Shown piece by piece: positions 1 through 64,000 of a DNA stretch of 64,000 bases (positions within the stretch are counted from its first letter, which is position 1; each line of letters starts with the position of its first letter). Source of the DNA: Beijerinckiaceae bacterium (GTDB lineage: Bacteria; Pseudomonadota; Alphaproteobacteria; Rhizobiales; Beijerinckiaceae); contig CANGTC010000003.1 in assembly GCA_947456505.1 (NCBI GenBank), forward strand, positions 19,170 through 83,169. Direction: 5' to 3'. A program made the translations under genes and the position numbers. The notes below the pieces were generated by a model that was not told the DNA's origin, did no database searches, and saw only the letters and a list, made by a program, of their open reading frames with translations.

Positions 1-519
1 CTTGTCCTTGTAGATCAGCCCCTCGCGATAGAGCTGCACGAAGACCTTCAGGACGGCCTTGGACAGACCCTCGTCCATGGTGAAGCGTTCGCGGCTCCAG
101 TCGCAAGAGGCGCCGAGGCGCTTGAGCTGGTTGACGATGGTTCCACCGCTCTCCGCCTTCCAGGCCCAGACGCGCTCGAGGAAGGCCTCGCGGCCCATCT
201 CCCGGCGACCGGGCTCCTTGCGCTCCATGAGCTGGCGCTCGACGACCATCTGGGTCGCGATGCCCGCATGGTCCGTGCCTGGCTGCCAGAGCACGTCCTT
301 GCCGCGCATGCGCTCGAACCGGCACAGGATATCCTGCAACGTATTGTTGAGGGCGTGACCCATGTGAAGGGAGCCCGTCACATTGGGCGGGGGAATCACG
401 ATGCTGTATGGCGCGGCCCCCGCCCTGTCCGGGCGCCCGGCGCGGAAGGCCTGCGCCTCTTCCCAGGCTTGAGCGATGCGGCCTTCAACGGCGGCGGGAT
501 CGAAACTCTTGTCCATCAT
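1..519 (-). CDS. valS: Valine--tRNA ligase, N-terminal part (gene runs off left edge)
   Basis: Reverse-strand translation begins [25 protein letters not shown]... and contains [52 protein letters not shown], a class I aaRS HIGH-type motif typical of ValRS. Confidence 0.95.
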
Positions 520-632
520 GGCGTGAAACCGGGATTTCAGGGGCGCGCGTCGCTACGCAGGGTCGGGCCGTAGAAAGCGCGAGGACCCGCGACTGTCAAT
601 GTCGACGAAGGGAAAGCATGTCCGGAATTGAA

Positions 633-659
633 AACGCAGCGCCAATGAAGCGCTGCGTT
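633..659 (-). terminator. Rho-independent terminator downstream of popZ
   Basis: Perfect 10-bp stem AACGCAGCGC/GCGCTGCGTT, followed on the minus strand by TTTT. Confidence 0.6.
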
Positions 660-687
660 GAGGCTGATTAAATCTGGCCGGGAGCGC

Positions 688-1308
688 TCAGCGGCGTCCG
701 CGCGCCATTCGCTCGATCTCCTGACGCACCAGACGCTCGACGATTCCAGGCAGATTGTCATCGAGCCAGGTCTTGAGCATGGGACGCAGCATCTCGCGGA
801 CGCTGTCCTCGATCAGGCCGCCATTCTGCATCATCATGCTGGCGGCAAGCGCATTGAAGGATGAACTGACGCTGGCGTCTGCGCCCGCCGACAGGAGCGG
901 AGCGCTGGTCTGCTCCGGCTCAGCCGTGAAGGCCTCAGGCTCGTCAAAGCCGGGCTCCACCGGCTCAGGCGCCTGACGCGAGGGCGGGTCCAGATCGAGG
1001 CGAAAACCACTGCGATTTGGGCGTTGAGGCGCAGGCTCCAACGGCTCGCGATGGAAGGAATCCGCCTGCTGGACGGGGTGCTCCCGCCGCAGGCCCGGAC
1101 GCGGCGCCTCGAAGGATCCATAGGGAGCCGGGCCTGGTTGAGGCGCGGGCGAAACCGGACGCTGGGCGGCGGAAGACTGACGCGACAACGGCAGGACATC
1201 ATCATCAGCGATGATGCGACGAATAGAGGCCAGAATCTCCTCCATGGAGGGTTCATGGGCCCGCTGGTCGGCTGCCGTCTGCTGGTGAGCGGTTGACGCT
1301 GCATTCAT
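688..1308 (-). CDS. popZ: PopZ-like DUF2497 family polar organizing protein
   Basis: N-terminal EPSMEEILASIRRIIADDD, Pro/Glu-rich linker and C-terminal LRPMLKTWLDDNLPGIVERLVRQEIERMARG; adjacent to valS and tolC as in other Alphaproteobacteria. Confidence 0.85.
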   Translation of the reverse strand: MNAASTAHQQTAADQRAHEPSMEEILASIRRIIADDDVLPLSRQSSAAQRPVSPAPQPGPAPYGSFEAPRPGLRREHPVQQADSFHREPLEPAPQRPNRSGFRLDLDPPSRQAPEPVEPGFDEPEAFTAEPEQTSAPLLSAGADASVSSSFNALAASMMMQNGGLIEDSVREMLRPMLKTWLDDNLPGIVERLVRQEIERMARGRR

Positions 1309-1481
1309 GATAAGAAACTCTTCAGGGCGTAAAAACCATCATGCACATGCGACGTGATCCTCCTCAACCCTGAGAGCGAATCGAAAGTGCATATCACACA
1401 ACTTTCTCACCTCTGACGCATGTGGGTCAACGCGCAAGCGCCAAACGATTGGGCGAGCACCCACAAAAATCGAGGTCACCT

Positions 1482-3005
1482 CTAGTTGCCATCAGGCGTC
1501 CGCGTGCCAATCCACTTGTCCTTGACTTGATCGAAGTGCAGCGTGGAATCGTAGGTCATGACGCGAAGCGACAGAATGGCTGCGGAAAGCTGCCCAGTCG
1601 CCGCAAGCAGCGCATAAGACGCCACCACCTGGTTTCTTTGCGCCGTGACAAGGCTGACCCGGGAGTTCAACAGGGTCTGCTGGGCGTTCAACACATCGAG
1701 CGTCGTGCGCTGGCCGACCTTCGCCTCCTCGCGCACGCCCGCCAAGGCGATTTCATTGGCCCGCACCTGCGCCTGAAAGGACTGGATCGTCAATTTTGTG
1801 GTCTGAAAGCCGCCCCAAGCGGCGATGACGCCGGACCGCACGAGTTCGCGCTGCTGGTCCGCCTGCAGGCGCGCCTGACCAACCAGTTCCTTTGCCTGAC
1901 GGATCGCCGAATAAGTCGCCCCGCCCTCGTAAAGCGGAACGTTCAGCGTGGCCACTGCGGACAGGGATTTCGTTTGGTAATTGGGAAATCCGCTTGGCTC
2001 CCGGTTGACGGAGGCCGTCCCGGTGGCGGTGAGCGTCGGCAACAAGGCCCCTTCCTGTACGGTGACGTTCAAGGCGGCGACGTCGACCGCATGAAGCGCT
2101 GCGAGGATTCTCGGGTGCTCCTTCTGCGACAAGGCGAGCGCGGCCTCGAGGCTGGGCGGCAGCAGGATTTCGACGGGACGGGCGGGCTCGAGTTGACGCG
2201 GCTGCTCGCCGATCACCTGGCGGTAGATCGCGATGCTGTTCTGCAAATCGAACCGCGCCTGAAACGCGTTGGCCTGCCCCTGAGCGAGGGAGGCTTGAGA
2301 TTGCGCAACGTCGGTGCGCGTCACCTCTCCCACCTGAAAGCGATCTTCGGTCTGCTTGAGCTGTTCTTTCAGAACATCGACGTTGTTATTTTGCAATTGC
2401 AAGAGGGCGGTGTCCCGCAACACATTCATATAGGCGGTGGAGGCCGCCACGAGAGTTTCCTGCTCAGACAGGCGAAGCGTCTCGCGGGACTGCATCACGG
2501 TGGATTCCGCCTGTCGAACGGTGTTGCCTGTCCGACCACCATTATAAAGGGTCTGCGTCACAGAAACCGTATTGACCCTCGGCAGCGTGTTGGAATCTAT
2601 TTTGATCAATCCACGATCAACCGTCTTGGTCGCGGCAAGGCCGATACTTGATGACGCCGACAAAACAGGTCGCCATCCAGCGGTGGCGCGAGGCACGCCC
2701 TCGTCCGCCGCGCGCGTCGCCGCACGCTGCTGATTGAGATCGGGATTATATCCATAAGCCTTGGCGAGCGCTCCCGACATGGATTCCGCCCGGGCGGTGC
2801 GAACCGTCCCTGCAGATGCGACGAAAAATGTGACAAGCGAAAGCGCGCCAGAGAGCAGGAGCCGCTTCCTGACGCTCGACTGAAGACATGAGCATGCGTT
2901 AGCCCGACGCAGAGCGTCGTTCGATACTTGGGTCACCGTGAACGGCTCCGGCTCTTGGGAGAGAAGGTGAAAAAAACGGAAAAGAGGAAGGCTAGACTCA
3001 ATCAA
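1482..3005 (-). CDS. tolC: TolC family type I secretion outer membrane protein
   Basis: MSGALAKAYGYNPDLNQQRAATRAADEGVPRATAGWRP..., SVTQTLYNGGRTGNTVRQAES and GQRTTLDVLNAQQTLLNSRVSLVTAQRN are typical of TolC. Confidence 0.9.
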   Translation of the reverse strand: MIESSLPLFRFFHLLSQEPEPFTVTQVSNDALRRANACSCLQSSVRKRLLLSGALSLVTFFVASAGTVRTARAESMSGALAKAYGYNPDLNQQRAATRAADEGVPRATAGWRPVLSASSSIGLAATKTVDRGLIKIDSNTLPRVNTVSVTQTLYNGGRTGNTVRQAESTVMQSRETLRLSEQETLVAASTAYMNVLRDTALLQLQNNNVDVLKEQLKQTEDRFQVGEVTRTDVAQSQASLAQGQANAFQARFDLQNSIAIYRQVIGEQPRQLEPARPVEILLPPSLEAALALSQKEHPRILAALHAVDVAALNVTVQEGALLPTLTATGTASVNREPSGFPNYQTKSLSAVATLNVPLYEGGATYSAIRQAKELVGQARLQADQQRELVRSGVIAAWGGFQTTKLTIQSFQAQVRANEIALAGVREEAKVGQRTTLDVLNAQQTLLNSRVSLVTAQRNQVVASYALLAATGQLSAAILSLRVMTYDSTLHFDQVKDKWIGTRTPDGN

Positions 3006-3114
3006 CGACGGCGACGGTCACGACTCTAACGCAATGACCGTCAATTGATATGTTGCAATGAGATTGCTTAATTTAAATTTAAGCAGCAGTTGTAACAATG
3101 CTACTGCGGAAGCT

Positions 3115-3759
3115 TCAGAATACGAACGCCGCCTTGCGAGCGAAACCGTCCAGAGACGGAGCGGCGGCGTCGAAAAGAAAGCGGGAGCTGACATCGGAGC
3201 CGATACGGTCAAAACGCACCGCCTTCGCCGAGCGACCGACCTGTCCTGGCGCGCGCATGACGCAAACAAGACGCCCACCTGGCGCCAATTGCGCGAACAG
3301 AGCCTCAAGGCCCTGCTCCACCGCGCCATTGACCAGAATTACGTCGAATGGCCCCTCAGCCGCAGCGCCCTCAGCAAGAGGCCCGGCGACCGTGCGGATG
3401 GACTCAAGCCCAAGTGCGGCGGCATTGGCGGCAGTGGCGGCGCTGAAGGCCTGTGTAGCTTCGAGCGCGACGACCGAGCCCGCCAAATGAGCGAGGATGG
3501 CCGCTGAATAACCGCAGCCGCCCGCCACATCCAGCACCCTGGAGCCCTTCTCTATGTCCGCCGCCTGAAGCAGACGGGCCAGCACCATCGGCGTCAACAG
3601 GGAGCGGCTGACGCCCTCGCGCGTCACCGTCTGTGGAGCGTCGGAGTAGACGACCGCCAGATCGGCGGAGGCGAGGAACATTTCTCTCGGCGTGACCATG
3701 AAGGCGTCAAGCACCGCAAGATCCGTCACCTCGAAGGTCCGCAACTGACAATCCGCCAT
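3115..3759 (-). CDS. Protein-L-isoaspartate O-methyltransferase family protein
   Basis: MADCQLRTFEVTDLAVLDAFMVTPREMF...GSRVLDVAGGCGYSAAILAHLAGSVVALE; SAM-binding motif; synteny with tolC; internal Met chosen as start. Confidence 0.85.
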   Translation of the reverse strand: MADCQLRTFEVTDLAVLDAFMVTPREMFLASADLAVVYSDAPQTVTREGVSRSLLTPMVLARLLQAADIEKGSRVLDVAGGCGYSAAILAHLAGSVVALEATQAFSAATAANAAALGLESIRTVAGPLAEGAAAEGPFDVILVNGAVEQGLEALFAQLAPGGRLVCVMRAPGQVGRSAKAVRFDRIGSDVSSRFLFDAAAPSLDGFARKAAFVF

Positions 3760-3893
3760 TGTCTTGCGGCGGTCGGCGGGCAGGGTCGAAACGGGCGAGA
3801 AGTCGAGCATGGCGGGGCTCCAAAAAGAAGCGCGCTTTATACGGAGCGCGCGGCCTTCTGTCCATGGCGGTGAGGCTCAACCTTTCGCCAGTC

Positions 3894-4337
3894 TTAACCC
3901 TTCAGTCGCTTGTTGCATTCGCTGTAGTAGCCGCCGCCCTTTTTGATCCAGGGCAGACCGCCATTGGCGCCGGAGGCCTTGTTGGCCTGGTATTGGTCTC
4001 GGCAGGTATGCATGCGGGCCGTGCCCGGCTTTTCGCTGGCGTATTTCCCCGAAACCGTTGTCGGGAAAACGGCGGCGGCAGGCGTAGATGCGGCCGCCGG
4101 TTTCAGCGGATTGGCGGCGGTGGAGCCGCCGGGGCTTGCTGCGGGCTGCACAGTGGCGTCAGCGCTGCATTGGGTCTTGCGGAAATCATTCCATTTCATT
4201 CCGCCGAGGGAGCCGGCCGTTTGCGCTTCCTTATATTTGGCGCTGCATTCTTTCGCTGTAAGCGCCTGGGCGGGAGCGCCCGCCGCGCCGAGCGCCAGAC
4301 CAAAGAGAACCGCGCCGAAGGTGATCCGAACCAGCAT
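3894..4337 (-). CDS. Hypothetical secreted protein with two similar Cys-containing segments
   Basis: Signal peptide MLVRITFGAVLFGLALGAAGAPAQA; segments TAKECSAKYKEAQTAGSLGGMKWNDFRKTQC and ARMHTCRDQYQANKASGANGGLPWIKKGGGYYSEC resemble each other. Confidence 0.7.
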   Translation of the reverse strand: MLVRITFGAVLFGLALGAAGAPAQALTAKECSAKYKEAQTAGSLGGMKWNDFRKTQCSADATVQPAASPGGSTAANPLKPAAASTPAAAVFPTTVSGKYASEKPGTARMHTCRDQYQANKASGANGGLPWIKKGGGYYSECNKRLKG

Positions 4338-4643
4338 GCTCCGTCTCCTCACTTGGACGAGGCCAGCCGCGCCGTGCGCGATTGTCTCGAAAACTCAGGC
4401 CTTTCGCCTTTACCCCTTGCAGAAGAACATCCGGCCCACCCCGAACGAACTGTCCGTGAACGAACGAAGCGCCTGAACGATCCCGTTACGCAAGCAAAAC
4501 ACCATAGCGCAATCGGATGATGATGATCACCCGAAAACTGAACCAAATGTAAATTTCAACGAAAGCCAGGCCCAAAGCGAGGGCGCTTGTCGCCAACCCT
4601 CCAACGCTCCACATCAAGGACGGCGCTCCAAGGGATTGATCGC

Positions 4644-5513
4644 ATGAACGAAATCATAGCCACGCCCGTCGAAGCCATCGAATGGAGCTTGACCGATCAA
4701 GCCGCGCTCGTGCGCGCTGTGGAGGCGCTCGAAAAGGTCACCATCGCCACCAGGCTCACCAACCTGCTGGGTCGCCAGATGGCTGCTGTCGGCCATCTGA
4801 TGCCGGAACGTGTCCGCTCCGCCGCAAGTCTTGCAGCCAATCTGGCGCTGCGCTCCGCCATGGGCGCGGCTTTGCGCAGCCTGCGCGAAGGCCAAAGGCC
4901 TGCCTCATCGCGTTTTCACAAGGCAGCTCTCGCAGCCTCGGGCGCGGCGGGTGGAGCGCTGGGATTTGTCGCCCTGCCCTTCGAGATCCCCGCGTCGACG
5001 GTCCTTTTGTTGCGCGCCATCGCCGACGTGGCGCGGGCGGAGGGCGAGGACATCGCAGATCCGCAAACCGCGCTCGCCTGCCTTGAGGTTTTCGCGCTGG
5101 GCGGGCGCACCCAGGCGGACGACTATCTGAACAGCAGTTACTTCGCGATCAGGACCCTTCTGGCCCGCAGCATGGCGGACGCCAGCCGCTATGTGATCGA
5201 AAAGGGCTTGGTGGACGAGGCGGCGCCGGTTCTCGTGAAGCTGGCCTCCAAGATCGCCGCCCGCTTTGGCGTCGCGCTCTCCCAGAAAATGGCGGCGCAG
5301 GCGATCCCCGTGATCGGCGCCATGGGCGGAGCTGCGGTCAATCTGGCATTTCTCCAGCATTTCGAGCAGATCGCGGAAGGTCACTTTACCGTGAGGCGAT
5401 TGGAGCGGGTCTATGGCGCCGATCCCGTGCGCGCCGCATATGAAAGGCTTCGGATAGAGGCCCTAGCTCAGGGGCCATCGTCCGCTTCACCCGAAGCTAG
5501 CGCATCGGGTTGA
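4644..5513 (+). CDS. EcsC family protein
   Basis: MNEIIATPVEAIEWSLTDQAALVRAVEALEKVTIATRLTNLLGRQM... with GGALGFVALPFEIPASTVLLLRAIADVARAEGEDI, EcsC-like. Confidence 0.8.
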   Translation: MNEIIATPVEAIEWSLTDQAALVRAVEALEKVTIATRLTNLLGRQMAAVGHLMPERVRSAASLAANLALRSAMGAALRSLREGQRPASSRFHKAALAASGAAGGALGFVALPFEIPASTVLLLRAIADVARAEGEDIADPQTALACLEVFALGGRTQADDYLNSSYFAIRTLLARSMADASRYVIEKGLVDEAAPVLVKLASKIAARFGVALSQKMAAQAIPVIGAMGGAAVNLAFLQHFEQIAEGHFTVRRLERVYGADPVRAAYERLRIEALAQGPSSASPEASASG

Positions 5514-5563
5514 CATCAAGCCCCCACCTCCTGATTGTTCGCGCAATCCAACGGGAGGTATCC

Positions 5564-6601
5564 ATGTCCCTGCGCCTGAAGCGCTTTGTCTGCGTCACTC
5601 TGGCCCTTGTCGCGCCAGCCATTTTCCAGACGGCCGCAGCCGACCCCGTCGAGGATTTCTACAAGGGCAAAAACCTTGAGATGGTCGTCCCAACCTCGCC
5701 CGGGGGAGATTATGACATTCGCGGCCGCCTCGTGTCGCGCCATATCGGCCGCTTCATTCCCGGGAACCCTTCCGTCGTGGTGCGCAACATGCCAGGCGGC
5801 CTGGGCGTCGCCGCCGCCAATTATCTGGCGCGGGTGGCGCCCCGTGATGGAACCGTTCTGCACGCCATCTTTCAGAACATGCCAGTCTTGCAGGCGATCG
5901 GCTCACAGGGCGTCGAATTTGACGTGCGCCGCTTCGGCTGGATCGGCAACACAACCAACAGCCCCAATGTCATCAACTCCTGGCACACCACGGGCATCAA
6001 GACCATTCAGGATGTAATGACGCGAGAACTGGTCGTGGGCGCCCCCGGAGCCGCCTCCACGTCTTACATCTATCCGGCCGCCCTGAATGCGCTGGTCGGA
6101 ACCAGGTTCAAGATTGTCGCGGGCTATCCCGGCGGCAACGATGTGAATCTCGCCATGGAGAAGGGCGAAGTGGGCGGGCGCGGCTCGAACAGCTGGGCGT
6201 CCTGGAAGAGCGGCCATCCCCATTGGCTGGCGGAAAAGAAAGTCACGATCCTCGTCCAGATCGGACTTCAGCGCGCGCCTGATCTGCCGGATGTGCCGCT
6301 CATGTTTGAGCTGGCCAAGAACGATGAGGACCGACAGGTGCTCACCTTCATGTCCGCCGACATGGGCATTTCGCGCGCCTTCGTCACCACCTATGACGTG
6401 CCCCCCGCCCGTCTGGACGCCCTGCGCAGCGCTTTCGACAAGATGATCAAGGATCCCGAATTCTTGGCCGAAGCCGAAAAGATGAAGATGGACATCAGCC
6501 CCTCGACGGGTCTTGAGGCGCAGAAGGTGGCCGAAAGCATGCTCTCCATGCCCGCCAATATCGTGCAGCGCGCCAAGGTGCTGTTTGAACCGGGGAAATG
6601 A
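5564..6601 (+). CDS. Bug/TctC family tripartite tricarboxylate transporter substrate-binding protein
   Basis: Signal peptide then DPVEDFYKGKNLEMVVPTSPGGDYDIRGRLVSRHIGRFIPGNPSVVVRNMPGG; good SD (GGGAGG) before ATG 5564. Confidence 0.85.
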   Translation: MSLRLKRFVCVTLALVAPAIFQTAAADPVEDFYKGKNLEMVVPTSPGGDYDIRGRLVSRHIGRFIPGNPSVVVRNMPGGLGVAAANYLARVAPRDGTVLHAIFQNMPVLQAIGSQGVEFDVRRFGWIGNTTNSPNVINSWHTTGIKTIQDVMTRELVVGAPGAASTSYIYPAALNALVGTRFKIVAGYPGGNDVNLAMEKGEVGGRGSNSWASWKSGHPHWLAEKKVTILVQIGLQRAPDLPDVPLMFELAKNDEDRQVLTFMSADMGISRAFVTTYDVPPARLDALRSAFDKMIKDPEFLAEAEKMKMDISPSTGLEAQKVAESMLSMPANIVQRAKVLFEPGK

Positions 6602-6634
6602 GGGGTGGGGCGGCGCCGCTCGCCCGCTCCACGG

Positions 6635-7621
6635 TCACTTCTTCTTCATTCCCAACAGCTTCGCCAGCGCGTCCACCTGATCAAGCTGCGCCTGCACCGA
6701 GGCCTCGAGTTCGGCGACGCCGCCGGGGGCTGGCGTCTGGCCGCTCGCGGTCAGGCGGTCGAGCACGGTCTGATCCTTCATGACCTCCACAAAGTCCTGG
6801 CCGATGCGTCGGCGCAGATCGAGCGGCATCCTGGCGGGGCCGAACACGCCTGAGAGGCCATCAAGCTGCAATGAGGGCACGCCCAGTTCGCCCGCCGTAG
6901 GCACATCCGGCAGAGCGGCGACGCGCTCGCGCGCGCCTATCGCCACAACGCGAACCTGCCCGCCTTCGGCTGTCGGACGCACTGCGGCATAGGAGCTGAA
7001 GATGACGTTCAGCCGCCCCTCGGCCAGATCTGGCATGGCCTGCACCACGTCCTTGTAGGGCACCTTCTGGATATCGATGCCCTCGGATTTCAGGAAGCCG
7101 TCAAAGACAAACTCCGAAATTCCCTGAGGCACCGCAGCGTTCAGCTTTCCGGGATTGGCGCGCGCCCGGGCCATGAAACTCTTCAGGTCCGCATCCCCGT
7201 CCTTCGACGACAGCGTGACCGCCATGAGGGTGTTGGCGATACGCGCGACGGGCAGAACATCCCTTTTGAAATCATAGGGCGTCTTTTCAAGCATGTAGGG
7301 GTGCACCGTATAGGAGCCTACTCCCACGAAAAGCAGAACGTGATCGTCGTTGGCGTTGATGAAGGAGGTCATCGCCAGGATGCCGTCGCCGCCCGGACGG
7401 TTCTCGATCACAACCGGATGTCCCCAGCGCGCCGCCAGTTTATCGCTAACCAGCCGCGCTCCGACGTCAATGCCCGACCCCGGCCCAAAGGGCAGAATGA
7501 AGCGCACAGGGCGGGTCGGCCAAGGCCCGGGCGTCTGCGCAAGGGCGCGCTCAGGGGCGAATAACGCGGCGGACATAATGGATAGAATGAAGATGAACGC
7601 CGCAGCCAGGCGTCGCGCCAT
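6635..7621 (-). CDS. Bug/TctC family tripartite tricarboxylate transporter substrate-binding protein
   Basis: Signal peptide, WPTRPVRFILPFGPGSGIDVGARLVSDKLAARWGHPVVIENRPGGDGILA. Confidence 0.9.
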   Translation of the reverse strand: MARRLAAAFIFILSIMSAALFAPERALAQTPGPWPTRPVRFILPFGPGSGIDVGARLVSDKLAARWGHPVVIENRPGGDGILAMTSFINANDDHVLLFVGVGSYTVHPYMLEKTPYDFKRDVLPVARIANTLMAVTLSSKDGDADLKSFMARARANPGKLNAAVPQGISEFVFDGFLKSEGIDIQKVPYKDVVQAMPDLAEGRLNVIFSSYAAVRPTAEGGQVRVVAIGARERVAALPDVPTAGELGVPSLQLDGLSGVFGPARMPLDLRRRIGQDFVEVMKDQTVLDRLTASGQTPAPGGVAELEASVQAQLDQVDALAKLLGMKKK

Positions 7622-7748
7622 GATTCCCTCCCGTGATTCGGTGTGCGCGCGGCTCTGCGGCCGCCTTCGACACCGCCATTCTTATCCAGATCGTAGCATT
7701 CAGCTTAGGCAAATCAATAGATTATGTCATTTTTCGCCCCCACTTGCG

Positions 7749-7778
7749 GAACGCACCGCGAACATATAGTGTTCGTTC
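7749..7778 (+). promoter_or_regulatory. Candidate LexA-binding (SOS) box cluster upstream of lexA
   Basis: GAAC-N7-GAAC at 7749-7763 (complement of GTTC-N7-GTTC), overlapped by GAAC-N7-GTTC at 7760-7774 and then GTTCGTTC. Confidence 0.7.
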
Positions 7779-7875
7779 ACGCTTTGTTTAAGCGTTTCCC
7801 GCAGTCTTCCCTACGGATCCCCGTTTGCGAATCTCTGCGCGCCGGCCATCGGGACGGGACCTTCGAGAGGACGCC

Positions 7876-8586
7876 ATGCTGACGAAAAAACAGAGTGAGC
7901 TGCTACGCTTCATCAACGAGCGGCTCAAGGAAGATGGGGTGCCCCCCTCTTTCGACGAAATGAAGGAAGCGCTGGACCTGCGCTCCAAATCCGGAATCCA
8001 TCGCCTGATCATGGCCCTTGAGGAGCGTGGCTTCATCCGCCGCCTGCCGAACCGGGCCCGCGCCCTTGAGGTGCTGCGCCTGCCCGAGTCCTCGACGCCC
8101 GCCCCCGGCGCGCGCGGCGGCAAGTTCTCACCCTCCGTCATCGAGGGCGATCTGGGCCGTATCCGCCAAACCAACACGGTACCGATCCCCGGCGACGACA
8201 GCGGCTCAGTTTCAATCCCGGTCATGGGGCGCATCGCGGCGGGCACGCCCATCAGCGCCATCCAGAGCCGTAGCCACACCATCGGCATGCCTGCCGACAT
8301 GCTTGGGCTTGGCGACCATTTCGCACTGGAGGTGCGCGGCGACTCCATGATCGAGGCGGGCATACTCGATCAGGATGTGGTCATCATCCGCAAGCAGGAC
8401 ACGGCCGAGACCGGCGACATCGTGGTGGCCCTCATCGATGACGAGGAGGCGACTTTGAAGCGCCTGCGCAAACGCGGCGCCTCCATCGCGCTGGAGGCGG
8501 CCAACCCCGCCTACGAGACCCGGATCTTCGGACCCGACCGGATCCGCATTCAGGGTCGGCTCGTGAGCCTGATCCGGAAGTACTGA
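7876..8586 (+). CDS. lexA: LexA repressor
   Basis: [45 protein letters not shown]..., Ala-Gly cleavage site RIAAGTP, S24 peptidase [13 protein letters not shown] and [20 protein letters not shown]. Confidence 0.97.
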
Positions 8587-10956
8587 TCATTGGAAGGGCG
8601 GATCCTGCTCCTGATCCCCCTCCTCCCCAAAGATCTCTGACCTTACGGGACGCCCCAAAGGCGCTCCGTTCGGCGCTCTCTCAATCTCTCGCCTTGGCGC
8701 TGGCGACCAGGGGCGGTCTTCGGTCGCGCCGCGCGCCGTACGCGCCATCACCTCGCTGTCTTCAAGCCGCAGCAGCACTGCGCCAGTCGCCCGCAAACGG
8801 CCGATGTCGACCACCAGCTCCGCAGCGCAGCCTGAAGGCGCAGGCAAGGGCGACACGATAATGTCCGCTCGTCCGCAATCCTGCGCGAAGGCGCGGCGGT
8901 CCAGAACCAACGACAATGTGCGTCCGTCCTCCAGCGCCATCGCGCATCCCTGCAGATCGCAACGTGGACCCTCCGGCCCGCCGGGCTTTTCGGCGAACTG
9001 GGCGCCGTCCTGCGTGCGAGGCGCCCCGCTCGCCAGAATAGCATCTGCGGCAGGCCTGCCGTCCGCATCGGCCCGCAGCCATTGCTCAACGCCAAAGGCC
9101 CCAGGGCGGCGCCCGAAAGCCGCCAGGCGACCATCCGCCATGCGCGCCGCCACCGCATCGCCCGTTGGCGAGATGGCCACATCGAAACGCTCCCCCGTCG
9201 CCGCCCCATAGATCCCGATAGCGGCGAGCGGCAGCGCCAGCAGCCGCATGGGCAGGCTCCGCCATAGCACTGCGCTAAGCACCGCGAGGGCCAGAAACAC
9301 AATGGCCCAGGGGGCGAAGGCGTGGAGGTGAATGGTGGCGCCGGGCATGGAGCCGATCCATTTGGCGGCCCAGAGCACGAAATTGATGCCCAACCCCAGG
9401 TAGCTCCAGACCCAACCGTCGAGCCCCAGCGGATAGAGAAAGGAGCCGATCAAGGCCCCCGGCACCGCGAAGACTTCAATGATCGTGAGCGTCAGAGGAT
9501 TGCCGATGAGCACATAGGGCGAAAACTCATGAAAGCCATTGGCCATGAAGGAGGCCGTCGCCAACGTGGCGCAGATGGTTGAGAGCAGCATGGCGGCGGG
9601 TCCATGGCGCGCGCGCTCCAGAAACATGAGCAGCCTGTCATTGCGATCCACGCGCGGTTTCGTGGGCATTTCCACCATGGCGCGGAGCTGTTTTGCGGCG
9701 GCCGCCCGCGTCTCCCAGACCGCAATCAGCGCCGCAACCGCTGCAAACGAGAGCTGGAAGCTCGCCCCCATCAAGGCCTCCGGCTCCAGGATGACGATCA
9801 CGAAAGCGGCGAGCGCGAGGTTTCGCATGCTGAAGGCCTGCCGATCGCACAGCACCGCGCCCAGCATGATCACGGTCATGTAAAGCGCCCGCTCGGTCCC
9901 AACCCGCGAACCGGTCCCGATGTCGTAGAGAATGGCTCCGATGATCGCCAACGCCGCCGCCCACTTCTTGATGGGGCGATGCAGCGCCAGCGTTCGGGAA
10001 AGCGCCAGCAGGCGGCGAAAACCCCAGAAGAAAATTCCCGCGACCAGCGTCATCTGCACGCCCGCGATGGTGATGATATGGAAGATGCCGGCCTCGCGGA
10101 TGACCTCGCGGGTGGGATCATCGAGAAAATCCCGCTTGCCCGTCACCATGGCGGCGCCCACCGCCCCCGCTGGCCCGCCGATGCTGCGCTCCACCCGCCG
10201 GGCGAGCGCGTTGCGGGCGCGGTCCACCCATGCGTAGATACGCAAGCCAAAATCGGCCGACGCGGCCGCAGGCGCCACATCAATGCGCCCGGTTGCGTTC
10301 CCCACCGCGCCAATGCGCGCGAAATAGGCGTCGCGCGCGAAATCATATCCCCCCGGCATGGCGGCGCGGGCGGGCGGCAGCAGGCGGGCGCGCAGGCTCA
10401 CATGGGTTCCCGCCTCCTCGGTCATCGCCCGTTTTGTGGTGAGCCGCACGCGATACGGGGCGGCCTCCGGCGCCAGCCCCTCCATCGAGGTCACCCGCAG
10501 GATGAAGCGGGCGCCCTCCCGCCGATGATCCACCTCTTCCAGAAAGCCTGTCACCTTCGCCACGCGGATGCGGTCGAGCACTGGCGCATCCACCCTTGCG
10601 CTACGTAGCCCCGCGCTGGAGAGGCCTCCAAAGAAGGCGACGCAAGCGATGAAGATGCGGAAAGCCGCTGGCTTGGGGCGACAGATGAGGGCGAGCAATG
10701 CGCAGGCGGCCATAAGCCCGAGCGAAAAGGGCAGCGAGGGATCCCGATCCGCCGTCAGATGGACGATGGCTCCCGCCCCCGCACAGACAGGAACCCAGAG
10801 GAAAAGCCGCCGCTCGTCGATCTCCAGCCTGATTGCGATGGCGTAGGAGTCGCGCAGGCGCGCAAGCCGGGCGAAATCGGCCCAGCCTCCCGGCGCCCCA
10901 CGCAGTCCCGTGGCGCGGCCTCCCACTCCGGCGATGACGGACATCGACCCACCCAC
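8587..10956 (-). CDS. comEC: ComEC/Rec2 family competence protein
   Basis: 789 aa, multi-TM; VGAAMVTGKRDFLDDPTREVIREAGIFHIITIAGVQMTLVAG competence domain; convergent with lexA. Confidence 0.9.
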   Translation of the reverse strand: MGGSMSVIAGVGGRATGLRGAPGGWADFARLARLRDSYAIAIRLEIDERRLFLWVPVCAGAGAIVHLTADRDPSLPFSLGLMAACALLALICRPKPAAFRIFIACVAFFGGLSSAGLRSARVDAPVLDRIRVAKVTGFLEEVDHRREGARFILRVTSMEGLAPEAAPYRVRLTTKRAMTEEAGTHVSLRARLLPPARAAMPGGYDFARDAYFARIGAVGNATGRIDVAPAAASADFGLRIYAWVDRARNALARRVERSIGGPAGAVGAAMVTGKRDFLDDPTREVIREAGIFHIITIAGVQMTLVAGIFFWGFRRLLALSRTLALHRPIKKWAAALAIIGAILYDIGTGSRVGTERALYMTVIMLGAVLCDRQAFSMRNLALAAFVIVILEPEALMGASFQLSFAAVAALIAVWETRAAAAKQLRAMVEMPTKPRVDRNDRLLMFLERARHGPAAMLLSTICATLATASFMANGFHEFSPYVLIGNPLTLTIIEVFAVPGALIGSFLYPLGLDGWVWSYLGLGINFVLWAAKWIGSMPGATIHLHAFAPWAIVFLALAVLSAVLWRSLPMRLLALPLAAIGIYGAATGERFDVAISPTGDAVAARMADGRLAAFGRRPGAFGVEQWLRADADGRPAADAILASGAPRTQDGAQFAEKPGGPEGPRCDLQGCAMALEDGRTLSLVLDRRAFAQDCGRADIIVSPLPAPSGCAAELVVDIGRLRATGAVLLRLEDSEVMARTARGATEDRPWSPAPRREIERAPNGAPLGRPVRSEIFGEEGDQEQDPPFQ

Positions 10957-11024
10957 ACGAACGCTTGCAATTGCTCTAGCTTAAGTTGCAAGACGCCATG
11001 CCGTAAAGACGGTCGATCCAAAAA

Positions 11025-12146
11025 TTACAGGCGCAAACCCGCGCGCTTCATGCGTGGAAGCACTTCCTGAGCAAAATAGGGAAATTCCTTGAGATAGTTC
11101 AGGAAAACAAGGGTAGAGCCAGCCACGCCGATGGCCTCCAGCCTGGCGAACTCGGCTACGATGTCGTCAGGCGTGCCCACCAGCGGATACATGCCCGGAA
11201 ACATGCCGGGATATTTGCGCTCCGATGGCTGCACGCTGGCCAGCACCGCCTTGTCGCTCAGGGACTGCGCCTCGCGCGTGCTTTTGGAGAGGGTGCCGGA
11301 CTTCATGCGGCGGAAATAGTCGAGCGCGCCCTGATCCGCATGCTCCACCGCATAGTAGTGAGCATATTCCTCCGCCTCCTTGCGAGTCGGGCGGCAGACG
11401 ATCTGGGTCTCCACGTAGACATCCGTGCTGCGCCCATGCTGCGCAGCAAGTCCCTGTAAACGCTGCACCATGTCACGCACCTGGTCGACGCTGTGCATGG
11501 AGGAGAAGAGAATGTTCGCCGCCTGCGCCGCAAAAGCCTGTCCATCGCCCGATTGCGCCGCCGACATGACCGGCGGGCCCGGCTTCTGGACCGGGAGCGG
11601 ATCGGTCACCAGGCCCTTCAATTTGTAATATTCGCCATCCCAGTCGAATTCTCCCCCGCCCTTCAAGAGCTTCTCATAGATGCGGAACCACTCCAGCCCC
11701 TTGGCGTAGCGCAGATCGGGATCGATGGTGATCCCGTGCATATTGAACTCGTCGGGGTTCCAGCCGCAAACGATGTTGATGCCCGCGCGCCCATGGGTCA
11801 CATGGTCGATGGTGGTGATGGCCTTGGCGGCGAAGGCGGGGGTGATCAGCGAGACATGGGCCGTCACGAACAGGCCGATCTGTTTGGTGATGGCGCCCAG
11901 CGCCGCCGCCTGCGTGAAGGTCTCGAAGGAGCGCCCCCACATATCCGCGTCACCGCCCAGGCCGTGCCATTTGGCGATCGGCAGCAGAAATTCGATCCCC
12001 TCGTCATCCGCCATTTTCGAGACGGCCGCGATCTCATCCCAATCGGCCGCCCAGCGCTCCGGCGCCGAGCTCAGCGTCATACCGCCCGCGCAGTTGAGGC
12101 CGAACATGCCAAATTTGAAACGATTCGATCCAAAGAACGCGCCCAT
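11025..12146 (-). CDS. LLM class flavin-dependent oxidoreductase
   Basis: MGAFFGSNRFKFGMFGLNCAGGMTLSSAPERWAADWDEIAAVSKMADDEGIEFLLP...HGRAGINIVCGWNPDEF; bacterial luciferase-like. Confidence 0.9.
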   Translation of the reverse strand: MGAFFGSNRFKFGMFGLNCAGGMTLSSAPERWAADWDEIAAVSKMADDEGIEFLLPIAKWHGLGGDADMWGRSFETFTQAAALGAITKQIGLFVTAHVSLITPAFAAKAITTIDHVTHGRAGINIVCGWNPDEFNMHGITIDPDLRYAKGLEWFRIYEKLLKGGGEFDWDGEYYKLKGLVTDPLPVQKPGPPVMSAAQSGDGQAFAAQAANILFSSMHSVDQVRDMVQRLQGLAAQHGRSTDVYVETQIVCRPTRKEAEEYAHYYAVEHADQGALDYFRRMKSGTLSKSTREAQSLSDKAVLASVQPSERKYPGMFPGMYPLVGTPDDIVAEFARLEAIGVAGSTLVFLNYLKEFPYFAQEVLPRMKRAGLRL

Positions 12147-12204
12147 GCGCCGCCTCCCTATTTTCGAGCGGGATGCTAGACGACCAAGGCCCGACGTCAA
12201 CCCG

Positions 12205-12233
12205 TGATCCGCAACCCCTGCGATGTCGTAGAC
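12205..12233 (+). promoter_or_regulatory. Candidate RpoE/ECF-type promoter of photolyase gene
   Basis: TGATCC (12205-12210), 18-nt spacer, TAGAC (12229-12233); the -10 is preceded by CG, giving TGATCC-N16-CGTA. Confidence 0.5.
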
Positions 12234-12270
12234 GACCAGAAGCGTTTAACGGGCTTGGGGGCTTGTTCAG

Positions 12271-13749
12271 GTGGTGAAAGCGAATGCGCAGGGCGGTCCC
12301 GCCCTTGTATGGTTAAGAGATGACCTGCGCCTTGCTGATCAACCGGCGCTTGCGGCGGCGGTGGCGAGCGGAGCTCCCATACTCTGCCTCTATGTCTTTG
12401 ACGAAGAAAGCCCCGGGCTGCGGCCGCTCGGCGGGGCGTCTCGCTGGTGGCTGCATCACAGTCTGACTGCTTTGGGCGAAGCTCTGGCCGCCATTGGCGG
12501 TCGGCTCGACATCCTTCAGGGCCGCGCGGGCGATGTCGTGCCCGCCGTGGCGCGGGCGGCTGGCGCCTCCTGCGCGTTCTGGACGCGGCGCTACGAGGCG
12601 GCGACCATCGAGATCGACACGGCCGTGAAGGCGGCGCTGGTCGCAGATGGCCTGCGGGTCGAGAGCTTCAATGGCCAGCTCCTGTTCGAGCCATGGACGC
12701 TGCGCACCAAGATGGGCGACTACTACCGGGTCTTCACCCCCTTCTGGCGCTCCTGCCTCGCCCTGCCCGATCCCGGTCAGCCAACCCCCGCCCCGCGCAA
12801 GCTGACCGGAGCGGAATGGCCAGCCAAAGCGCCCAAGCGCGCGGCCCTCAAATCCCTCGGCCTGCTGCCGACCAAGCCTGATTGGGCGGGCGGGCTGCGT
12901 GGCGCCTGGACGCCCGGCGAGGCCGGCGCCAAGGCGCGTCTGGCGGCTTTTCTGGATGACGGGATCGCCTCCTACGCCAGCCATCGCGACCGGCCCGACA
13001 TTCCCGCGACATCGCGCCTCTCGCCCCATCTGCGCTTTGGCGAAATCAGCGCCCGGCAGGCCTTCGCGGCGGCGAGGCACGCCGTTGACGCGGGCAAGGC
13101 GCCCGCAAAGGACGTGGAGAAATTCGTGGCGGAGCTCGGCTGGCGTGAATTCTCCTACCATCTGCTCTTCCATAATCCCGATCTCGCCCACAAGAATTTT
13201 CAGGCACGTTTCGACGCCTTCCCCTGGCGCCAGCCCTCAAGCGCGGAACTGAAGGCCTGGAAGACCGGCCGCACCGGCTTTCCCATCGTGGACGCGGGCA
13301 TGCGCGAGCTCTGGCATACCGGCACGATGCACAATCGGGTGCGGATGATCGCCGCCTCCTTCCTGGTGAAGGACTTCATGGCGGACTGGCGCATCGGCGA
13401 GGACTGGTTCTGGGACACGCTCTGCGACGCGGACCCCGCCAGCAATGCGGCGAGCTGGCAATGGGTGGCGGGCTCGGGCGCGGACGCCGCCCCCTATTTC
13501 CGTGTCTTCAACCCGATCCTGCAGGGCCTCAAGTTCGATCCCCTCGGCGCCTATGTGCGGACCTGGGTTCCGGAACTGGCGGCTCTGCCCGACGAGTGGA
13601 TCCACAAGCCCTGGGAGGCGCCCCCATTGGTGCTGAAGGCCGCGAATGTCGCCCTGCCCAGGGACTATCCCCTTCCTGTCGTCGATCATGCGATGGCGCG
13701 GGATCGTGCGCTCGCGGCCTTCACCAGCCTCAAGGCCGCCACGGCCTGA
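12271..13749 (+). CDS. phr: Deoxyribodipyrimidine photo-lyase / cryptochrome family
   Basis: GGPALVWLRDDLRLADQPALAAAV..., GRTGFPIVDAGMRELWHTGTMHNRVRMIAASFLVKDFMADWRIGEDWFWDTLCDADPASNAASWQWVAGSGADAAPYFRVFNP. Confidence 0.97.
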   Translation: MVKANAQGGPALVWLRDDLRLADQPALAAAVASGAPILCLYVFDEESPGLRPLGGASRWWLHHSLTALGEALAAIGGRLDILQGRAGDVVPAVARAAGASCAFWTRRYEAATIEIDTAVKAALVADGLRVESFNGQLLFEPWTLRTKMGDYYRVFTPFWRSCLALPDPGQPTPAPRKLTGAEWPAKAPKRAALKSLGLLPTKPDWAGGLRGAWTPGEAGAKARLAAFLDDGIASYASHRDRPDIPATSRLSPHLRFGEISARQAFAAARHAVDAGKAPAKDVEKFVAELGWREFSYHLLFHNPDLAHKNFQARFDAFPWRQPSSAELKAWKTGRTGFPIVDAGMRELWHTGTMHNRVRMIAASFLVKDFMADWRIGEDWFWDTLCDADPASNAASWQWVAGSGADAAPYFRVFNPILQGLKFDPLGAYVRTWVPELAALPDEWIHKPWEAPPLVLKAANVALPRDYPLPVVDHAMARDRALAAFTSLKAATA

Positions 13750-13819
13750 GAGGATCGCGAAAAAGTCAAAAAATCCCTCTCGCAAAGTTTGCCCTTCGCG
13801 GTTATTGATAGGCGCAAGC

Positions 13820-13844
13820 GTCAATCCGTCTTTACGGATTTGAC
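13820..13844 (+). repeat. Inverted repeat (hairpin) in the 5' region of the FAD oxidoreductase gene
   Basis: GTCAATCCGT...ACGGATTTGAC (one-nt bulge, perfect core AATCCGT-CTTT-ACGGATT), ~24 nt before ATG 13868. Confidence 0.6.
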
Positions 13845-13867
13845 TGTCATTTCGTCTGTGAGATCTC

Positions 13868-15172
13868 ATGCGCATAGCCATCATCGGATCGGGTATTTCT
13901 GGTATGGGGGCGGCTCTCGCCCTGTCCCAGGCCGGTCACGAGATCGTTCTTTACGAGAAGGACCTGCGTCCTGGTGGCCATGCGGCGACGGTGGACATCG
14001 AGCACACCGGTCGCAAAATCACGGTCGACACCGGCTTCATTGTCTATAACACACTGAATTATCCTAATTTTACACCGATGCTGGAGTGGCTGGGGGTCGC
14101 CACCCAGGCCTCGGAAATGAGCTTTTCGGTCTCCGCCGATCAGGGTCGCCTCGAGTGGTGCGGGCGCGACAGCGGGGGCGTTTTGCGCTCCCTTTTCGCC
14201 CAGCGCAGCAACCTGATCTCCCCCGGCTTCCTGCACATGCTGATGGAAGTCGGGCGATTCCAGACCCAGGCGCGGGGCGATCTGCAGCGCGGAACCATCG
14301 GCGAGGGGAGCCTGGGTGACTATTTAAATAGACACCGATTCTCGGCCCGCCTGCGCGACGACTATCTCGTGCCCATGGGCGCGGCCATCTGGTCCACCTC
14401 CCCCGCCCGGATGCTGGAGTTTCCGGCGACCAGTTTCATCTCCTTCTTCGACAACCATTGCCTGCTACAGTGGAAGCGCCCGCAGTGGCGCACCGTGACG
14501 GGCGGCAGTCGCTCCTATGTGCTGGCGGTCATGCGGCGGCTAGGCGATAGCCTGCGCCTTGGGGCCTGCGTCACAGGCATACATCGGAACGCCACAGGGG
14601 TAGAGGTCGAGGACGCGGAGGGACGGCGCGAGCGCTTCGATCATGCAGTGATCGCCGCTCATGCGCCCGACGCCCTCGGCATGCTGGCGGATGCGGACGC
14701 CAACGAGATGGATGTGCTGGGCGCCTGCGGCTATTCCGCCAATGACGTGATCCTGCATCGCGACCCAAGCCTGATGCCCAAACGCAAGGACGCCTGGGCC
14801 GCCTGGAACTTCCTGCGCGAGGGAACCGACGCCACCCGCAAGGTCGCCGTCACCTACTGGATGAACGCCCTGCAGGCGATCGATCCCTCACGGCCGGTCT
14901 TCATCACCCTCAACCCCCCCTTCGAGCCGGATCCGGCGCTGGTCCTCGGGCGTTACAGCTACGATCACCCGCAGTTTGACCTCGCAGCCCTTGCTGCGCG
15001 TGACAAACTTGAAGCCATTCAAGGACGACGCCGCACCTGGTTCTGCGGCGCCTGGACCGGGCATGGCTTCCATGAGGACGGGTTGGTTTCAGGCCTGGGA
15101 GTGGCGGCGGCGCTTGGCGCCAATGCTCCCTGGGCGATGGGGGCAGACGCCATGCGAACAGCAGCGGAGTAG
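13868..15172 (+). CDS. FAD/NAD(P)-binding oxidoreductase (flavin amine oxidase/desaturase-like)
   Basis: MRIAIIGSGISGMGAALALSQAGHEIVLYEKDLRPGGHAATVDI dinucleotide-binding motif; ends WFCGAWTGHGFHEDGLVSGLGVAAALG. Confidence 0.9.
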   Translation: MRIAIIGSGISGMGAALALSQAGHEIVLYEKDLRPGGHAATVDIEHTGRKITVDTGFIVYNTLNYPNFTPMLEWLGVATQASEMSFSVSADQGRLEWCGRDSGGVLRSLFAQRSNLISPGFLHMLMEVGRFQTQARGDLQRGTIGEGSLGDYLNRHRFSARLRDDYLVPMGAAIWSTSPARMLEFPATSFISFFDNHCLLQWKRPQWRTVTGGSRSYVLAVMRRLGDSLRLGACVTGIHRNATGVEVEDAEGRRERFDHAVIAAHAPDALGMLADADANEMDVLGACGYSANDVILHRDPSLMPKRKDAWAAWNFLREGTDATRKVAVTYWMNALQAIDPSRPVFITLNPPFEPDPALVLGRYSYDHPQFDLAALAARDKLEAIQGRRRTWFCGAWTGHGFHEDGLVSGLGVAAALGANAPWAMGADAMRTAAE

Positions 15173-15180
15173 CCGCAGGC

Positions 15181-15984
15181 ATGAACACGCCATTGTTTCC
15201 GCCACCAGCAGACATCGCCTCACTCTATGTGGGCGACGTGATGCATGCGCGGCTGAAACCCTTCGGCCATCGCTTCACCTATCGTGTCTTCTCGGTGCTG
15301 CTGGATCTTGACCATCTGGCCGAGGCGGGAGGCCGCTCGCCAATCTTCTCCATCGGGCGATTCAATCTGGTCTCCTTCGCCCCCCGCGACCATGGCCCAA
15401 GGGACGGTTCCGACCTGCGCGCCCATGTGGAACGCCTGCTGGCGGCGCAGGGGCTGGAGGCGCCAGCACGCATTCTTCTGCTCGCCTATCCCCGCGTTCT
15501 GGGGTTCACCTTCAATCCGCTGGCGGTCTATTATTGCTATGACGCGCAGGGGCGGATCACCTCGCTGATCTATGAGGTCCGGAACACCTTCGGCGGCATG
15601 CATCCCTATGTGCTGCCAGTGACGGACGGCGCTCTGGATGCGCGGGGACTGCGGCAAGAGCAATCCAAGCTCTTCTATGTCTCACCCTTCCTGCACATGG
15701 ACCACCGCTATCTCTTCCGCATGCGCCCGCCCGGCGAGTCCGTGCATATCCGCATTCTCGAATGCGATGCGCAGGATCCGGTGCTCGCCGCCACCTTTCA
15801 GGGCGACCGCCAGCCCTTCTCCACCGCGACCCTGACCCGCGCCTGCCTCGCCCTGCCCTTCATGACCTTCAAGGTTGTGGCCGCCATTCATTGGCAGGCG
15901 CTCAAGCTCTGGCTGAAGGGTGCGAAATATATTCCAGAGGCGCCCAGCGCCAACCCACAACCCGCCGTTCGACCTCACTCCTAG
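15181..15984 (+). CDS. DUF1365 domain-containing protein
   Basis: LYVGDVMHARLKPFGHRFTYRVFSVLLDLD...FTFNPLAVYYCYD...YVSPFLHMDHRYLFRMRPPGESV, typical DUF1365; 8 nt after the oxidoreductase. Confidence 0.9.
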   Translation: MNTPLFPPPADIASLYVGDVMHARLKPFGHRFTYRVFSVLLDLDHLAEAGGRSPIFSIGRFNLVSFAPRDHGPRDGSDLRAHVERLLAAQGLEAPARILLLAYPRVLGFTFNPLAVYYCYDAQGRITSLIYEVRNTFGGMHPYVLPVTDGALDARGLRQEQSKLFYVSPFLHMDHRYLFRMRPPGESVHIRILECDAQDPVLAATFQGDRQPFSTATLTRACLALPFMTFKVVAAIHWQALKLWLKGAKYIPEAPSANPQPAVRPHS

Positions 15985-15998
15985 GATCGCCGAAAGCC

Positions 15999-17237
15999 AT
16001 GCCAGACGATAACGCCGCCTTTCCGGTCATGGAACTCACCAGCGCCAACGCAGCTGCCTTGACCGCTCATTATCCCTTCGCCGTCCGACAAGCCCTGAAG
16101 CTTGCGACCCATATCGAGGCCGGGCAGCTGGAGGTGCGCCTGCCCGATGGCTGCGCCTATCGCATCACCGGCGACAAGCCCGGTCCACACGCCATGATGC
16201 TGATCCGGGATCTGGATTTCGCCAGCACCCTCTCCCAGGGGGAGATTGGCGTTGCGGAATCCTTTTTGCGCGGCCAGTGGGACAGTCCTGATCTGACGGC
16301 CTTTCTTGAGCTGTTCTGCGTCAACCAGCCCTTTCTCGAGCGATTGATGGATGGCAAGCCAGTAGTGCGCCTGCTGCAGATGGCCCGCCACTGGATGAAC
16401 CGGAACACCAAAGCCGGATCGCGCCGCAACATCCACGCCCATTACGATCTGGGCAACAGTTTCTACAGCGCCTGGCTCGACCGCTCCATGACCTATTCCT
16501 CAGCGCTGTTCGATGAATCCCGCGACCTCCTCGCCGGCCAGCAGCGCAAATATGCGGCGCTCGCCGAGCGCACCGCCATTGGACCGGACCATCATGTGCT
16601 GGAGATCGGCTGCGGCTGGGGCGGCTTCGCCGAATATGCGGCGCGCGAGATTGGCTGCAAGATCACGGGCCTCACCATCAGTCAGGAGCAATATGACTTC
16701 GCCTGCAAGCGCATCTTTGAGGCGGGCCTCAACGAGAAGGTGGATCTCAAGCTGGAGGACTACCGCGACGAAAAGGGCGCCTATGACCGCATCGCCTCCA
16801 TCGAAATGTTTGAGGCGGTGGGCGAGGAATACTGGCCCGCTTATTTCCATCAGGTGCGCGAACGGCTGAAGCCCGGCGGCTTTGCGGGGATTCAGGTCAT
16901 CACCATCGAGGAGAGCCTGTTCGGCCGCTACAGGCGCGAGCTGGACTTCATCCGCCGCTATGTCTTCCCCGGGGGCATGCTTCCCACTGGCGCCATCATG
17001 CGCAATCTCGGCGCAAAGGCGGGGCTATCCCTCCACAACGAGCGGATTTTCGGCCGCGATTATGCGCTGACGCTGGTGCATTGGCGCGAACGGTTCCGCG
17101 CGGCCTGGCCCAATCTGACGTCGATGGGTTTTGACGAGCGATTCCGCAGGCTGTGGGAATATTACCTCGCCTATTGCGAGGCGGGCTTCCGGGCGGGCAC
17201 TATCGATGTGCGGCAGATGGTGTTCGCGCGGAGCTGA
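15999..17237 (+). CDS. Cyclopropane-fatty-acyl-phospholipid synthase family SAM-dependent methyltransferase
   Basis: RRNIHAHYDLGNSFYSAWLDRSMTYSSALF, VLEIGCGWGGFAEYAAREIGCKITGLTISQEQYDFACKR, FIRRYVFPGGMLP: CFA synthase signatures. Confidence 0.93.
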   Translation: MPDDNAAFPVMELTSANAAALTAHYPFAVRQALKLATHIEAGQLEVRLPDGCAYRITGDKPGPHAMMLIRDLDFASTLSQGEIGVAESFLRGQWDSPDLTAFLELFCVNQPFLERLMDGKPVVRLLQMARHWMNRNTKAGSRRNIHAHYDLGNSFYSAWLDRSMTYSSALFDESRDLLAGQQRKYAALAERTAIGPDHHVLEIGCGWGGFAEYAAREIGCKITGLTISQEQYDFACKRIFEAGLNEKVDLKLEDYRDEKGAYDRIASIEMFEAVGEEYWPAYFHQVRERLKPGGFAGIQVITIEESLFGRYRRELDFIRRYVFPGGMLPTGAIMRNLGAKAGLSLHNERIFGRDYALTLVHWRERFRAAWPNLTSMGFDERFRRLWEYYLAYCEAGFRAGTIDVRQMVFARS

Positions 17238-17270
17238 AACCCGCGCGTCGCCCCTGAAGGAGAAGAGGCG

Positions 17271-17531
17271 ATGACATTTCGTTCGTTGATCCTGTCAACC
17301 CTCCTGGGCCTATCGGTCCTTTCAGTGGAGGCTCTGGCCCAAAACGCCGGGCGCGGATGCGGGCATGGGCCCCAGAATAATTGCAACCCGAAATTATATC
17401 CGCGAGAACAACTCTCGGCGCCAGGCTGGTGCGAGTCTCATTTCATCATCAATAGCAAAGGGGAAAAACAGCACCAATGCCCCAAGCCATGGCCCAAAAA
17501 GGGCGAAAAGCAATCGGCGAAACAATCCTGA
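17271..17531 (+). CDS. Small secreted four-cysteine hypothetical protein
   Basis: 86 aa; signal peptide MTFRSLILSTLLGLSVLSVEALA; CGHGPQNNCNPKLYPREQLSAPGWCESHFIINSKGEKQHQCPKPW; 33 nt after the CFA-synthase-like gene. Confidence 0.65.
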   Translation: MTFRSLILSTLLGLSVLSVEALAQNAGRGCGHGPQNNCNPKLYPREQLSAPGWCESHFIINSKGEKQHQCPKPWPKKGEKQSAKQS

Positions 17532-17535
17532 CCGG

Positions 17536-18318
17536 TCAACCCCGCCCCGTCCCCTTGCCCACCAGCTTGAAGAACCAGGAATAGGGCAGCAACCGCAGGG
17601 TCTTCAGCAGCCAGACCATACGGCGGGGGAAAGCCACTTCGAAACGCTCTGACGCCAGACCGTCGCAGATACGCCGCGCGGCGTCATCCGCCTCAATCAC
17701 GAAGGGCATGGGGAAATCGTTCTTGGCGGTCAGGGGCGTATGGACGAAGCCCGGGCAGATCACTTGCACGCCCACGCCTAGAGGCTCCAGCCCAAAGCGC
17801 AGGGACTCGCACATGGAAATGAGCGCCGCTTTGGAAGAACCGTAGGCGGCGGCACGGGGCAGGCCCACATAGCCCGCAACCGAAGATACAATCGCCACTT
17901 GCCCCTTGCCTCTGGCGATCATGCGCGGCAGCAAGGGCTCCAGCGAATTCAGCGTTCCAAAGAGATTGACCTCATAGGTCTGTCGGAAGGCGTCGCCCGC
18001 CCATTCACCGGCGTCATCGGGAAAGAAGGTGCCCACATTGAGAAACGCGAGAGCTATGGTCTGGCCGCTCGCCTCGATCTCGGCGACAACTTTCGCAAGG
18101 CCCTCACGATCCGTCACATCGCCGGGAAAGGGAATGAGGGTCAGTCCCTGGGTGGCGGCTTCGATGGAGAATCTGACGAGTTCATCGGCCCGGCGCGCTG
18201 TGACGGCGACCCGCCATCCCCTGCGCGCCAGCTCAAGCGCGACGGCGCGACCTATGCCGGAACTGGCGCCCGTCACCCAGGCGAGGCCATCGGACGGCGA
18301 CGTGCGAGTCGTCTTCAT
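17536..18318 (-). CDS. SDR family NAD(P)-dependent oxidoreductase
   Basis: LAWVTGASSGIGRAVALELARRGWRVAVTARR ... IVSSVAGYVGLPRAAAYGSSKAAL (TGxxxGIG, YxxxK). Confidence 0.93.
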   Translation of the reverse strand: MKTTRTSPSDGLAWVTGASSGIGRAVALELARRGWRVAVTARRADELVRFSIEAATQGLTLIPFPGDVTDREGLAKVVAEIEASGQTIALAFLNVGTFFPDDAGEWAGDAFRQTYEVNLFGTLNSLEPLLPRMIARGKGQVAIVSSVAGYVGLPRAAAYGSSKAALISMCESLRFGLEPLGVGVQVICPGFVHTPLTAKNDFPMPFVIEADDAARRICDGLASERFEVAFPRRMVWLLKTLRLLPYSWFFKLVGKGTGRG

Positions 18319-18351
18319 AGAGGCCTCCGGGAACGGGCCTGACGGGCGCTG

Positions 18352-19017
18352 TCAGTGCGTACGGCCGAAGAAGCGGTCCAGAATGCGGCCAACTGGACCA
18401 GTCAGCCGCAGAGGGGCGTCGGTCACGGCAAAGCAGATGCAATCCTCGCCGTCGCTGGTCATGGGCCGGTGGTCGAGATCGGCGTCAGCTATGGCGATGT
18501 CGCCACGACCATAACGTCCCGTGACATCGCTGAAGGCGCCCTGCAGCACGAGCGTGACCTCCGAACCCTCATGGGTATGAGAGGGAACGCGGCTGCCACC
18601 GGAAATCCAGAGAAGGGACGCCTCGCCACGAATGCTCTCGCTGATCTTGTATTCCCGCACGCCGGGGATCTTCTTGCGCCACCTGAGGTCGCTGATTTCA
18701 GACCCCACAAGCCGCAATAGAGGCGCAGGCAAAACTGACTGGGGCGCCGGGGCGACGATGGGGCTGGCGCTGGCGAACACGGCAGCCAGCCGGGCGTCCC
18801 GGTCGCTCAGGGGGGCGGGCTCGACCCGCTCCACCTCGCCCGCCGCCAGATCCTCGAGAGCGGCGACAAAACGACGGTTCTTCGGATTCAGCAACAAATG
18901 GGAAGCCACGAGCGCGTGGGCCGGGCGATCAAGCGCGCCAACGCAATAGGCAGCGAGAAGGGCGTCGAGCGGCTTGGCGGGGTCTTGAAGACGGTCTTGC
19001 GTTGAAATAGCTGACAT
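18352..19017 (-). CDS. ChrR-like anti-sigma factor/cupin domain protein with degenerate zinc-binding motif
   Basis: LDALLAAYCVGALDRPAHALVASHLLLNPKNRRFV plus cupin GGSRVPSHTHEGSEVTLVLQGAFSDVTGRYGRGDIAIADADLDHRP; 33 nt upstream of SDR. Confidence 0.82.
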   Translation of the reverse strand: MSAISTQDRLQDPAKPLDALLAAYCVGALDRPAHALVASHLLLNPKNRRFVAALEDLAAGEVERVEPAPLSDRDARLAAVFASASPIVAPAPQSVLPAPLLRLVGSEISDLRWRKKIPGVREYKISESIRGEASLLWISGGSRVPSHTHEGSEVTLVLQGAFSDVTGRYGRGDIAIADADLDHRPMTSDGEDCICFAVTDAPLRLTGPVGRILDRFFGRTH

Positions 19018-19056
19018 TTATTGCTCTTGGCGGCTCAGGAGAGACGAAAGCATTCG

Positions 19057-19085
19057 AGTTACGCACGATTCTCCAGTTCGGATCA
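19057..19085 (-). promoter_or_regulatory. Candidate RpoE/ECF-type promoter of the chrR-like/SDR operon
   Basis: On the minus strand TGATCC (19085-19080), 18-nt spacer, TAACT (19061-19057); -10 preceded by CG, giving TGATCC-N16-CGTA as upstream of the photolyase. Confidence 0.55.
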
Positions 19086-19193
19086 CCCATCATCCCCGAA
19101 CATGTTCAAAAAGGCCAGACCACATCAAACGCGGCAGCCTTGCGAATTGGCGACCTGCCCCCTAATTTGCATGTGAAATGCGAAAGGCGTCAC

Positions 19194-20225
19194 ATGTCCA
19201 ATCATAAAGACGTCATCGGGGCCATTGGAAGCACCCCGATGATCAAACTTCGCCGCGCTTCGGAGGAAACTGGCTGCACCATTCTGGGCAAGGCCGAGTT
19301 CATGAACCCCGGCGGCTCCGTGAAAGATCGCGCCGCCCTCGCCATCGTCCGGGACGCCGTGGCCAGCGGCAAGCTCAAGCCGGGCGGGATGATCGTCGAG
19401 GGGACGGCGGGCAATACCGGCATCGGCCTGGCGTTGGTGGCCAACGCCATGGGCTTTCGCACGGTGATCGTCATCCCGGACACCCAGTCCCAGGAAAAGA
19501 AGGACATGCTACGGTTGCAGGGCGCCGAGCTCATCGAAGTCCCGGCTGTGCCCTATTCCAACCCCAACAACTACGTGAAGCTCTCCGGGCGCCTCGCCGA
19601 GCGGCTGGCGCGGGAATGTCCCGAGGGCGCGATCTGGGCGAACCAGTTTGACAATGTGGCCAATCGCGCAGGCCATCAGGCCACAACCGGGCCGGAAATC
19701 TGGGAACAGACGGGCGGCCAGATCGACGGCTTCACCTGCGCAGTGGGAACTGGCGGGACCCTGGCGGGTGTGGGCATGGCGCTCAAGGCGAGAAATCCGG
19801 CCGTCAAGATTGCGATCTCCGACCCCATGGGAGCGGCGCTCTACGCCTGGTATTCGCGCGGCGAACTCAAGGCCGAAGGCTCCTCGATCACCGAGGGCAT
19901 AGGTCAGGGCCGCGTCACGGCCAATCTGGTGGATGCCCCCATCGACATGGCCTTCCAGATCACCGATGAGGAGGCCCTGCCCATCGTTTTCGATCTGGCG
20001 GAGCATGAAGGCCTGCTGCTGGGCGGTTCCTCGGGGGTCAATGTGGCTGGAGCCATCCGCCTCGCCAAGGCGTTGGGCCCGGGGCACACCATTGCGACGA
20101 TCCTGTGCGACTCGGGCGCTCGCTACGCCTCCAAGCTCTACAATCCCGAGTTCCTGGCCTCGAAGAACCTGCCCGCGCCCCGTTGGCTTTTGCGGAAGCC
20201 CACGATAAAGCCTGACTTCATATAA
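19194..20225 (+). CDS. cysK: Cysteine synthase A (PLP-dependent)
   Basis: MSNHKDVIGAIGSTPMIKLRRASEETGCTILGKAEFMNPGGSVKDRAAL ... GTAGNTGIGLA ... VGTGGTLAGVGMALK. Confidence 0.93.
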   Translation: MSNHKDVIGAIGSTPMIKLRRASEETGCTILGKAEFMNPGGSVKDRAALAIVRDAVASGKLKPGGMIVEGTAGNTGIGLALVANAMGFRTVIVIPDTQSQEKKDMLRLQGAELIEVPAVPYSNPNNYVKLSGRLAERLARECPEGAIWANQFDNVANRAGHQATTGPEIWEQTGGQIDGFTCAVGTGGTLAGVGMALKARNPAVKIAISDPMGAALYAWYSRGELKAEGSSITEGIGQGRVTANLVDAPIDMAFQITDEEALPIVFDLAEHEGLLLGGSSGVNVAGAIRLAKALGPGHTIATILCDSGARYASKLYNPEFLASKNLPAPRWLLRKPTIKPDFI

Positions 20226-20230
20226 ATCAA

Positions 20231-21094
20231 ATGGATACGCAAATGAGCTTAGATAACGGTTACGGACTTCTCGTTTCGACGGACTGGCTCCTCGCCCATC
20301 TGTCCGACCCTGATCTCGTGGTGATCGACGCCTCCTGGCACATGCCGGCCACGAACCGGGATGGACGGCGAGAGTTTCTCGCGGGCCATATTCCCGGCGC
20401 CGCCTTTTTCGATCTGGATGCGGTGAGCGACCACACGAGCCCCCTGCCCCATATGCTGCCTACGCCGGAGGATTTCGCCAGCGCCATGGGCGCCCTTGGC
20501 GTGAGCAATGACAAGCGGGTGGTGGTCTATGATGGGGCCGGCCTGTTTTCGGCGCCGCGCCTCTGGTGGATGCTGCGCATCTTCGGCCACGAGCATGTCG
20601 CGATCCTCGATGGAGGGCTGCCGAAATGGGTGGCGGAGGGCCGCCCCCTCGATACAGGAGAGGCTCATCCTGCGGAGCGCGTCTTCACGCCTCATTTCAA
20701 CGCCGCCGCCGTGGCGGATGTGGCGCAGGTGCGCCATGCGCTTGACAGCGGCTCCGCCGCAGTGCTCGACGCCCGGGCGGCCCCGCGCTTTCTCGGTCAG
20801 GCTCCAGAACCCCGCCCAGGGCTCGCCAGCGGCCATATGCCCGGCGCTCTGAATCTGCCCATGACCGATCTGATCGCCGACGGCCGCCTCAAAGAGCCCG
20901 CGGCCCTTGAGGCGGCGCTGGGCTCCCTTGGCGTCAGCGCGGACAAGCCCGTGATCACCTCCTGCGGTTCTGGCGTCTCCGCAGCGGTCATCACCCTGGC
21001 TCTTGCGAGGCTCGGGCGCCCCATGGGCCGCCTTTACGACGGGTCCTGGACCGAATGGGGCGGACGCCCAGACCTGCCGGTCGCCACCGGCTGA
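20231..21094 (+). CDS. sseA: Sulfurtransferase (3-mercaptopyruvate sulfurtransferase/thiosulfate sulfurtransferase), tandem rhodanese
   Basis: LVSTDWLLAHLSDPDLVVIDASWHMP...GHIPGAAFFDLD...VITSCGSGVSAAVITLALARLG (CGSGVSA active-site loop). Confidence 0.92.
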   Translation: MDTQMSLDNGYGLLVSTDWLLAHLSDPDLVVIDASWHMPATNRDGRREFLAGHIPGAAFFDLDAVSDHTSPLPHMLPTPEDFASAMGALGVSNDKRVVVYDGAGLFSAPRLWWMLRIFGHEHVAILDGGLPKWVAEGRPLDTGEAHPAERVFTPHFNAAAVADVAQVRHALDSGSAAVLDARAAPRFLGQAPEPRPGLASGHMPGALNLPMTDLIADGRLKEPAALEAALGSLGVSADKPVITSCGSGVSAAVITLALARLGRPMGRLYDGSWTEWGGRPDLPVATG

Positions 21095-21129
21095 GCCTTC
21101 TGGCGACTTCACCTTTCGTAATTCTCTGC

Positions 21130-21156
21130 AAGGCCGGGCAACCACTGCCCGGCCTT
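21130..21156 (+). terminator. Rho-independent terminator downstream of sseA
   Basis: AAGGCCGGGCA-ACCAC-TGCCCGGCCTT perfect 11-bp stem followed by CTTCGTT. Confidence 0.65.
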
Positions 21157-21289
21157 CTTCGTTGCTGAACACATGCGGGGCCGGTCAGGAGTCCGGGCAG
21201 CCTCAGCGCACCCGCGACCTCGACGCCCTCTCCCGCTGCCGGGATGGCGCCTTCACCCAGGCAGCGAAGGGCAGACAAGGAGCAGAGCA

Positions 21290-21667
21290 ATGTGCGACTA
21301 CTCATTGGAAATGTACGGCTCCCGCCCGGCGCGGGAATCCGAACGCTACGAAACGGTCCGCTTCCCGTCCGGCAGCATAGGACTCGCTTCGCCCGGGGAC
21401 TGCGGCACGGCGGTCTGCGTCCAGTACGACACCCGCCTGAGGCTGGAGAACATCCCGCTCCATCTTCAGGCCAGCCTCAGGGTCAAGGCTGCCGAGGAGG
21501 TCACCTTCGTCCGGCTCGACCATGGCGCCTACCGGGACGGGGTTCGTTTCAGCAATGGCAAGGACGTCTCCATTCAACAACTCAACTGCGGGGTGACTGC
21601 GGTGGTGGTGCAGATGCTGGAGCAGGCGCCGGAGGTGGCGGCCATCAAGACTTTCGAGCGGGCCTGA
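21290..21667 (+). CDS. Hypothetical protein
   Basis: MCDYSLEMYGSRPARESERYETVRFPSGSIGLASPGDCGTAVCVQYDTRLRLENIP...; SD-like AAGGAGCAGAGCA before ATG. Confidence 0.7.
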   Translation: MCDYSLEMYGSRPARESERYETVRFPSGSIGLASPGDCGTAVCVQYDTRLRLENIPLHLQASLRVKAAEEVTFVRLDHGAYRDGVRFSNGKDVSIQQLNCGVTAVVVQMLEQAPEVAAIKTFERA

Positions 21668-21812
21668 CGCCTCCTCAAGGACCAGAACTTCCGTCCAAAG
21701 ACATCCAGCCGTCCGCAGCCTGCGGGCGGCTGGTTTGCTGAAAAAGGAGCGCTCAAGCCCGTTTTCGATCAATCTGATCGCGAAAAGCGCCTCTCCTTGA
21801 GCTGAATTCTGT

Positions 21813-21830
21813 TGAATTTGCGCAAATTCA
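21813..21830. promoter_or_regulatory. Perfect 18-bp palindrome upstream of glnB
   Basis: TGAATTTGCGCAAATTCA is identical to its reverse complement; 135 nt upstream of the glnB start, with an extra TGAATT half-site at 21803. Confidence 0.55.
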
Positions 21831-21907
21831 GGTCAAAACTTCCTGAAATGGCGAAAATCTCCGTGGCGGTTTGGCGCGGCGGATGTTATCAGCCAGCGGT
21901 TTCCTGA

Positions 21908-22303
<396 letters not shown>

Positions 22304-22362
22304 CGATCCTGCTCCGCCCTTCTCCATCAATTCAACCCATAAGATCAACGAGAGGCTATGAC

Positions 22363-23772
22363 ATGAAGACGGCCAAGGACGTCCTGAAGGCGATCAAGGA
22401 CAACGACGTGAAATACGTCGATCTCCGCTTCACAGACCCGCGTGGCAAGTGGCAGCACGTCACCTTCGACGTCTCCCTCGTCGACGAGGAAATGTTCTCC
22501 GAAGGCACGATGTTCGATGGATCGTCCATCGCCGGCTGGAAGGCGATCAACGAGTCCGACATGACCCTCATGCCCGACCCGACCTCGGCTTGCATGGACC
22601 CCTTCTTCGCGGCGTCCACCATGGTCATCACCTGCGACATCCTTGAGCCCTCGACCGGCGAGCCCTATGGCCGCGATCCCCGCTCGATCGCCAAGAAGGC
22701 GGAAGCCTATCTGAAGTCCACCGGCATCGGCGACACCTGCTTCTTCGGCCCCGAGGCCGAGTTCTTCGTGTTCGACGACGTGCGCTTCAAGGCCGATCCC
22801 TACAACACGGGCTTCATGCTCGATTCCGCGGAACTGCCCTCCAACATGGACACGCAGTATGAAGGCGGCAATCTGGGCCATCGCGTGCGCACCAAGGGCG
22901 GCTATTTCCCGGTTCCCCCGGTCGACTCCGCCCAGGACATGCGCGGCGAAATGCTCTCTTCCATGGCCTCGATGGGCGCCGTGGTCGAGAAGCACCACCA
23001 CGAGGTGGCCTCCGCTCAGCATGAACTCGGCCTCAAGTTCGGCACGCTGACCACCATGGCCGACCACATGCAGATCTATAAGTACTGCATCCATCAGGTC
23101 GCCCAGAGCTACGGCAAGTCCGCGACCTTCATGCCCAAGCCCATCTTCGGCGACAATGGGTCGGGCATGCATGTCCACCAGTCCATCTGGAAGGGCGGCA
23201 AGCCTATGATGGCCGGCAACAAATACGCCGACCTGTCGCAGGATTGCCTCTACTACATCGGCGGCATCATCAAGCACGCCAAGGCGCTGAACGCCTTCAC
23301 CAATCCCTCGACCAACTCTTACAAGCGTCTGGTCCCGGGCTATGAGGCCCCGGTGTTGCTGGCCTATTCCGCCCGCAACCGCTCGGCCTCCTGCCGTATT
23401 CCGTGGACGAACAACCCGAAGGCCAAGCGCGTCGAAGTTCGCTTCCCCGATCCGACAGCCAACCCCTACCTCGCCTTCGCGGCCATGCTGATGGCAGGTC
23501 TCGACGGCATCCAGAACAAGATCGATCCGGGCGCGGCCATGGACAAGGATCTCTATGATCTCCCCCCCAAGGAGCTCAAGAAAATCCCGACCGTTTGCGG
23601 CTCACTGCGCGAGGCCCTGTCGGGCCTCGACAAGGATCGCTCGTTCCTCAAGGCGGGCGGCGTGTTCAACGACGACTTCATCGACAGCTTCATCGAGCTG
23701 AAGATGCAGGATGTCATGCGTTTCGAAATGACGCCCCATCCCGTCGAGTTCGACATGTACTATTCCTGCTAG
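22363..23772 (+). CDS. glnA: Type I glutamine synthetase
   Basis: 469 aa; [77 protein letters not shown]; ends [14 protein letters not shown]. Confidence 0.98.
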
Positions 23773-23820
23773 GCAGCGCCATGGGGAGGCGCCGCGCCTC
23801 CGTTTTGGTCTGCAGCACTC

Positions 23821-23850
23821 AAATCCGGGCGCGTGAGCGTCCGGATTTTT
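23821..23850 (+). terminator. Rho-independent terminator downstream of glnA
   Basis: AAATCCGGGCGC-GTGA-GCGTCCGGATTTTT, 12-bp stem with one G-T pair, T tail. Confidence 0.75.
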
Positions 23851-24079
23851 CTTTGCGCAGCGCTTTAACAATCTCCCCCAGAAATCTGATCACCAATGAC
23901 CTTTCCGGATCTCGCTGACACAAACCGCGATGATATCCCCTGCGATATTGCCTCTGATGCGATTATAGGCGCTGGCGCCCATCATCGAAGCTTGACGCCA
24001 TGTGGCCTGAGGCGTGACTTTAGGTACTGTTTGATGGGCCGCAGCTCGGCCCGAAAAGTGTCCAGGGGCGTCAGATTCC

Positions 24080-25627
24080 ATGATCAGTGAGCAGGAGACG
24101 CAAGCAGCGCCGCTGCTTTCACTGCGCGGAATCGTCAAGCGGTTCGGCTCCTTCACGGCCAATGATGACATCAGCCTCGATATTCTGGCGGGCGAGGCCC
24201 ATGGCCTCATTGGAGAGAATGGGGCGGGCAAGTCCACCCTCGTGAAGATCATCTATGGCCTGCTGGAGCCGACCGCTGGCGTCATCGCCTTCCGGGGCCA
24301 ATCGGTGCGGCTGCGCGGGCCCCAGGACGCACGGGCGCTGGGCGCGGGCATGGTGTTCCAGCATTTCTCCCTGTTCGACAATCTGACCGTAGCCGAGAAC
24401 ATCGCTCTCGTGCTGCCCCGCGCAACGCCCCTCTCGGGCCTGCGCGAGAGAATTCACGAGGTCGCCGCGCGGTACAACGTGCCTCTGGAGCCGGACCGGG
24501 AGGTCTGGACGCTGTCCGCGGGCGAGCGCCAGCGCATCGAGATCGCCCGCTGTCTTCTGCAAGATCCGAAACTGATCATTCTGGACGAGCCGACCTCGGT
24601 GCTGACGCCGCAGGAAGCCACGGGTCTTTTCGAGACCCTGGAGCGGTTGAAGGCGGAAGGCCGCGCGCTTCTCTACATCTCGCACAAGCTGGAAGAAGTG
24701 CGCCGGCTCTGCGACCGCGCGACAATCCTGCGGCTGGGCCGCAAGGTCGGCAGCTGCGATCCAAAACAAGAGAGCGCACGCGCCCTCGCCGCTCTCATGG
24801 TCGGCTCCGCCATCAGCGACATTCAGGCGCCCGCAGCCCGAGCGCTCGGCCCGGAACGGCTCTCCATCAAAGGCCTCAGCGCGCCGTCGGAAGAAATCCA
24901 CGGCGTCGATCTGAAGGAACTTTCCATCGCCGTGCGCGGCGGCGAGGTTGTGGGGATCGCGGGCGTCGCGGGCAATGGGCAGTCGGAGTTCTTCGCGGCC
25001 CTTTCGGGCGAAACAACTGCGCGCGAGCCTGACGCCATTATGCTGGATGGCGCTCCCGCAGGCGCCCGAAACGTGAATGAACGCCGCAAGCTCGGCGCCG
25101 CCTTTGTGCCTGAGGAGCGCAACGGCCATGGCGCGGCGGGGGATTTTTCCCTGACCGAAAACTTCATCCTCTCGCGCCATGCGACCGGGGACCTGACAGC
25201 TCGTGGCCTGATCGATTTCGAAAAGGCCCGCGCCCTCGCCCAGACCGTCATCAAGACCTTCGACGTTCGCAAGGCCGGACCAGACCCCGCCGCGCGCACC
25301 CTCTCGGGCGGCAATCTGCAGAAATTCGTCGTTGGCCGGGAGATCCTCAGCGAGCCTGGCGTTCTCGTCATAAACCAGCCGACCTGGGGCGTGGATGCGG
25401 CGGCTGCGGCCACCATTCGCCAAGCCCTTCTGGATCTGGCGGCGCGAGGCGCGGCGGTGCTGCTGATCAGTCAGGATCTCGACGAGCTCTTCGAAATTTG
25501 CGACCGCATCGCCGTCATGCGCGAAGGTCGTTTGTCGGCGGCGCTGGAGACAAGCGACCTCACCCGCGAAGACATAGGGCTTCTGATGGCGGGCGTTGCG
25601 CCCGGGGACAGCGCCCATGCGCATTGA
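24080..25627 (+). CDS. ABC transporter ATP-binding protein (duplicated NBD, BMP-type nucleoside/purine importer)
   Basis: N-terminal GENGAGKSTLVKIIYG, LSAGERQRIEIARCLL; second NBD GVAGNGQSEFFAALSG, LSGGNLQKFVVGREIL. Confidence 0.92.
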   Translation: MISEQETQAAPLLSLRGIVKRFGSFTANDDISLDILAGEAHGLIGENGAGKSTLVKIIYGLLEPTAGVIAFRGQSVRLRGPQDARALGAGMVFQHFSLFDNLTVAENIALVLPRATPLSGLRERIHEVAARYNVPLEPDREVWTLSAGERQRIEIARCLLQDPKLIILDEPTSVLTPQEATGLFETLERLKAEGRALLYISHKLEEVRRLCDRATILRLGRKVGSCDPKQESARALAALMVGSAISDIQAPAARALGPERLSIKGLSAPSEEIHGVDLKELSIAVRGGEVVGIAGVAGNGQSEFFAALSGETTAREPDAIMLDGAPAGARNVNERRKLGAAFVPEERNGHGAAGDFSLTENFILSRHATGDLTARGLIDFEKARALAQTVIKTFDVRKAGPDPAARTLSGGNLQKFVVGREILSEPGVLVINQPTWGVDAAAAATIRQALLDLAARGAAVLLISQDLDELFEICDRIAVMREGRLSAALETSDLTREDIGLLMAGVAPGDSAHAH

Positions 25628-26705
25628 TCTTGAACCGCGCCCCGACAAGAGCCTCGCCCTCGAGATAGGAGCGCCCATCGCGGCGCTGGCGGCGGCTATC
25701 CTGTTTGGGGGGCTGGTGATCTGGCTGATGGGCAAATCGCCCGCGTTAGCTTTCGAAGTCTATTTCATCACGCCTCTACTGGAAGGATGGTCCCTTCAGG
25801 AACTTGCGGTGAAGGCTTGCCCCCTGGTGCTGATCGCCATTGGCCTGAGCTTCTGCTTTCGCGCCAACCTCTGGAACATCGGCGCGGAGGGGCAATTCAT
25901 CATGGGCGGGCTGCTCGGCGGCTGGCTCGCCATCCTCACCCATGACGACGCCTATCAGGACCTCATCGGCGGCTGGTGGATTCTGCCCGCGATGCTGGCG
26001 CTCGGCGCCATCGGCGGGGCGATCTACGGGCTTGTCCCCGCTTTCCTGAAAGTGCGGTTCGGCGCCTCGGAAATCCTCACCAGCCTCATGCTGGTCTATG
26101 TGGCTGAACTGGGCCTCGACTGGCTGGTGCGCGGCCCTCTCAAGGACCCCAAGGGCTTCAACTTCCCCCAAAGCGTGACCTTTGACGACATAGCCCGCCT
26201 TCCTTTCCTGGCGGAGGGCGAGCGGCTGCACGCCGGGGTGCTGCTGGCGCTTCTGGCGGCGCTGGCTGCAGCCTTCATCTTCTCGCGCACGATCCTGGGC
26301 TTCGAGGTTCGCCTCATCGGCGAGGCGCCGCGCGCCGCCCGCTTTGCCGGTTTTGACGACCGCAGGCTCACCCTGATGGTTTTCGCGATTTCGGGGGCGC
26401 TGGCGGGGCTCGCTGGCATTTGCGAAGTGGCGGGACAAATCGGCCAGTTGCAACCCAGGATTTCCCCCGGCTATGGCTTCACCGCCATCATCGTCGCCTT
26501 TCTGGGTCGCCTCTCGCCTATCGGGATCCTCATTGCCGCGCTGGTGCTTGCGCTGACCTATATTGGGGGCGAAGCTGCGCAGGTGGAGCTTTCCCTGCCC
26601 AACGATATGACCCGCGCCTTCCAGGGGCTGCTGTTGATGTGCGTCCTCATCGCCGACACCGCGACCCGTTACCGGATCCGCCTGAGCCGGGGAGCTGCGC
26701 GATGA
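25617..26705 (+). CDS. ABC transporter permease (nucleoside/purine importer)
   Basis: Overlaps ATPase stop; multi-TM; LVLIAIGLSFCFRANLWNIGAEGQFIMGGLLGGWLA. Confidence 0.92.
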   Translation: MRIDLEPRPDKSLALEIGAPIAALAAAILFGGLVIWLMGKSPALAFEVYFITPLLEGWSLQELAVKACPLVLIAIGLSFCFRANLWNIGAEGQFIMGGLLGGWLAILTHDDAYQDLIGGWWILPAMLALGAIGGAIYGLVPAFLKVRFGASEILTSLMLVYVAELGLDWLVRGPLKDPKGFNFPQSVTFDDIARLPFLAEGERLHAGVLLALLAALAAAFIFSRTILGFEVRLIGEAPRAARFAGFDDRRLTLMVFAISGALAGLAGICEVAGQIGQLQPRISPGYGFTAIIVAFLGRLSPIGILIAALVLALTYIGGEAAQVELSLPNDMTRAFQGLLLMCVLIADTATRYRIRLSRGAAR

Positions 26706-27625
26706 CCTCAAGCATGTTCCAACTCATCCTGATGGCGGTTGTGACGGCGGCGACGCCCCTGATCATCGCAGCCATCGGCGAACTGGTGACCGAGCGCGCG
26801 GGCGTTCTGAATCTCGGTGTCGAAGGCATGATGATCGTTGGGGCGGCGATGGGCTTCGCCGCAGCCTATTCGACCGGCTCCACCACCGTGGGGGCGCTGG
26901 CTGGCGTTCTCGCGGGGGGCATGATGGCGGCCCTCTTCGGCTTTCTCACCATCGCGCTGGCGATCAATCAGGTCGCGTCGGGGCTCGCGCTGACAATCTT
27001 CGGCATTGGCCTGTCTGGCCTGCTTGGCGCAGGCTTCGTCGGCCTGAAGCGCGACAACCCCGGCCAGATCCATATCCCCGGCCTCTCGGACCTGCCCTAT
27101 GTTGGTCAGCTCATCTTCGGCGAGGACCCCTTCGTCTATCTCGCCCTGGCGCTGGTGGGAGTAACCGCCTGGTTTCTGACGCGCACCCGCGCCGGACTGA
27201 TGCTCCGCTCGATCGGCGACAATCATCAATCCGCCCATGCGCTCGGCTTGCCGGTGCGCCGGACAAGGTTTCTGGCCTGCGTCTTTGGCGGCGCCTGCGC
27301 GGGACTGGCGGGGGCCTATCTCACCCTTGTGTATACGCCTTTCTGGTCGCCGGGCATGACCGCCGGTCGCGGCTGGATCGCTCTGGCCCTCGTAGTCTTC
27401 GCCTCATGGAAACCCTGGCGCGTGGCTCTGGGCGCCCTGCTCTTTGGCGGCGCGACCGTTCTGCAACTCCACGCTCAGGCCGCCTCCTTCGGCCTGCCCG
27501 GCCAGCTTCTGTCCGCTGCGCCATATCTCGCCACCATTATCGCGCTTTTGCTGCTAAGCTCGGGAACCCGAAGAAGCGCGGCGGCCCCCGCTGCGCTCGG
27601 ACAAGCCTTTATCGCGCCCCGCTAG
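26702..27625 (+). CDS. ABC transporter permease (nucleoside/purine importer)
   Basis: ATGA overlap with previous ORF; AAIGELVTERAGVLNLGVEGMMIVGAAMGF. Confidence 0.92.
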   Translation: MTSSMFQLILMAVVTAATPLIIAAIGELVTERAGVLNLGVEGMMIVGAAMGFAAAYSTGSTTVGALAGVLAGGMMAALFGFLTIALAINQVASGLALTIFGIGLSGLLGAGFVGLKRDNPGQIHIPGLSDLPYVGQLIFGEDPFVYLALALVGVTAWFLTRTRAGLMLRSIGDNHQSAHALGLPVRRTRFLACVFGGACAGLAGAYLTLVYTPFWSPGMTAGRGWIALALVVFASWKPWRVALGALLFGGATVLQLHAQAASFGLPGQLLSAAPYLATIIALLLLSSGTRRSAAAPAALGQAFIAPR

Positions 27626-27683
27626 GGGCATTGTGACCACGAGAGTTCAACTCAGCATCATGTAACCAGGAAGGGGATATCGA

Positions 27684-28757
27684 ATGAAAAAGCACATTTT
27701 GAAAATCGCGCTGCTCTCCGCAGCCGCCCTGATGACCGCGAGCGCCGCCTTCGCCGCCGAGAAGCTCAAGGTCGGCTTCGTCTATGTCGGCCCCGTCGGC
27801 GACTTCGGCTATTCCTATCAGCACGACCAGGGCCGCATCGCCATGGAGAAGGCGCTGGGAGACAAGGTGCAGACCACCTTCCTGGAGAATGTGCCCGAGC
27901 CCGACAGCGACCGCTCCATCGAGCAACTCGCCCGCTCCGGCCACAAGCTCATCTTCACGACCTCCTTCGGCTACATGGAGCCGACCCTGCGCGTCGCAAA
28001 GAAGTTTCCGGGCGTGAAGTTTGAACATGCGACCGGCTACAAGCGTTCGGAAAATGTCGCCACCTACACGGCGAAATTCCATGAGGGCCGTTATGTGATC
28101 GGCCAGATCGCCGGCAAGATGACCAAGACCAACACCCTTGGCTACGTGGCATCCTTCCCGATCCCGGAAGTGGTGGCCGGCATCAACGCCTTCATGCTCG
28201 GCGCGCAGTCGGTCAATCCGGACGTGAAGGTGAAGATCGTTTGGGCCAACACATGGTTCGATCCGGGCAAGGAGGCTGACGCCGCCAAGGCGCTTCTGGC
28301 CCAGGGCGCCGACATCATCACCCAGCACACGGACTCCGCCGCTCCCCTGCAGGAGGCTGAAAAGGCTGGCAAACTCGGCTTCGGCCAGGCCTCCGATCAG
28401 GCGCGCTTCGCACCCAAGGCGCAGCTGACCTCCATCGTTGACGACTGGTCCAGCTACTATATCGAGCGCACAAAGGCCGTTCTCAACGGAACCTGGAAGT
28501 CGAAGGACACCTTTGGCGGCATGGACGCCGACATGGTGCACCTCGCGCCCTTCGCCAACATGCCCGATGATGTGAAGAAGATGGCCACTGAAACTGCGGC
28601 CGCGATCAAGGCCAAGAAGCTCAACCCCTTCAAGTGCCCGGTCCTCGATCAGGACGGCAAGGCGGTCGAATGCAAGGACGGCAAGGCCCTGACCGACGCC
28701 CAGATCACCAGCATGAACTGGTATGTGAAGGGCATCGACGACAAGCTGCCGAAGTAA
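27684..28757 (+). CDS. BMP family ABC transporter substrate-binding protein
   Basis: Signal peptide; LKVGFVYVGPVGDFGYSYQHDQGRIAMEKALGDKVQTTFLENVPEPDSDRSIEQLARSGHKLIFTTSFGYMEP. Confidence 0.92.
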   Translation: MKKHILKIALLSAAALMTASAAFAAEKLKVGFVYVGPVGDFGYSYQHDQGRIAMEKALGDKVQTTFLENVPEPDSDRSIEQLARSGHKLIFTTSFGYMEPTLRVAKKFPGVKFEHATGYKRSENVATYTAKFHEGRYVIGQIAGKMTKTNTLGYVASFPIPEVVAGINAFMLGAQSVNPDVKVKIVWANTWFDPGKEADAAKALLAQGADIITQHTDSAAPLQEAEKAGKLGFGQASDQARFAPKAQLTSIVDDWSSYYIERTKAVLNGTWKSKDTFGGMDADMVHLAPFANMPDDVKKMATETAAAIKAKKLNPFKCPVLDQDGKAVECKDGKALTDAQITSMNWYVKGIDDKLPK

Positions 28758-28785
28758 GGCGAGTTAGAGAACGCGCGAGCCCGGA

Positions 28786-30267
28786 ATGAAACGAGATCAT
28801 ATCCATTTCATCTTCCGCGGCTCGCGCGTAAGCCTCGCCGGTTTTCCTGCGCATGGGACCCTGCTGGACTGGTTGCGGCTCGACGCCCGGGCCACCGGTA
28901 CGAAGGAGGGTTGCGCCGAAGGCGACTGCGGCGCCTGCACAGTCGTTCTGTCGCGTCTGCGCGACGGAAGGCTCGATCATCGCCCCGTCAACGCCTGCAT
29001 CCTGCTTCTGGGTCAGGTGGACGGGGCGGAAATCCTCACCATTGAGGATCTGGCGGACGAAAACGAGCAGCATCCCGTCCAGCAAGCCATGGTCCGGCAT
29101 CACGGCGCCCAATGCGGCTTTTGCACGCCCGGCATCGTGATGAGCCTTTTCGCCCTTCATCAAGGCGCCTCTGAGGCCGTGACGCGACCACAGGTGGAGA
29201 CTGCGCTGGCGGGCAATCTCTGCCGCTGCACGGGCTATCGCCCCATCGTGGATGCGGCTTTGGAAGCCTGCGTTGGCCCGCCACAAGATCGCTTCGCGGC
29301 TAAGGCCGCAGCGCGCATAAATGCGCTGGCGGCTCTGGACGATGGCGCCGATCTTTTCGTGGGAACGCAGACACACTTCTTCGCCGCCCCCGCGAGCGAG
29401 GATGCGCTGGCGGCCCTCTATACGGAACATCCTGACGCGCTCCTGCTCTCAGGCGCAACTGATATAGGCCTTTGGATCACCAAGGCTCTGCAGACCCCGC
29501 CCAAGATCATCTGGCTAGGTCGCCTGCGCAGCGCTTTCACCGCCATTGAGATGGGCGAGAAGACGCTCTCACTCGGCGCCGGACTGACGCTTGCCGACGC
29601 CATGGCGCCCCTTGCGGAGCTGCATCCTGATCTCAAGGAGATCATGCGTCGTTTCGGTTCCGCGCAGGTGCGCGCCTCCGGGACGATTGGCGGAAACCTC
29701 GCCAATGGGTCGCCCATCGGCGATCTCGCCCCATGCCTGATCGCGCTGGGCGCGGAGATCGAGTTGCGGCGCGGCAGCGAGTTGCGACGCCTGCCGCTGG
29801 AAGCCTTCTTCATCGCCTACAAAAAGCAGGATCGGCGTCCTGGCGAATATCTGCGGCGCATCATCATTCCACGCCCGGCGCCTGACCGGGAGTTCCGCGC
29901 CTTCAAGATCAGCAAGCGTTTTGATGAAGACATATCCGCTGTGCTCGGCGCCTTTCAGCTGGGCCTCGTGGGTCGCCATGTGATCTTCGCCCGCATCGCA
30001 TTTGGCGGCATGGCGGGCACGCCATCGCGCGCGCCCATGACGGAGATGGCGTCCATCGGCATCGACCTGGACGATCCCTCGACCTGGGCGAAGGCGCTGG
30101 CGGAACTCGGCAATGATTTCTCGCCGATTGACGATGCTCGAGCGAGCGCCGCCTACCGCAGCCTCATCGCGCGCAACCTGTTTCTGAAAACCTTGATGGA
30201 AATATCTGGAATTCCGATCGATATTACGCGCCTGTCATCACTGGAGGCGCCCCATGCCGCCAAATGA
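28786..30267 (+). CDS. xdhA: Xanthine dehydrogenase small subunit (2Fe-2S/FAD)
   Basis: KEGCAEGDCGACTVVLSRL, GAQCGFCTPGIVMSLFAL, LCRCTGYRPIVDAA; FAD domain GGNLANGSPIGDLAP. Confidence 0.94.
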   Translation: MKRDHIHFIFRGSRVSLAGFPAHGTLLDWLRLDARATGTKEGCAEGDCGACTVVLSRLRDGRLDHRPVNACILLLGQVDGAEILTIEDLADENEQHPVQQAMVRHHGAQCGFCTPGIVMSLFALHQGASEAVTRPQVETALAGNLCRCTGYRPIVDAALEACVGPPQDRFAAKAAARINALAALDDGADLFVGTQTHFFAAPASEDALAALYTEHPDALLLSGATDIGLWITKALQTPPKIIWLGRLRSAFTAIEMGEKTLSLGAGLTLADAMAPLAELHPDLKEIMRRFGSAQVRASGTIGGNLANGSPIGDLAPCLIALGAEIELRRGSELRRLPLEAFFIAYKKQDRRPGEYLRRIIIPRPAPDREFRAFKISKRFDEDISAVLGAFQLGLVGRHVIFARIAFGGMAGTPSRAPMTEMASIGIDLDDPSTWAKALAELGNDFSPIDDARASAAYRSLIARNLFLKTLMEISGIPIDITRLSSLEAPHAAK

Positions 30268-32572
30268 CGCTAGCCCCGCTGAAGCCCTCGCCATAGTCAG
30301 CAAACCTGCGCGTCACGACTCCGCGCTCCTGCATGTGAGCGGCGCGGCTGCCTATATCGACGACATTCGCGAGCCCCAGGGTACGCTGCATCTGGCCCCC
30401 GGCCTCTCCCCCGCCACGCGCGGACGCATCAAGACGCTGGATCTCACGAAGGTGCGGGCTGCGCCGGGCGTCGTCGCCGTGCTGACGGCTGCGAATGTGC
30501 CCGGCCATAACAACACCTCCCACGCCTTCAACGATGATCCCCTGATCGCCGATGGCGCCGTGGTCTTCCGGGGTCAGGTGATTTTCGTGGTGGTGGCCCA
30601 AACCCGGGATCAGGCGCGCCGGGCCGCACGACTGGCCCATGTGGAGATCGAGGAGGAGACGCCCATCCTCACCATCGAGGATGCGCTGGCGGCCGATGCG
30701 AAGGTCCTGCCCGATTATGATTTCAGGGTGGGCGACCCCGCGCAGGCCATCGCGCAGGCGCCCAACCAGCTTGCGGGCATGCTGCGCATCGGCGGACAGG
30801 AGCATTTCTATCTTGAGGGACAGGCCGCCTTCGCCATACCCGGTGAAGCCGGCGAGATGCTGGTGCATTCCTCGACCCAGGATCCCACTCTGCTGCAAAG
30901 CGTGGTGGCGGGGGTGCTGGGCATGCCCAACGCCTTCATCACCGTGGAGACGCGGCGTATGGGCGGCGCCTTTGGCGGCAAGGAATCTCAGGCCTCCCAG
31001 ACCGGCGCCCTCGCCGCGCTGGCCGCCCAAGTCACAAGGCAGCCTTGCAAGCTGCGGCTGGACCGGGACGATGATTTCATCATCACCGGCAAGCGCCATG
31101 ATTTCCGCGCGGACTGGACGGTCGGCTTCGACGAGGCCGGGCGCATCGCGGGCTATGACGTGGCGCTGAACGCCCGCTGCGGCTGCTCCGTGGATCTGTC
31201 GCCCGGCGTGGTGGACCGCGCCATGTTCCATGCGGCCAACGCCTATCATCTGCCAACCGCGTCGGTGATTGGACGCAGGCTCTTCACCAACACGGTCTCC
31301 AACACAGCCTTTCGCGGCTTTGGCGGGCCGCAGGGCATGTTAGCCATCGAGCGCGCCATGGACGCCATAGCCCACGCCACGGGCCTCGACCCACTGGATG
31401 TGCGCAAGGCCAATCTCTATCGACCGGGCGCTGACGTCACGCCCTATGGCATGCGGGTCGAGGATCCCGACGTGTTGGCGGGCTTGATCGACAAGCTCGA
31501 GGCCTCAAGCGATTACCGGCCGCGCCGGGCGCAGATCGCTGCCTGGAACAAGGCCAACCCCATCATCAAGCGCGGGCTCTCCCTGACCCCGGTGCAGTTC
31601 GGCATCTCCTTCACTCTCATCCACATGAACCAGGCGGGAGCGCTGGTGCATGTCTATGAAGACGGCTCGGTGCATCTGAACCACGGCGGCACGGAGATGG
31701 GCCAGGGGCTCTTCACCAAGGTGGCGCAGGTGGTGGCGGAAGAGTTCGGCATCCCGCTGGACTGGGTGCGCATCACCGCCACCAACACCGCCAAGGTGCC
31801 CAACGCCTCCCCCACGGCGGCGAGCGCCGGCTCCGATCTCAACGGCATGGCCGCGCAGGCGGCGGCGCGCGAAATCAAGACTCGCATGATCGCCTTCGCC
31901 GCAGACCATTACGGCGTCCAAGCCCACCAGATCCGCATGCAGGATGGCATGGCGATCATCGGCGATAAGACTATCCCCTTCCGGCAGCTTGCGAAAATGT
32001 GTCGCCAGAACCGGGTGCATCTCTCACACGCGGGCTTCTACAAAACGCCAGAGATCCATTGGGACCGGGCTGCGCGACGGGGCAAGCCCTTCCTCTATTT
32101 CGCCTATGGCGCCGCCTGCGCTGAGGTCGCCATCGACGTTCTCACCGGCGAGAACAAGGTGACGCGGGTCGATATTCTCCATGACGCCGGACGCTCCCTC
32201 AATCCGACGCTGGACATCGGCCAGATAGAGGGCGGTTTCGTGCAGGGCATGGGCTGGCTGACGACCGAGGAGCTTGTCTTCGACAGCACGGGCCGCCTCG
32301 CCACCCATGCGCCCTCCACCTACAAGATCCCCGTGGCCTCGGACGTGCCCGCCGATTTCCGCGTTGCGCTTCTGGAGGAGCCCAACCGCGCCGCCACCAT
32401 CTACCGCTCCAAGGCCGTGGGCGAGCCGCCGCTCATGCTGGCGATCTCGGTCTATTCCGCCATGCTGGACGCCCTGCATTCCATTGCGCCCGGCAAGCAG
32501 GTCAGTCTCGACGCCCCCGCCACGCCGGAACGTATCCTGATGGCGGCGGAGGCCATGAAGAGCACCCAATGA
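30254..32572 (+). CDS. xdhB: Xanthine dehydrogenase molybdopterin-binding subunit
   Basis: 772 aa; EHFYLEGQAAFAIPGE, RRMGGAFGGKESQ, NTAFRGFGGPQGM, VNHGGTEMGQGLFTKVAQVVAEEFGI-type motif. Confidence 0.95.
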   Translation: MPPNDASPAEALAIVSKPARHDSALLHVSGAAAYIDDIREPQGTLHLAPGLSPATRGRIKTLDLTKVRAAPGVVAVLTAANVPGHNNTSHAFNDDPLIADGAVVFRGQVIFVVVAQTRDQARRAARLAHVEIEEETPILTIEDALAADAKVLPDYDFRVGDPAQAIAQAPNQLAGMLRIGGQEHFYLEGQAAFAIPGEAGEMLVHSSTQDPTLLQSVVAGVLGMPNAFITVETRRMGGAFGGKESQASQTGALAALAAQVTRQPCKLRLDRDDDFIITGKRHDFRADWTVGFDEAGRIAGYDVALNARCGCSVDLSPGVVDRAMFHAANAYHLPTASVIGRRLFTNTVSNTAFRGFGGPQGMLAIERAMDAIAHATGLDPLDVRKANLYRPGADVTPYGMRVEDPDVLAGLIDKLEASSDYRPRRAQIAAWNKANPIIKRGLSLTPVQFGISFTLIHMNQAGALVHVYEDGSVHLNHGGTEMGQGLFTKVAQVVAEEFGIPLDWVRITATNTAKVPNASPTAASAGSDLNGMAAQAAAREIKTRMIAFAADHYGVQAHQIRMQDGMAIIGDKTIPFRQLAKMCRQNRVHLSHAGFYKTPEIHWDRAARRGKPFLYFAYGAACAEVAIDVLTGENKVTRVDILHDAGRSLNPTLDIGQIEGGFVQGMGWLTTEELVFDSTGRLATHAPSTYKIPVASDVPADFRVALLEEPNRAATIYRSKAVGEPPLMLAISVYSAMLDALHSIAPGKQVSLDAPATPERILMAAEAMKSTQ

Positions 32573-33489
32573 CCGCCTTCAAGCGCCTGCAGGAGGCTGT
32601 GGCGGCGGAGGGCTTCGCGGCCTTCGTCACCATCGCGCAGGTGGAGGGATCTGCCCCGCGCGAGCGCGACGCCTTCATGGTGGTGCGCCCATCCGGCGCC
32701 TTTCATGGGACCATCGGCGGTGGCGCCCTGGAGTTCGAAGCCATCGCCTATGCGCGCGAGGCTCTGGCCCGCATGGCGCCGACCCATCAGCGCAGCCGGT
32801 CGCTGGGGCCGGATCTCGGCCAGTGCTGCGGCGGACGGGTGCGCCTGCGGATCGAATGTTTCGACAGCCAGGCCCTGCCACAGATCGCGGAGTGGGCGCA
32901 GGCCGAACGCGATCCGGATCTGCGGCTGCTTCGGCGGGAGGGATCTGATGGCGTGGCGCTGCGGCGTGTGGCGGAGCATCCCGCCGATATAGAGCCGGGC
33001 GAAGATGAGGAGCGTTACGCGCCCCCCACAACGCCCGTACTGCTGTTCGGCGCCGGCCATGTGGGCCGGGCCCTGGTGCTGGCGCTGGCTCCCCTGCCCT
33101 TCACGGTGCGCTGGATTGATCCACGCGCAGACTGGTTTCCTGCCGCGGCGCCCGGGAACGCCCAGCCGGTGTTGACGCCAGACCCGGTTGCGGAGCTGGA
33201 CTCCGCGCCGCCCGGCGCCTTCGTCGTCGTGATGACCCATTCCCACCCGCTGGACCTCGACATCGTGGCCCGCGCCCTGCAACTCGACCATTTCCCCTAT
33301 GTGGGCCTTATTGGCTCGGCGACCAAAAGGGCGCGTTTCGAGAGCAGGTTGCGAGACCTTGGGGTGACGGCGGACCGCATCGCGGGCCTTGTCTGCCCCA
33401 TTGGCGCGCCCCGGGTGCGCGACAAGACCCCCGCCGTGATCGCGGCGACCGTGGCGGCGGAGCTTCTCCAGCGGCAGGACGCCATCTGA
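32569..33489 (+). CDS. xdhC: Xanthine dehydrogenase accessory protein XdhC
   Basis: LGPDLGQCCGGRVRL, LLFGAGHVGRALVLALAPLPFTVRWIDPR, YVGLIGSATKRARF; ATGA overlap with xdhB. Confidence 0.93.
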   Translation: MTAFKRLQEAVAAEGFAAFVTIAQVEGSAPRERDAFMVVRPSGAFHGTIGGGALEFEAIAYAREALARMAPTHQRSRSLGPDLGQCCGGRVRLRIECFDSQALPQIAEWAQAERDPDLRLLRREGSDGVALRRVAEHPADIEPGEDEERYAPPTTPVLLFGAGHVGRALVLALAPLPFTVRWIDPRADWFPAAAPGNAQPVLTPDPVAELDSAPPGAFVVVMTHSHPLDLDIVARALQLDHFPYVGLIGSATKRARFESRLRDLGVTADRIAGLVCPIGAPRVRDKTPAVIAATVAAELLQRQDAI

Positions 33490-33607
33490 GCAAAGCTGTG
33501 GCTGGGCCGCCGCGTTTCCCACAAATCGTTTTCGTTCCGTTCCCATTGCCGCCCTGATCGTGGCATAGAGGATAGCGAACCGAATCAGGACGACAACCGG
33601 CAGGACC

Positions 33608-35668
33608 ATGGCCAGCAGCAACGATCTTTTCGGCGGCGGCGCCGCGCGCAAACAAGCTCAAGCTAAGGCGGCGCCTTCCGCCCCCGAGCCCAAACAGGCG
33701 TCCCGTAGCAATGGAACGCCCGGGGAAGCGGGCTATACGGCGGCCTCCATTGAGGTGCTTGAGGGGCTGGAGCCCGTACGGCGTCGTCCGGGCATGTATA
33801 TTGGCGGCACCGACGAGGCGGCGCTGCACCATCTCTTCGCCGAAGTGCTCGACAATTCCATGGACGAGGCCGTGGCCGGTCACGCCACATGGATCGACGT
33901 CTCCTATGAGGAAGGCGGCTGGCTCTGCGTGGGCGATAACGGGCGCGGCATTCCCGTTGATCCCCATCCCAAATTCCCCAAGAAATCCGCCCTCGAAGTC
34001 ATCATGACCACCCTCCATGCGGGCGGTAAGTTCGATTCTGGCGCCTACCAGACATCCGGCGGCCTGCATGGCGTGGGCGTGTCGGTGGTCAATGCGCTGG
34101 CGGAGCGGCTGGAAGTGGAGGTGGCGCGCGGCCAGGTGCTCTACCGCCAGATCTTCGAGCGCGGCCATCCCGTCACAAAGCTGGAGACCGTGGGCAAGGC
34201 GCCGAACCGGCGCGGCACACGCGTGCGCTTCCGCCCGGACGAGCAGATCTTCGGCAAGGGCGCGCAGTTCAAGGCGGCGCGGCTCTTCCGCATGGCCCGG
34301 TCCAAGGCCTATTTATTCGGCGGCGTCGAGATCCGCTGGCGCTGTGCGCCTTCGCTGGTGACCGATTCCAGCGTGCCGACAGAGGCGGTGCTGCGCTTCC
34401 CCGGGGGCTTGAAGGACTATCTGGCCCAGGACATCGAGGGCAAGGTCACGGTGGTCGAGCAGCCCTTCACCGGCAAGGTGGAGAAGCCGGGCGGCCATGG
34501 CTCGGTGGAGTGGGCCGTCTCCTGGCTCGGCGAGGACGATGGCTTCATCCAGTCCTACTGCAACACCATCCCCACGCCGGACGGCGGCGCCCATGAGGCG
34601 GGCCTGCGCACCGCCCTGCTGCGCGCCCTCAAGGACCATGCGGAGCGCATCGGCCAGGCCAAGCGCTTCGCCATCGTCACCAGCGACGATGTGATGACCG
34701 GCTGCGCCGCGCTGATCTCCATCTTCTACCGGGAGCCGGAGTTTCAGGGACAGAACAAGGGCCGCCTGATGTCGCCGGGCGCCTCACGCATCGTCGACCA
34801 GACCGTGCGCGACGCCTTCGATCACTGGCTGGCGGCCTCGCCCTCCCAGGCGCTCAAGCTGCTCGACTGGACCGTGGACCGGGCCGACGAGCGCATGCGC
34901 CGCCGCGCCGAAAAGGACGTCGCTCGCAAGACCGCGACCCGCAAGCTGCGCCTGCCGGGCAAGCTTGCAGATTGCTCGAATACTTCGGCTCAAGGCTCTG
35001 AGTTATTTATCGTCGAGGGCGATTCCGCCGGTGGTTCCGCCAAGCAGGCGCGCGACCGCGCCAATCAGGCGGTGCTGCCCCTGCGCGGCAAGATCCTCAA
35101 CGTCGCTTCCGCCACCAAGGACAAGCTCAGCGCCAACCAGCAATTGTCCGACCTGTCGCAGGCGCTCGGCTGCTCCGGCGGCTCCCATTACCGCGACGCT
35201 GACCTGCGCTATGACAAAATCATCGTGATGACCGACGCGGATGTGGACGGCGCCCATATCGCCTCCCTGCTCATCACCTACTTTTATCGGCAGATGCCCA
35301 AGCTGATCGAAGGCGGGCACCTCTATCTGGCGGTTCCGCCTCTCTACAAGCTCACCCAGGGCGCCAAGACAGCCTATGCCCGCGACGACGCCCACAAGGC
35401 CGAGTTGATGCGGACCTTCTTCACCGGCAAGGGCAAGGTGGAGGTCAGTCGGTTCAAGGGCCTGGGCGAGATGATGCCGGCGCAACTCAAGGAAACCACC
35501 ATGGACCCGCGCCGTCGCACCCTGTTGCGTGTTGTCGTCAAGACGGACGAACAGGTCGAGACCGCCGATTCGGTGGAGCGCCTCATGGGGAACAAGCCGG
35601 AAGCGCGTTTCACCTTCATCCAGGAACGGGCGGCGTTTGCAGCCGAGAAGGATCTGGTGGATATCTAG
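33608..35668 (+). CDS. parE: DNA topoisomerase IV subunit B
   Basis: LEPVRRRPGMYIGGTDEAALHHLFAEVLDNSMDEA, SGGLHGVGVSVVNALAE, FIVEGDSAGGSAKQARDRANQAVLPLRGKILNV. Confidence 0.96.
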   Translation: MASSNDLFGGGAARKQAQAKAAPSAPEPKQASRSNGTPGEAGYTAASIEVLEGLEPVRRRPGMYIGGTDEAALHHLFAEVLDNSMDEAVAGHATWIDVSYEEGGWLCVGDNGRGIPVDPHPKFPKKSALEVIMTTLHAGGKFDSGAYQTSGGLHGVGVSVVNALAERLEVEVARGQVLYRQIFERGHPVTKLETVGKAPNRRGTRVRFRPDEQIFGKGAQFKAARLFRMARSKAYLFGGVEIRWRCAPSLVTDSSVPTEAVLRFPGGLKDYLAQDIEGKVTVVEQPFTGKVEKPGGHGSVEWAVSWLGEDDGFIQSYCNTIPTPDGGAHEAGLRTALLRALKDHAERIGQAKRFAIVTSDDVMTGCAALISIFYREPEFQGQNKGRLMSPGASRIVDQTVRDAFDHWLAASPSQALKLLDWTVDRADERMRRRAEKDVARKTATRKLRLPGKLADCSNTSAQGSELFIVEGDSAGGSAKQARDRANQAVLPLRGKILNVASATKDKLSANQQLSDLSQALGCSGGSHYRDADLRYDKIIVMTDADVDGAHIASLLITYFYRQMPKLIEGGHLYLAVPPLYKLTQGAKTAYARDDAHKAELMRTFFTGKGKVEVSRFKGLGEMMPAQLKETTMDPRRRTLLRVVVKTDEQVETADSVERLMGNKPEARFTFIQERAAFAAEKDLVDI

Positions 35669-35690
35669 AGCCTGACAAAGAGAGAACCCA

Positions 35691-36248
35691 ATGACGGATC
35701 AAACAGGCGCGCCAGGCCTTCCCGCCCGCTACACCCTGCCCGCAATCCTCTTCCATTGGACGAGCTTCGCGCTGGTGGTTTTCGTCGGTGTTCTGGGCCT
35801 GTCGTTCGGAAGCATCCCGCGCCCTGATCGCCTCTTCTGGATCAATATACACGCGGTCCTCGGCCTTGCGGTGCTGGCTCTGGCCTTGGCGCGGCTGTTA
35901 TGGCGCGTGCGCCGACCCCCGCCTCCGTATCCCGAAAACGTGTCGGCGGTCACCCGGCGGCTCTCCCAACCGGTTCATCTCCTCCTTTACGCCCTCATGA
36001 TCATCCTGCCTCTGGTGGGGATCGTCGCCTTCGTCTGGCATGCGCGGGTCTTTGATTTTGGTCTGTTCAGGCTTGATTTCGGGGTCGCATCCCAAAAGCC
36101 GATCTATGAAGCGGCGGAGGAGGTTCACGAATTGCTCGCCTACAGTCTATTTGGGCTGGCGGGCCTGCATGGGGTGGCCGCGCTTTGGCACCATTTCGTC
36201 CGGAAGGACGGGATCCTCGCGCGCATGTGGCCCTTCGGGAAAGCTTGA
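35691..36248 (+). CDS. Cytochrome b561 family protein
   Basis: RYTLPAILFHWTSFALVVFVGVLG...WINIHAVLGLAVLALALARLLWRVRRPPPPYP...VHELLAYSLFGLAGLHGVAALWHHFVRKDGILARMWP. Confidence 0.9.
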   Translation: MTDQTGAPGLPARYTLPAILFHWTSFALVVFVGVLGLSFGSIPRPDRLFWINIHAVLGLAVLALALARLLWRVRRPPPPYPENVSAVTRRLSQPVHLLLYALMIILPLVGIVAFVWHARVFDFGLFRLDFGVASQKPIYEAAEEVHELLAYSLFGLAGLHGVAALWHHFVRKDGILARMWPFGKA

Positions 36249-36438
36249 GCCTTCACAGCTCTACGGTGTGAATTCCATTGACTTTCCGCCAATAGGCCGT
36301 ATGAGTGGCGCGTCGAACGAGAGGCCAACGCGTGCCCGTTCGTCAATTCCGTTGCAAACCGTGCAGCGAGGTTTTCTCAGCAGACGCGGACAGTGGCGAT
36401 CAGCGCATTCATCGCGCCGCTGCGCCCAGGCATCCAGA

Positions 36439-38064
36439 ATGACTTTCAGAGACACAGGACTCAGCGAGAAGGTTCTCGCAGCCGTCGAAGCCGCCGGTTA
36501 CACCACGCCCACCCCCATTCAGGCGCAGGCCATCCCCCACGCCCTGCAAGGCCGCGACGTCCTTGGCATCGCCCAGACTGGCACCGGCAAGACCGCCGCA
36601 TTCACGCTTCCCATGCTTTCCCGCCTTGAACAGGGCCGCGCAAGGGCGCGCATGCCCCGCACGCTGATCCTTGAGCCCACCCGCGAACTCGCGGCCCAGG
36701 TCGAGGAAAGCTTCCTCAAATATGGCGCCAACACCCGCCTCAATGTGGCTCTGCTCATCGGAGGCGTCTCTTTCGCCGACCAGGAAGTCAAGATCATGCG
36801 CGGCGCGGATGTGCTGATCGCCACACCCGGCCGCCTGCTCGACTTCTTCGAACGCGGCAAGCTGCTGCTTCAGGGCATCGAGATCCTCGTCATTGACGAG
36901 GCCGACCGCATGCTCGACATGGGCTTCATCCCGGACATCGAGAAGATCTGCAAGCTTGTGCCCTTCACGCGCCAGACCCTGTTCTTCTCGGCCACCATGC
37001 CGCCAGAAATCACCCGGCTGACTGAACAGTTCCTGCACAATCCGGTCCGTGTGGAAGTGGCCCGCGCCGCCTCCACCGCGCTCACCATCACCCAGGGCCT
37101 CGTGGCCTCGGCTGGCGGCGGCGCCAAGCGTGAGACCCTGCGTCGCCTCATTCGCGGCGCCGAGAACTTCAAGAACGCCATCATCTTCTGCAACCGCAAG
37201 CGCGATGTGGCGATCCTGCACAAGTCGCTGGTTTCCCACGGATTCAGCGCTGGCGCCCTGCATGGGGACATGGACCAGTCCGCCCGCATGGCCTCCCTAG
37301 ACGCCTTCAAGAATGGCGATGTCGCCCTGATCGTCTGCTCGGATGTGGCGGCGCGCGGGCTCGACATTCCCGATGTGAGCCATGTCTTCAACTTCGATGT
37401 TCCCACCCATGCGGAGGATTATGTCCACCGCATCGGCCGCACGGGCCGCGCGGGCCGCTCCGGCACCGCGCTGACCATCGTGACCCGCGAGGACACGAAA
37501 TATATCGACGGCATCCAGAAGCTCACTTCCGAGAAGGTCAACTGGATGGGCGGAACCCTTGACGACATCGTGGAGACCGAGGGGCATAGCGACGAGCGCC
37601 GCAGCCGCCGCCGCAACGACAGCACCCGCAACGGACGCCCCGAGCGCAGCGGGTCCGATCGCGGCCGCAACCGCCAGCCCGAATCGACCGCAAGGGCCGA
37701 ACGCTTCGCCCGCGCCGAAGCGGCTGGTGATGAGCAGCCCCGCGAGGTCCGCGAACCCCGTCAGCCCCGCGCTCCCCGCGAAGATCGCCCCGCCCGCACC
37801 CAGCGGCCGCTGCGCGAGGCCCGCGCCGAGCAGCCGCGGCTGGACCAGGAGCAGCCCCGCTTCGAGCAGCCCCGTCAGGAGCCTTCCCGCTACGATCAGC
37901 CCCGCGCCGCGCAGGGTCAGCCTGGCGGGGACCGCCGACGCCACGACCGCCGTCGTCATGACGATGATGACGCGCCTGTGGTGGGCCTGGGCGATCACGT
38001 CCCCTCCTTCCTGCTGCGCCCCGTGCGCCTGAAGCCAGCCAAGGTCGCTGCGGTCGAAGACTGA
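36439..38064 (+). CDS. DEAD/DEAH box RNA helicase (RhlE-like)
   Basis: PTPIQAQAIPHALQGRDVLGIAQTGTGKTAAFTLPML, VIDEADRMLDMGF, SATMP, HRIGRTGRAG; long Arg/Pro/Gln-rich C-terminal tail. Confidence 0.95.
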   Translation: MTFRDTGLSEKVLAAVEAAGYTTPTPIQAQAIPHALQGRDVLGIAQTGTGKTAAFTLPMLSRLEQGRARARMPRTLILEPTRELAAQVEESFLKYGANTRLNVALLIGGVSFADQEVKIMRGADVLIATPGRLLDFFERGKLLLQGIEILVIDEADRMLDMGFIPDIEKICKLVPFTRQTLFFSATMPPEITRLTEQFLHNPVRVEVARAASTALTITQGLVASAGGGAKRETLRRLIRGAENFKNAIIFCNRKRDVAILHKSLVSHGFSAGALHGDMDQSARMASLDAFKNGDVALIVCSDVAARGLDIPDVSHVFNFDVPTHAEDYVHRIGRTGRAGRSGTALTIVTREDTKYIDGIQKLTSEKVNWMGGTLDDIVETEGHSDERRSRRRNDSTRNGRPERSGSDRGRNRQPESTARAERFARAEAAGDEQPREVREPRQPRAPREDRPARTQRPLREARAEQPRLDQEQPRFEQPRQEPSRYDQPRAAQGQPGGDRRRHDRRRHDDDDAPVVGLGDHVPSFLLRPVRLKPAKVAAVED

Positions 38065-38167
38065 AAAGTCTCCCTCCTTTTCTCGTGAAAGCCGGGTTCA
38101 GCTTCTGATGCAGATGGGCTAATCTCCACCCCGATCACGCCGCCAAGGCGTGACGGGAGGAGACATC

Positions 38168-39205
38168 GTGCGCCAACATTCCATTCGCATTTTCATGGCA
38201 GCCTGCTTCGGACTGCTTTCCTGCGTCGCCGCGCAAGCCGCTGACAAGGTCAATGTGGCCGTGTTGAACGCAGCAGGCGACGTCGGCCTGTTCATCGCCC
38301 AGGAGCGCGGCTATTTCCGCGACGAGGGCCTTGACGTCGATCTCACCCATATCGACTCCGCCGTGAAGATGATGCCGCTGCTTGGCACGGGCGATCTCGA
38401 CGTGGGCGGCGGCGCCACCTCCGCCAGCCTCTACAACGCCGCCGAACGGAAGATCGATGTGCGGGTGGTGGCCTCGCGCGCCCGCACCGCGCCAGGCTAT
38501 GGCTATCAGGGCATGGTGATCCGCAAGGACCTTGTCGATAGCGGCCGCTACAAGGGCTACGCGGATCTCAAAGGCCTCAAATTCGCCTTCGCCTCGCCGG
38601 GCTCGACGCCCTTTTCGTCCCTCAACGAGGCGCTGAAAAAGGCTAATCTGAAAATGTCGGATATGTCGGTGACCTATCTGAACTTCGCGGCTCAGGTTGC
38701 GGCTCTGCAGAATGGCGCCATCGACGGCACGATCATGATCGAGCCCTATCTGAGCCAGGTCACAGGTTCAGGCGCCGCAGTGAATGTGACGATGACGGAG
38801 GCCTACTATCCCGCCGCGGAAGTCTCCCTGCTGCTTTATGGCGACAAATTCATGAAGGAGCGCCCGCAGGTCGCCACGCGCTTCATGAAGGCCTTCCTGC
38901 GCGGCGCGCGCGACCTCAAGGACGCCATCGATCAGGGCCGTTGGAAGACCGGGCCGATAGCCGATGACGTGATCCGCATCTTCGCCAAGGCGGTGAATAT
39001 TCCTGAGGCCGTGATCCGCGCCATGACCCCCCAATTCGCCGACGCGGATGGGGAGATCAATATGGAGAGCCTGCGCATGGATCTCGCATGGTTCAAGGAA
39101 AGCGGCGACGTCACCAGCAAGACCATCACCGCCGACATGATCGTGGATCCCACTTTCGCCAAGGCTGCTGCGAAGGAATTGGGACCCTACAAGCCCGCGA
39201 AATAG
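38168..39205 (+). CDS. ABC transporter substrate-binding protein (NMT1/SsuA-like)
   Basis: GGGAGGAG SD before GTG 38168; signal peptide; DKVNVAVLNAAGDVGLFIAQERGYFRDEGLDVDLTHIDSAVKMMPLLGTGDLDVGGGATSASLYNA. Confidence 0.88.
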   Translation: MRQHSIRIFMAACFGLLSCVAAQAADKVNVAVLNAAGDVGLFIAQERGYFRDEGLDVDLTHIDSAVKMMPLLGTGDLDVGGGATSASLYNAAERKIDVRVVASRARTAPGYGYQGMVIRKDLVDSGRYKGYADLKGLKFAFASPGSTPFSSLNEALKKANLKMSDMSVTYLNFAAQVAALQNGAIDGTIMIEPYLSQVTGSGAAVNVTMTEAYYPAAEVSLLLYGDKFMKERPQVATRFMKAFLRGARDLKDAIDQGRWKTGPIADDVIRIFAKAVNIPEAVIRAMTPQFADADGEINMESLRMDLAWFKESGDVTSKTITADMIVDPTFAKAAAKELGPYKPAK

Positions 39206-39224
39206 AGGGGCGGGCGGAGGCGCT

Positions 39225-39557
39225 CTACTCCCCCACATGCACCGCCAGCCAAACGCTTGGCGTTCTTACATCCGTAGCCTCAACCCTGTGGCGACGATGG
39301 GGAGCGATGGTGATCCAGTCGCCGGGGCGCAGGGTCCGAGGCTCGGCTTCGTCCTCAAACCGAAGGATGGCGGAGCCGCTCAACAAGACGACCCATTCCG
39401 TTTGCGGCTGATCATACCAATGGTCTGGCGCGCTCGCCTGCCCCGTCGAGACGATCCTCTCGACGCGCAGTCCCGGGCGCATCAGCAGCGCATCGATACG
39501 CTCCTCCGCCGCCCCAACCTCGAAACCCTCGAAGAGATTGCCAAGATCGCTCACCAC
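39225..39557 (-). CDS. Cupin domain protein
   Basis: DHWYDQPQTEWVVLLSGSAILRFEDEAEPRTLRPGDWITIAPHRRHRVEAT. Confidence 0.85.
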   Translation of the reverse strand: MVSDLGNLFEGFEVGAAEERIDALLMRPGLRVERIVSTGQASAPDHWYDQPQTEWVVLLSGSAILRFEDEAEPRTLRPGDWITIAPHRRHRVEATDVRTPSVWLAVHVGE

Positions 39558-40306
39558 AGGCCCCGCCCCGCCAATCCGCCGGGATCACGCACGAGATTAT
39601 GGAGCGGCGGCAGGCCGTCGCCGCCACGTGTAGTCTTCGCATAGCCCGCGGGCGCGCCCAGCACCAGAACGCGGGCGCCGGGTTCCACGCGTTCATAGAG
39701 ATCCATGACGTCCTGATTGATCATGCGAATGCAGCCTGACGAAGCGTTCGTGCCGATGGTCCATGGCTCCACCGTACCATGGATGCGGAACAGGGTGTCA
39801 CGATTGTCCTGCCAGAGATAGAGCGCCCGCGCCCCCAGCGGATTGCCCGATCCGCCGGGCATGCCCAGCCCGCTGCGCAACTTGCGCATGGCGCGGGCCA
39901 GATGAGGCTGTCGCTCCAGCATTTCCTTGGGCGGATACCAGTCAGGCCAGGCCTGTTTGGAATTGACCCTGGCCTCCCCCGACCAGGCGAAGCCCGACCG
40001 GCCGACGCCAACCCCGTAGCGCATGGCCTTGCCGCCCGGGAGGACCAGATAGAGAAAATGCCTGGCGGGGTCGACCACGATGGCGCCTGCAGCCTCACGC
40101 GTGGGATCGTCGACCTCGCGACGGAGGAATTCGGGCCTGACCCGCGACAGTTCGATGGCGGGGACCGGAAAGGGCTCGGTGGCGATGCTGCGATAGGGGC
40201 TGGTCAGGGTCGAATCGAGCGGAGCGGCGCTGGTGGTCCGATTCGCCATGAGACAGGCTGCGGAAGCGAGCGTGAAATTGCGGCGCGAAAGTTTCGAGAG
40301 GGTCAT
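39551..40306 (-). CDS. L,D-transpeptidase (YkuD domain)
   Basis: Tat-like leader SRRNFTLASAA; FRIHGTVEPWTIGTNASSGCIRMINQDVMDLYERV (HGT...SSGCIRM catalytic motif). Confidence 0.93.
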   Translation of the reverse strand: MTLSKLSRRNFTLASAACLMANRTTSAAPLDSTLTSPYRSIATEPFPVPAIELSRVRPEFLRREVDDPTREAAGAIVVDPARHFLYLVLPGGKAMRYGVGVGRSGFAWSGEARVNSKQAWPDWYPPKEMLERQPHLARAMRKLRSGLGMPGGSGNPLGARALYLWQDNRDTLFRIHGTVEPWTIGTNASSGCIRMINQDVMDLYERVEPGARVLVLGAPAGYAKTTRGGDGLPPLHNLVRDPGGLAGRGLW

Positions 40307-40357
40307 GCCATCCTCCGTCAGACCACGCCTCAACGGCCAAGCTCGCAAATCGTTCCG

Positions 40358-41221
40358 TCAGCTCCGCAAGACCATGCAATTTCCTCCGGCCTCTCGAATG
40401 CGCGCACAGACAGTCTCGGCTTCCTGACGGGTCTGCGCGGGCGCGCGCACCCGGTAAAAGGGACGGCTCCCCCGGCTGCGCAAAAGCGTCCCAATGATCA
40501 TGGGGCGTAGATCGCCCAGAAGCTTCGCGTAGGAGCGAGATGCTCTCGCGAAGGAACGTAGCGCCAAAGTCTTGGAAAAATTGGCCGCAAGCTGAACACC
40601 CCAGGGCGCCAGCAGGGCGAGCGAGGGCTCCGCTTCGGCCTCCGCGATCTGAGGCTCGCCCGCCCTGCCCCTCCGTAACGCGGCGGTCAATTGCAGGCAG
40701 GGCGCGCCATTGGCCGTCTCGGTTGCGGTCGTGTCCTCAGCGCCCCGGGCGGCCCAGTCCTCAGCGGGCCGACCTGTGATGGCGATCACATAGCGGCGTG
40801 TCTCATCCGGCAGGCCGCGCGTCCCCGCCATCCAGGCCTGCACGCGGCCGACGCCCGCATTGTAAGCGGCGGAAGCCAGGCCTAAATTTCCGAATTATTT
40901 CCGCAGATCAGCTAGATAGCTGGCGGCGTGGGGTATCGCCTGCTCGGGATCAAAAGGATCCGCCAGCCCCCGCTCAGAAGCGGTGCCCGGCATGAACTGG
41001 GCGAGGCCCCGGGCGCCCCTGGGGCTGACCGCGCTGTTGCGAAACCCGCTCTCGCGCCAGATAAGGCGGGCGAAAAGCTCGACCGGAAGACGGCGCTCTT
41101 TGGCTGAGGCCTCGATCAGACGGCAAACAGCCTCGTCCAGGCTCTCCGTTGGCGCGGCAAGCACAGGCAAACCGAGTACGGGGAGGAGCAAGAGATAGAG
41201 GCAGGGCCAGACCAGACGCAT
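40358..41221 (-). pseudogene. Lytic transglycosylase (SLT domain) interrupted by an in-frame TAA stop
   Basis: Frame reads ...LFARLIWRESGFRNSAVSPRGARGLAQFMPGTASERGLADPFDPEQAIPHAASYLADLRK[TAA at complement 40895-40897]FGNLGLASAAYNAGVGRVQAWMAGTRGLPDETRRYVIAITGRPAEDW...; both halves in the same frame, together one SLT domain. Confidence 0.85.
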
Positions 41222-41281
41222 AGGGCCCAGATAGGGTGCGGCGGAGCGGTGGCGACAGGGCCGCCGCTCGACCCATTCGAA

Positions 41282-42268
41282 TTATTGCGGCTCAATGCCA
41301 GCAAGAGCTACAAGCCGCTCCCACTTGGGAAGCTCCGCCTTGAGGCGCGCATCCGCCTCCGGGCCAGTGTCGTCGTTGACGATGGAGCCAACGGTCTCGA
41401 GGAAGGCCGCTGTCTTGGGGTCCCTGTTGATTTCATGCAGCCAGCCTTCCAGCTGATCGACAATGGCTTTTGGGGTCTTGACCGGCACATAAAGCGCCCA
41501 CCAGGGGCTGAAATCGAATTCCTTCAGCCCGGTCTCCACAAGGGTGGGCACGCCGGGGAAGCTCGGCGAACGGGAGGTCGTGGTCACCGCCAAGGCCTTG
41601 AGCTGGCCCTGCCGCACCTGACCTGCGGCGAAGGTGCCGTCGATGATCATGAAATCGAGCGTGCTGTCGAGAATGTCCTTCATGGCGTCGGTGGCGCTTT
41701 TGTAGGAGACCGCCTTGGCCTGCACACCCGCCAACTGCTTGAAAAGCTCGCTGGAAAGCTGCGCCGTCTGGTTGGTGTAGCCATGCAGGTTGTTGGGCTT
41801 CGACTTTAACTTGGCGACCAGATCCGCAATGGAGTTGACGGGCGAATTGGGCGCCACCACGACGACAAAGGCGATCTGGGCATAGGAGCCGACAGCCTTG
41901 AAATCCTTCAGGGTGTCAAAAGCCAGATCCTTGAACAGGTAGCGACTGCCCGCCATGTTCGAGTTGGCGGTCATGAGGATATTGTAACCGTCCGGCTCGG
42001 CGCGGGCGATGAAGCGCAGGGCGATGTTGCCGGTTGCGCCTGGACGATTTTCAACGATGAATGGCTGCCTGGCCTTTTCTTCAAGGGCGCGGGCGAAATA
42101 GCGACACAGAATGTCCGCGCCGCTGCCCGCCGGGAAGCCAATGGACACATGCACCGGGCGCGAGGGATAGACGTCGGCCGCGCTGGCGACGGCGAATGGG
42201 ACTGTGGAGGCCATCAAGGACGCGCCGCCCGCAAGCGCCCTGCGGCGCGTGAAACCTGAACTCATCAT
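41282..42268 (-). CDS. Bug/TctC family tripartite tricarboxylate transporter substrate-binding protein
   Basis: Tat-like FTRRRALAGGASLMA; YPSRPVHVSIGFPAGSGADILCRYFARALEEKARQPFIVENRPGATGNIALRFIA. Confidence 0.92.
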   Translation of the reverse strand: MMSSGFTRRRALAGGASLMASTVPFAVASAADVYPSRPVHVSIGFPAGSGADILCRYFARALEEKARQPFIVENRPGATGNIALRFIARAEPDGYNILMTANSNMAGSRYLFKDLAFDTLKDFKAVGSYAQIAFVVVVAPNSPVNSIADLVAKLKSKPNNLHGYTNQTAQLSSELFKQLAGVQAKAVSYKSATDAMKDILDSTLDFMIIDGTFAAGQVRQGQLKALAVTTTSRSPSFPGVPTLVETGLKEFDFSPWWALYVPVKTPKAIVDQLEGWLHEINRDPKTAAFLETVGSIVNDDTGPEADARLKAELPKWERLVALAGIEPQ

Positions 42269-42448
42269 CTTACTCCCAAGTCATTGACGTGGCGGTGAAT
42301 CAGCAACTGGCGCCTCTCTATCACATTGCAAGCGGCGATGAGGAGCCATTGCGCCCGCGCAGAAAAGCCAAAAGAGACGACAACCTTGGCCGGGATCCAG
42401 CGTTACCATTGGCGCCACCCTGTTCGTGGCGTGAAAACGGAGACGCAC

Positions 42449-42766
42449 ATGCCCTATCGCAAACGCATTCTCACCCTGGCCGCTGCGGCCACTATGGCGC
42501 TGGCCGCCCTTCCTGTACAGCAGGCGTCGGCCACGACGACCGTTTATGCGCCCTCGCCCGGCGGCGCTGCTCCCTGGCCCGTCTGGATCCTGGGCGGCGG
42601 CGTTCTGAGCGTCATGGTGCGCGCCGCCTATGTCTATCGCACGGAATGTCGGGAGTTGACCTCAGCGGAAGCCTTCGGCGGCGCCGTTGGCCCCTGGCCG
42701 CTCTATCACCAGGCCAGCAACCAATGCGGCGCTTCCGCCCGCGCTCCGGTGGTGGGCCGCTACTGA
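42449..42766 (+). CDS. Hypothetical secreted/membrane protein
   Basis: MPYRKRILTLAAAATMALAALPVQQASATTTVYAPSPGGAAPWPVWILGGGVLSVMVRAAYVYRTECRELTSAEAF; signal peptide plus one TM. Confidence 0.65.
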   Translation: MPYRKRILTLAAAATMALAALPVQQASATTTVYAPSPGGAAPWPVWILGGGVLSVMVRAAYVYRTECRELTSAEAFGGAVGPWPLYHQASNQCGASARAPVVGRY

Positions 42767-42960
42767 CCACCAGGACCAGCACGCCAAAGGCCGGGCCGGG
42801 CGCCCGGCCGCTTGCATTGCATTCAGGTTGCGGCGCAGATCTAACGACAAATGGAAAGGCCCGCCTCCTTGGCGAGAGTGATGCGCGCGTCCAGACGGCT
42901 TCGGCCTGCTGGTTTGCGGCGGATCAAGGACCGCCGCCGTCATGATCGCCAAAATTCCTT

Positions 42961-43335
42961 ATGGAGATCGCCATGCGACGCCCCTCAATCATCATTCTGT
43001 CGAGCTTCATCGTCACCCTCGTGGTCTGGGGCGCAATCATCGCGGTGACGCCCGAGGGCGTGAGCAAGCGCGGGTCGATGATCGGATATATGGGTTGGGA
43101 CGGCGGCTTCCCCTGGCTTCGGGCGCGGCTCAAGGGACCGCTCGAAGAGGCCGACGTACGCCGCATGATGGAGGCCTGGCTGACCCAGGAGCGCAATCCC
43201 CGGCTCAAGCTCGGCGCCATTACGGCCAAGGATGAAAATATCTTTCAGGCCGACATCGTCACGAAGGACAATTCGCTGGTGCAGCGGTTTGATGTGGATC
43301 GCCGCACCGGCGCCGTGCAAGCCGTGGAGGACTGA
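42961..43335 (+). CDS. Hypothetical protein with N-terminal TM helix
   Basis: MEIAMRRPSIIILSSFIVTLVVWGAIIAVTPEG...; tightly followed by the SHOCT gene. Confidence 0.7.
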   Translation: MEIAMRRPSIIILSSFIVTLVVWGAIIAVTPEGVSKRGSMIGYMGWDGGFPWLRARLKGPLEEADVRRMMEAWLTQERNPRLKLGAITAKDENIFQADIVTKDNSLVQRFDVDRRTGAVQAVED

Positions 43336-43337
43336 CC

Positions 43338-43616
43338 ATGATGTGGGACGGACACTGGCGCGAAATGATGGGGGGATGGGGCTTCTTCCCATGGGGCGGG
43401 CTGCATATGCTGTTTTCCCTGGCGGCTCTGGCTCTGCTTATCGCCTTCATCGTCTCCCTCTTCACCCACAGGCCCGGCGGGCCGCACCACCACCCGCCGC
43501 AACCACCGGGCGACCAGCGCACCGGCATGGGCCTCGCCATTCTGGAAGAGCGCTATGTGCGTGGCGAAATCGACCGCGAAGAGTTCATGCTGAAAAAACG
43601 CGATCTCATGGGGTGA
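43338..43616 (+). CDS. SHOCT domain-containing membrane protein
   Basis: TM helix plus C-terminal LAILEERYVRGEIDREEFMLKKRDL (SHOCT). Confidence 0.85.
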   Translation: MMWDGHWREMMGGWGFFPWGGLHMLFSLAALALLIAFIVSLFTHRPGGPHHHPPQPPGDQRTGMGLAILEERYVRGEIDREEFMLKKRDLMG

Positions 43617-43680
43617 CCCCGTTGACATGACCGAAGCGAATGCTATGGTCACGTCATACTCGACATCGCAGAGATTGACG

Positions 43681-43702
43681 CCGGACGCTGATAGCGCTCC
43701 GG
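43681..43702 (+). terminator. Possible terminator hairpin after SHOCT gene
   Basis: CCGGACGCT-GAT-AGCGCTCCGG (one bulge) followed by GATTTTG. Confidence 0.4.
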
Positions 43703-43741
43703 GATTTTGCGTTGGTTCGAGCATTGAAAGGAGCTGACATT

Positions 43742-44293
43742 ATGAACGACATCATTCGCATCATGCAGGCGGCCGATCAGGCGGCGCGTTGGCACAAGAG
43801 CCAGAAGCGCAAGGGCGAAGCAGCCGAGCCCTATATGAACCACCTTCTCGAAGTGGCGGCGCTTGTGGCGCAGGCCAGCGACGGCGACGCCACCTGCATC
43901 ATCGCCGCCCTCATGCATGACGCGGTCGAAGATCAGGGCATAAAATTCGACGAGATCCGCGCCCTCTATGGCGACGAGGTCACCGCCATCGTCGCTGAAG
44001 TCACCGACGACAAGTCCCTGCCGAAGGCGATGCGCAAGGAGCTGCAGGTGAGCCATGCGCCGCATAAGAGCAGCGCCGCCTGCATCCTGAAACTTGCCGA
44101 CAAGACCAGCAATGTGCGCGCAGTCGTCGAGACCCCGCCCACCCACTGGGAGCTGGAGCGCAAGCAGGCCTATGTCGCATGGGCAAGGGCGGTGGTTGAA
44201 GGCTTGCCCTACAAGCCCGCAGGCCTGCTGTCGCAATTCACCGAAGCGACCGCCGCAGCCGACGCCGCTTTCGGGAGACTTGCCTCAGCTTGA
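43742..44293 (+). CDS. HD domain protein, MESH1/SpoT-hydrolase-like
   Basis: KRKGEAAEPYMNHLLEVAALVAQ...IIAALMHDAVEDQGIKFDEIRALYGDEVTAIVAEVTDDK...ILKLADKTSNVRAVVE; HD and ED motifs, no synthetase domain. Confidence 0.85.
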   Translation: MNDIIRIMQAADQAARWHKSQKRKGEAAEPYMNHLLEVAALVAQASDGDATCIIAALMHDAVEDQGIKFDEIRALYGDEVTAIVAEVTDDKSLPKAMRKELQVSHAPHKSSAACILKLADKTSNVRAVVETPPTHWELERKQAYVAWARAVVEGLPYKPAGLLSQFTEATAAADAAFGRLASA

Positions 44294-44341
44294 ACAACAA
44301 ACGGCGGACGCCACAAATGACGTCCGCAGCGTGACGCACCC

Positions 44342-44830
44342 TTACGAGCGCGCGAGCAAAGCCTCGATATCGCCCTTGAGGCTGGCGGGCGTCGTGGTGG
44401 GGGCGTAGCGCTCGACCACCCTGCCCTCCTGATCGACGAGGAACTTGCTGAAATTCCACTTGATGGCCTCAATGCCCAGCAAGCCCGACTTCTCGCTCTT
44501 GAGAAATTCATAGAGCGGATGGGCGCCCGCCCCATTCACGTCGATCTTGGCGAACATGGGGAAGGTGACGTTGTAGCTAAGGGAGCAGAACTTCTGGATC
44601 TCCTCCGCGTCTCCGGGCTCCTGCTGGCCGAACTGGTTGCAGGGAAAACCCAGCACAGCAAAGCCGCGCGGCGATAACTCCTCGTGGAGTTTCTCGAGCC
44701 CCGCATACTGCGGTGTGAACCCGCATTTGCTGGCGGTGTTGACGATAAGCAAAACCTTCCCGCGAAAATTCGACAGGGGCACGTCCTCGCCCGAGAGGGC
44801 CTTGGCCGTAAAATCATGGACTGTGGTCAT
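44342..44830 (-). CDS. Glutathione peroxidase (Cys-type)
   Basis: KVLLIVNTASKCGFTPQYAGLEKLHEELSPRGFAVLGFPCNQFGQQEPG...KWNFSKFLVDQEGRVVERY. Confidence 0.96.
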   Translation of the reverse strand: MTTVHDFTAKALSGEDVPLSNFRGKVLLIVNTASKCGFTPQYAGLEKLHEELSPRGFAVLGFPCNQFGQQEPGDAEEIQKFCSLSYNVTFPMFAKIDVNGAGAHPLYEFLKSEKSGLLGIEAIKWNFSKFLVDQEGRVVERYAPTTTPASLKGDIEALLARS

Positions 44831-44908
44831 GGCGGGCTCCTGTTGGCGAATGGTCAGCGACAATTCTACTCGCTCATGAATTGAGCGTAAAATTGGGTTT
44901 GGCGCGTC

Positions 44909-45901
44909 CTATTCCTCCATCTTCAGCCCCGCCGCATCCACGGCTTCACGATAGAGCGGGCGCTCCTTTTCGATGATCTGCGCGAAGGCTTCTGGCGTTG
45001 ATCCCACGGGCTTGATGCCGATCGCATTGAGCTTCTCAGCCAGCACGGGATCGGCGGCGGCCTCAGCGGTCTCCTTGACGAGTTTGTTGACGATCTCGGA
45101 GGGAATGCCCACGGGACCAATCAGGCCATTCCACGACGAAGTCGTGAAGCCCGGAAAGATCGAGGACACCGTCGGCACATTCGGCGCCTGCGGCAGCGCC
45201 TCAAGCGTCGAAACGCCCAGGAGCTTGATGCGATCCGTGCTCACGAATTGCAGCAGTTCGGAAGCATTGCCGAAATAAAGATCCGTCTCCCCCGCCACAA
45301 GCGCCGCAATGGCGGGCCCGCCGCCCTTGTAGGGCACGGTCACCACATCGATGCTGGCGCGTTTGGCGAAAAGCGCCGCCGAAAGATGGCCGATGGACCC
45401 ATTGCCTGCGGAGGCTACATCGAGCTTGCCGGGATGCGCCTTCGCATAGGCGATCAGCTCGGCCATCGTGTTGAAGGGAGCCTCCTTCTTCGCGCCAAGA
45501 ATGAAGGCGCCCGCGCCGAAGATGCTGATGGGAACAAGATCCTTCACCGGATCATAGTTCACCTTCACCAGCATGGGCAGAATGATGTTCTGGCCAGCGG
45601 AGGCGAACAGCAGCGTATAGCCATCGGGCTTGGCGCGGGCCACCTGCCCTGTGGCGACAATGCCGCCGCCTGCGGGCCTGTTGTCGATGACGAAACCCTG
45701 CCCGAACTTCCGTTGCAGCCGCTCGGCCAGCAAACGCGCCATGGTGTCCGTGTTGCCGCCCGCCGGGAATGGCACGATGATCGTCACGGGACGCTCGGGC
45801 CAGGTCTGGGCCTGCGCGCCAGCGCCAAGCCCCAGCGCCAGGAGGCCAGCAAGGCCAAGCGCGCCAAGCATGCGCCGTGAGGGGAACAGAGCCTTCGTCA
45901 T
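44909..45901 (-). CDS. Bug/TctC family tripartite tricarboxylate transporter substrate-binding protein
   Basis: TWPERPVTIIVPFPAGGNTDTMARLLAERLQRKFGQGFVIDNRPAGGGIVATGQVA. Confidence 0.93.
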   Translation of the reverse strand: MTKALFPSRRMLGALGLAGLLALGLGAGAQAQTWPERPVTIIVPFPAGGNTDTMARLLAERLQRKFGQGFVIDNRPAGGGIVATGQVARAKPDGYTLLFASAGQNIILPMLVKVNYDPVKDLVPISIFGAGAFILGAKKEAPFNTMAELIAYAKAHPGKLDVASAGNGSIGHLSAALFAKRASIDVVTVPYKGGGPAIAALVAGETDLYFGNASELLQFVSTDRIKLLGVSTLEALPQAPNVPTVSSIFPGFTTSSWNGLIGPVGIPSEIVNKLVKETAEAAADPVLAEKLNAIGIKPVGSTPEAFAQIIEKERPLYREAVDAAGLKMEE

Positions 45902-45935
45902 TCGTTATGCCTCCATGACAGGAAGAAAATGAAAC

Positions 45936-46232
45936 TCAAGCGGGATCGAAACCTTCGACAAGCAGGAACTCACCCTGCGACACGCCCACACGATGCTGCC
46001 GCGCAGCCTGATATTCATGCGAATAGAAATAGGCGCGAGCCTGATCGTAGCTGTCGAATTCGATCACCACATTGCGCGGCCGCGCCTCGCCTTCGAGCGC
46101 CTCATAACGCCCGCCGCGCACCAGCACGCGAGCGCCATATTTTTGCATCGCAGCGCCAGATCCCTTGGCGTATTCCGCATAGCGCTCGGCGTCCTCGACC
46201 GTGACCCGCGCAATGATGTAACCCTTGGCCAT
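45936..46232 (-). CDS. DUF1330 domain-containing protein
   Basis: MAKGYIIARVTVEDAERYAEYAKGSGAAMQKYGARVLVRGGRYEALEGEARPRNVVIEFDSYDQARAYFYSHEYQAA. Confidence 0.93.
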   Translation of the reverse strand: MAKGYIIARVTVEDAERYAEYAKGSGAAMQKYGARVLVRGGRYEALEGEARPRNVVIEFDSYDQARAYFYSHEYQAARQHRVGVSQGEFLLVEGFDPA

Positions 46233-46409
46233 CTGATCTCTCCATCATAAACCCGCGCAAGCGATCACAAGTGGCGTTTGATTTCAACTGGGCTCGCGCA
46301 GGCGTGAAGTCAGCTGTTTTTTTCAAAGCAAGCGATGTGCCACGCCGACCGCTTTCCCCCACGCCAACTTTGGGGCAAGCTGAGGCTCTGACTCCAGGGG
46401 CAGGTCTTC

Positions 46410-47276
46410 ATGAACACCATTCTCGTCACAGGCGCCTCAGGCCGTACAGGCCGCAGGGCGATTTCGCAACTCATCGCCCGCAACCAACAGGTGCGCGCCT
46501 TCGTGCGGCGGCCGGAAGCGGCGCGCGAGCTGCTGGACATGGGCGTGGCTGACTGCGTGATGGGCGACCTTGAGCAGGAGAGCGATCTACGACGGGCGCT
46601 CAGAGATGTGGGCAGCGTGCTGCATATCTGCCCGCCCATGCATCCCGCCGAAGACAAGATTGCAGAGCGCATGATTCGTCTTAGCGAGGCCCAGGGCGTC
46701 GAGCGTTTCGTGCTCTATTCGGTGCTGCATCCGCTTGTGGATGTGCCCCACCACCGCCGCAAACTGGACGCGGAACATGCTCTGCTCAACTCGAGCCTTG
46801 CCTATACGATCCTGCAGCCCTGCCGCTACATGCAGCATCTGAACGCCATCTGGGCGCAGGTGCGCGATCACGGCCTGCATCCCATGCCCTTCGACAGCAA
46901 AGCTCGGTTCAGCCTTGTCGACTTGCACGATCTGGCGGAAGCGAGCGCGAAAGTTCTGGTCGAACCGGGCCACGATTACGCGACCTATCAACTCGCAGGC
47001 CCCGAGCGGCTTTCGATGGAGGACTGCGCGGCAATCCTGAGCGGCGTGCTGGGCCGGGACGTCAAAGCCGTCGCGCGCAGCGATGACGAATTCAGGCGCG
47101 GCGCACAAGCCGCTGGCATGCCCGCCGAGCGCATCGAAGGCATGGCCGTGATGAACGCCCACTACACCGCGCATGGGCTCAGCGGAAACCCGAACGCCAT
47201 GCGCTGGCTGCTGGGCCGCGAGCCAACGCATTTCGCCGAGTTCGTGAAACGCGAGTTGATGGGCGAGGCGATTTAG
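46410..47276 (+). CDS. NmrA/SDR-like NAD(P)-binding family protein
   Basis: MNTILVTGASGRTGRRAISQLIARNQQVRAFVRRPEAARELLDMGVADCVMGDLEQESDLRRAL. Confidence 0.9.
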   Translation: MNTILVTGASGRTGRRAISQLIARNQQVRAFVRRPEAARELLDMGVADCVMGDLEQESDLRRALRDVGSVLHICPPMHPAEDKIAERMIRLSEAQGVERFVLYSVLHPLVDVPHHRRKLDAEHALLNSSLAYTILQPCRYMQHLNAIWAQVRDHGLHPMPFDSKARFSLVDLHDLAEASAKVLVEPGHDYATYQLAGPERLSMEDCAAILSGVLGRDVKAVARSDDEFRRGAQAAGMPAERIEGMAVMNAHYTAHGLSGNPNAMRWLLGREPTHFAEFVKRELMGEAI

Positions 47277-47291
47277 CCTCGCCCCTGCAAC

Positions 47292-48218
47292 TCAGGGCTT
47301 CCAGTACTGACTGAACTGGGTGGCGACCACATCCTCATAGGCCACGGGCTCCTTGAGCAGGCCCATGTGCATCTGGAACTCAACCATTCCGGCGACGAAC
47401 TCGCGCGAGATCGAGGCGTCGTAGAAAGGAAGGTCGCGCGCCACCACATCCGCAATCAGCTCGGCTTCCTCGGCGGGGAACAGCTTGCGGCCGACCTTGG
47501 TGGCCAGCGACACATCGGCCTTGAGGGCCTGCTGGGTCTTGACCAAGGCGCGCACGGCGGCGGCCACCGCATTGGGGTGCTTCTCGATCATGTCGTCGGA
47601 GGTGATCAGCGCCGACATGGTGTAGTGCAGCGCCTTGGGCGGGCCATCGCCGCGACGGGCGTCGATCACCATGGTGCCAGCGCCGCTGCGCACGGCCACT
47701 TCCGCGCCCATGCCATTGGCCCAGAATCCGTCGATCAGCCCCGCTTCCAGAGCCTTGGCGGCGGCGACGCCGAAGTTCTTCTTGTCGCCGAGGAAGGCGC
47801 CGGGCACCGGCACGATCTGGATATTGTCGCGGGCTTCATCGAGGCCGGACTCCACGAGCAGACGCTTCAAGCCAAGATCCACCAGCGGCGCCGCGCCGAT
47901 CTTGAGGCCCTTGATGGCGTTGATGTCGCCCTTTTTGGCGCCGAGGTCCGACCGCAGGATCAGAAACCAGTAGGTGTTCTGCGCCTGTGCCGCGATGAGC
48001 TTGCCGCCCTTCCAGCCGGGAAAAGCGAAAGGCGTACTGTGGGCGGAGCCGCCGACGAACTGGATGTCCCCGTCGCGCAGGATCTCAAGGGTGCGGTTGA
48101 CCGGGAAGATCAGCTCGAGCTCCATGTCGAGGCCTTCCTTGGCGAAGAAGCCAAGCTCCACGGCGGCGGCCACGGGGAAGTAGGAATTCGAGATCATGTC
48201 GGGAATGGCGACTTTCAT
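47292..48218 (-). CDS. NitT/TauT (NMT1/THI5)-type substrate-binding-like protein without signal peptide
   Basis: MKVAIPDMISNSYFPVAAAVELGFFAKEGLDMELELIFPVNRTLEILRDGDIQFVGGSAHSTPFAFPGW; SD CAGGAG upstream of the ATG fixes the start; 36 nt after the FAD monooxygenase stop. Confidence 0.83.
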   Translation of the reverse strand: MKVAIPDMISNSYFPVAAAVELGFFAKEGLDMELELIFPVNRTLEILRDGDIQFVGGSAHSTPFAFPGWKGGKLIAAQAQNTYWFLILRSDLGAKKGDINAIKGLKIGAAPLVDLGLKRLLVESGLDEARDNIQIVPVPGAFLGDKKNFGVAAAKALEAGLIDGFWANGMGAEVAVRSGAGTMVIDARRGDGPPKALHYTMSALITSDDMIEKHPNAVAAAVRALVKTQQALKADVSLATKVGRKLFPAEEAELIADVVARDLPFYDASISREFVAGMVEFQMHMGLLKEPVAYEDVVATQFSQYWKP

Positions 48219-48254
48219 ACTGGCTCCTGCAAGGTTTCGTTGGGATGGGTGGGA

Positions 48255-49460
48255 TCAGGTGATGGAATTGGCGCGGCGGATGCCCTCGATCATGGCGACG
48301 CGCATCAGATAGGGGCGCAACTTGTCCTTGTCCGCGTTGATGGCGCGCAACTCATTGTAGAAGGCCTCCTGCGCGGCGCTATCCTTCTGCTCGATGTTGC
48401 GCTTGTTTTCGATGGTCTGGCGCTGGAGATATTCTTGCGCCACGGTGCGGCGCTGGCGATCATAGAGGTCGAACAGATCCTCGCTGGCGCCATCCAGCAC
48501 CCGCTCCAGCTTGTCCGCGAGATTGAAGACGTCGTGGAGGCCGAAGTTCATGCCCATGCCGCCCAGGGGATTGTTGATATGGGCCGCGTCCCCCGCCACC
48601 AGCAGGCGACCATCACGATAGCGTGAGGCCACGCGCTGATGCACGTCATAGAGATTGCGATGGACGATATCGTAATCGCCCTCGATCCTGTGGAAACCCT
48701 GCACGCGGCGCTGCACGAGGCTTTCCTCGAAAATGTCCTTGGGGTCCGCCTTGGCGTCGGCGGGGAAAACCACGCGCCACATGCCCTTTTCGTCCTGCCC
48801 GGGCACCTTGAACATGGCACACCATTCCTGGGGGTCGGCGATGTAATTGGTCAGGGCGTAACCGAACTGGCCGAAATCGTAGCGGGTGCTGAGCACAAGG
48901 AATCGCTCTTCATAGGTGAAGCCGTCGAAGGTCACATTCATCGACTTGCGCACCGCGCTGCGCCCGCCATCGCAACCTACCAGATAGGCGCCGCGAAAAG
49001 TCTTGCGACCCTCAGGCGTCTCGACATTGACGGTGACGCCATCTGCGTCCTGCGCCACGTCCATAACCCTGTGCTGCATCAGCACGTCGCAGTCTGCGTA
49101 GTCTTTGAGCAGATCCCGCAAAATGTAGCAGATCTTGTGCTGCTCCAGCATGAGCCGGAAGGGGAACTTTGTCTCGGATTCCAGGATCCCCAATTGGAAA
49201 TCCGCGATCACGCCCTGTTTGCGATCACGATATTGGTAGTGGGTGACCACATAGCCGCGCTCCAGCATGATGGGCGTGACGCCGATCTCGTCGAACATCT
49301 CCAGTGTCGGCGGATGGATTGTCCCGGCGCGGGGATCGTCGAAAATCCGGTCGCTGCCTTCCAGAATTGTGCAGGGAATCCCGCGCCGCGCCAGATTATA
49401 GGCGAGCGTAAACCCCACCGGGCCCGCGCCCGCAATCAGAACTCTCTTTTTGTCAGACAT
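48255..49460 (-). CDS. FAD-dependent aromatic-ring-type monooxygenase
   Basis: MSDKKRVLIAGAGPVGFTLAYNLARRGIPCTILEGSDRIFDDPRAG...GCDGGRSAVRKSM...RLLVAGDAAHINNPLGGMGMNFGLHDVFNLADKL (GxGxxG, DG and GD motifs). Confidence 0.92.
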   Translation of the reverse strand: MSDKKRVLIAGAGPVGFTLAYNLARRGIPCTILEGSDRIFDDPRAGTIHPPTLEMFDEIGVTPIMLERGYVVTHYQYRDRKQGVIADFQLGILESETKFPFRLMLEQHKICYILRDLLKDYADCDVLMQHRVMDVAQDADGVTVNVETPEGRKTFRGAYLVGCDGGRSAVRKSMNVTFDGFTYEERFLVLSTRYDFGQFGYALTNYIADPQEWCAMFKVPGQDEKGMWRVVFPADAKADPKDIFEESLVQRRVQGFHRIEGDYDIVHRNLYDVHQRVASRYRDGRLLVAGDAAHINNPLGGMGMNFGLHDVFNLADKLERVLDGASEDLFDLYDRQRRTVAQEYLQRQTIENKRNIEQKDSAAQEAFYNELRAINADKDKLRPYLMRVAMIEGIRRANSIT

Positions 49461-49564
49461 TCCATGCTCCATCCGGCGGGCAGCTAACAGCAGCACGTCC
49501 GGCGCGTCAATGCGTTGCGGCAGGCCTCCAACTTGCACATAATAGGCCGACAGGAGACCCCATC

Positions 49565-50350
49565 ATGAATGAACCAGCGCCCAAGCTTCTGAAGGCACAG
49601 CAACCCTGGATAGGGTCGCGCGGACGCATCGGCGTCGTGCTGCCCTCGACCAATATCGGTGTCGAATATGACTGCCAGCGCATCATCCCCGAAGGGGTGA
49701 CATGGCATTTTGGCCGCTTCTTCGTGGGCCAGCCGGATCTGTCCAGCGACAACATGTTCCTCGCCTTCATCGACGCGATCCGCGAGACGATACCAGACGC
49801 AATCCGCGACATCATGACCTGCGAGCCCAGCTACATCATGATGGGCATGTCGGCGGAGACCTTCTGGGGCGGGCTTGAAGGCAATGCGGAATTCGAGGCG
49901 CGCCTGCGCGATGGCATCGGTCCCGACATGGGCCTGACCAGCGGCGCCGCGGCGCTCAAAGCCGCAATCGACGCCTTCGGAGCGAAACGAGTGGCCGCCC
50001 TGACGCCCTATCAGAGCGTCGGCGACGAACAGGTGCAGCGGTTTCTCGAGGAGTCGGGGTATGAGGTGACCAAGGTGGTCGGCCTCAAATGCGACACCGC
50101 CACCTCCATCGCCCACACGCCGCCCTCGGAAGTGATCGACGTGGTGCTCAATGAGCTTGATGGCGATGATGTGGACATCATTGTGCAGGCCGGCACCAAT
50201 CTGTCGACTCTCGACATTTTCCCCACGTTGGAGAAGCAGCTCGGCAAGCCGCTCATCCCCATCAATGTCGCGACCATCTGGCACGCATTGCGCGCCCATG
50301 GGATCAACGACAAGTTCTATGGGCGCGGTTGGCTGCTGGAGCGGTTCTGA
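49565..50350 (+). CDS. Maleate cis-trans isomerase / Asp-Glu racemase-like family protein
   Basis: RIGVVLPSTNIGVEYDCQRIIPEGVTWHFGRFFV...GGLEGNAEFEARLRDGIGPDMGLTSGAAALKAAIDAFGAKRVAALTPYQ...VDIIVQAGTNLSTLDIFP. Confidence 0.82.
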   Translation: MNEPAPKLLKAQQPWIGSRGRIGVVLPSTNIGVEYDCQRIIPEGVTWHFGRFFVGQPDLSSDNMFLAFIDAIRETIPDAIRDIMTCEPSYIMMGMSAETFWGGLEGNAEFEARLRDGIGPDMGLTSGAAALKAAIDAFGAKRVAALTPYQSVGDEQVQRFLEESGYEVTKVVGLKCDTATSIAHTPPSEVIDVVLNELDGDDVDIIVQAGTNLSTLDIFPTLEKQLGKPLIPINVATIWHALRAHGINDKFYGRGWLLERF

Positions 50351-50386
50351 GGTGTGGGAAGGGCAGGTTGAGCCCCTCCCTCGCCC

Positions 50387-50977
50387 TCAATGCAGAAGAG
50401 CGAGCAGGAAATGCGCCTTCGTGTAGGCGCCAATCAGCACCGCAAGGCCCGCGAGACCCAAACCGATGGAGCCCGCCGAGAACCACATGATGGAAGTCAG
50501 CAGGGTTACGGAAGAGAGCACGATTCCAAGCTGTATCAAAAGCGAGGCGAACTCATAGGCGTGATACTGCTCAAGATAGCCATCTCGCTTCGTTTCGATT
50601 TCCTTGGCTTTCTTGACCAGTTCCTTGCGGCCCTCATTGGTGCTCGGCTCGCTTTCCCAGCGGTCGATGGTCGCCTGCCAGGCGGCCATCTGCTTTTCAA
50701 CCTCGGGTTTGGAAACATCCGCCTGCAACTTCACACTCTCCATATTGGCGCGCAGCATGGTCTGGCGGATGGTCTTGGCCTGGAAGAAGTTCCAGGTGTC
50801 GCTGGCCTCGATGTTCAAGGCGAGCGCGTGGGTCTGCGAGGACTTGCCCAACATTTCCGACACAGCGAGGAACAGCGCGAGAACCGAGATCAACAGACCA
50901 ATGAGCTTTGAATTTCGATTGCCGTGAGCCGCTTCATGCGTGGCCTCATGAGTGACCTCTTCCATGGCGTCAGACAT
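50387..50977 (-). CDS. DUF4337 domain-containing membrane protein
   Basis: NRNSKLIGLLISVLALFLAVSEMLGKSSQTHALALNIEASDTWNFFQAKTIRQTMLR. Confidence 0.85.
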   Translation of the reverse strand: MSDAMEEVTHEATHEAAHGNRNSKLIGLLISVLALFLAVSEMLGKSSQTHALALNIEASDTWNFFQAKTIRQTMLRANMESVKLQADVSKPEVEKQMAAWQATIDRWESEPSTNEGRKELVKKAKEIETKRDGYLEQYHAYEFASLLIQLGIVLSSVTLLTSIMWFSAGSIGLGLAGLAVLIGAYTKAHFLLALLH

Positions 50978-51246
50978 ACATTCTCCCTCCGAGGTAGAAT
51001 CAATAGGAAACCCTCAGCTAATCTATCACCGAACGGCGTCGCGCCGCGAGTCGGGGCGTTGCGCCGACAGCTCCCGATAATCGAAAGAAATGACGGAAAG
51101 ACAACAGGTTGCGGCCCATCGCGCAGAGCGTCCGAAACTCACATAAACGTGACAATTTCCGAGGATAGAGCCAGTCGTCCGCACAATGAAAGAAGGCCGC
51201 CCCGAAAGGCGGCCCCAACCCTGTCCAGACGTCGCGACTGAAAGCG

Positions 51247-52452
51247 TCAGGCCATCTCGCGCACGGGCACGCGCTTGACCTCGTGCGCCTGCAAGAGTGG
51301 CAACACTTCGCGCCCGAAGCGCCGCACCTGCTCGAGGAACATCTTGTTCGGCATGGCGCCGAGATTCATATTGATCAGCAGATTGTTCGAGCCCGCAGCT
51401 TCCGCCCGTTCGATGAGCTTGGCTGCGACCTCCTTGGGGGAGCCCCAGGCATAGGCCCCCGTTTCGAGATTCCGGTCCACATCGCTCTGGTTCATGGCGC
51501 GGATCTTGGCGCGGTCCATGGAGGCGAACGGACGGTTCTCCGGCCGCACATAATCAAAGGTCGAGCCCGCCTGATCAGGCCCCGGCGAGGGCGCCGTCGG
51601 GTTGGCCGACGGCAAGCTGCCGTGATGCCAGAGGGTCTGGTTGAAATAGAGGAAATAGGGCGAATACTCCTCGCGCGCCTGGGCCACGGAGGGCGCCACA
51701 TAAGCGTCGGTGAAGAAGCAGATATGGTCAGGGGTGATCTGATGCCCATGATCCGCCAGGGACTTCGCGTAGAAGGACACCACATCCTCCACCACGCCGC
51801 GATGGCTGGAGGCGATCACCGCGTTGAAATTGTGTTTGCCCGCAAATTCGATCGTCTCCTTCGAGCCGGTGAAGGGGATCCAGATCGAGGGATGGGGCTG
51901 CTGATAGGGGCGCGGCCAGATGGAGATGTCCTTGTGCTGCCAGAACTTGCCCTCATAGGAAAAAAGCTTCTGGGTCCAGGCGCCCAGCACGATCTCCATG
52001 CCCTCTTCAAAACGCGCCCGCGATTCTGACATGGGCACATTGTAGACCCGGTATTCACGCGGCACGCCCCGGGCAAAGCCCGCCATGACGCGACCACGCG
52101 AAATGCAGTCGACCACCGCCAGCTCCTCGGCGATGCGAAGGGGGGTGTGGAGCGGCAGCAGATTGCCGAGCATGAGCAGCTTGAGATTCTTCGTGCGCTG
52201 GGCGGCCAGAGCGGAGAACATGTTGGGGGAGTTCATCAGCCCATGGGGCGTGGTGTGATGTTCGTTGAGCCCAAGGCCATCGAAGCCCAGACGCTCCATC
52301 TCCTCCCAGATCTCGAAATGCTCCTCATAGGTGCGCGCGGCCACCTCGGGGTCGAAATGATCGCCGGGCAAGGGATAGGGCAGATAGCGCTCGGGCTTGG
52401 CGAAATCGAAATGGCGGTCGTAGGCCAATAGATCGAAGACGAAAACACGCAT
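51247..52452 (-). CDS. LLM class flavin-dependent oxidoreductase
   Basis: MRVFVFDLLAYDRHFDFAKPERYLPYPLPGDHFDPEVAARTYEEHFEIWEEMERLGFDGLGLNEHHTTPHGLMNSPNMFSALAAQRTKNLKLLMLGN. Confidence 0.93.
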   Translation of the reverse strand: MRVFVFDLLAYDRHFDFAKPERYLPYPLPGDHFDPEVAARTYEEHFEIWEEMERLGFDGLGLNEHHTTPHGLMNSPNMFSALAAQRTKNLKLLMLGNLLPLHTPLRIAEELAVVDCISRGRVMAGFARGVPREYRVYNVPMSESRARFEEGMEIVLGAWTQKLFSYEGKFWQHKDISIWPRPYQQPHPSIWIPFTGSKETIEFAGKHNFNAVIASSHRGVVEDVVSFYAKSLADHGHQITPDHICFFTDAYVAPSVAQAREEYSPYFLYFNQTLWHHGSLPSANPTAPSPGPDQAGSTFDYVRPENRPFASMDRAKIRAMNQSDVDRNLETGAYAWGSPKEVAAKLIERAEAAGSNNLLINMNLGAMPNKMFLEQVRRFGREVLPLLQAHEVKRVPVREMA

Positions 52453-52535
52453 GACCGTCGCTTCCCCTGATTTTTGTTCGCCCGCTTTCGCCAGCATCCG
52501 AACGGAAGCTATGGCGCCTTTTCATCCCATGTCAA

Positions 52536-52553
52536 CAAAGTGTATACTCTTTG
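52536..52553. promoter_or_regulatory. Candidate GntR-family operator palindrome
   Basis: CAAAGTGTATACTCTTTG: 18-bp palindrome with a single mismatched pair, core GTATAC; in the intergenic region 39 nt upstream of the GntR ATG (52592). Confidence 0.6.
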
Positions 52554-52591
52554 CCCGAACCGGCGTCAGACCGGAGAGCGCGAGTACCTGC

Positions 52592-53308
52592 ATGGCCAGC
52601 GTCCCCCTGAATCCGCGTAACAACAGCTACGATGTCCACCAGCATTTGCGCAGGCTGATCATGACGGGGCAACTCGCCCCGGGCGCCATCATTTCGCAGG
52701 CGGGAGTGGCGCGGGACATCGGTGTCAGCCGCACGCCAGTGCGCGAGGCCATGCGCATGTTGCAGAATGAAGGACTGCTGCTGGCGGAGCCCAACAACCG
52801 CGCCCGTGTGACGGGCTTCAGCGCGGGCGAACTGGAAGCGACCTATTTCTCGCGCATCCTCTTGGAGTCCGCAGGCTTCGCCCTCGCCCTGCCCGCCATG
52901 AGCAAGGACCATATCGCAGGCGTCGCGGAAGCCTATGCCCAGATGGAGAGGGCGGAGACGCGCGCCGATTTCGATGTCTGGGTGCTCGCCCACCGCGACT
53001 TTCACCGCCTTCTGGCGGCGCCCGCCGGGCGTGAGATAGAGGCCCGCATCCTGAGCCTGCTGGAGCAGTCCACCCGCTTCCAGTACATGCTCAACTGCAC
53101 CCGCGAGCCGAATTGGTGGATCCAGCGCGGGGACGAACACGCCCGCATTCTGGAGGCTTGCCAGCAAGGCGACGCGGCGGGCGGAGCCCGGTTGATGGCG
53201 GCCCATCTGGCCCAGTCGGCGCTGATCATTCTCGCGAATTTCGCCGAAGACGGCGCCGCCAGGGGCGAATCCATAAGGCTGGCGCGGGATATGGTGATGG
53301 GCCCCTAG
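52592..53308 (+). CDS. GntR family transcriptional regulator (FCD-type)
   Basis: QHLRRLIMTGQLAPGAIISQAGVARDIGVSRTPVREAMRMLQNEGLLLAEPNNRARVTGF wHTH; C-terminal helical ligand domain. Confidence 0.93.
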   Translation: MASVPLNPRNNSYDVHQHLRRLIMTGQLAPGAIISQAGVARDIGVSRTPVREAMRMLQNEGLLLAEPNNRARVTGFSAGELEATYFSRILLESAGFALALPAMSKDHIAGVAEAYAQMERAETRADFDVWVLAHRDFHRLLAAPAGREIEARILSLLEQSTRFQYMLNCTREPNWWIQRGDEHARILEACQQGDAAGGARLMAAHLAQSALIILANFAEDGAARGESIRLARDMVMGP

Positions 53309-53335
53309 CCGGTCGGAGCGTGCGCCGACGCGAAC

Positions 53336-54685
53336 CTACTTGCTCATCAGTCTCCCGTTATTCCAGAAGGCTTGCTGAGTCAGCTTGTTGGAGGCATCAT
53401 ACAGCGCGCCGCGTCCATGGTACACGCCCTTCCGGAATTCGCCCACGAACTTGCCGCCTGCGGCCAGCATCATCGTGCCGACGCCCGTAGCTTCCCCATC
53501 GACCACATCGCCGCTGAAGACATCCCCATTGGGGTAGGTCACCGTCCCGTACCCATTGAGTTGCCCGCCCTTGGCGTCGCCGGAATATTTGAAGCCGTCA
53601 GGATAGGTCACGGATCCAACCCCGATGATTTCCTGGTTCTGGAAGGTCCCTTCGAAGATGACGCCGTCGGGGAAAACCACCTTGCCCGCCCCGTTGAACT
53701 GATCCTTCTCCATGGCGCCGGCATGAATGGCGCCATTGGCCATCAGGGAAGTCCCCTGTCCGTTCATCCTGTCATCAAGAAAGTCGCCCTCGTATTTCAC
53801 CACCTTGGCCAGGACGAGGGGACTGCGGACCACACGTGCGTCCGCCGACAGCCTGGGAGCGATCCGCTCAACCCGGGCGAAGGTCAACACCCCCTTGCCG
53901 AATTTCTTCCCCTCGCGAAAACCGCCGACATAGGCGACGCCATCGGCGCTGGTCAGCGTGCCCTGACCTTCATAGAGATCGAATCTGAAGCTCCCGACAT
54001 ATTGGTCGCCATTGGGCGATGCATAGGTCCCCTGCCCGTGCCGCAAACCGCGCAGGAACTCGCCGGTATATTTGGCGCCATCCTTGGCGATCAGGACTCC
54101 ATTGCCCTCAAATTTCGAATTGACAAAGGACCCGATGTATTTGGAGCCTTCAGGCGTCTCCAGCGTCCCCTGCCCCTGCCGCAGATCGTTGACGAAATCG
54201 CCTGAATAGGTCTCTCCCGTCGAGGCCTTGAAGACCCCGCGCCCATTGAATTTGAAGCCTGCGAAATCACCGGTGTATTTATCGCCATTGGCGGCCGTCA
54301 GGGTTCCATAGCCCTGGATCACGCCATTGACCACCTCGCCGACATAAACATCGCCATTGCGCAGCGCATAGGTCCCCTGCCCTGTGGCCTTGCCATAAAC
54401 AAAATCGCCCTGATACTTGGCGCCTGTACGCAGGACCAGAACGCCCTGGCCGTGCCGCATCCCTTCTTTCCATTCGCCCGCATAGGTTTCGCCCGTGGTC
54501 GTGGCGGCGATGCCATAACAGTCGGTCCAGGACGGCGTCTGATAGATCGGACAGGGCGGCAAGCGACTGTCCGCCGCGAGAGCGCCGCCCAGATCCTGGA
54601 CGACGAGGCCGGCGGCCAGCGCAAACAGATACGAAAAACGCTGACCAGCAACTGGGCGTGTTCCGATAGTCATCAGTTGATCCAT
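53336..54685 (-). CDS. MORN-repeat protein (about 15 repeats), secreted
   Basis: Repeats such as YAGEWKEGMRHGQGVLVLRTG, YQGDFVYGKATGQGTYALRNG, YTGEFLRGLRHGQGTYASPNG; N-terminal hydrophobic leader. Confidence 0.92.
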   Translation of the reverse strand: MDQLMTIGTRPVAGQRFSYLFALAAGLVVQDLGGALAADSRLPPCPIYQTPSWTDCYGIAATTTGETYAGEWKEGMRHGQGVLVLRTGAKYQGDFVYGKATGQGTYALRNGDVYVGEVVNGVIQGYGTLTAANGDKYTGDFAGFKFNGRGVFKASTGETYSGDFVNDLRQGQGTLETPEGSKYIGSFVNSKFEGNGVLIAKDGAKYTGEFLRGLRHGQGTYASPNGDQYVGSFRFDLYEGQGTLTSADGVAYVGGFREGKKFGKGVLTFARVERIAPRLSADARVVRSPLVLAKVVKYEGDFLDDRMNGQGTSLMANGAIHAGAMEKDQFNGAGKVVFPDGVIFEGTFQNQEIIGVGSVTYPDGFKYSGDAKGGQLNGYGTVTYPNGDVFSGDVVDGEATGVGTMMLAAGGKFVGEFRKGVYHGRGALYDASNKLTQQAFWNNGRLMSK

Positions 54686-55120
54686 CCATTCATTCGGGGC
54701 CAGGCGCGCCGGAGAAGCCGGAATTCATCTCGCATTTACAGACAATTAGCTTAGGGCAGCGCGGTATCAGCAATTTCCGGGCCGTTTTATGAAGCTTTCC
54801 CGTTGATTGTGCTGGAACTGACAGGAGAGCGCGGCTTGCGCCCTCTCCCGCCATTGCGAACACCATATTCGCTCTAATAAAGTTACGATAATGTCAAAAA
54901 ATATATCAAATATATAGTTGGAGCATACGCGCATACGCTACACCCGCCCCTTAATACCAAAGTAAAAACAATCTACATATTGAGGAAAAGCAGCCAATAT
55001 CCCTCGATTTATTTGAAGTTCCATGTTAATCGCCGCGCGAATAATGCTGTGGCGCGCCAACTCACTGCACGATTCGAAGTTTGAGCAACGCTGGCGCGGG
55101 TTGAGAATTGCAGGGCGCAG

Positions 55121-57004
55121 ATGATGAAGCACGAAAGCAGACACGATCACGGTTCGTCAACAAATCTCACCGTTGCGGCCCTGGGCGTCGTGTACGGTGA
55201 TATCGGAACCTCCCCGCTCTATGCTTTCAAGCAATCGATCGAGGCCATCGGCGGCCCAAGCGAGACTAATGTCCTGGCGATTCTCTCGCTGATGATCTGG
55301 TCTCTGATCATGGTCGTCACCATCAAATATGTGTTCGTGATCCTGAAAGCGAACAACAACGGAGAAGGAGGCACCATTGCCCTCACCTCCATCGCGCTCG
55401 GGCTGGTGAAGAGCAATCGGGGGCACTGGACGGTGCTCGCCATGGGCCTTTTCGGCGTCGCCATGTTTTATGGGGACTCCATCATCACCCCCGCCATCTC
55501 GGTGCTGAGCGCCGTCGAGGGCCTGAAAATCGCGGCGCCAGCGCTTGAGTCCTACATTATCCCCATCACCATGGCGATTATCGCGGGTTTCTTCGCCATT
55601 CAGCGCTTCGGCACAGGCGCGATAGGCAAATTGTTCGGGCCTGTCATGATCGTGTGGTTCCTGACCTTGGGAGCACTGGGCATCTTCTCCATCGTCAAAA
55701 ACCCGCAGGTGATTATGGCGCTGAACCCGCTCTATGGCCTGGGTTTCCTCGCGAACCACCCGGTGGTGGGCTTTGCGGCCCTCGGCGCCGTTGTTCTCGC
55801 GGTGACCGGCGGCGAGGCGCTCTATGCCGACATGGGCCATTTCGGCATCATGCCCATCCGTCGCACCTGGCTCTGGATCGTGCTGCCATCTCTCGTTCTG
55901 AACTATCTTGGACAGGGCGCCCTGCTTCTGGCTGATCCGAACGCCCTTGAGAGCCCCTTCTACCTCCTTGCGCCCTCGGCGCAGTGGGTGCAACTCTCCC
56001 TGATCCTGCTCGCGACCTGCGCCACCATCATCGCATCGCAGGCCGTGATCTCCGGCGCGTTTTCGATCACCAACCAGGCCGTTCAGCTTGGGTATATCCC
56101 TCGCATCAAGGTGCTTCACACCTCCCATGAGGAAGTCGGTCAGGTTTACGTCAACTACGTGAACATGTTCCTCTTCGTCTGCGTCGAACTGCTGGTGATC
56201 TCCTTCCGTTCGTCCGACGCGCTGGCTAACGCCTATGGCATCGCCGTCACAGGCTCCATGGCCATCGACACCATGCTGGGCTATTTCGTGATGGTGAAGA
56301 AGGAACATTGGAACCCGCTTCATGCGATCCCCCTGTTCGGCGTCTTCCTGATCATGGATCTCGCCTTCTTCTCAGCGAATACCTTGAAGTTCTTCGAGGG
56401 TGGCTGGTTCCCGATCCTGGTCGCAGCCTCGCTCTTCTTCATCATGATGGCGTGGAATAGCGGCCGCAGTCGCCTGCTCGCTGCGCGCAACAAGCGTCGT
56501 CGTCCCCTCGCCGATTTTCTGGAGTCCATCAAGGCGAATGGCCCCATCCGCGTCCCCGGCACCGCCGTCTTCATGGTGCCCGACACAGTCAATGTGCCGC
56601 ATTCCCTGATCTACAGCCTGCGGCACTACCACATCCTGCATGAACGAGTGATCTTGCTGAATGTGAAGACCGAAATGGTGCCCTGGGTGAAGCGGGAGGA
56701 TATGTTCGAGGTGACCCATCTCGACAACAACTTCCATGTGGTCGTGCTGCATTATGGCTTCTTCGAAATGCCCAGAATCCTGCGCGCCCTGGCTTACCTG
56801 CGGCTCAATGACTTCCACTTCAAGCTCCAGGATGTCTCCTTCTTCATGGGCACAGAACATCTCATCAACAGCGCCGAAAGCCGGTGGGATCGCATCGCAG
56901 ACGCGATCTTCATCTTCCTGCACAACAACATGTACAGGGCGCGCGACTTCTTCCAGTTACCCCATGATCATGTTGTCGAGGTCGGCGGGCAGATTGAAAT
57001 CTGA
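55121..57004 (+). CDS. kup: Low-affinity potassium transporter Kup
   Basis: LTVAALGVVYGDIGTSPLYAFKQSIEA, GEGGTIALTSIAL, FYGDSIITPAISVLSAVEGL, multi-TM, 627 aa. Confidence 0.97.
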   Translation: MMKHESRHDHGSSTNLTVAALGVVYGDIGTSPLYAFKQSIEAIGGPSETNVLAILSLMIWSLIMVVTIKYVFVILKANNNGEGGTIALTSIALGLVKSNRGHWTVLAMGLFGVAMFYGDSIITPAISVLSAVEGLKIAAPALESYIIPITMAIIAGFFAIQRFGTGAIGKLFGPVMIVWFLTLGALGIFSIVKNPQVIMALNPLYGLGFLANHPVVGFAALGAVVLAVTGGEALYADMGHFGIMPIRRTWLWIVLPSLVLNYLGQGALLLADPNALESPFYLLAPSAQWVQLSLILLATCATIIASQAVISGAFSITNQAVQLGYIPRIKVLHTSHEEVGQVYVNYVNMFLFVCVELLVISFRSSDALANAYGIAVTGSMAIDTMLGYFVMVKKEHWNPLHAIPLFGVFLIMDLAFFSANTLKFFEGGWFPILVAASLFFIMMAWNSGRSRLLAARNKRRRPLADFLESIKANGPIRVPGTAVFMVPDTVNVPHSLIYSLRHYHILHERVILLNVKTEMVPWVKREDMFEVTHLDNNFHVVVLHYGFFEMPRILRALAYLRLNDFHFKLQDVSFFMGTEHLINSAESRWDRIADAIFIFLHNNMYRARDFFQLPHDHVVEVGGQIEI

Positions 57005-57032
57005 TCTGGTTCAATCGACCTCAGTGACAAGG

Positions 57033-57062
57033 AAAGCGTCGCCATCAGGGCGGCGCTTTTTT
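57033..57062 (+). terminator. Rho-independent terminator downstream of kup
   Basis: AAAGCGTCGCC-ATCAG-GGCGGCGCTTTTTT, 11-bp stem with one G-T pair and T6 tail. Confidence 0.8.
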
Positions 57063-57122
57063 GATTTCAACGCCCAAAGCTGACAAAAGGCGCCCTCCCC
57101 GGATCATCGTGGGCGCAAGGAT

Positions 57123-57368
57123 ATGACGCAGGTGGCGCAGATGCGCTCGGGCTATGTGCGGCAGGATTTCGCCATAGACCTCATCCGGAAAGGCGGCTTC
57201 AAGCTCGCGGCAACCTTCGAGGCCAAGGCCAACCCCAGTGACGCCAAGGACCACGAAAATGGCCTCTGGTCCCTGCCCCCGACCTATCGCGGCGGCGAAT
57301 GGGACCGGGAGCAAAACGCCTCCATTGGCGAGAGCGACCGCATCTTGCTGAAATTCGTCAAGGTCTGA
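57123..57368 (+). pseudogene. C-terminal remnant of a class I SAM-dependent methyltransferase-like protein
   Basis: 81-aa ORF SGYVRQDFAIDLIRKGGFKLAATFEAKANPSDAKDHENGLWSLPPTYRGGEWDREQNASIGESDRILLKFVK resembles the C-terminus of COG4798-type methyltransferases; no SAM-binding domain upstream before the kup terminator. Confidence 0.5.
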
Positions 57369-57490
57369 TCGGCCGGCGAGAGGCGCCGGGTGGTTGCATC
57401 CGACGCCAAGGCGGGATTAACTCCGGGCGACTGCATCGGAGAATGCCTCATGGAAACGCCTGTTCGTCCCGGCATGGGGCCCGCCTTACT

Positions 57491-58519
57491 ATGGCTCCGC
57501 TCATGAAGGCCGCATTCCTGGCGCCATCCCTTATCGCAGCCTGTCTCTGCGCAGCCGCGCCTGCGGCCCGGGCTGACAGCGTCGCCGATTTCTACCGGGG
57601 CCGCACGGTCACGGTTCTCGTTGGCGTGAGCGTCGGCGGTGAATATGACATCCTGACCCGCCTCATGGCCCGCCATATCGCCAAGCAGATCCCAGGTTCG
57701 CCCACGACCGTCGCACAGAACATGCTGGGCGCAGGCGGCATGACCATGACGAACTGGATGTACAATCTGGGGCCGAAGGACGGGACCTATCTTGGTGTCA
57801 TCCAGAACGGCCTGCCCACCCAGCAAGCCATAGGCGCCAACGGGGTCCAGTTCGACGCCTCGCGCCTGAACTGGATCGGCTCGATCTCCGCCACCGTGGA
57901 GACCCTGGCGCTCTGGAAGGGCTCGCAAATCACCTCGGCAGCCGAGATGCTCACCAAGGAGACCATTATCGGGACGGTTGGAAAATCGAACATCTCCTAT
58001 GGCTTTCCAGCCATGCTGAAGGAACTTTACGGCGCCAAGATCCGCATCGTCAGCGGCTATCCCGGGGGCAACGACATCAACCTCGCCATGGAACGCGGCG
58101 AGGTCCATGGCCGCAACAACACCTGGTCCAGCTGGAAAGCGACCAAGCCCGCATGGCTGGCGAGCGGCGACCTGCGCATCGTCGCCTATGAAGGCCCGCC
58201 CCAGGCCGATCTGCCGGGGGTGCCGACCCTCCAGCAACTCGTCAAGACCGACGACGACCGGGCCATCGTGCGTCTGGTGGCGGCGGGTGCTCAACTGGGA
58301 CGCCCTCTGGCGACCGCCCCTGACGTTCCAGCAGAACGGGTGGCGGCCCTGCGCGGCGCCTTCGACGCCATGGTGAAGGATGCCGATTTCCTCAAGGAGG
58401 CGGCGGCGCTCAATTTTGACGTTGCGCCCGTGCGCGGCGAGGCCATGCAGAAAATCGTCACTGACGTCCTCGCCACGCCAAAACCATTGCGCGAACGCGC
58501 CAGACCCATCATTGAATGA
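57491..58519 (+). CDS. Bug/TctC family tripartite tricarboxylate transporter substrate-binding protein
   Basis: Signal peptide; DSVADFYRGRTVTVLVGVSVGGEYDILTRLMARHIAKQIPGSPTTVAQNMLGAGGMTMTNWMY. Confidence 0.87.
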   Translation: MAPLMKAAFLAPSLIAACLCAAAPAARADSVADFYRGRTVTVLVGVSVGGEYDILTRLMARHIAKQIPGSPTTVAQNMLGAGGMTMTNWMYNLGPKDGTYLGVIQNGLPTQQAIGANGVQFDASRLNWIGSISATVETLALWKGSQITSAAEMLTKETIIGTVGKSNISYGFPAMLKELYGAKIRIVSGYPGGNDINLAMERGEVHGRNNTWSSWKATKPAWLASGDLRIVAYEGPPQADLPGVPTLQQLVKTDDDRAIVRLVAAGAQLGRPLATAPDVPAERVAALRGAFDAMVKDADFLKEAAALNFDVAPVRGEAMQKIVTDVLATPKPLRERARPIIE

Positions 58520-58573
58520 GCCAGTCTTAGCGCCGCAGCCCAGCAAAAGCCCAAAGAAACAGGAGCCCCGGAT

Positions 58574-59683
58574 ATGACCGCCGACCGCCACCAGATGTAC
58601 AACAACAACAAATTCAAACTGGGGCTTTTCGGCGCAAATTGTTCCTCTGGCCGCGCGATCAACACCCTGCCCGAGCGCTGGCGCGCGGATTGGGAGAGCT
58701 GCGAGACCATGGCGAAGCTGGCCGATGAGACGGGCTTCGACTTCCTCCTCCCCATCGGCCGCTGGAAGGGCTATGGCGGCCCCACGAATTTCCAGGGCAC
58801 GACCTTCGAGACGATCACCTGGGCGACGGGGCTCCTCGCCCATACCAAGCGCATCACGGTCTTCGGCACGGTTCACGCGCCCCTGTTCAATCCCATGGTC
58901 GCCGCCAAGCAGATGGTGACCGCCGACCATGTGGGACACGGTCGCTTCGCCCTCAACATTGTCGTGGGCTGGAACGAGCCGGAGTTCCAGATGTCCGGCA
59001 TCCGCCAGCGAGATCACGGCGACCGCTATGACTATGCGGCGGAATGGATCAGCGCTATCAAGCGCATGTGGAGCGAAGACGAGCCATTCGACGTCAATTC
59101 AACCTATCTCGACATGCACAATGTGGTCTCCGAGCCGAAACCCTTCGCCCGCTCGGCGCCCCTGATCATTAACGCAGGCCAGTCCCCCGCAGGCAAATCC
59201 TTCGCGCTGAACCATTGCAACGGCTTCTTCACCAGCTTTCGCGAACTGGACGTGAACCGATCGAAGGAATTTGTGGCGAGCTACAAAGCGGAAGCCCGCA
59301 GCATCGGTCGGGAGATCGACGTCTATACCCAGGGCCATGTGGTCTGTCGCCCGACCCGCAAGGAAGCCGAGGATTATTTCCATTATTTTACGACTGAAGG
59401 CGTCGACTTCGAAGCTGTCGATGAAACCCTGCGGCTCAAAGACATCACCCGCGCCAACACGCCCGACTATGACGAGCGCCGCAAGCAGATACCGCTCATG
59501 AATATAGGCTATCCAATCGTCGGGTCGCCTGACGATGTCGCGGAAAAACTGGCGAGGATCCATGGCGCAGGCATTACCGGCATCGGTTTCTCGCTTGTCA
59601 ATTATGTCACGGAACTCCCCCTCCTCGCGCAGGAACTGCTGCCGCGACTGGAGAAAATGGGATTGCGTGAAGCAATAAAATAA
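58574..59683 (+). CDS. LLM class flavin-dependent oxidoreductase
   Basis: NNNKFKLGLFGANCSSGRAINTLPERWRADWESCETMAKLADETGFDFLLPIGRWKGYGG...VGHGRFALNIVVGWNEPEFQMSG; paralogous to the gene at 11025-12146. Confidence 0.93.
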   Translation: MTADRHQMYNNNKFKLGLFGANCSSGRAINTLPERWRADWESCETMAKLADETGFDFLLPIGRWKGYGGPTNFQGTTFETITWATGLLAHTKRITVFGTVHAPLFNPMVAAKQMVTADHVGHGRFALNIVVGWNEPEFQMSGIRQRDHGDRYDYAAEWISAIKRMWSEDEPFDVNSTYLDMHNVVSEPKPFARSAPLIINAGQSPAGKSFALNHCNGFFTSFRELDVNRSKEFVASYKAEARSIGREIDVYTQGHVVCRPTRKEAEDYFHYFTTEGVDFEAVDETLRLKDITRANTPDYDERRKQIPLMNIGYPIVGSPDDVAEKLARIHGAGITGIGFSLVNYVTELPLLAQELLPRLEKMGLREAIK

Positions 59684-59724
59684 AGGCGCCTCATGTCAAC
59701 GCGCGCCCCAAAAGCAACCGAGGC

Positions 59725-60984
59725 CTACGAACCCAGTCCTTCCACCCAGGCGATCTGCTTTGGCAAGCAGACGCGCTTCAGGTCGAAATGCTCCCGGGCC
59801 AAGGCGCGCGCATTCGCGCCAAGCCTTTTGCGCTCTTCCGGACGGTCCAGCAGATCACAGATTTCCCGCACCAAAGCTCGACCGTCGAAAAAATTCACCA
59901 ATCGCCCGGTGCGGTCATGCTCGATGACCTCGCTAACCGGCGCAGTATCGCTGCCAACGATAGCGCATCCCGTGCTCATCGCCTCAAGCAAGCTCCAACT
60001 GAGAGCGAAGGGATAGGTCAGATAGACATGGACGCTCGATAGTTGCAGGACGCCGATGAACTGCTGATAAGCCAATTTTCCTAGAAAGAAGACACGCTCC
60101 CAATCGCTATCGCTGACCTGCGCCCTCGCTTCATCGGCGAAAATCTGAGTCCATGATCGCTCGCCATAGATCGCGCTGGACGGACGCGCCCCATAGCTCA
60201 CGCCATTTCCTCCCACGATGAGAACTTTCGCATGGGGGCGGCGCTTGAGCAGTTCCGGCAGAGCCCGCATGAAGACATGATAGCCTCGGTATGGCTCAAG
60301 ATCCCGATTGACGAAAGTGATGACCTCATCCGTGCGAGAGAGCGATTGCACCCCCCCGCCCTTGATCGCGACTTGCACAGCGATATCAGGCTGCGGCTTT
60401 AAAAGGTCTGTATCGACGCCCTCGTGGATCACGCTGATACGCTCACGGAACCTGTCTGGAAAAGTGCTCGCCTGAAACCTGGTCGGGCTTACCCCAGCAT
60501 CGGCGAATTCAAAATGCAGAATGCTGTTCAGATTTTTCAACCTGACCCGAGACGCGTCGACCTGGGGATCGGCAAGCGGGAATTCAGGGTCGAACCCTAA
60601 GTCCAATCCCTCGGCGCTGTAGTAAAATTCGCAATAAATACCCAAACGCGCTCGCCCCCAGAGATCCCTAAGGAACAGGCTCTCACCCCAACCAGGATGG
60701 GCGATAATGACGTCGGGCTCAAACCCACGTGCCTTCAAATCCGCGGCGGCGCGAAGGCACGCCTCGCCGCGAATGATCTTGGTCTCAAAATCAGCGACCC
60801 ATGGATGAATTTCCCGCGTCGATGATCTGCTGACCTGATAGGCGACGATGCGAACACCATTCCAATCGGAACCGTCAGCCCTGTTGATGGTGAGAGCGAC
60901 GACTTCGTGGCCCTGCTCGACCAGAGCAGGAGCAAGATTTTTAAATTGGCCGGGAAAGTTCTGGTGAACGAATAAAATTTTCAT
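59725..60984 (-). CDS. Glycosyltransferase family 4
   Basis: MKILFVHQNFPGQFKNLAPALVEQGHEVVALT ... NRDLEPYRGYHVFMRALPELLKRRPHAKVLIVGGNGVSYG ... LSWSLLEAMSTGCAIVGSDTAPVSEVIEHDRTGRLVNFFD. Confidence 0.92.
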   Translation of the reverse strand: MKILFVHQNFPGQFKNLAPALVEQGHEVVALTINRADGSDWNGVRIVAYQVSRSSTREIHPWVADFETKIIRGEACLRAAADLKARGFEPDVIIAHPGWGESLFLRDLWGRARLGIYCEFYYSAEGLDLGFDPEFPLADPQVDASRVRLKNLNSILHFEFADAGVSPTRFQASTFPDRFRERISVIHEGVDTDLLKPQPDIAVQVAIKGGGVQSLSRTDEVITFVNRDLEPYRGYHVFMRALPELLKRRPHAKVLIVGGNGVSYGARPSSAIYGERSWTQIFADEARAQVSDSDWERVFFLGKLAYQQFIGVLQLSSVHVYLTYPFALSWSLLEAMSTGCAIVGSDTAPVSEVIEHDRTGRLVNFFDGRALVREICDLLDRPEERKRLGANARALAREHFDLKRVCLPKQIAWVEGLGS

Positions 60985-61113
60985 GGACTGCGTTCGACCT
61001 GATTTTGTGGCGACATACAAGTCGGACAGGTCGCCAGGACGAACGGCGACCTGATGAAGTAAGCCTCATCACGCCTCCCCTGGTCAACTCCCCTGTCTCC
61101 GCAAACCCCAGAC

Positions 61114-62169
61114 CTACCGCGGCTGCGGGGTGACCTTTTGAGCAAGGTCAACGATCAGGGGCGGCGTGGCGTAGACCCTGGTCATGAGCGCTTCAATCTC
61201 CTCTCCGCTGACCGGCGTAATTTCCCAATTGCTTTTCTCAGCCTCGGTGAGAAACGCTTTATCCGCCATCGTCGCATCGAAGGCGCGGCGCAGAGCCTTC
61301 ACGCGCTCAATGGGCAAGCCTGGCGGAGCGAGAACCGGTCGACCCATGACCTGCCGAGCAAAAATGAGTTCTAGCACACGCTTCTGCTCCTCGGTCTTTG
61401 CGTAGTCCATGATAAGAGGCACATCGGGCAGGTCAGGATGTTTGGATAAGGAGAGTTGCAAGAGGAGCGCGATCTTGCCGGTTTTCAGCCAATCGGCTTG
61501 TGTCGATTTGATTGATGACCAAGACCAGCCACAGCGGCCTTCCGCTTCGCCGCGCTCCATGGCGAGGTTCATGGTGGAGCCGCCGGGATAACCTGTGATC
61601 CATTTGAACCTCGTGCCGATCATGGCGTTCAACACAGCTGGAAAAACGGTGGTGTCGTCGGCGCCAAGGGAGGTGGCGGTGGTCGTGAGCTCACGCGCCA
61701 TCACATCCTCAATCGTCTTGACGCCGGATGTATGCCAGGCGACGCAGAGGCTCACCTCGTTATTCATGCTGCCAATCCAGGTGAAGGATGCGTCATCTTT
61801 GAATGCGGCGCCTTTACCGCCAAGCAGCGGCGTCATCGGCGTACCACGTCCGAGCATGCCGATCTGCGTGCCATCACGCGGGGCGACCTCAAAGAGATAA
61901 TTCGCCGCTTTGAGAGAACCTGCGCCAGGCATGTTCTGCACAACCACATTCGGCGCCCCGGGAATGAAGGCGCCATAGTAACGAGCGAGCAAACGCGCAT
62001 AAAGGTCATAGCCTGTGCCAGGCTCATAACCAATCATGAACTGGATCGTCTTACCCTTGTAGAAATCTTGCGCCTGATTGGGCGAACCCTGGGCGAGAGC
62101 GCCCAGAGAGTCGATGAGATAGAGAGCGCCCAACAACCATGCGCTTACAGCCGCAACTCGGTGCGTCAT
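61114..62169 (-). CDS. Bug/TctC family tripartite tricarboxylate transporter substrate-binding protein
   Basis: Signal peptide; AQDFYKGKTIQFMIGYEPGTGYDLYARLLARYYGAFIPGAPNVVVQNMPGAGSLKAANYLF. Confidence 0.87.
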   Translation of the reverse strand: MTHRVAAVSAWLLGALYLIDSLGALAQGSPNQAQDFYKGKTIQFMIGYEPGTGYDLYARLLARYYGAFIPGAPNVVVQNMPGAGSLKAANYLFEVAPRDGTQIGMLGRGTPMTPLLGGKGAAFKDDASFTWIGSMNNEVSLCVAWHTSGVKTIEDVMARELTTTATSLGADDTTVFPAVLNAMIGTRFKWITGYPGGSTMNLAMERGEAEGRCGWSWSSIKSTQADWLKTGKIALLLQLSLSKHPDLPDVPLIMDYAKTEEQKRVLELIFARQVMGRPVLAPPGLPIERVKALRRAFDATMADKAFLTEAEKSNWEITPVSGEEIEALMTRVYATPPLIVDLAQKVTPQPR

Positions 62170-62216
62170 GCCACCCTCCCTGATTGGTAAAGGCGCACTC
62201 TTTGTTTTTGTGAGCC

Positions 62217-62654
62217 TTAACGAACGACGGCGATATTCGTAATCTCTACCGACTCCGGATCCAATTTCTGGGCGGCCACGTCATTACGTGTCGCCTTCAC
62301 GCCCTTTTCGAAACCAGCCATCTGCAGAATTTCAAGCGCCTCATTCGGATCAGAGCTTTCGAACCAATATTCAAGGCCCGCAGGAATAAGGATGCCCTCG
62401 TGCTTCCCATATTCTCCAATCAGGACGTCGCCTGGACCGTAAAATTTAACCTTCCCGGCGAGGACGAACCAGAAACCATCCATGCCCGTGTGGGAATGAA
62501 GGTTGTTTTCTCCGCCCTCTTGTACGATCTGCACACGGCCGCGAATCAATGGAGATTGGGCAAGTTGCACGATGCCCTTCCCCCTGCGCAAATTATCGGG
62601 CTTCTTGTAGCTGAAGGTCTGGTAACCCTTCCCGGCGAGGCTGTTGTCGTCCAT
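62217..62654 (-). CDS. Cupin domain protein
   Basis: RVQIVQEGGENNLHSHTGMDGFWFVLAGKVKFYGPGDVLIGEYGKHEGILIPAGLEYWFES. Confidence 0.88.
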   Translation of the reverse strand: MDDNSLAGKGYQTFSYKKPDNLRRGKGIVQLAQSPLIRGRVQIVQEGGENNLHSHTGMDGFWFVLAGKVKFYGPGDVLIGEYGKHEGILIPAGLEYWFESSDPNEALEILQMAGFEKGVKATRNDVAAQKLDPESVEITNIAVVR

Positions 62655-63111
62655 CGTAATCCTTCCTTGTGTCCTGCCTGTGCTGTCGCCGCTTCGGCGC
62701 GACGATTATCACGCAGGATCCTTGGAATCTGCAGCCGCGTCAAGGAACCCCGGTGAACTCGGTGGGAGAGATCGAGGCGGCGGCTTCGTTGCGCCTCGCC
62801 TCTGCTTGCGCTGAGACAAAAAATGATATTCTCCCGCTGGTCACCTTAATTGGAGGCGCCGACATCAAAAAAGAAGTCCGAAAGGATCAAAGGCGATGAC
62901 CTAGGACTTTGCGCCGGGCGCCAGCCTCGGATGCTTGGCAAGATCAATGGACAATTGCCTATCGCAGCCTCCTTAGCGACCAGCTCCCAACAAACAAATC
63001 TCCCGCCGAATATCGCCCGCATGGGAAAAGCGGTCATCAAGCCGTTGCGAGACCAAAAATCAAAATGGCGCTCTCAATTTGAGCTGCCAAAACGTCCTGC
63101 AAATACGCAAA

Positions 63112-63137
63112 GAGGGCGAGCCTTGCAGCCCGCCCTC
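63112..63137 (-). terminator. Possible terminator downstream of flagellin
   Basis: GAGGGCG...CGCCCTC stem on the minus strand followed by a short TTT run. Confidence 0.4.
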
Positions 63138-63163
63138 ATGAGAGTTGGTTTACCCAACCAAAT

Positions 63164-64000
63164 TTATTTCAACAGCTGAAGCACCATCTGCGGCGCCTGG
63201 TTAGCCTGAGCCAACATCGCCTGCGCGGCCTGCTGGATGATGTTGCGCTTGGCGAGTTCCGTGGTCGCCTGCGAGTAATCGGTGTCCTCGATGCGGCTAC
63301 GCGATTCCTGCGCCTTGGCGGAGACGTTCGCAAGATTGTCGCTGGTGAACTGCAGACGGCTGATCACAGCGCCCATGTTGGAGCGCTCTTTGCTGACCGT
63401 GTCGAGCGCAGTGATGATGGCGCTCAGGGCCGAACCCGAAGTCGAGGTGCTGAGGATGGACTGGCCGTCGATATTGGAGAGGACGCCACTTGAGGAGGTA
63501 TCCATGTTGGAGAAGGTGATCGAGATCGTCTGCTTCGCATTGGCGCCGACCTGGAATTGGAACACGCCTGACGCACCGCCCGTCCCGTCCAGCACATTCG
63601 CCCCGTTCCACTGGGTATTGGTCGCAATGGTGCTGATCTGGGAGGTCAGCGCCTGAAACTCAAGATTCAGATAGGAACGGTCGTTGACGTTGTTCGTGTC
63701 GTTGGAAGCCTGAACGGCGAGCTCGCGCATGCGCTGCAGCATGTTCGTCACCTGCTCAGTGGCGCCTTCAGCGGTCTGGATCAGGGAGATGCCATCGTTG
63801 GTGTTGCGGATCGCCTGGTTAAGACCGCGGATCTGCGAGGTAAGGCGGGTGCTGATGGCCATGCCGGCCACGTCATCAACGGCATTGTTGATGCGCTTGC
63901 CGGTCGACAACTGCTGCATCACGGTCGAAAGCCCACGCGCGTTTTGCGTCATGGCCTGCTGTGCATAGAGCGAACCTGTATTCGTATTGATGACAGTCAT
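63164..64000 (-). CDS. Flagellin
   Basis: MTVINTNTGSLYAQQAMTQNARGLSTVMQQLSTGKRINNAVDDVAGMAISTRLTSQIRGLNQAIRNTNDGISLIQTAEGA ... C-terminal NIIQQAAQAMLAQANQAPQMVLQLLK; start codon is exactly at the window edge. Confidence 0.96.
   Translation of the reverse strand: MTVINTNTGSLYAQQAMTQNARGLSTVMQQLSTGKRINNAVDDVAGMAISTRLTSQIRGLNQAIRNTNDGISLIQTAEGATEQVTNMLQRMRELAVQASNDTNNVNDRSYLNLEFQALTSQISTIATNTQWNGANVLDGTGGASGVFQFQVGANAKQTISITFSNMDTSSSGVLSNIDGQSILSTSTSGSALSAIITALDTVSKERSNMGAVISRLQFTSDNLANVSAKAQESRSRIEDTDYSQATTELAKRNIIQQAAQAMLAQANQAPQMVLQLLK

Follow-up and report, generated by a model that had tools for sequence, protein, structure and literature searches.

The closest described relative of the protein considered here is ChrR of R. 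sphaeroides, the anti-sigma factor of the ECF11 sigma factor sigma-E (RpoE). Zinc in its anti-sigma domain is held by H6, H31, C35 and C38 and is required for inhibition of sigma; the cupin domain is required for the response to singlet oxygen, and ChrR lacking the cupin still inhibits sigma (PMC6852236). What exactly the anti-sigma-domain zinc does in the singlet-oxygen response is given as unknown in the same review (PMC6852236). A study with a model peptide makes the case that singlet oxygen reacts directly with the Zn(Cys)2(His)2 site (PMC6432622). Turnover of ChrR needs proteins of the furan-fatty-acid pathway (PMC6852236), in which furan fatty acids are made by UfaM, UfaD and UfaO. The RpoE network includes photolyase, rpoH2-like and cryptochrome-like genes (PMC7074977). 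In Azospirillum, ChrR1 is rpoE1-linked (PMC13274349).

Non-zinc forms account for about 44 % of class I anti-sigma domains, and zinc and non-zinc domains are mixed within groups, according to a survey of genes no more than 10 coding sequences away from an ECF sigma (PMC7406223); a zinc-less anti-sigma domain is therefore not new in kind. In RseA, protein packing does the job that zinc does in ChrR (PMC6852236). No report of a zinc-less ChrR, or of a chrR unlinked from its sigma gene, was found in the open-access literature searched. The ROS-inducible EcfQ and EcfF of Bradyrhizobium were considered and set aside, since ecfF pairs with the membrane anti-sigma OsrA and ecfQ has none (PMC3420878).

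The ChrR homologue and its metal-ligand positions

The window, i.e. the whole stretch of 64,000 nucleotides that was analysed, carries a chrR-like gene at 18352..19017 on the minus strand. Its product, 221 aa from an ATG start, is by its sequence a ChrR homologue over the full length. It scored 163.5 bits against TIGR02451 (ChrR family anti-sigma-E factor; cut-off 124.5), while the score of 114.8 bits against the equivalog NF051881 (stress anti-sigma factor ChrR) was below the 300-bit threshold of that model. Profile searches gave a Cupin_7 match at 1.7e-12, and residues 18-205 matched R. sphaeroides ChrR (PDB 2z2s) with an E value of 1.6e-40. An AlphaFold model made with 12 sequences (mean pLDDT 79.6, pTM 0.74) had helices at 16-25, 31-43, 45-64 and 73-82 followed by a cupin barrel, and the PDB structures most similar to it were those of ChrR bound to SigE in 2q1z (E 9.7e-18, TM 0.69/0.83). 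This model is no proof of folding without zinc, because AlphaFold can return the family fold whatever its stability.

The predicted four-helix anti-sigma domain (residues 16-82) is devoid of the zinc site. In the alignment, H6, H31, C35 and C38 of ChrR correspond to K15, H40, N44 and N47, and the H-x3-C-x2-C motif with an N-terminal ligand that marks a ZAS domain is thus absent. The sequence-only reading had seen HLLLNPKN in place of HxxxCxxC, with both Cys replaced by Asn and no N-terminal His, and the alignment gave the same result. It also agreed with that reading on the cupin site, placed in HTHEGSE and LDHRP: the ChrR ligands H141, H143, E147 and H177 are represented by H147, H149, E153 and H183, so that all four are kept. 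Residues 1-8 of ChrR from R. sphaeroides were entered in the alignment separately, the remainder coming from the PDB alignment; the register is independent of this N terminus, because many HHCC homologues show the same N-terminal His.

Loss of the cysteine pair among ChrR lineages

Homologues were gathered from named GTDB genomes and from 298 genomes of the family to which the window belongs. The clade containing the window's ChrR comprised 83 distinct sequences from Hyphomicrobiales (Beijerinckiaceae, Salinarimonas, Roseibium and Blastochloris). The Cys pair was absent from all 83, and a lone oddity or sequencing error is ruled out by this identical, clade-wide loss. H31 (H40 in the window's protein) was kept in 82 of 82 scored members, almost all members had another residue for H6, and the cupin HHEH set was kept throughout with the sole exception of L076. 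The zinc counts leave out L080 and L212, which were out of register at the ligand positions. Twenty-four aligned rows carried H-H-C-C, and those from the window's family adjoined a sigma gene.

Across the clade no substitute set of conserved Cys or His was found in the Cys-less anti-sigma domain, which was free of Cys altogether in most members, in line with the zinc independence proposed earlier. The constancy of H40, together with an H34 present in 71 of 82 members, would suit a domain that still coordinates zinc, or a different metal, with other ligands, for example these two His plus side chains supplied by the N terminus or by sigma. Such a site is nevertheless very unlikely, given that the domain has no conserved Cys and only one invariant His, that S/K/R predominate at position 44 and N/S at position 47, and that four other Cys-less ChrR families have Tyr, Lys or Met in place of the last His. 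Near-invariant hydrophobic positions specific to the clade (L36, F/Y50, V51 and L54) would fit a helix bundle held by packing, and the helix-IV residues R73, L77, I80 and F81 were nearly invariant.

The exceptional L076 (G037, 7202-7888) belongs to the unlinked clade and sits on a very long branch. It has also lost its cupin ligands (AGEQ), lacks the promoter motif described below and has no ufa genes nearby; it may represent loss of the sensor or decay. An anti-sigma domain in decay, with the gene heading towards a free cupin or a pseudogene, would accommodate this long branch and its lost cupin ligands, but is hardly credible in view of the intact open frames and of the promoter and domain residues conserved across the clade.

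A ChrR tree was built without the zinc-ligand columns. On it, the Cys state changed three times and linkage to sigma once. By this sequence-based reconstruction, Cys loss in ChrR happened at least three times, and two of the losses left chrR in an operon with sigma. The two tree-supported Cys-less lineages that are still sigma-linked were RHDS-like in one case and HHSS/RHSS-like in the other (genera g12 and g18, same family). Class-wide, linked Cys-less ChrRs were found in three more families (L222, L223 and L226) and unlinked ones in L209, L211, L215, L213 and L225, all of these being off the tree. Two long-branch rows, L071 and L084, joined each other in the tree, leaving the clades used here unaffected. 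One sigma-linked ChrR placed among the Cys-less linked proteins, L189, had the intermediate motif PHCA, with one Cys left. The repeated loss of the zinc site in ChrRs that remain linked to sigma is the strongest indirect argument that, in bacteria other than R. sphaeroides, ChrR can act as an anti-sigma factor without this zinc.

The unlinked sigma factor and the promoter TGATCC-N16-CGTA

In each of the 19 large loci retrieved, an ECF sigma gene lay directly upstream of the canonical chrR. For the Cys-less clade, neither the window nor the retrieved loci, with flanks of about 1.5 to 7 kb, contained a sigma gene. A short-chain dehydrogenase/reductase (SDR) gene (17536..18318, minus strand) begins 33 nt 3' of chrR on the same strand, an order kept in most unlinked loci. 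Converging on this pair is a probable operon, the first gene of which is a DNA photolyase gene, phr (12271..13749, plus strand; named by reading its sequence). It is followed on the plus strand by an FAD amine-oxidase-like gene (13868..15172), presumably ufaD-like from the gene order, by a ufaO-like gene (15181..15984) encoding DUF1365, the domain contained in UfaO (PMC7380195), and by a ufaM-like gene for a cyclopropane-fatty-acid-synthase-like methyltransferase (15999..17237), the start codon of which was picked downstream of the DUF1365 gene. Because the ufaM-ufaO-ufaD row adjoins chrR in most linked and unlinked loci alike, it was, most simply, the sigma gene and not chrR that moved.

When a chrR-linked sigma was used as the query, one strong ECF11-type match was obtained in each of the 27 unlinked-chrR genomes checked, including that of the window (L089, G000:C289:2215-2784). 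This sigma and its orthologues were 41-53 % identical to a chrR-linked sigma, and it is this similarity, rather than a profile of ECF11, that places them in that group. In the window's MAG, which is 6 % contaminated, the sigma gene lies on a contig of 4.2 kb; orthologues in cleaner genomes agree with it. Two other Sigma70_r2 matches in the MAG, of 202 aa (EcfG-like) and 175 aa, were dropped as partners after comparison with chrR-linked sigmas. The 27 orphan-sigma loci had no ChrR-like gene out to about 4 kb from sigma, and the neighbours read in two inspected loci were not anti-sigma-like. To judge by reading, the sigma gene of L089, L090 and L104 adjoins a divergent IalB-like gene and is followed downstream by one resembling an L,D-transpeptidase or a quinone oxidoreductase.

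Among the 298 family genomes, 76 had both the unlinked chrR and the orphan sigma, three had sigma alone, 218 had neither and a single genome, 73 % complete, had chrR alone; this co-occurrence links vertically inherited genes and so reflects few independent events, and the Fisher value calculated for it takes no account of common descent and is not to be taken as a probability. The orphan sigmas and the unlinked ChrRs each formed one clade in their trees (both at 99*). A canonical ChrR beside rpoE elsewhere in the window's MAG, which is 88 % complete, was sought and not found, nor was any second ChrR. Other arrangements were seen in families f122 and f124 (L236-L239, L245 and L246), whose genomes carry two ChrRs, one sigma-linked with a degraded zinc motif and one unlinked and Cys-less with its own TGATCC promoter, possibly a division of labour. 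Two HHCC ChrRs, L230 (G401) and L232 (G395), were preceded at 36-89 nt by a TGATCC promoter, and the DNA retrieved around them contained no sigma gene, which may indicate unlinking without loss of zinc.

An exact match to the ECF11-type promoter TGATCC-N16-CGTA precedes the window's chrR (19060..19085, minus strand; 43-68 nt 5' of the start codon), and a second one is found upstream of the photolyase gene (12205..12230, plus strand). In a single window such a pattern is weak evidence, a related pattern being expected 0.43 times by chance, and its weight comes from conservation among relatives. The motif was found 30-158 nt upstream of 73 of the 83 unlinked chrR genes, with a spacer of exactly 16 nt in 72. 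The strict form was missing from the other 10, comprising three with TGATCT, six of genus g29 and L076; the six g29 genes (L149, L150, L154, L160, L163 and L165) had no promoter of the strict form at all. Of 19 sigma genes in linked rpoE-chrR pairs, 15 had TGATCC-N16-CGTA close to their start; it was detected at none of 39 linked chrR genes and at none of 27 orphan sigma genes. In relatives, a CGTAA-form motif precedes photolyase, rpoH2-like, cryptochrome-like and chrR genes, and many of its other matches look like background.

Alternatively, the protein might be a repurposed cupin sensor or effector of the sigma-E regulon that does not bind sigma, with the orphan sigma controlled transcriptionally or by another anti-sigma factor. 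The distance of the gene from sigma and the loss of ligands that are essential in R. sphaeroides would both be expected on such a reading, as would an orphan sigma that has no autoregulatory promoter and must hence be expressed by other means. We regard it as unlikely, since the anti-sigma domain is strongly conserved, helix IV included, Cys-less relatives are still found in operons with sigma, and chrR and the orphan sigma co-occur almost strictly; moreover, this ChrR is the only one found in the MAG, and the orphan sigma has no ChrR-like neighbour.

Proposed function and comparison with known systems

The window's ChrR is probably a zinc-independent anti-sigma factor of the ECF11/sigma-E (RpoE) photo-oxidative-stress circuit, which would bind the unlinked sigma. 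The need of R. sphaeroides ChrR for its domain zinc when it inhibits sigma (PMC6852236) speaks against this reading. The sequence-only reading had left a choice between such a factor and a sensor paired with the downstream SDR. The first option gains indirect support from the want of replacement ligands, from the single ChrR in the MAG, from the unlinked ECF11-type sigma and the shared promoter, and from the Cys-less ChrRs that are in operons with sigma in other lineages. The pairing with the SDR is not needed, and the SDR gene is more likely a member of the regulon than a signalling partner, because in R. sphaeroides the SDR RSP_1087 already belongs to an RpoE-dependent operon beside rpoE-chrR (PMC7074977).

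In unstressed cells, the four-helix N-terminal domain, packed hydrophobically instead of by zinc, would sequester the unlinked sigma. Singlet oxygen or an organic hydroperoxide would act via the cupin domain and lead to removal of ChrR, and the freed sigma would then transcribe phr-ufaD-ufaO-ufaM and chrR-SDR from TGATCC-N16-CGTA and, in relatives, rpoH2-like and cryptochrome-like genes also. The requirement for the cupin in R. sphaeroides and the inhibition of sigma by cupin-less ChrR fit this proposed division of labour. With this promoter upstream of chrR and absent from the sigma gene, the loop would make only its own inhibitor, i.e. negative feedback. On balance, it seems plausible that this holds for the Hyphomicrobiales lineage as a whole, namely a zinc-independent, unlinked ChrR in which sensing is by the cupin only and anti-sigma-only negative feedback has replaced the joint autoregulation of sigma and anti-sigma.

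A ChrR lineage without the domain zinc but with the cupin site would separate the zinc-sensing and cupin-sensing hypotheses experimentally, and the changed feedback topology is likewise testable. The unlinked ChrR is also a candidate partner for a clade of ECF11-type sigmas that would otherwise be orphans, and a real class of anti-sigma factors of this kind would escape surveys based on gene neighbourhood (such as PMC7406223).

Compared with R. sphaeroides ChrR, the window's protein is alike in its full-length homology, its modelled two-domain fold (2q1z), its four cupin ligands, its type of promoter and its adjoining furan-fatty-acid and SDR genes. It differs in lacking equivalents of H6, C35 and C38, and thus a zinc site in the anti-sigma domain, and in the position of its gene away from rpoE, such that chrR alone bears the sigma-E-type promoter and there is no rpoE-chrR operon. 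The non-zinc class I anti-sigma domains of E. coli RseA and M. tuberculosis RskA are likewise zinc-free, but these proteins regulate other ECF groups and have no ChrR-type cupin, whereas the window's protein is a full-length ChrR homologue. Closest in ligand state are the Cys-less sigma-linked ChrRs (g12 and g18; L222, L223 and L226), in which the zinc ligands are also gone and the cupin ligands kept; these differ in being in an operon with their own sigma, and those of g12 and g18 represent independent losses on the tree.
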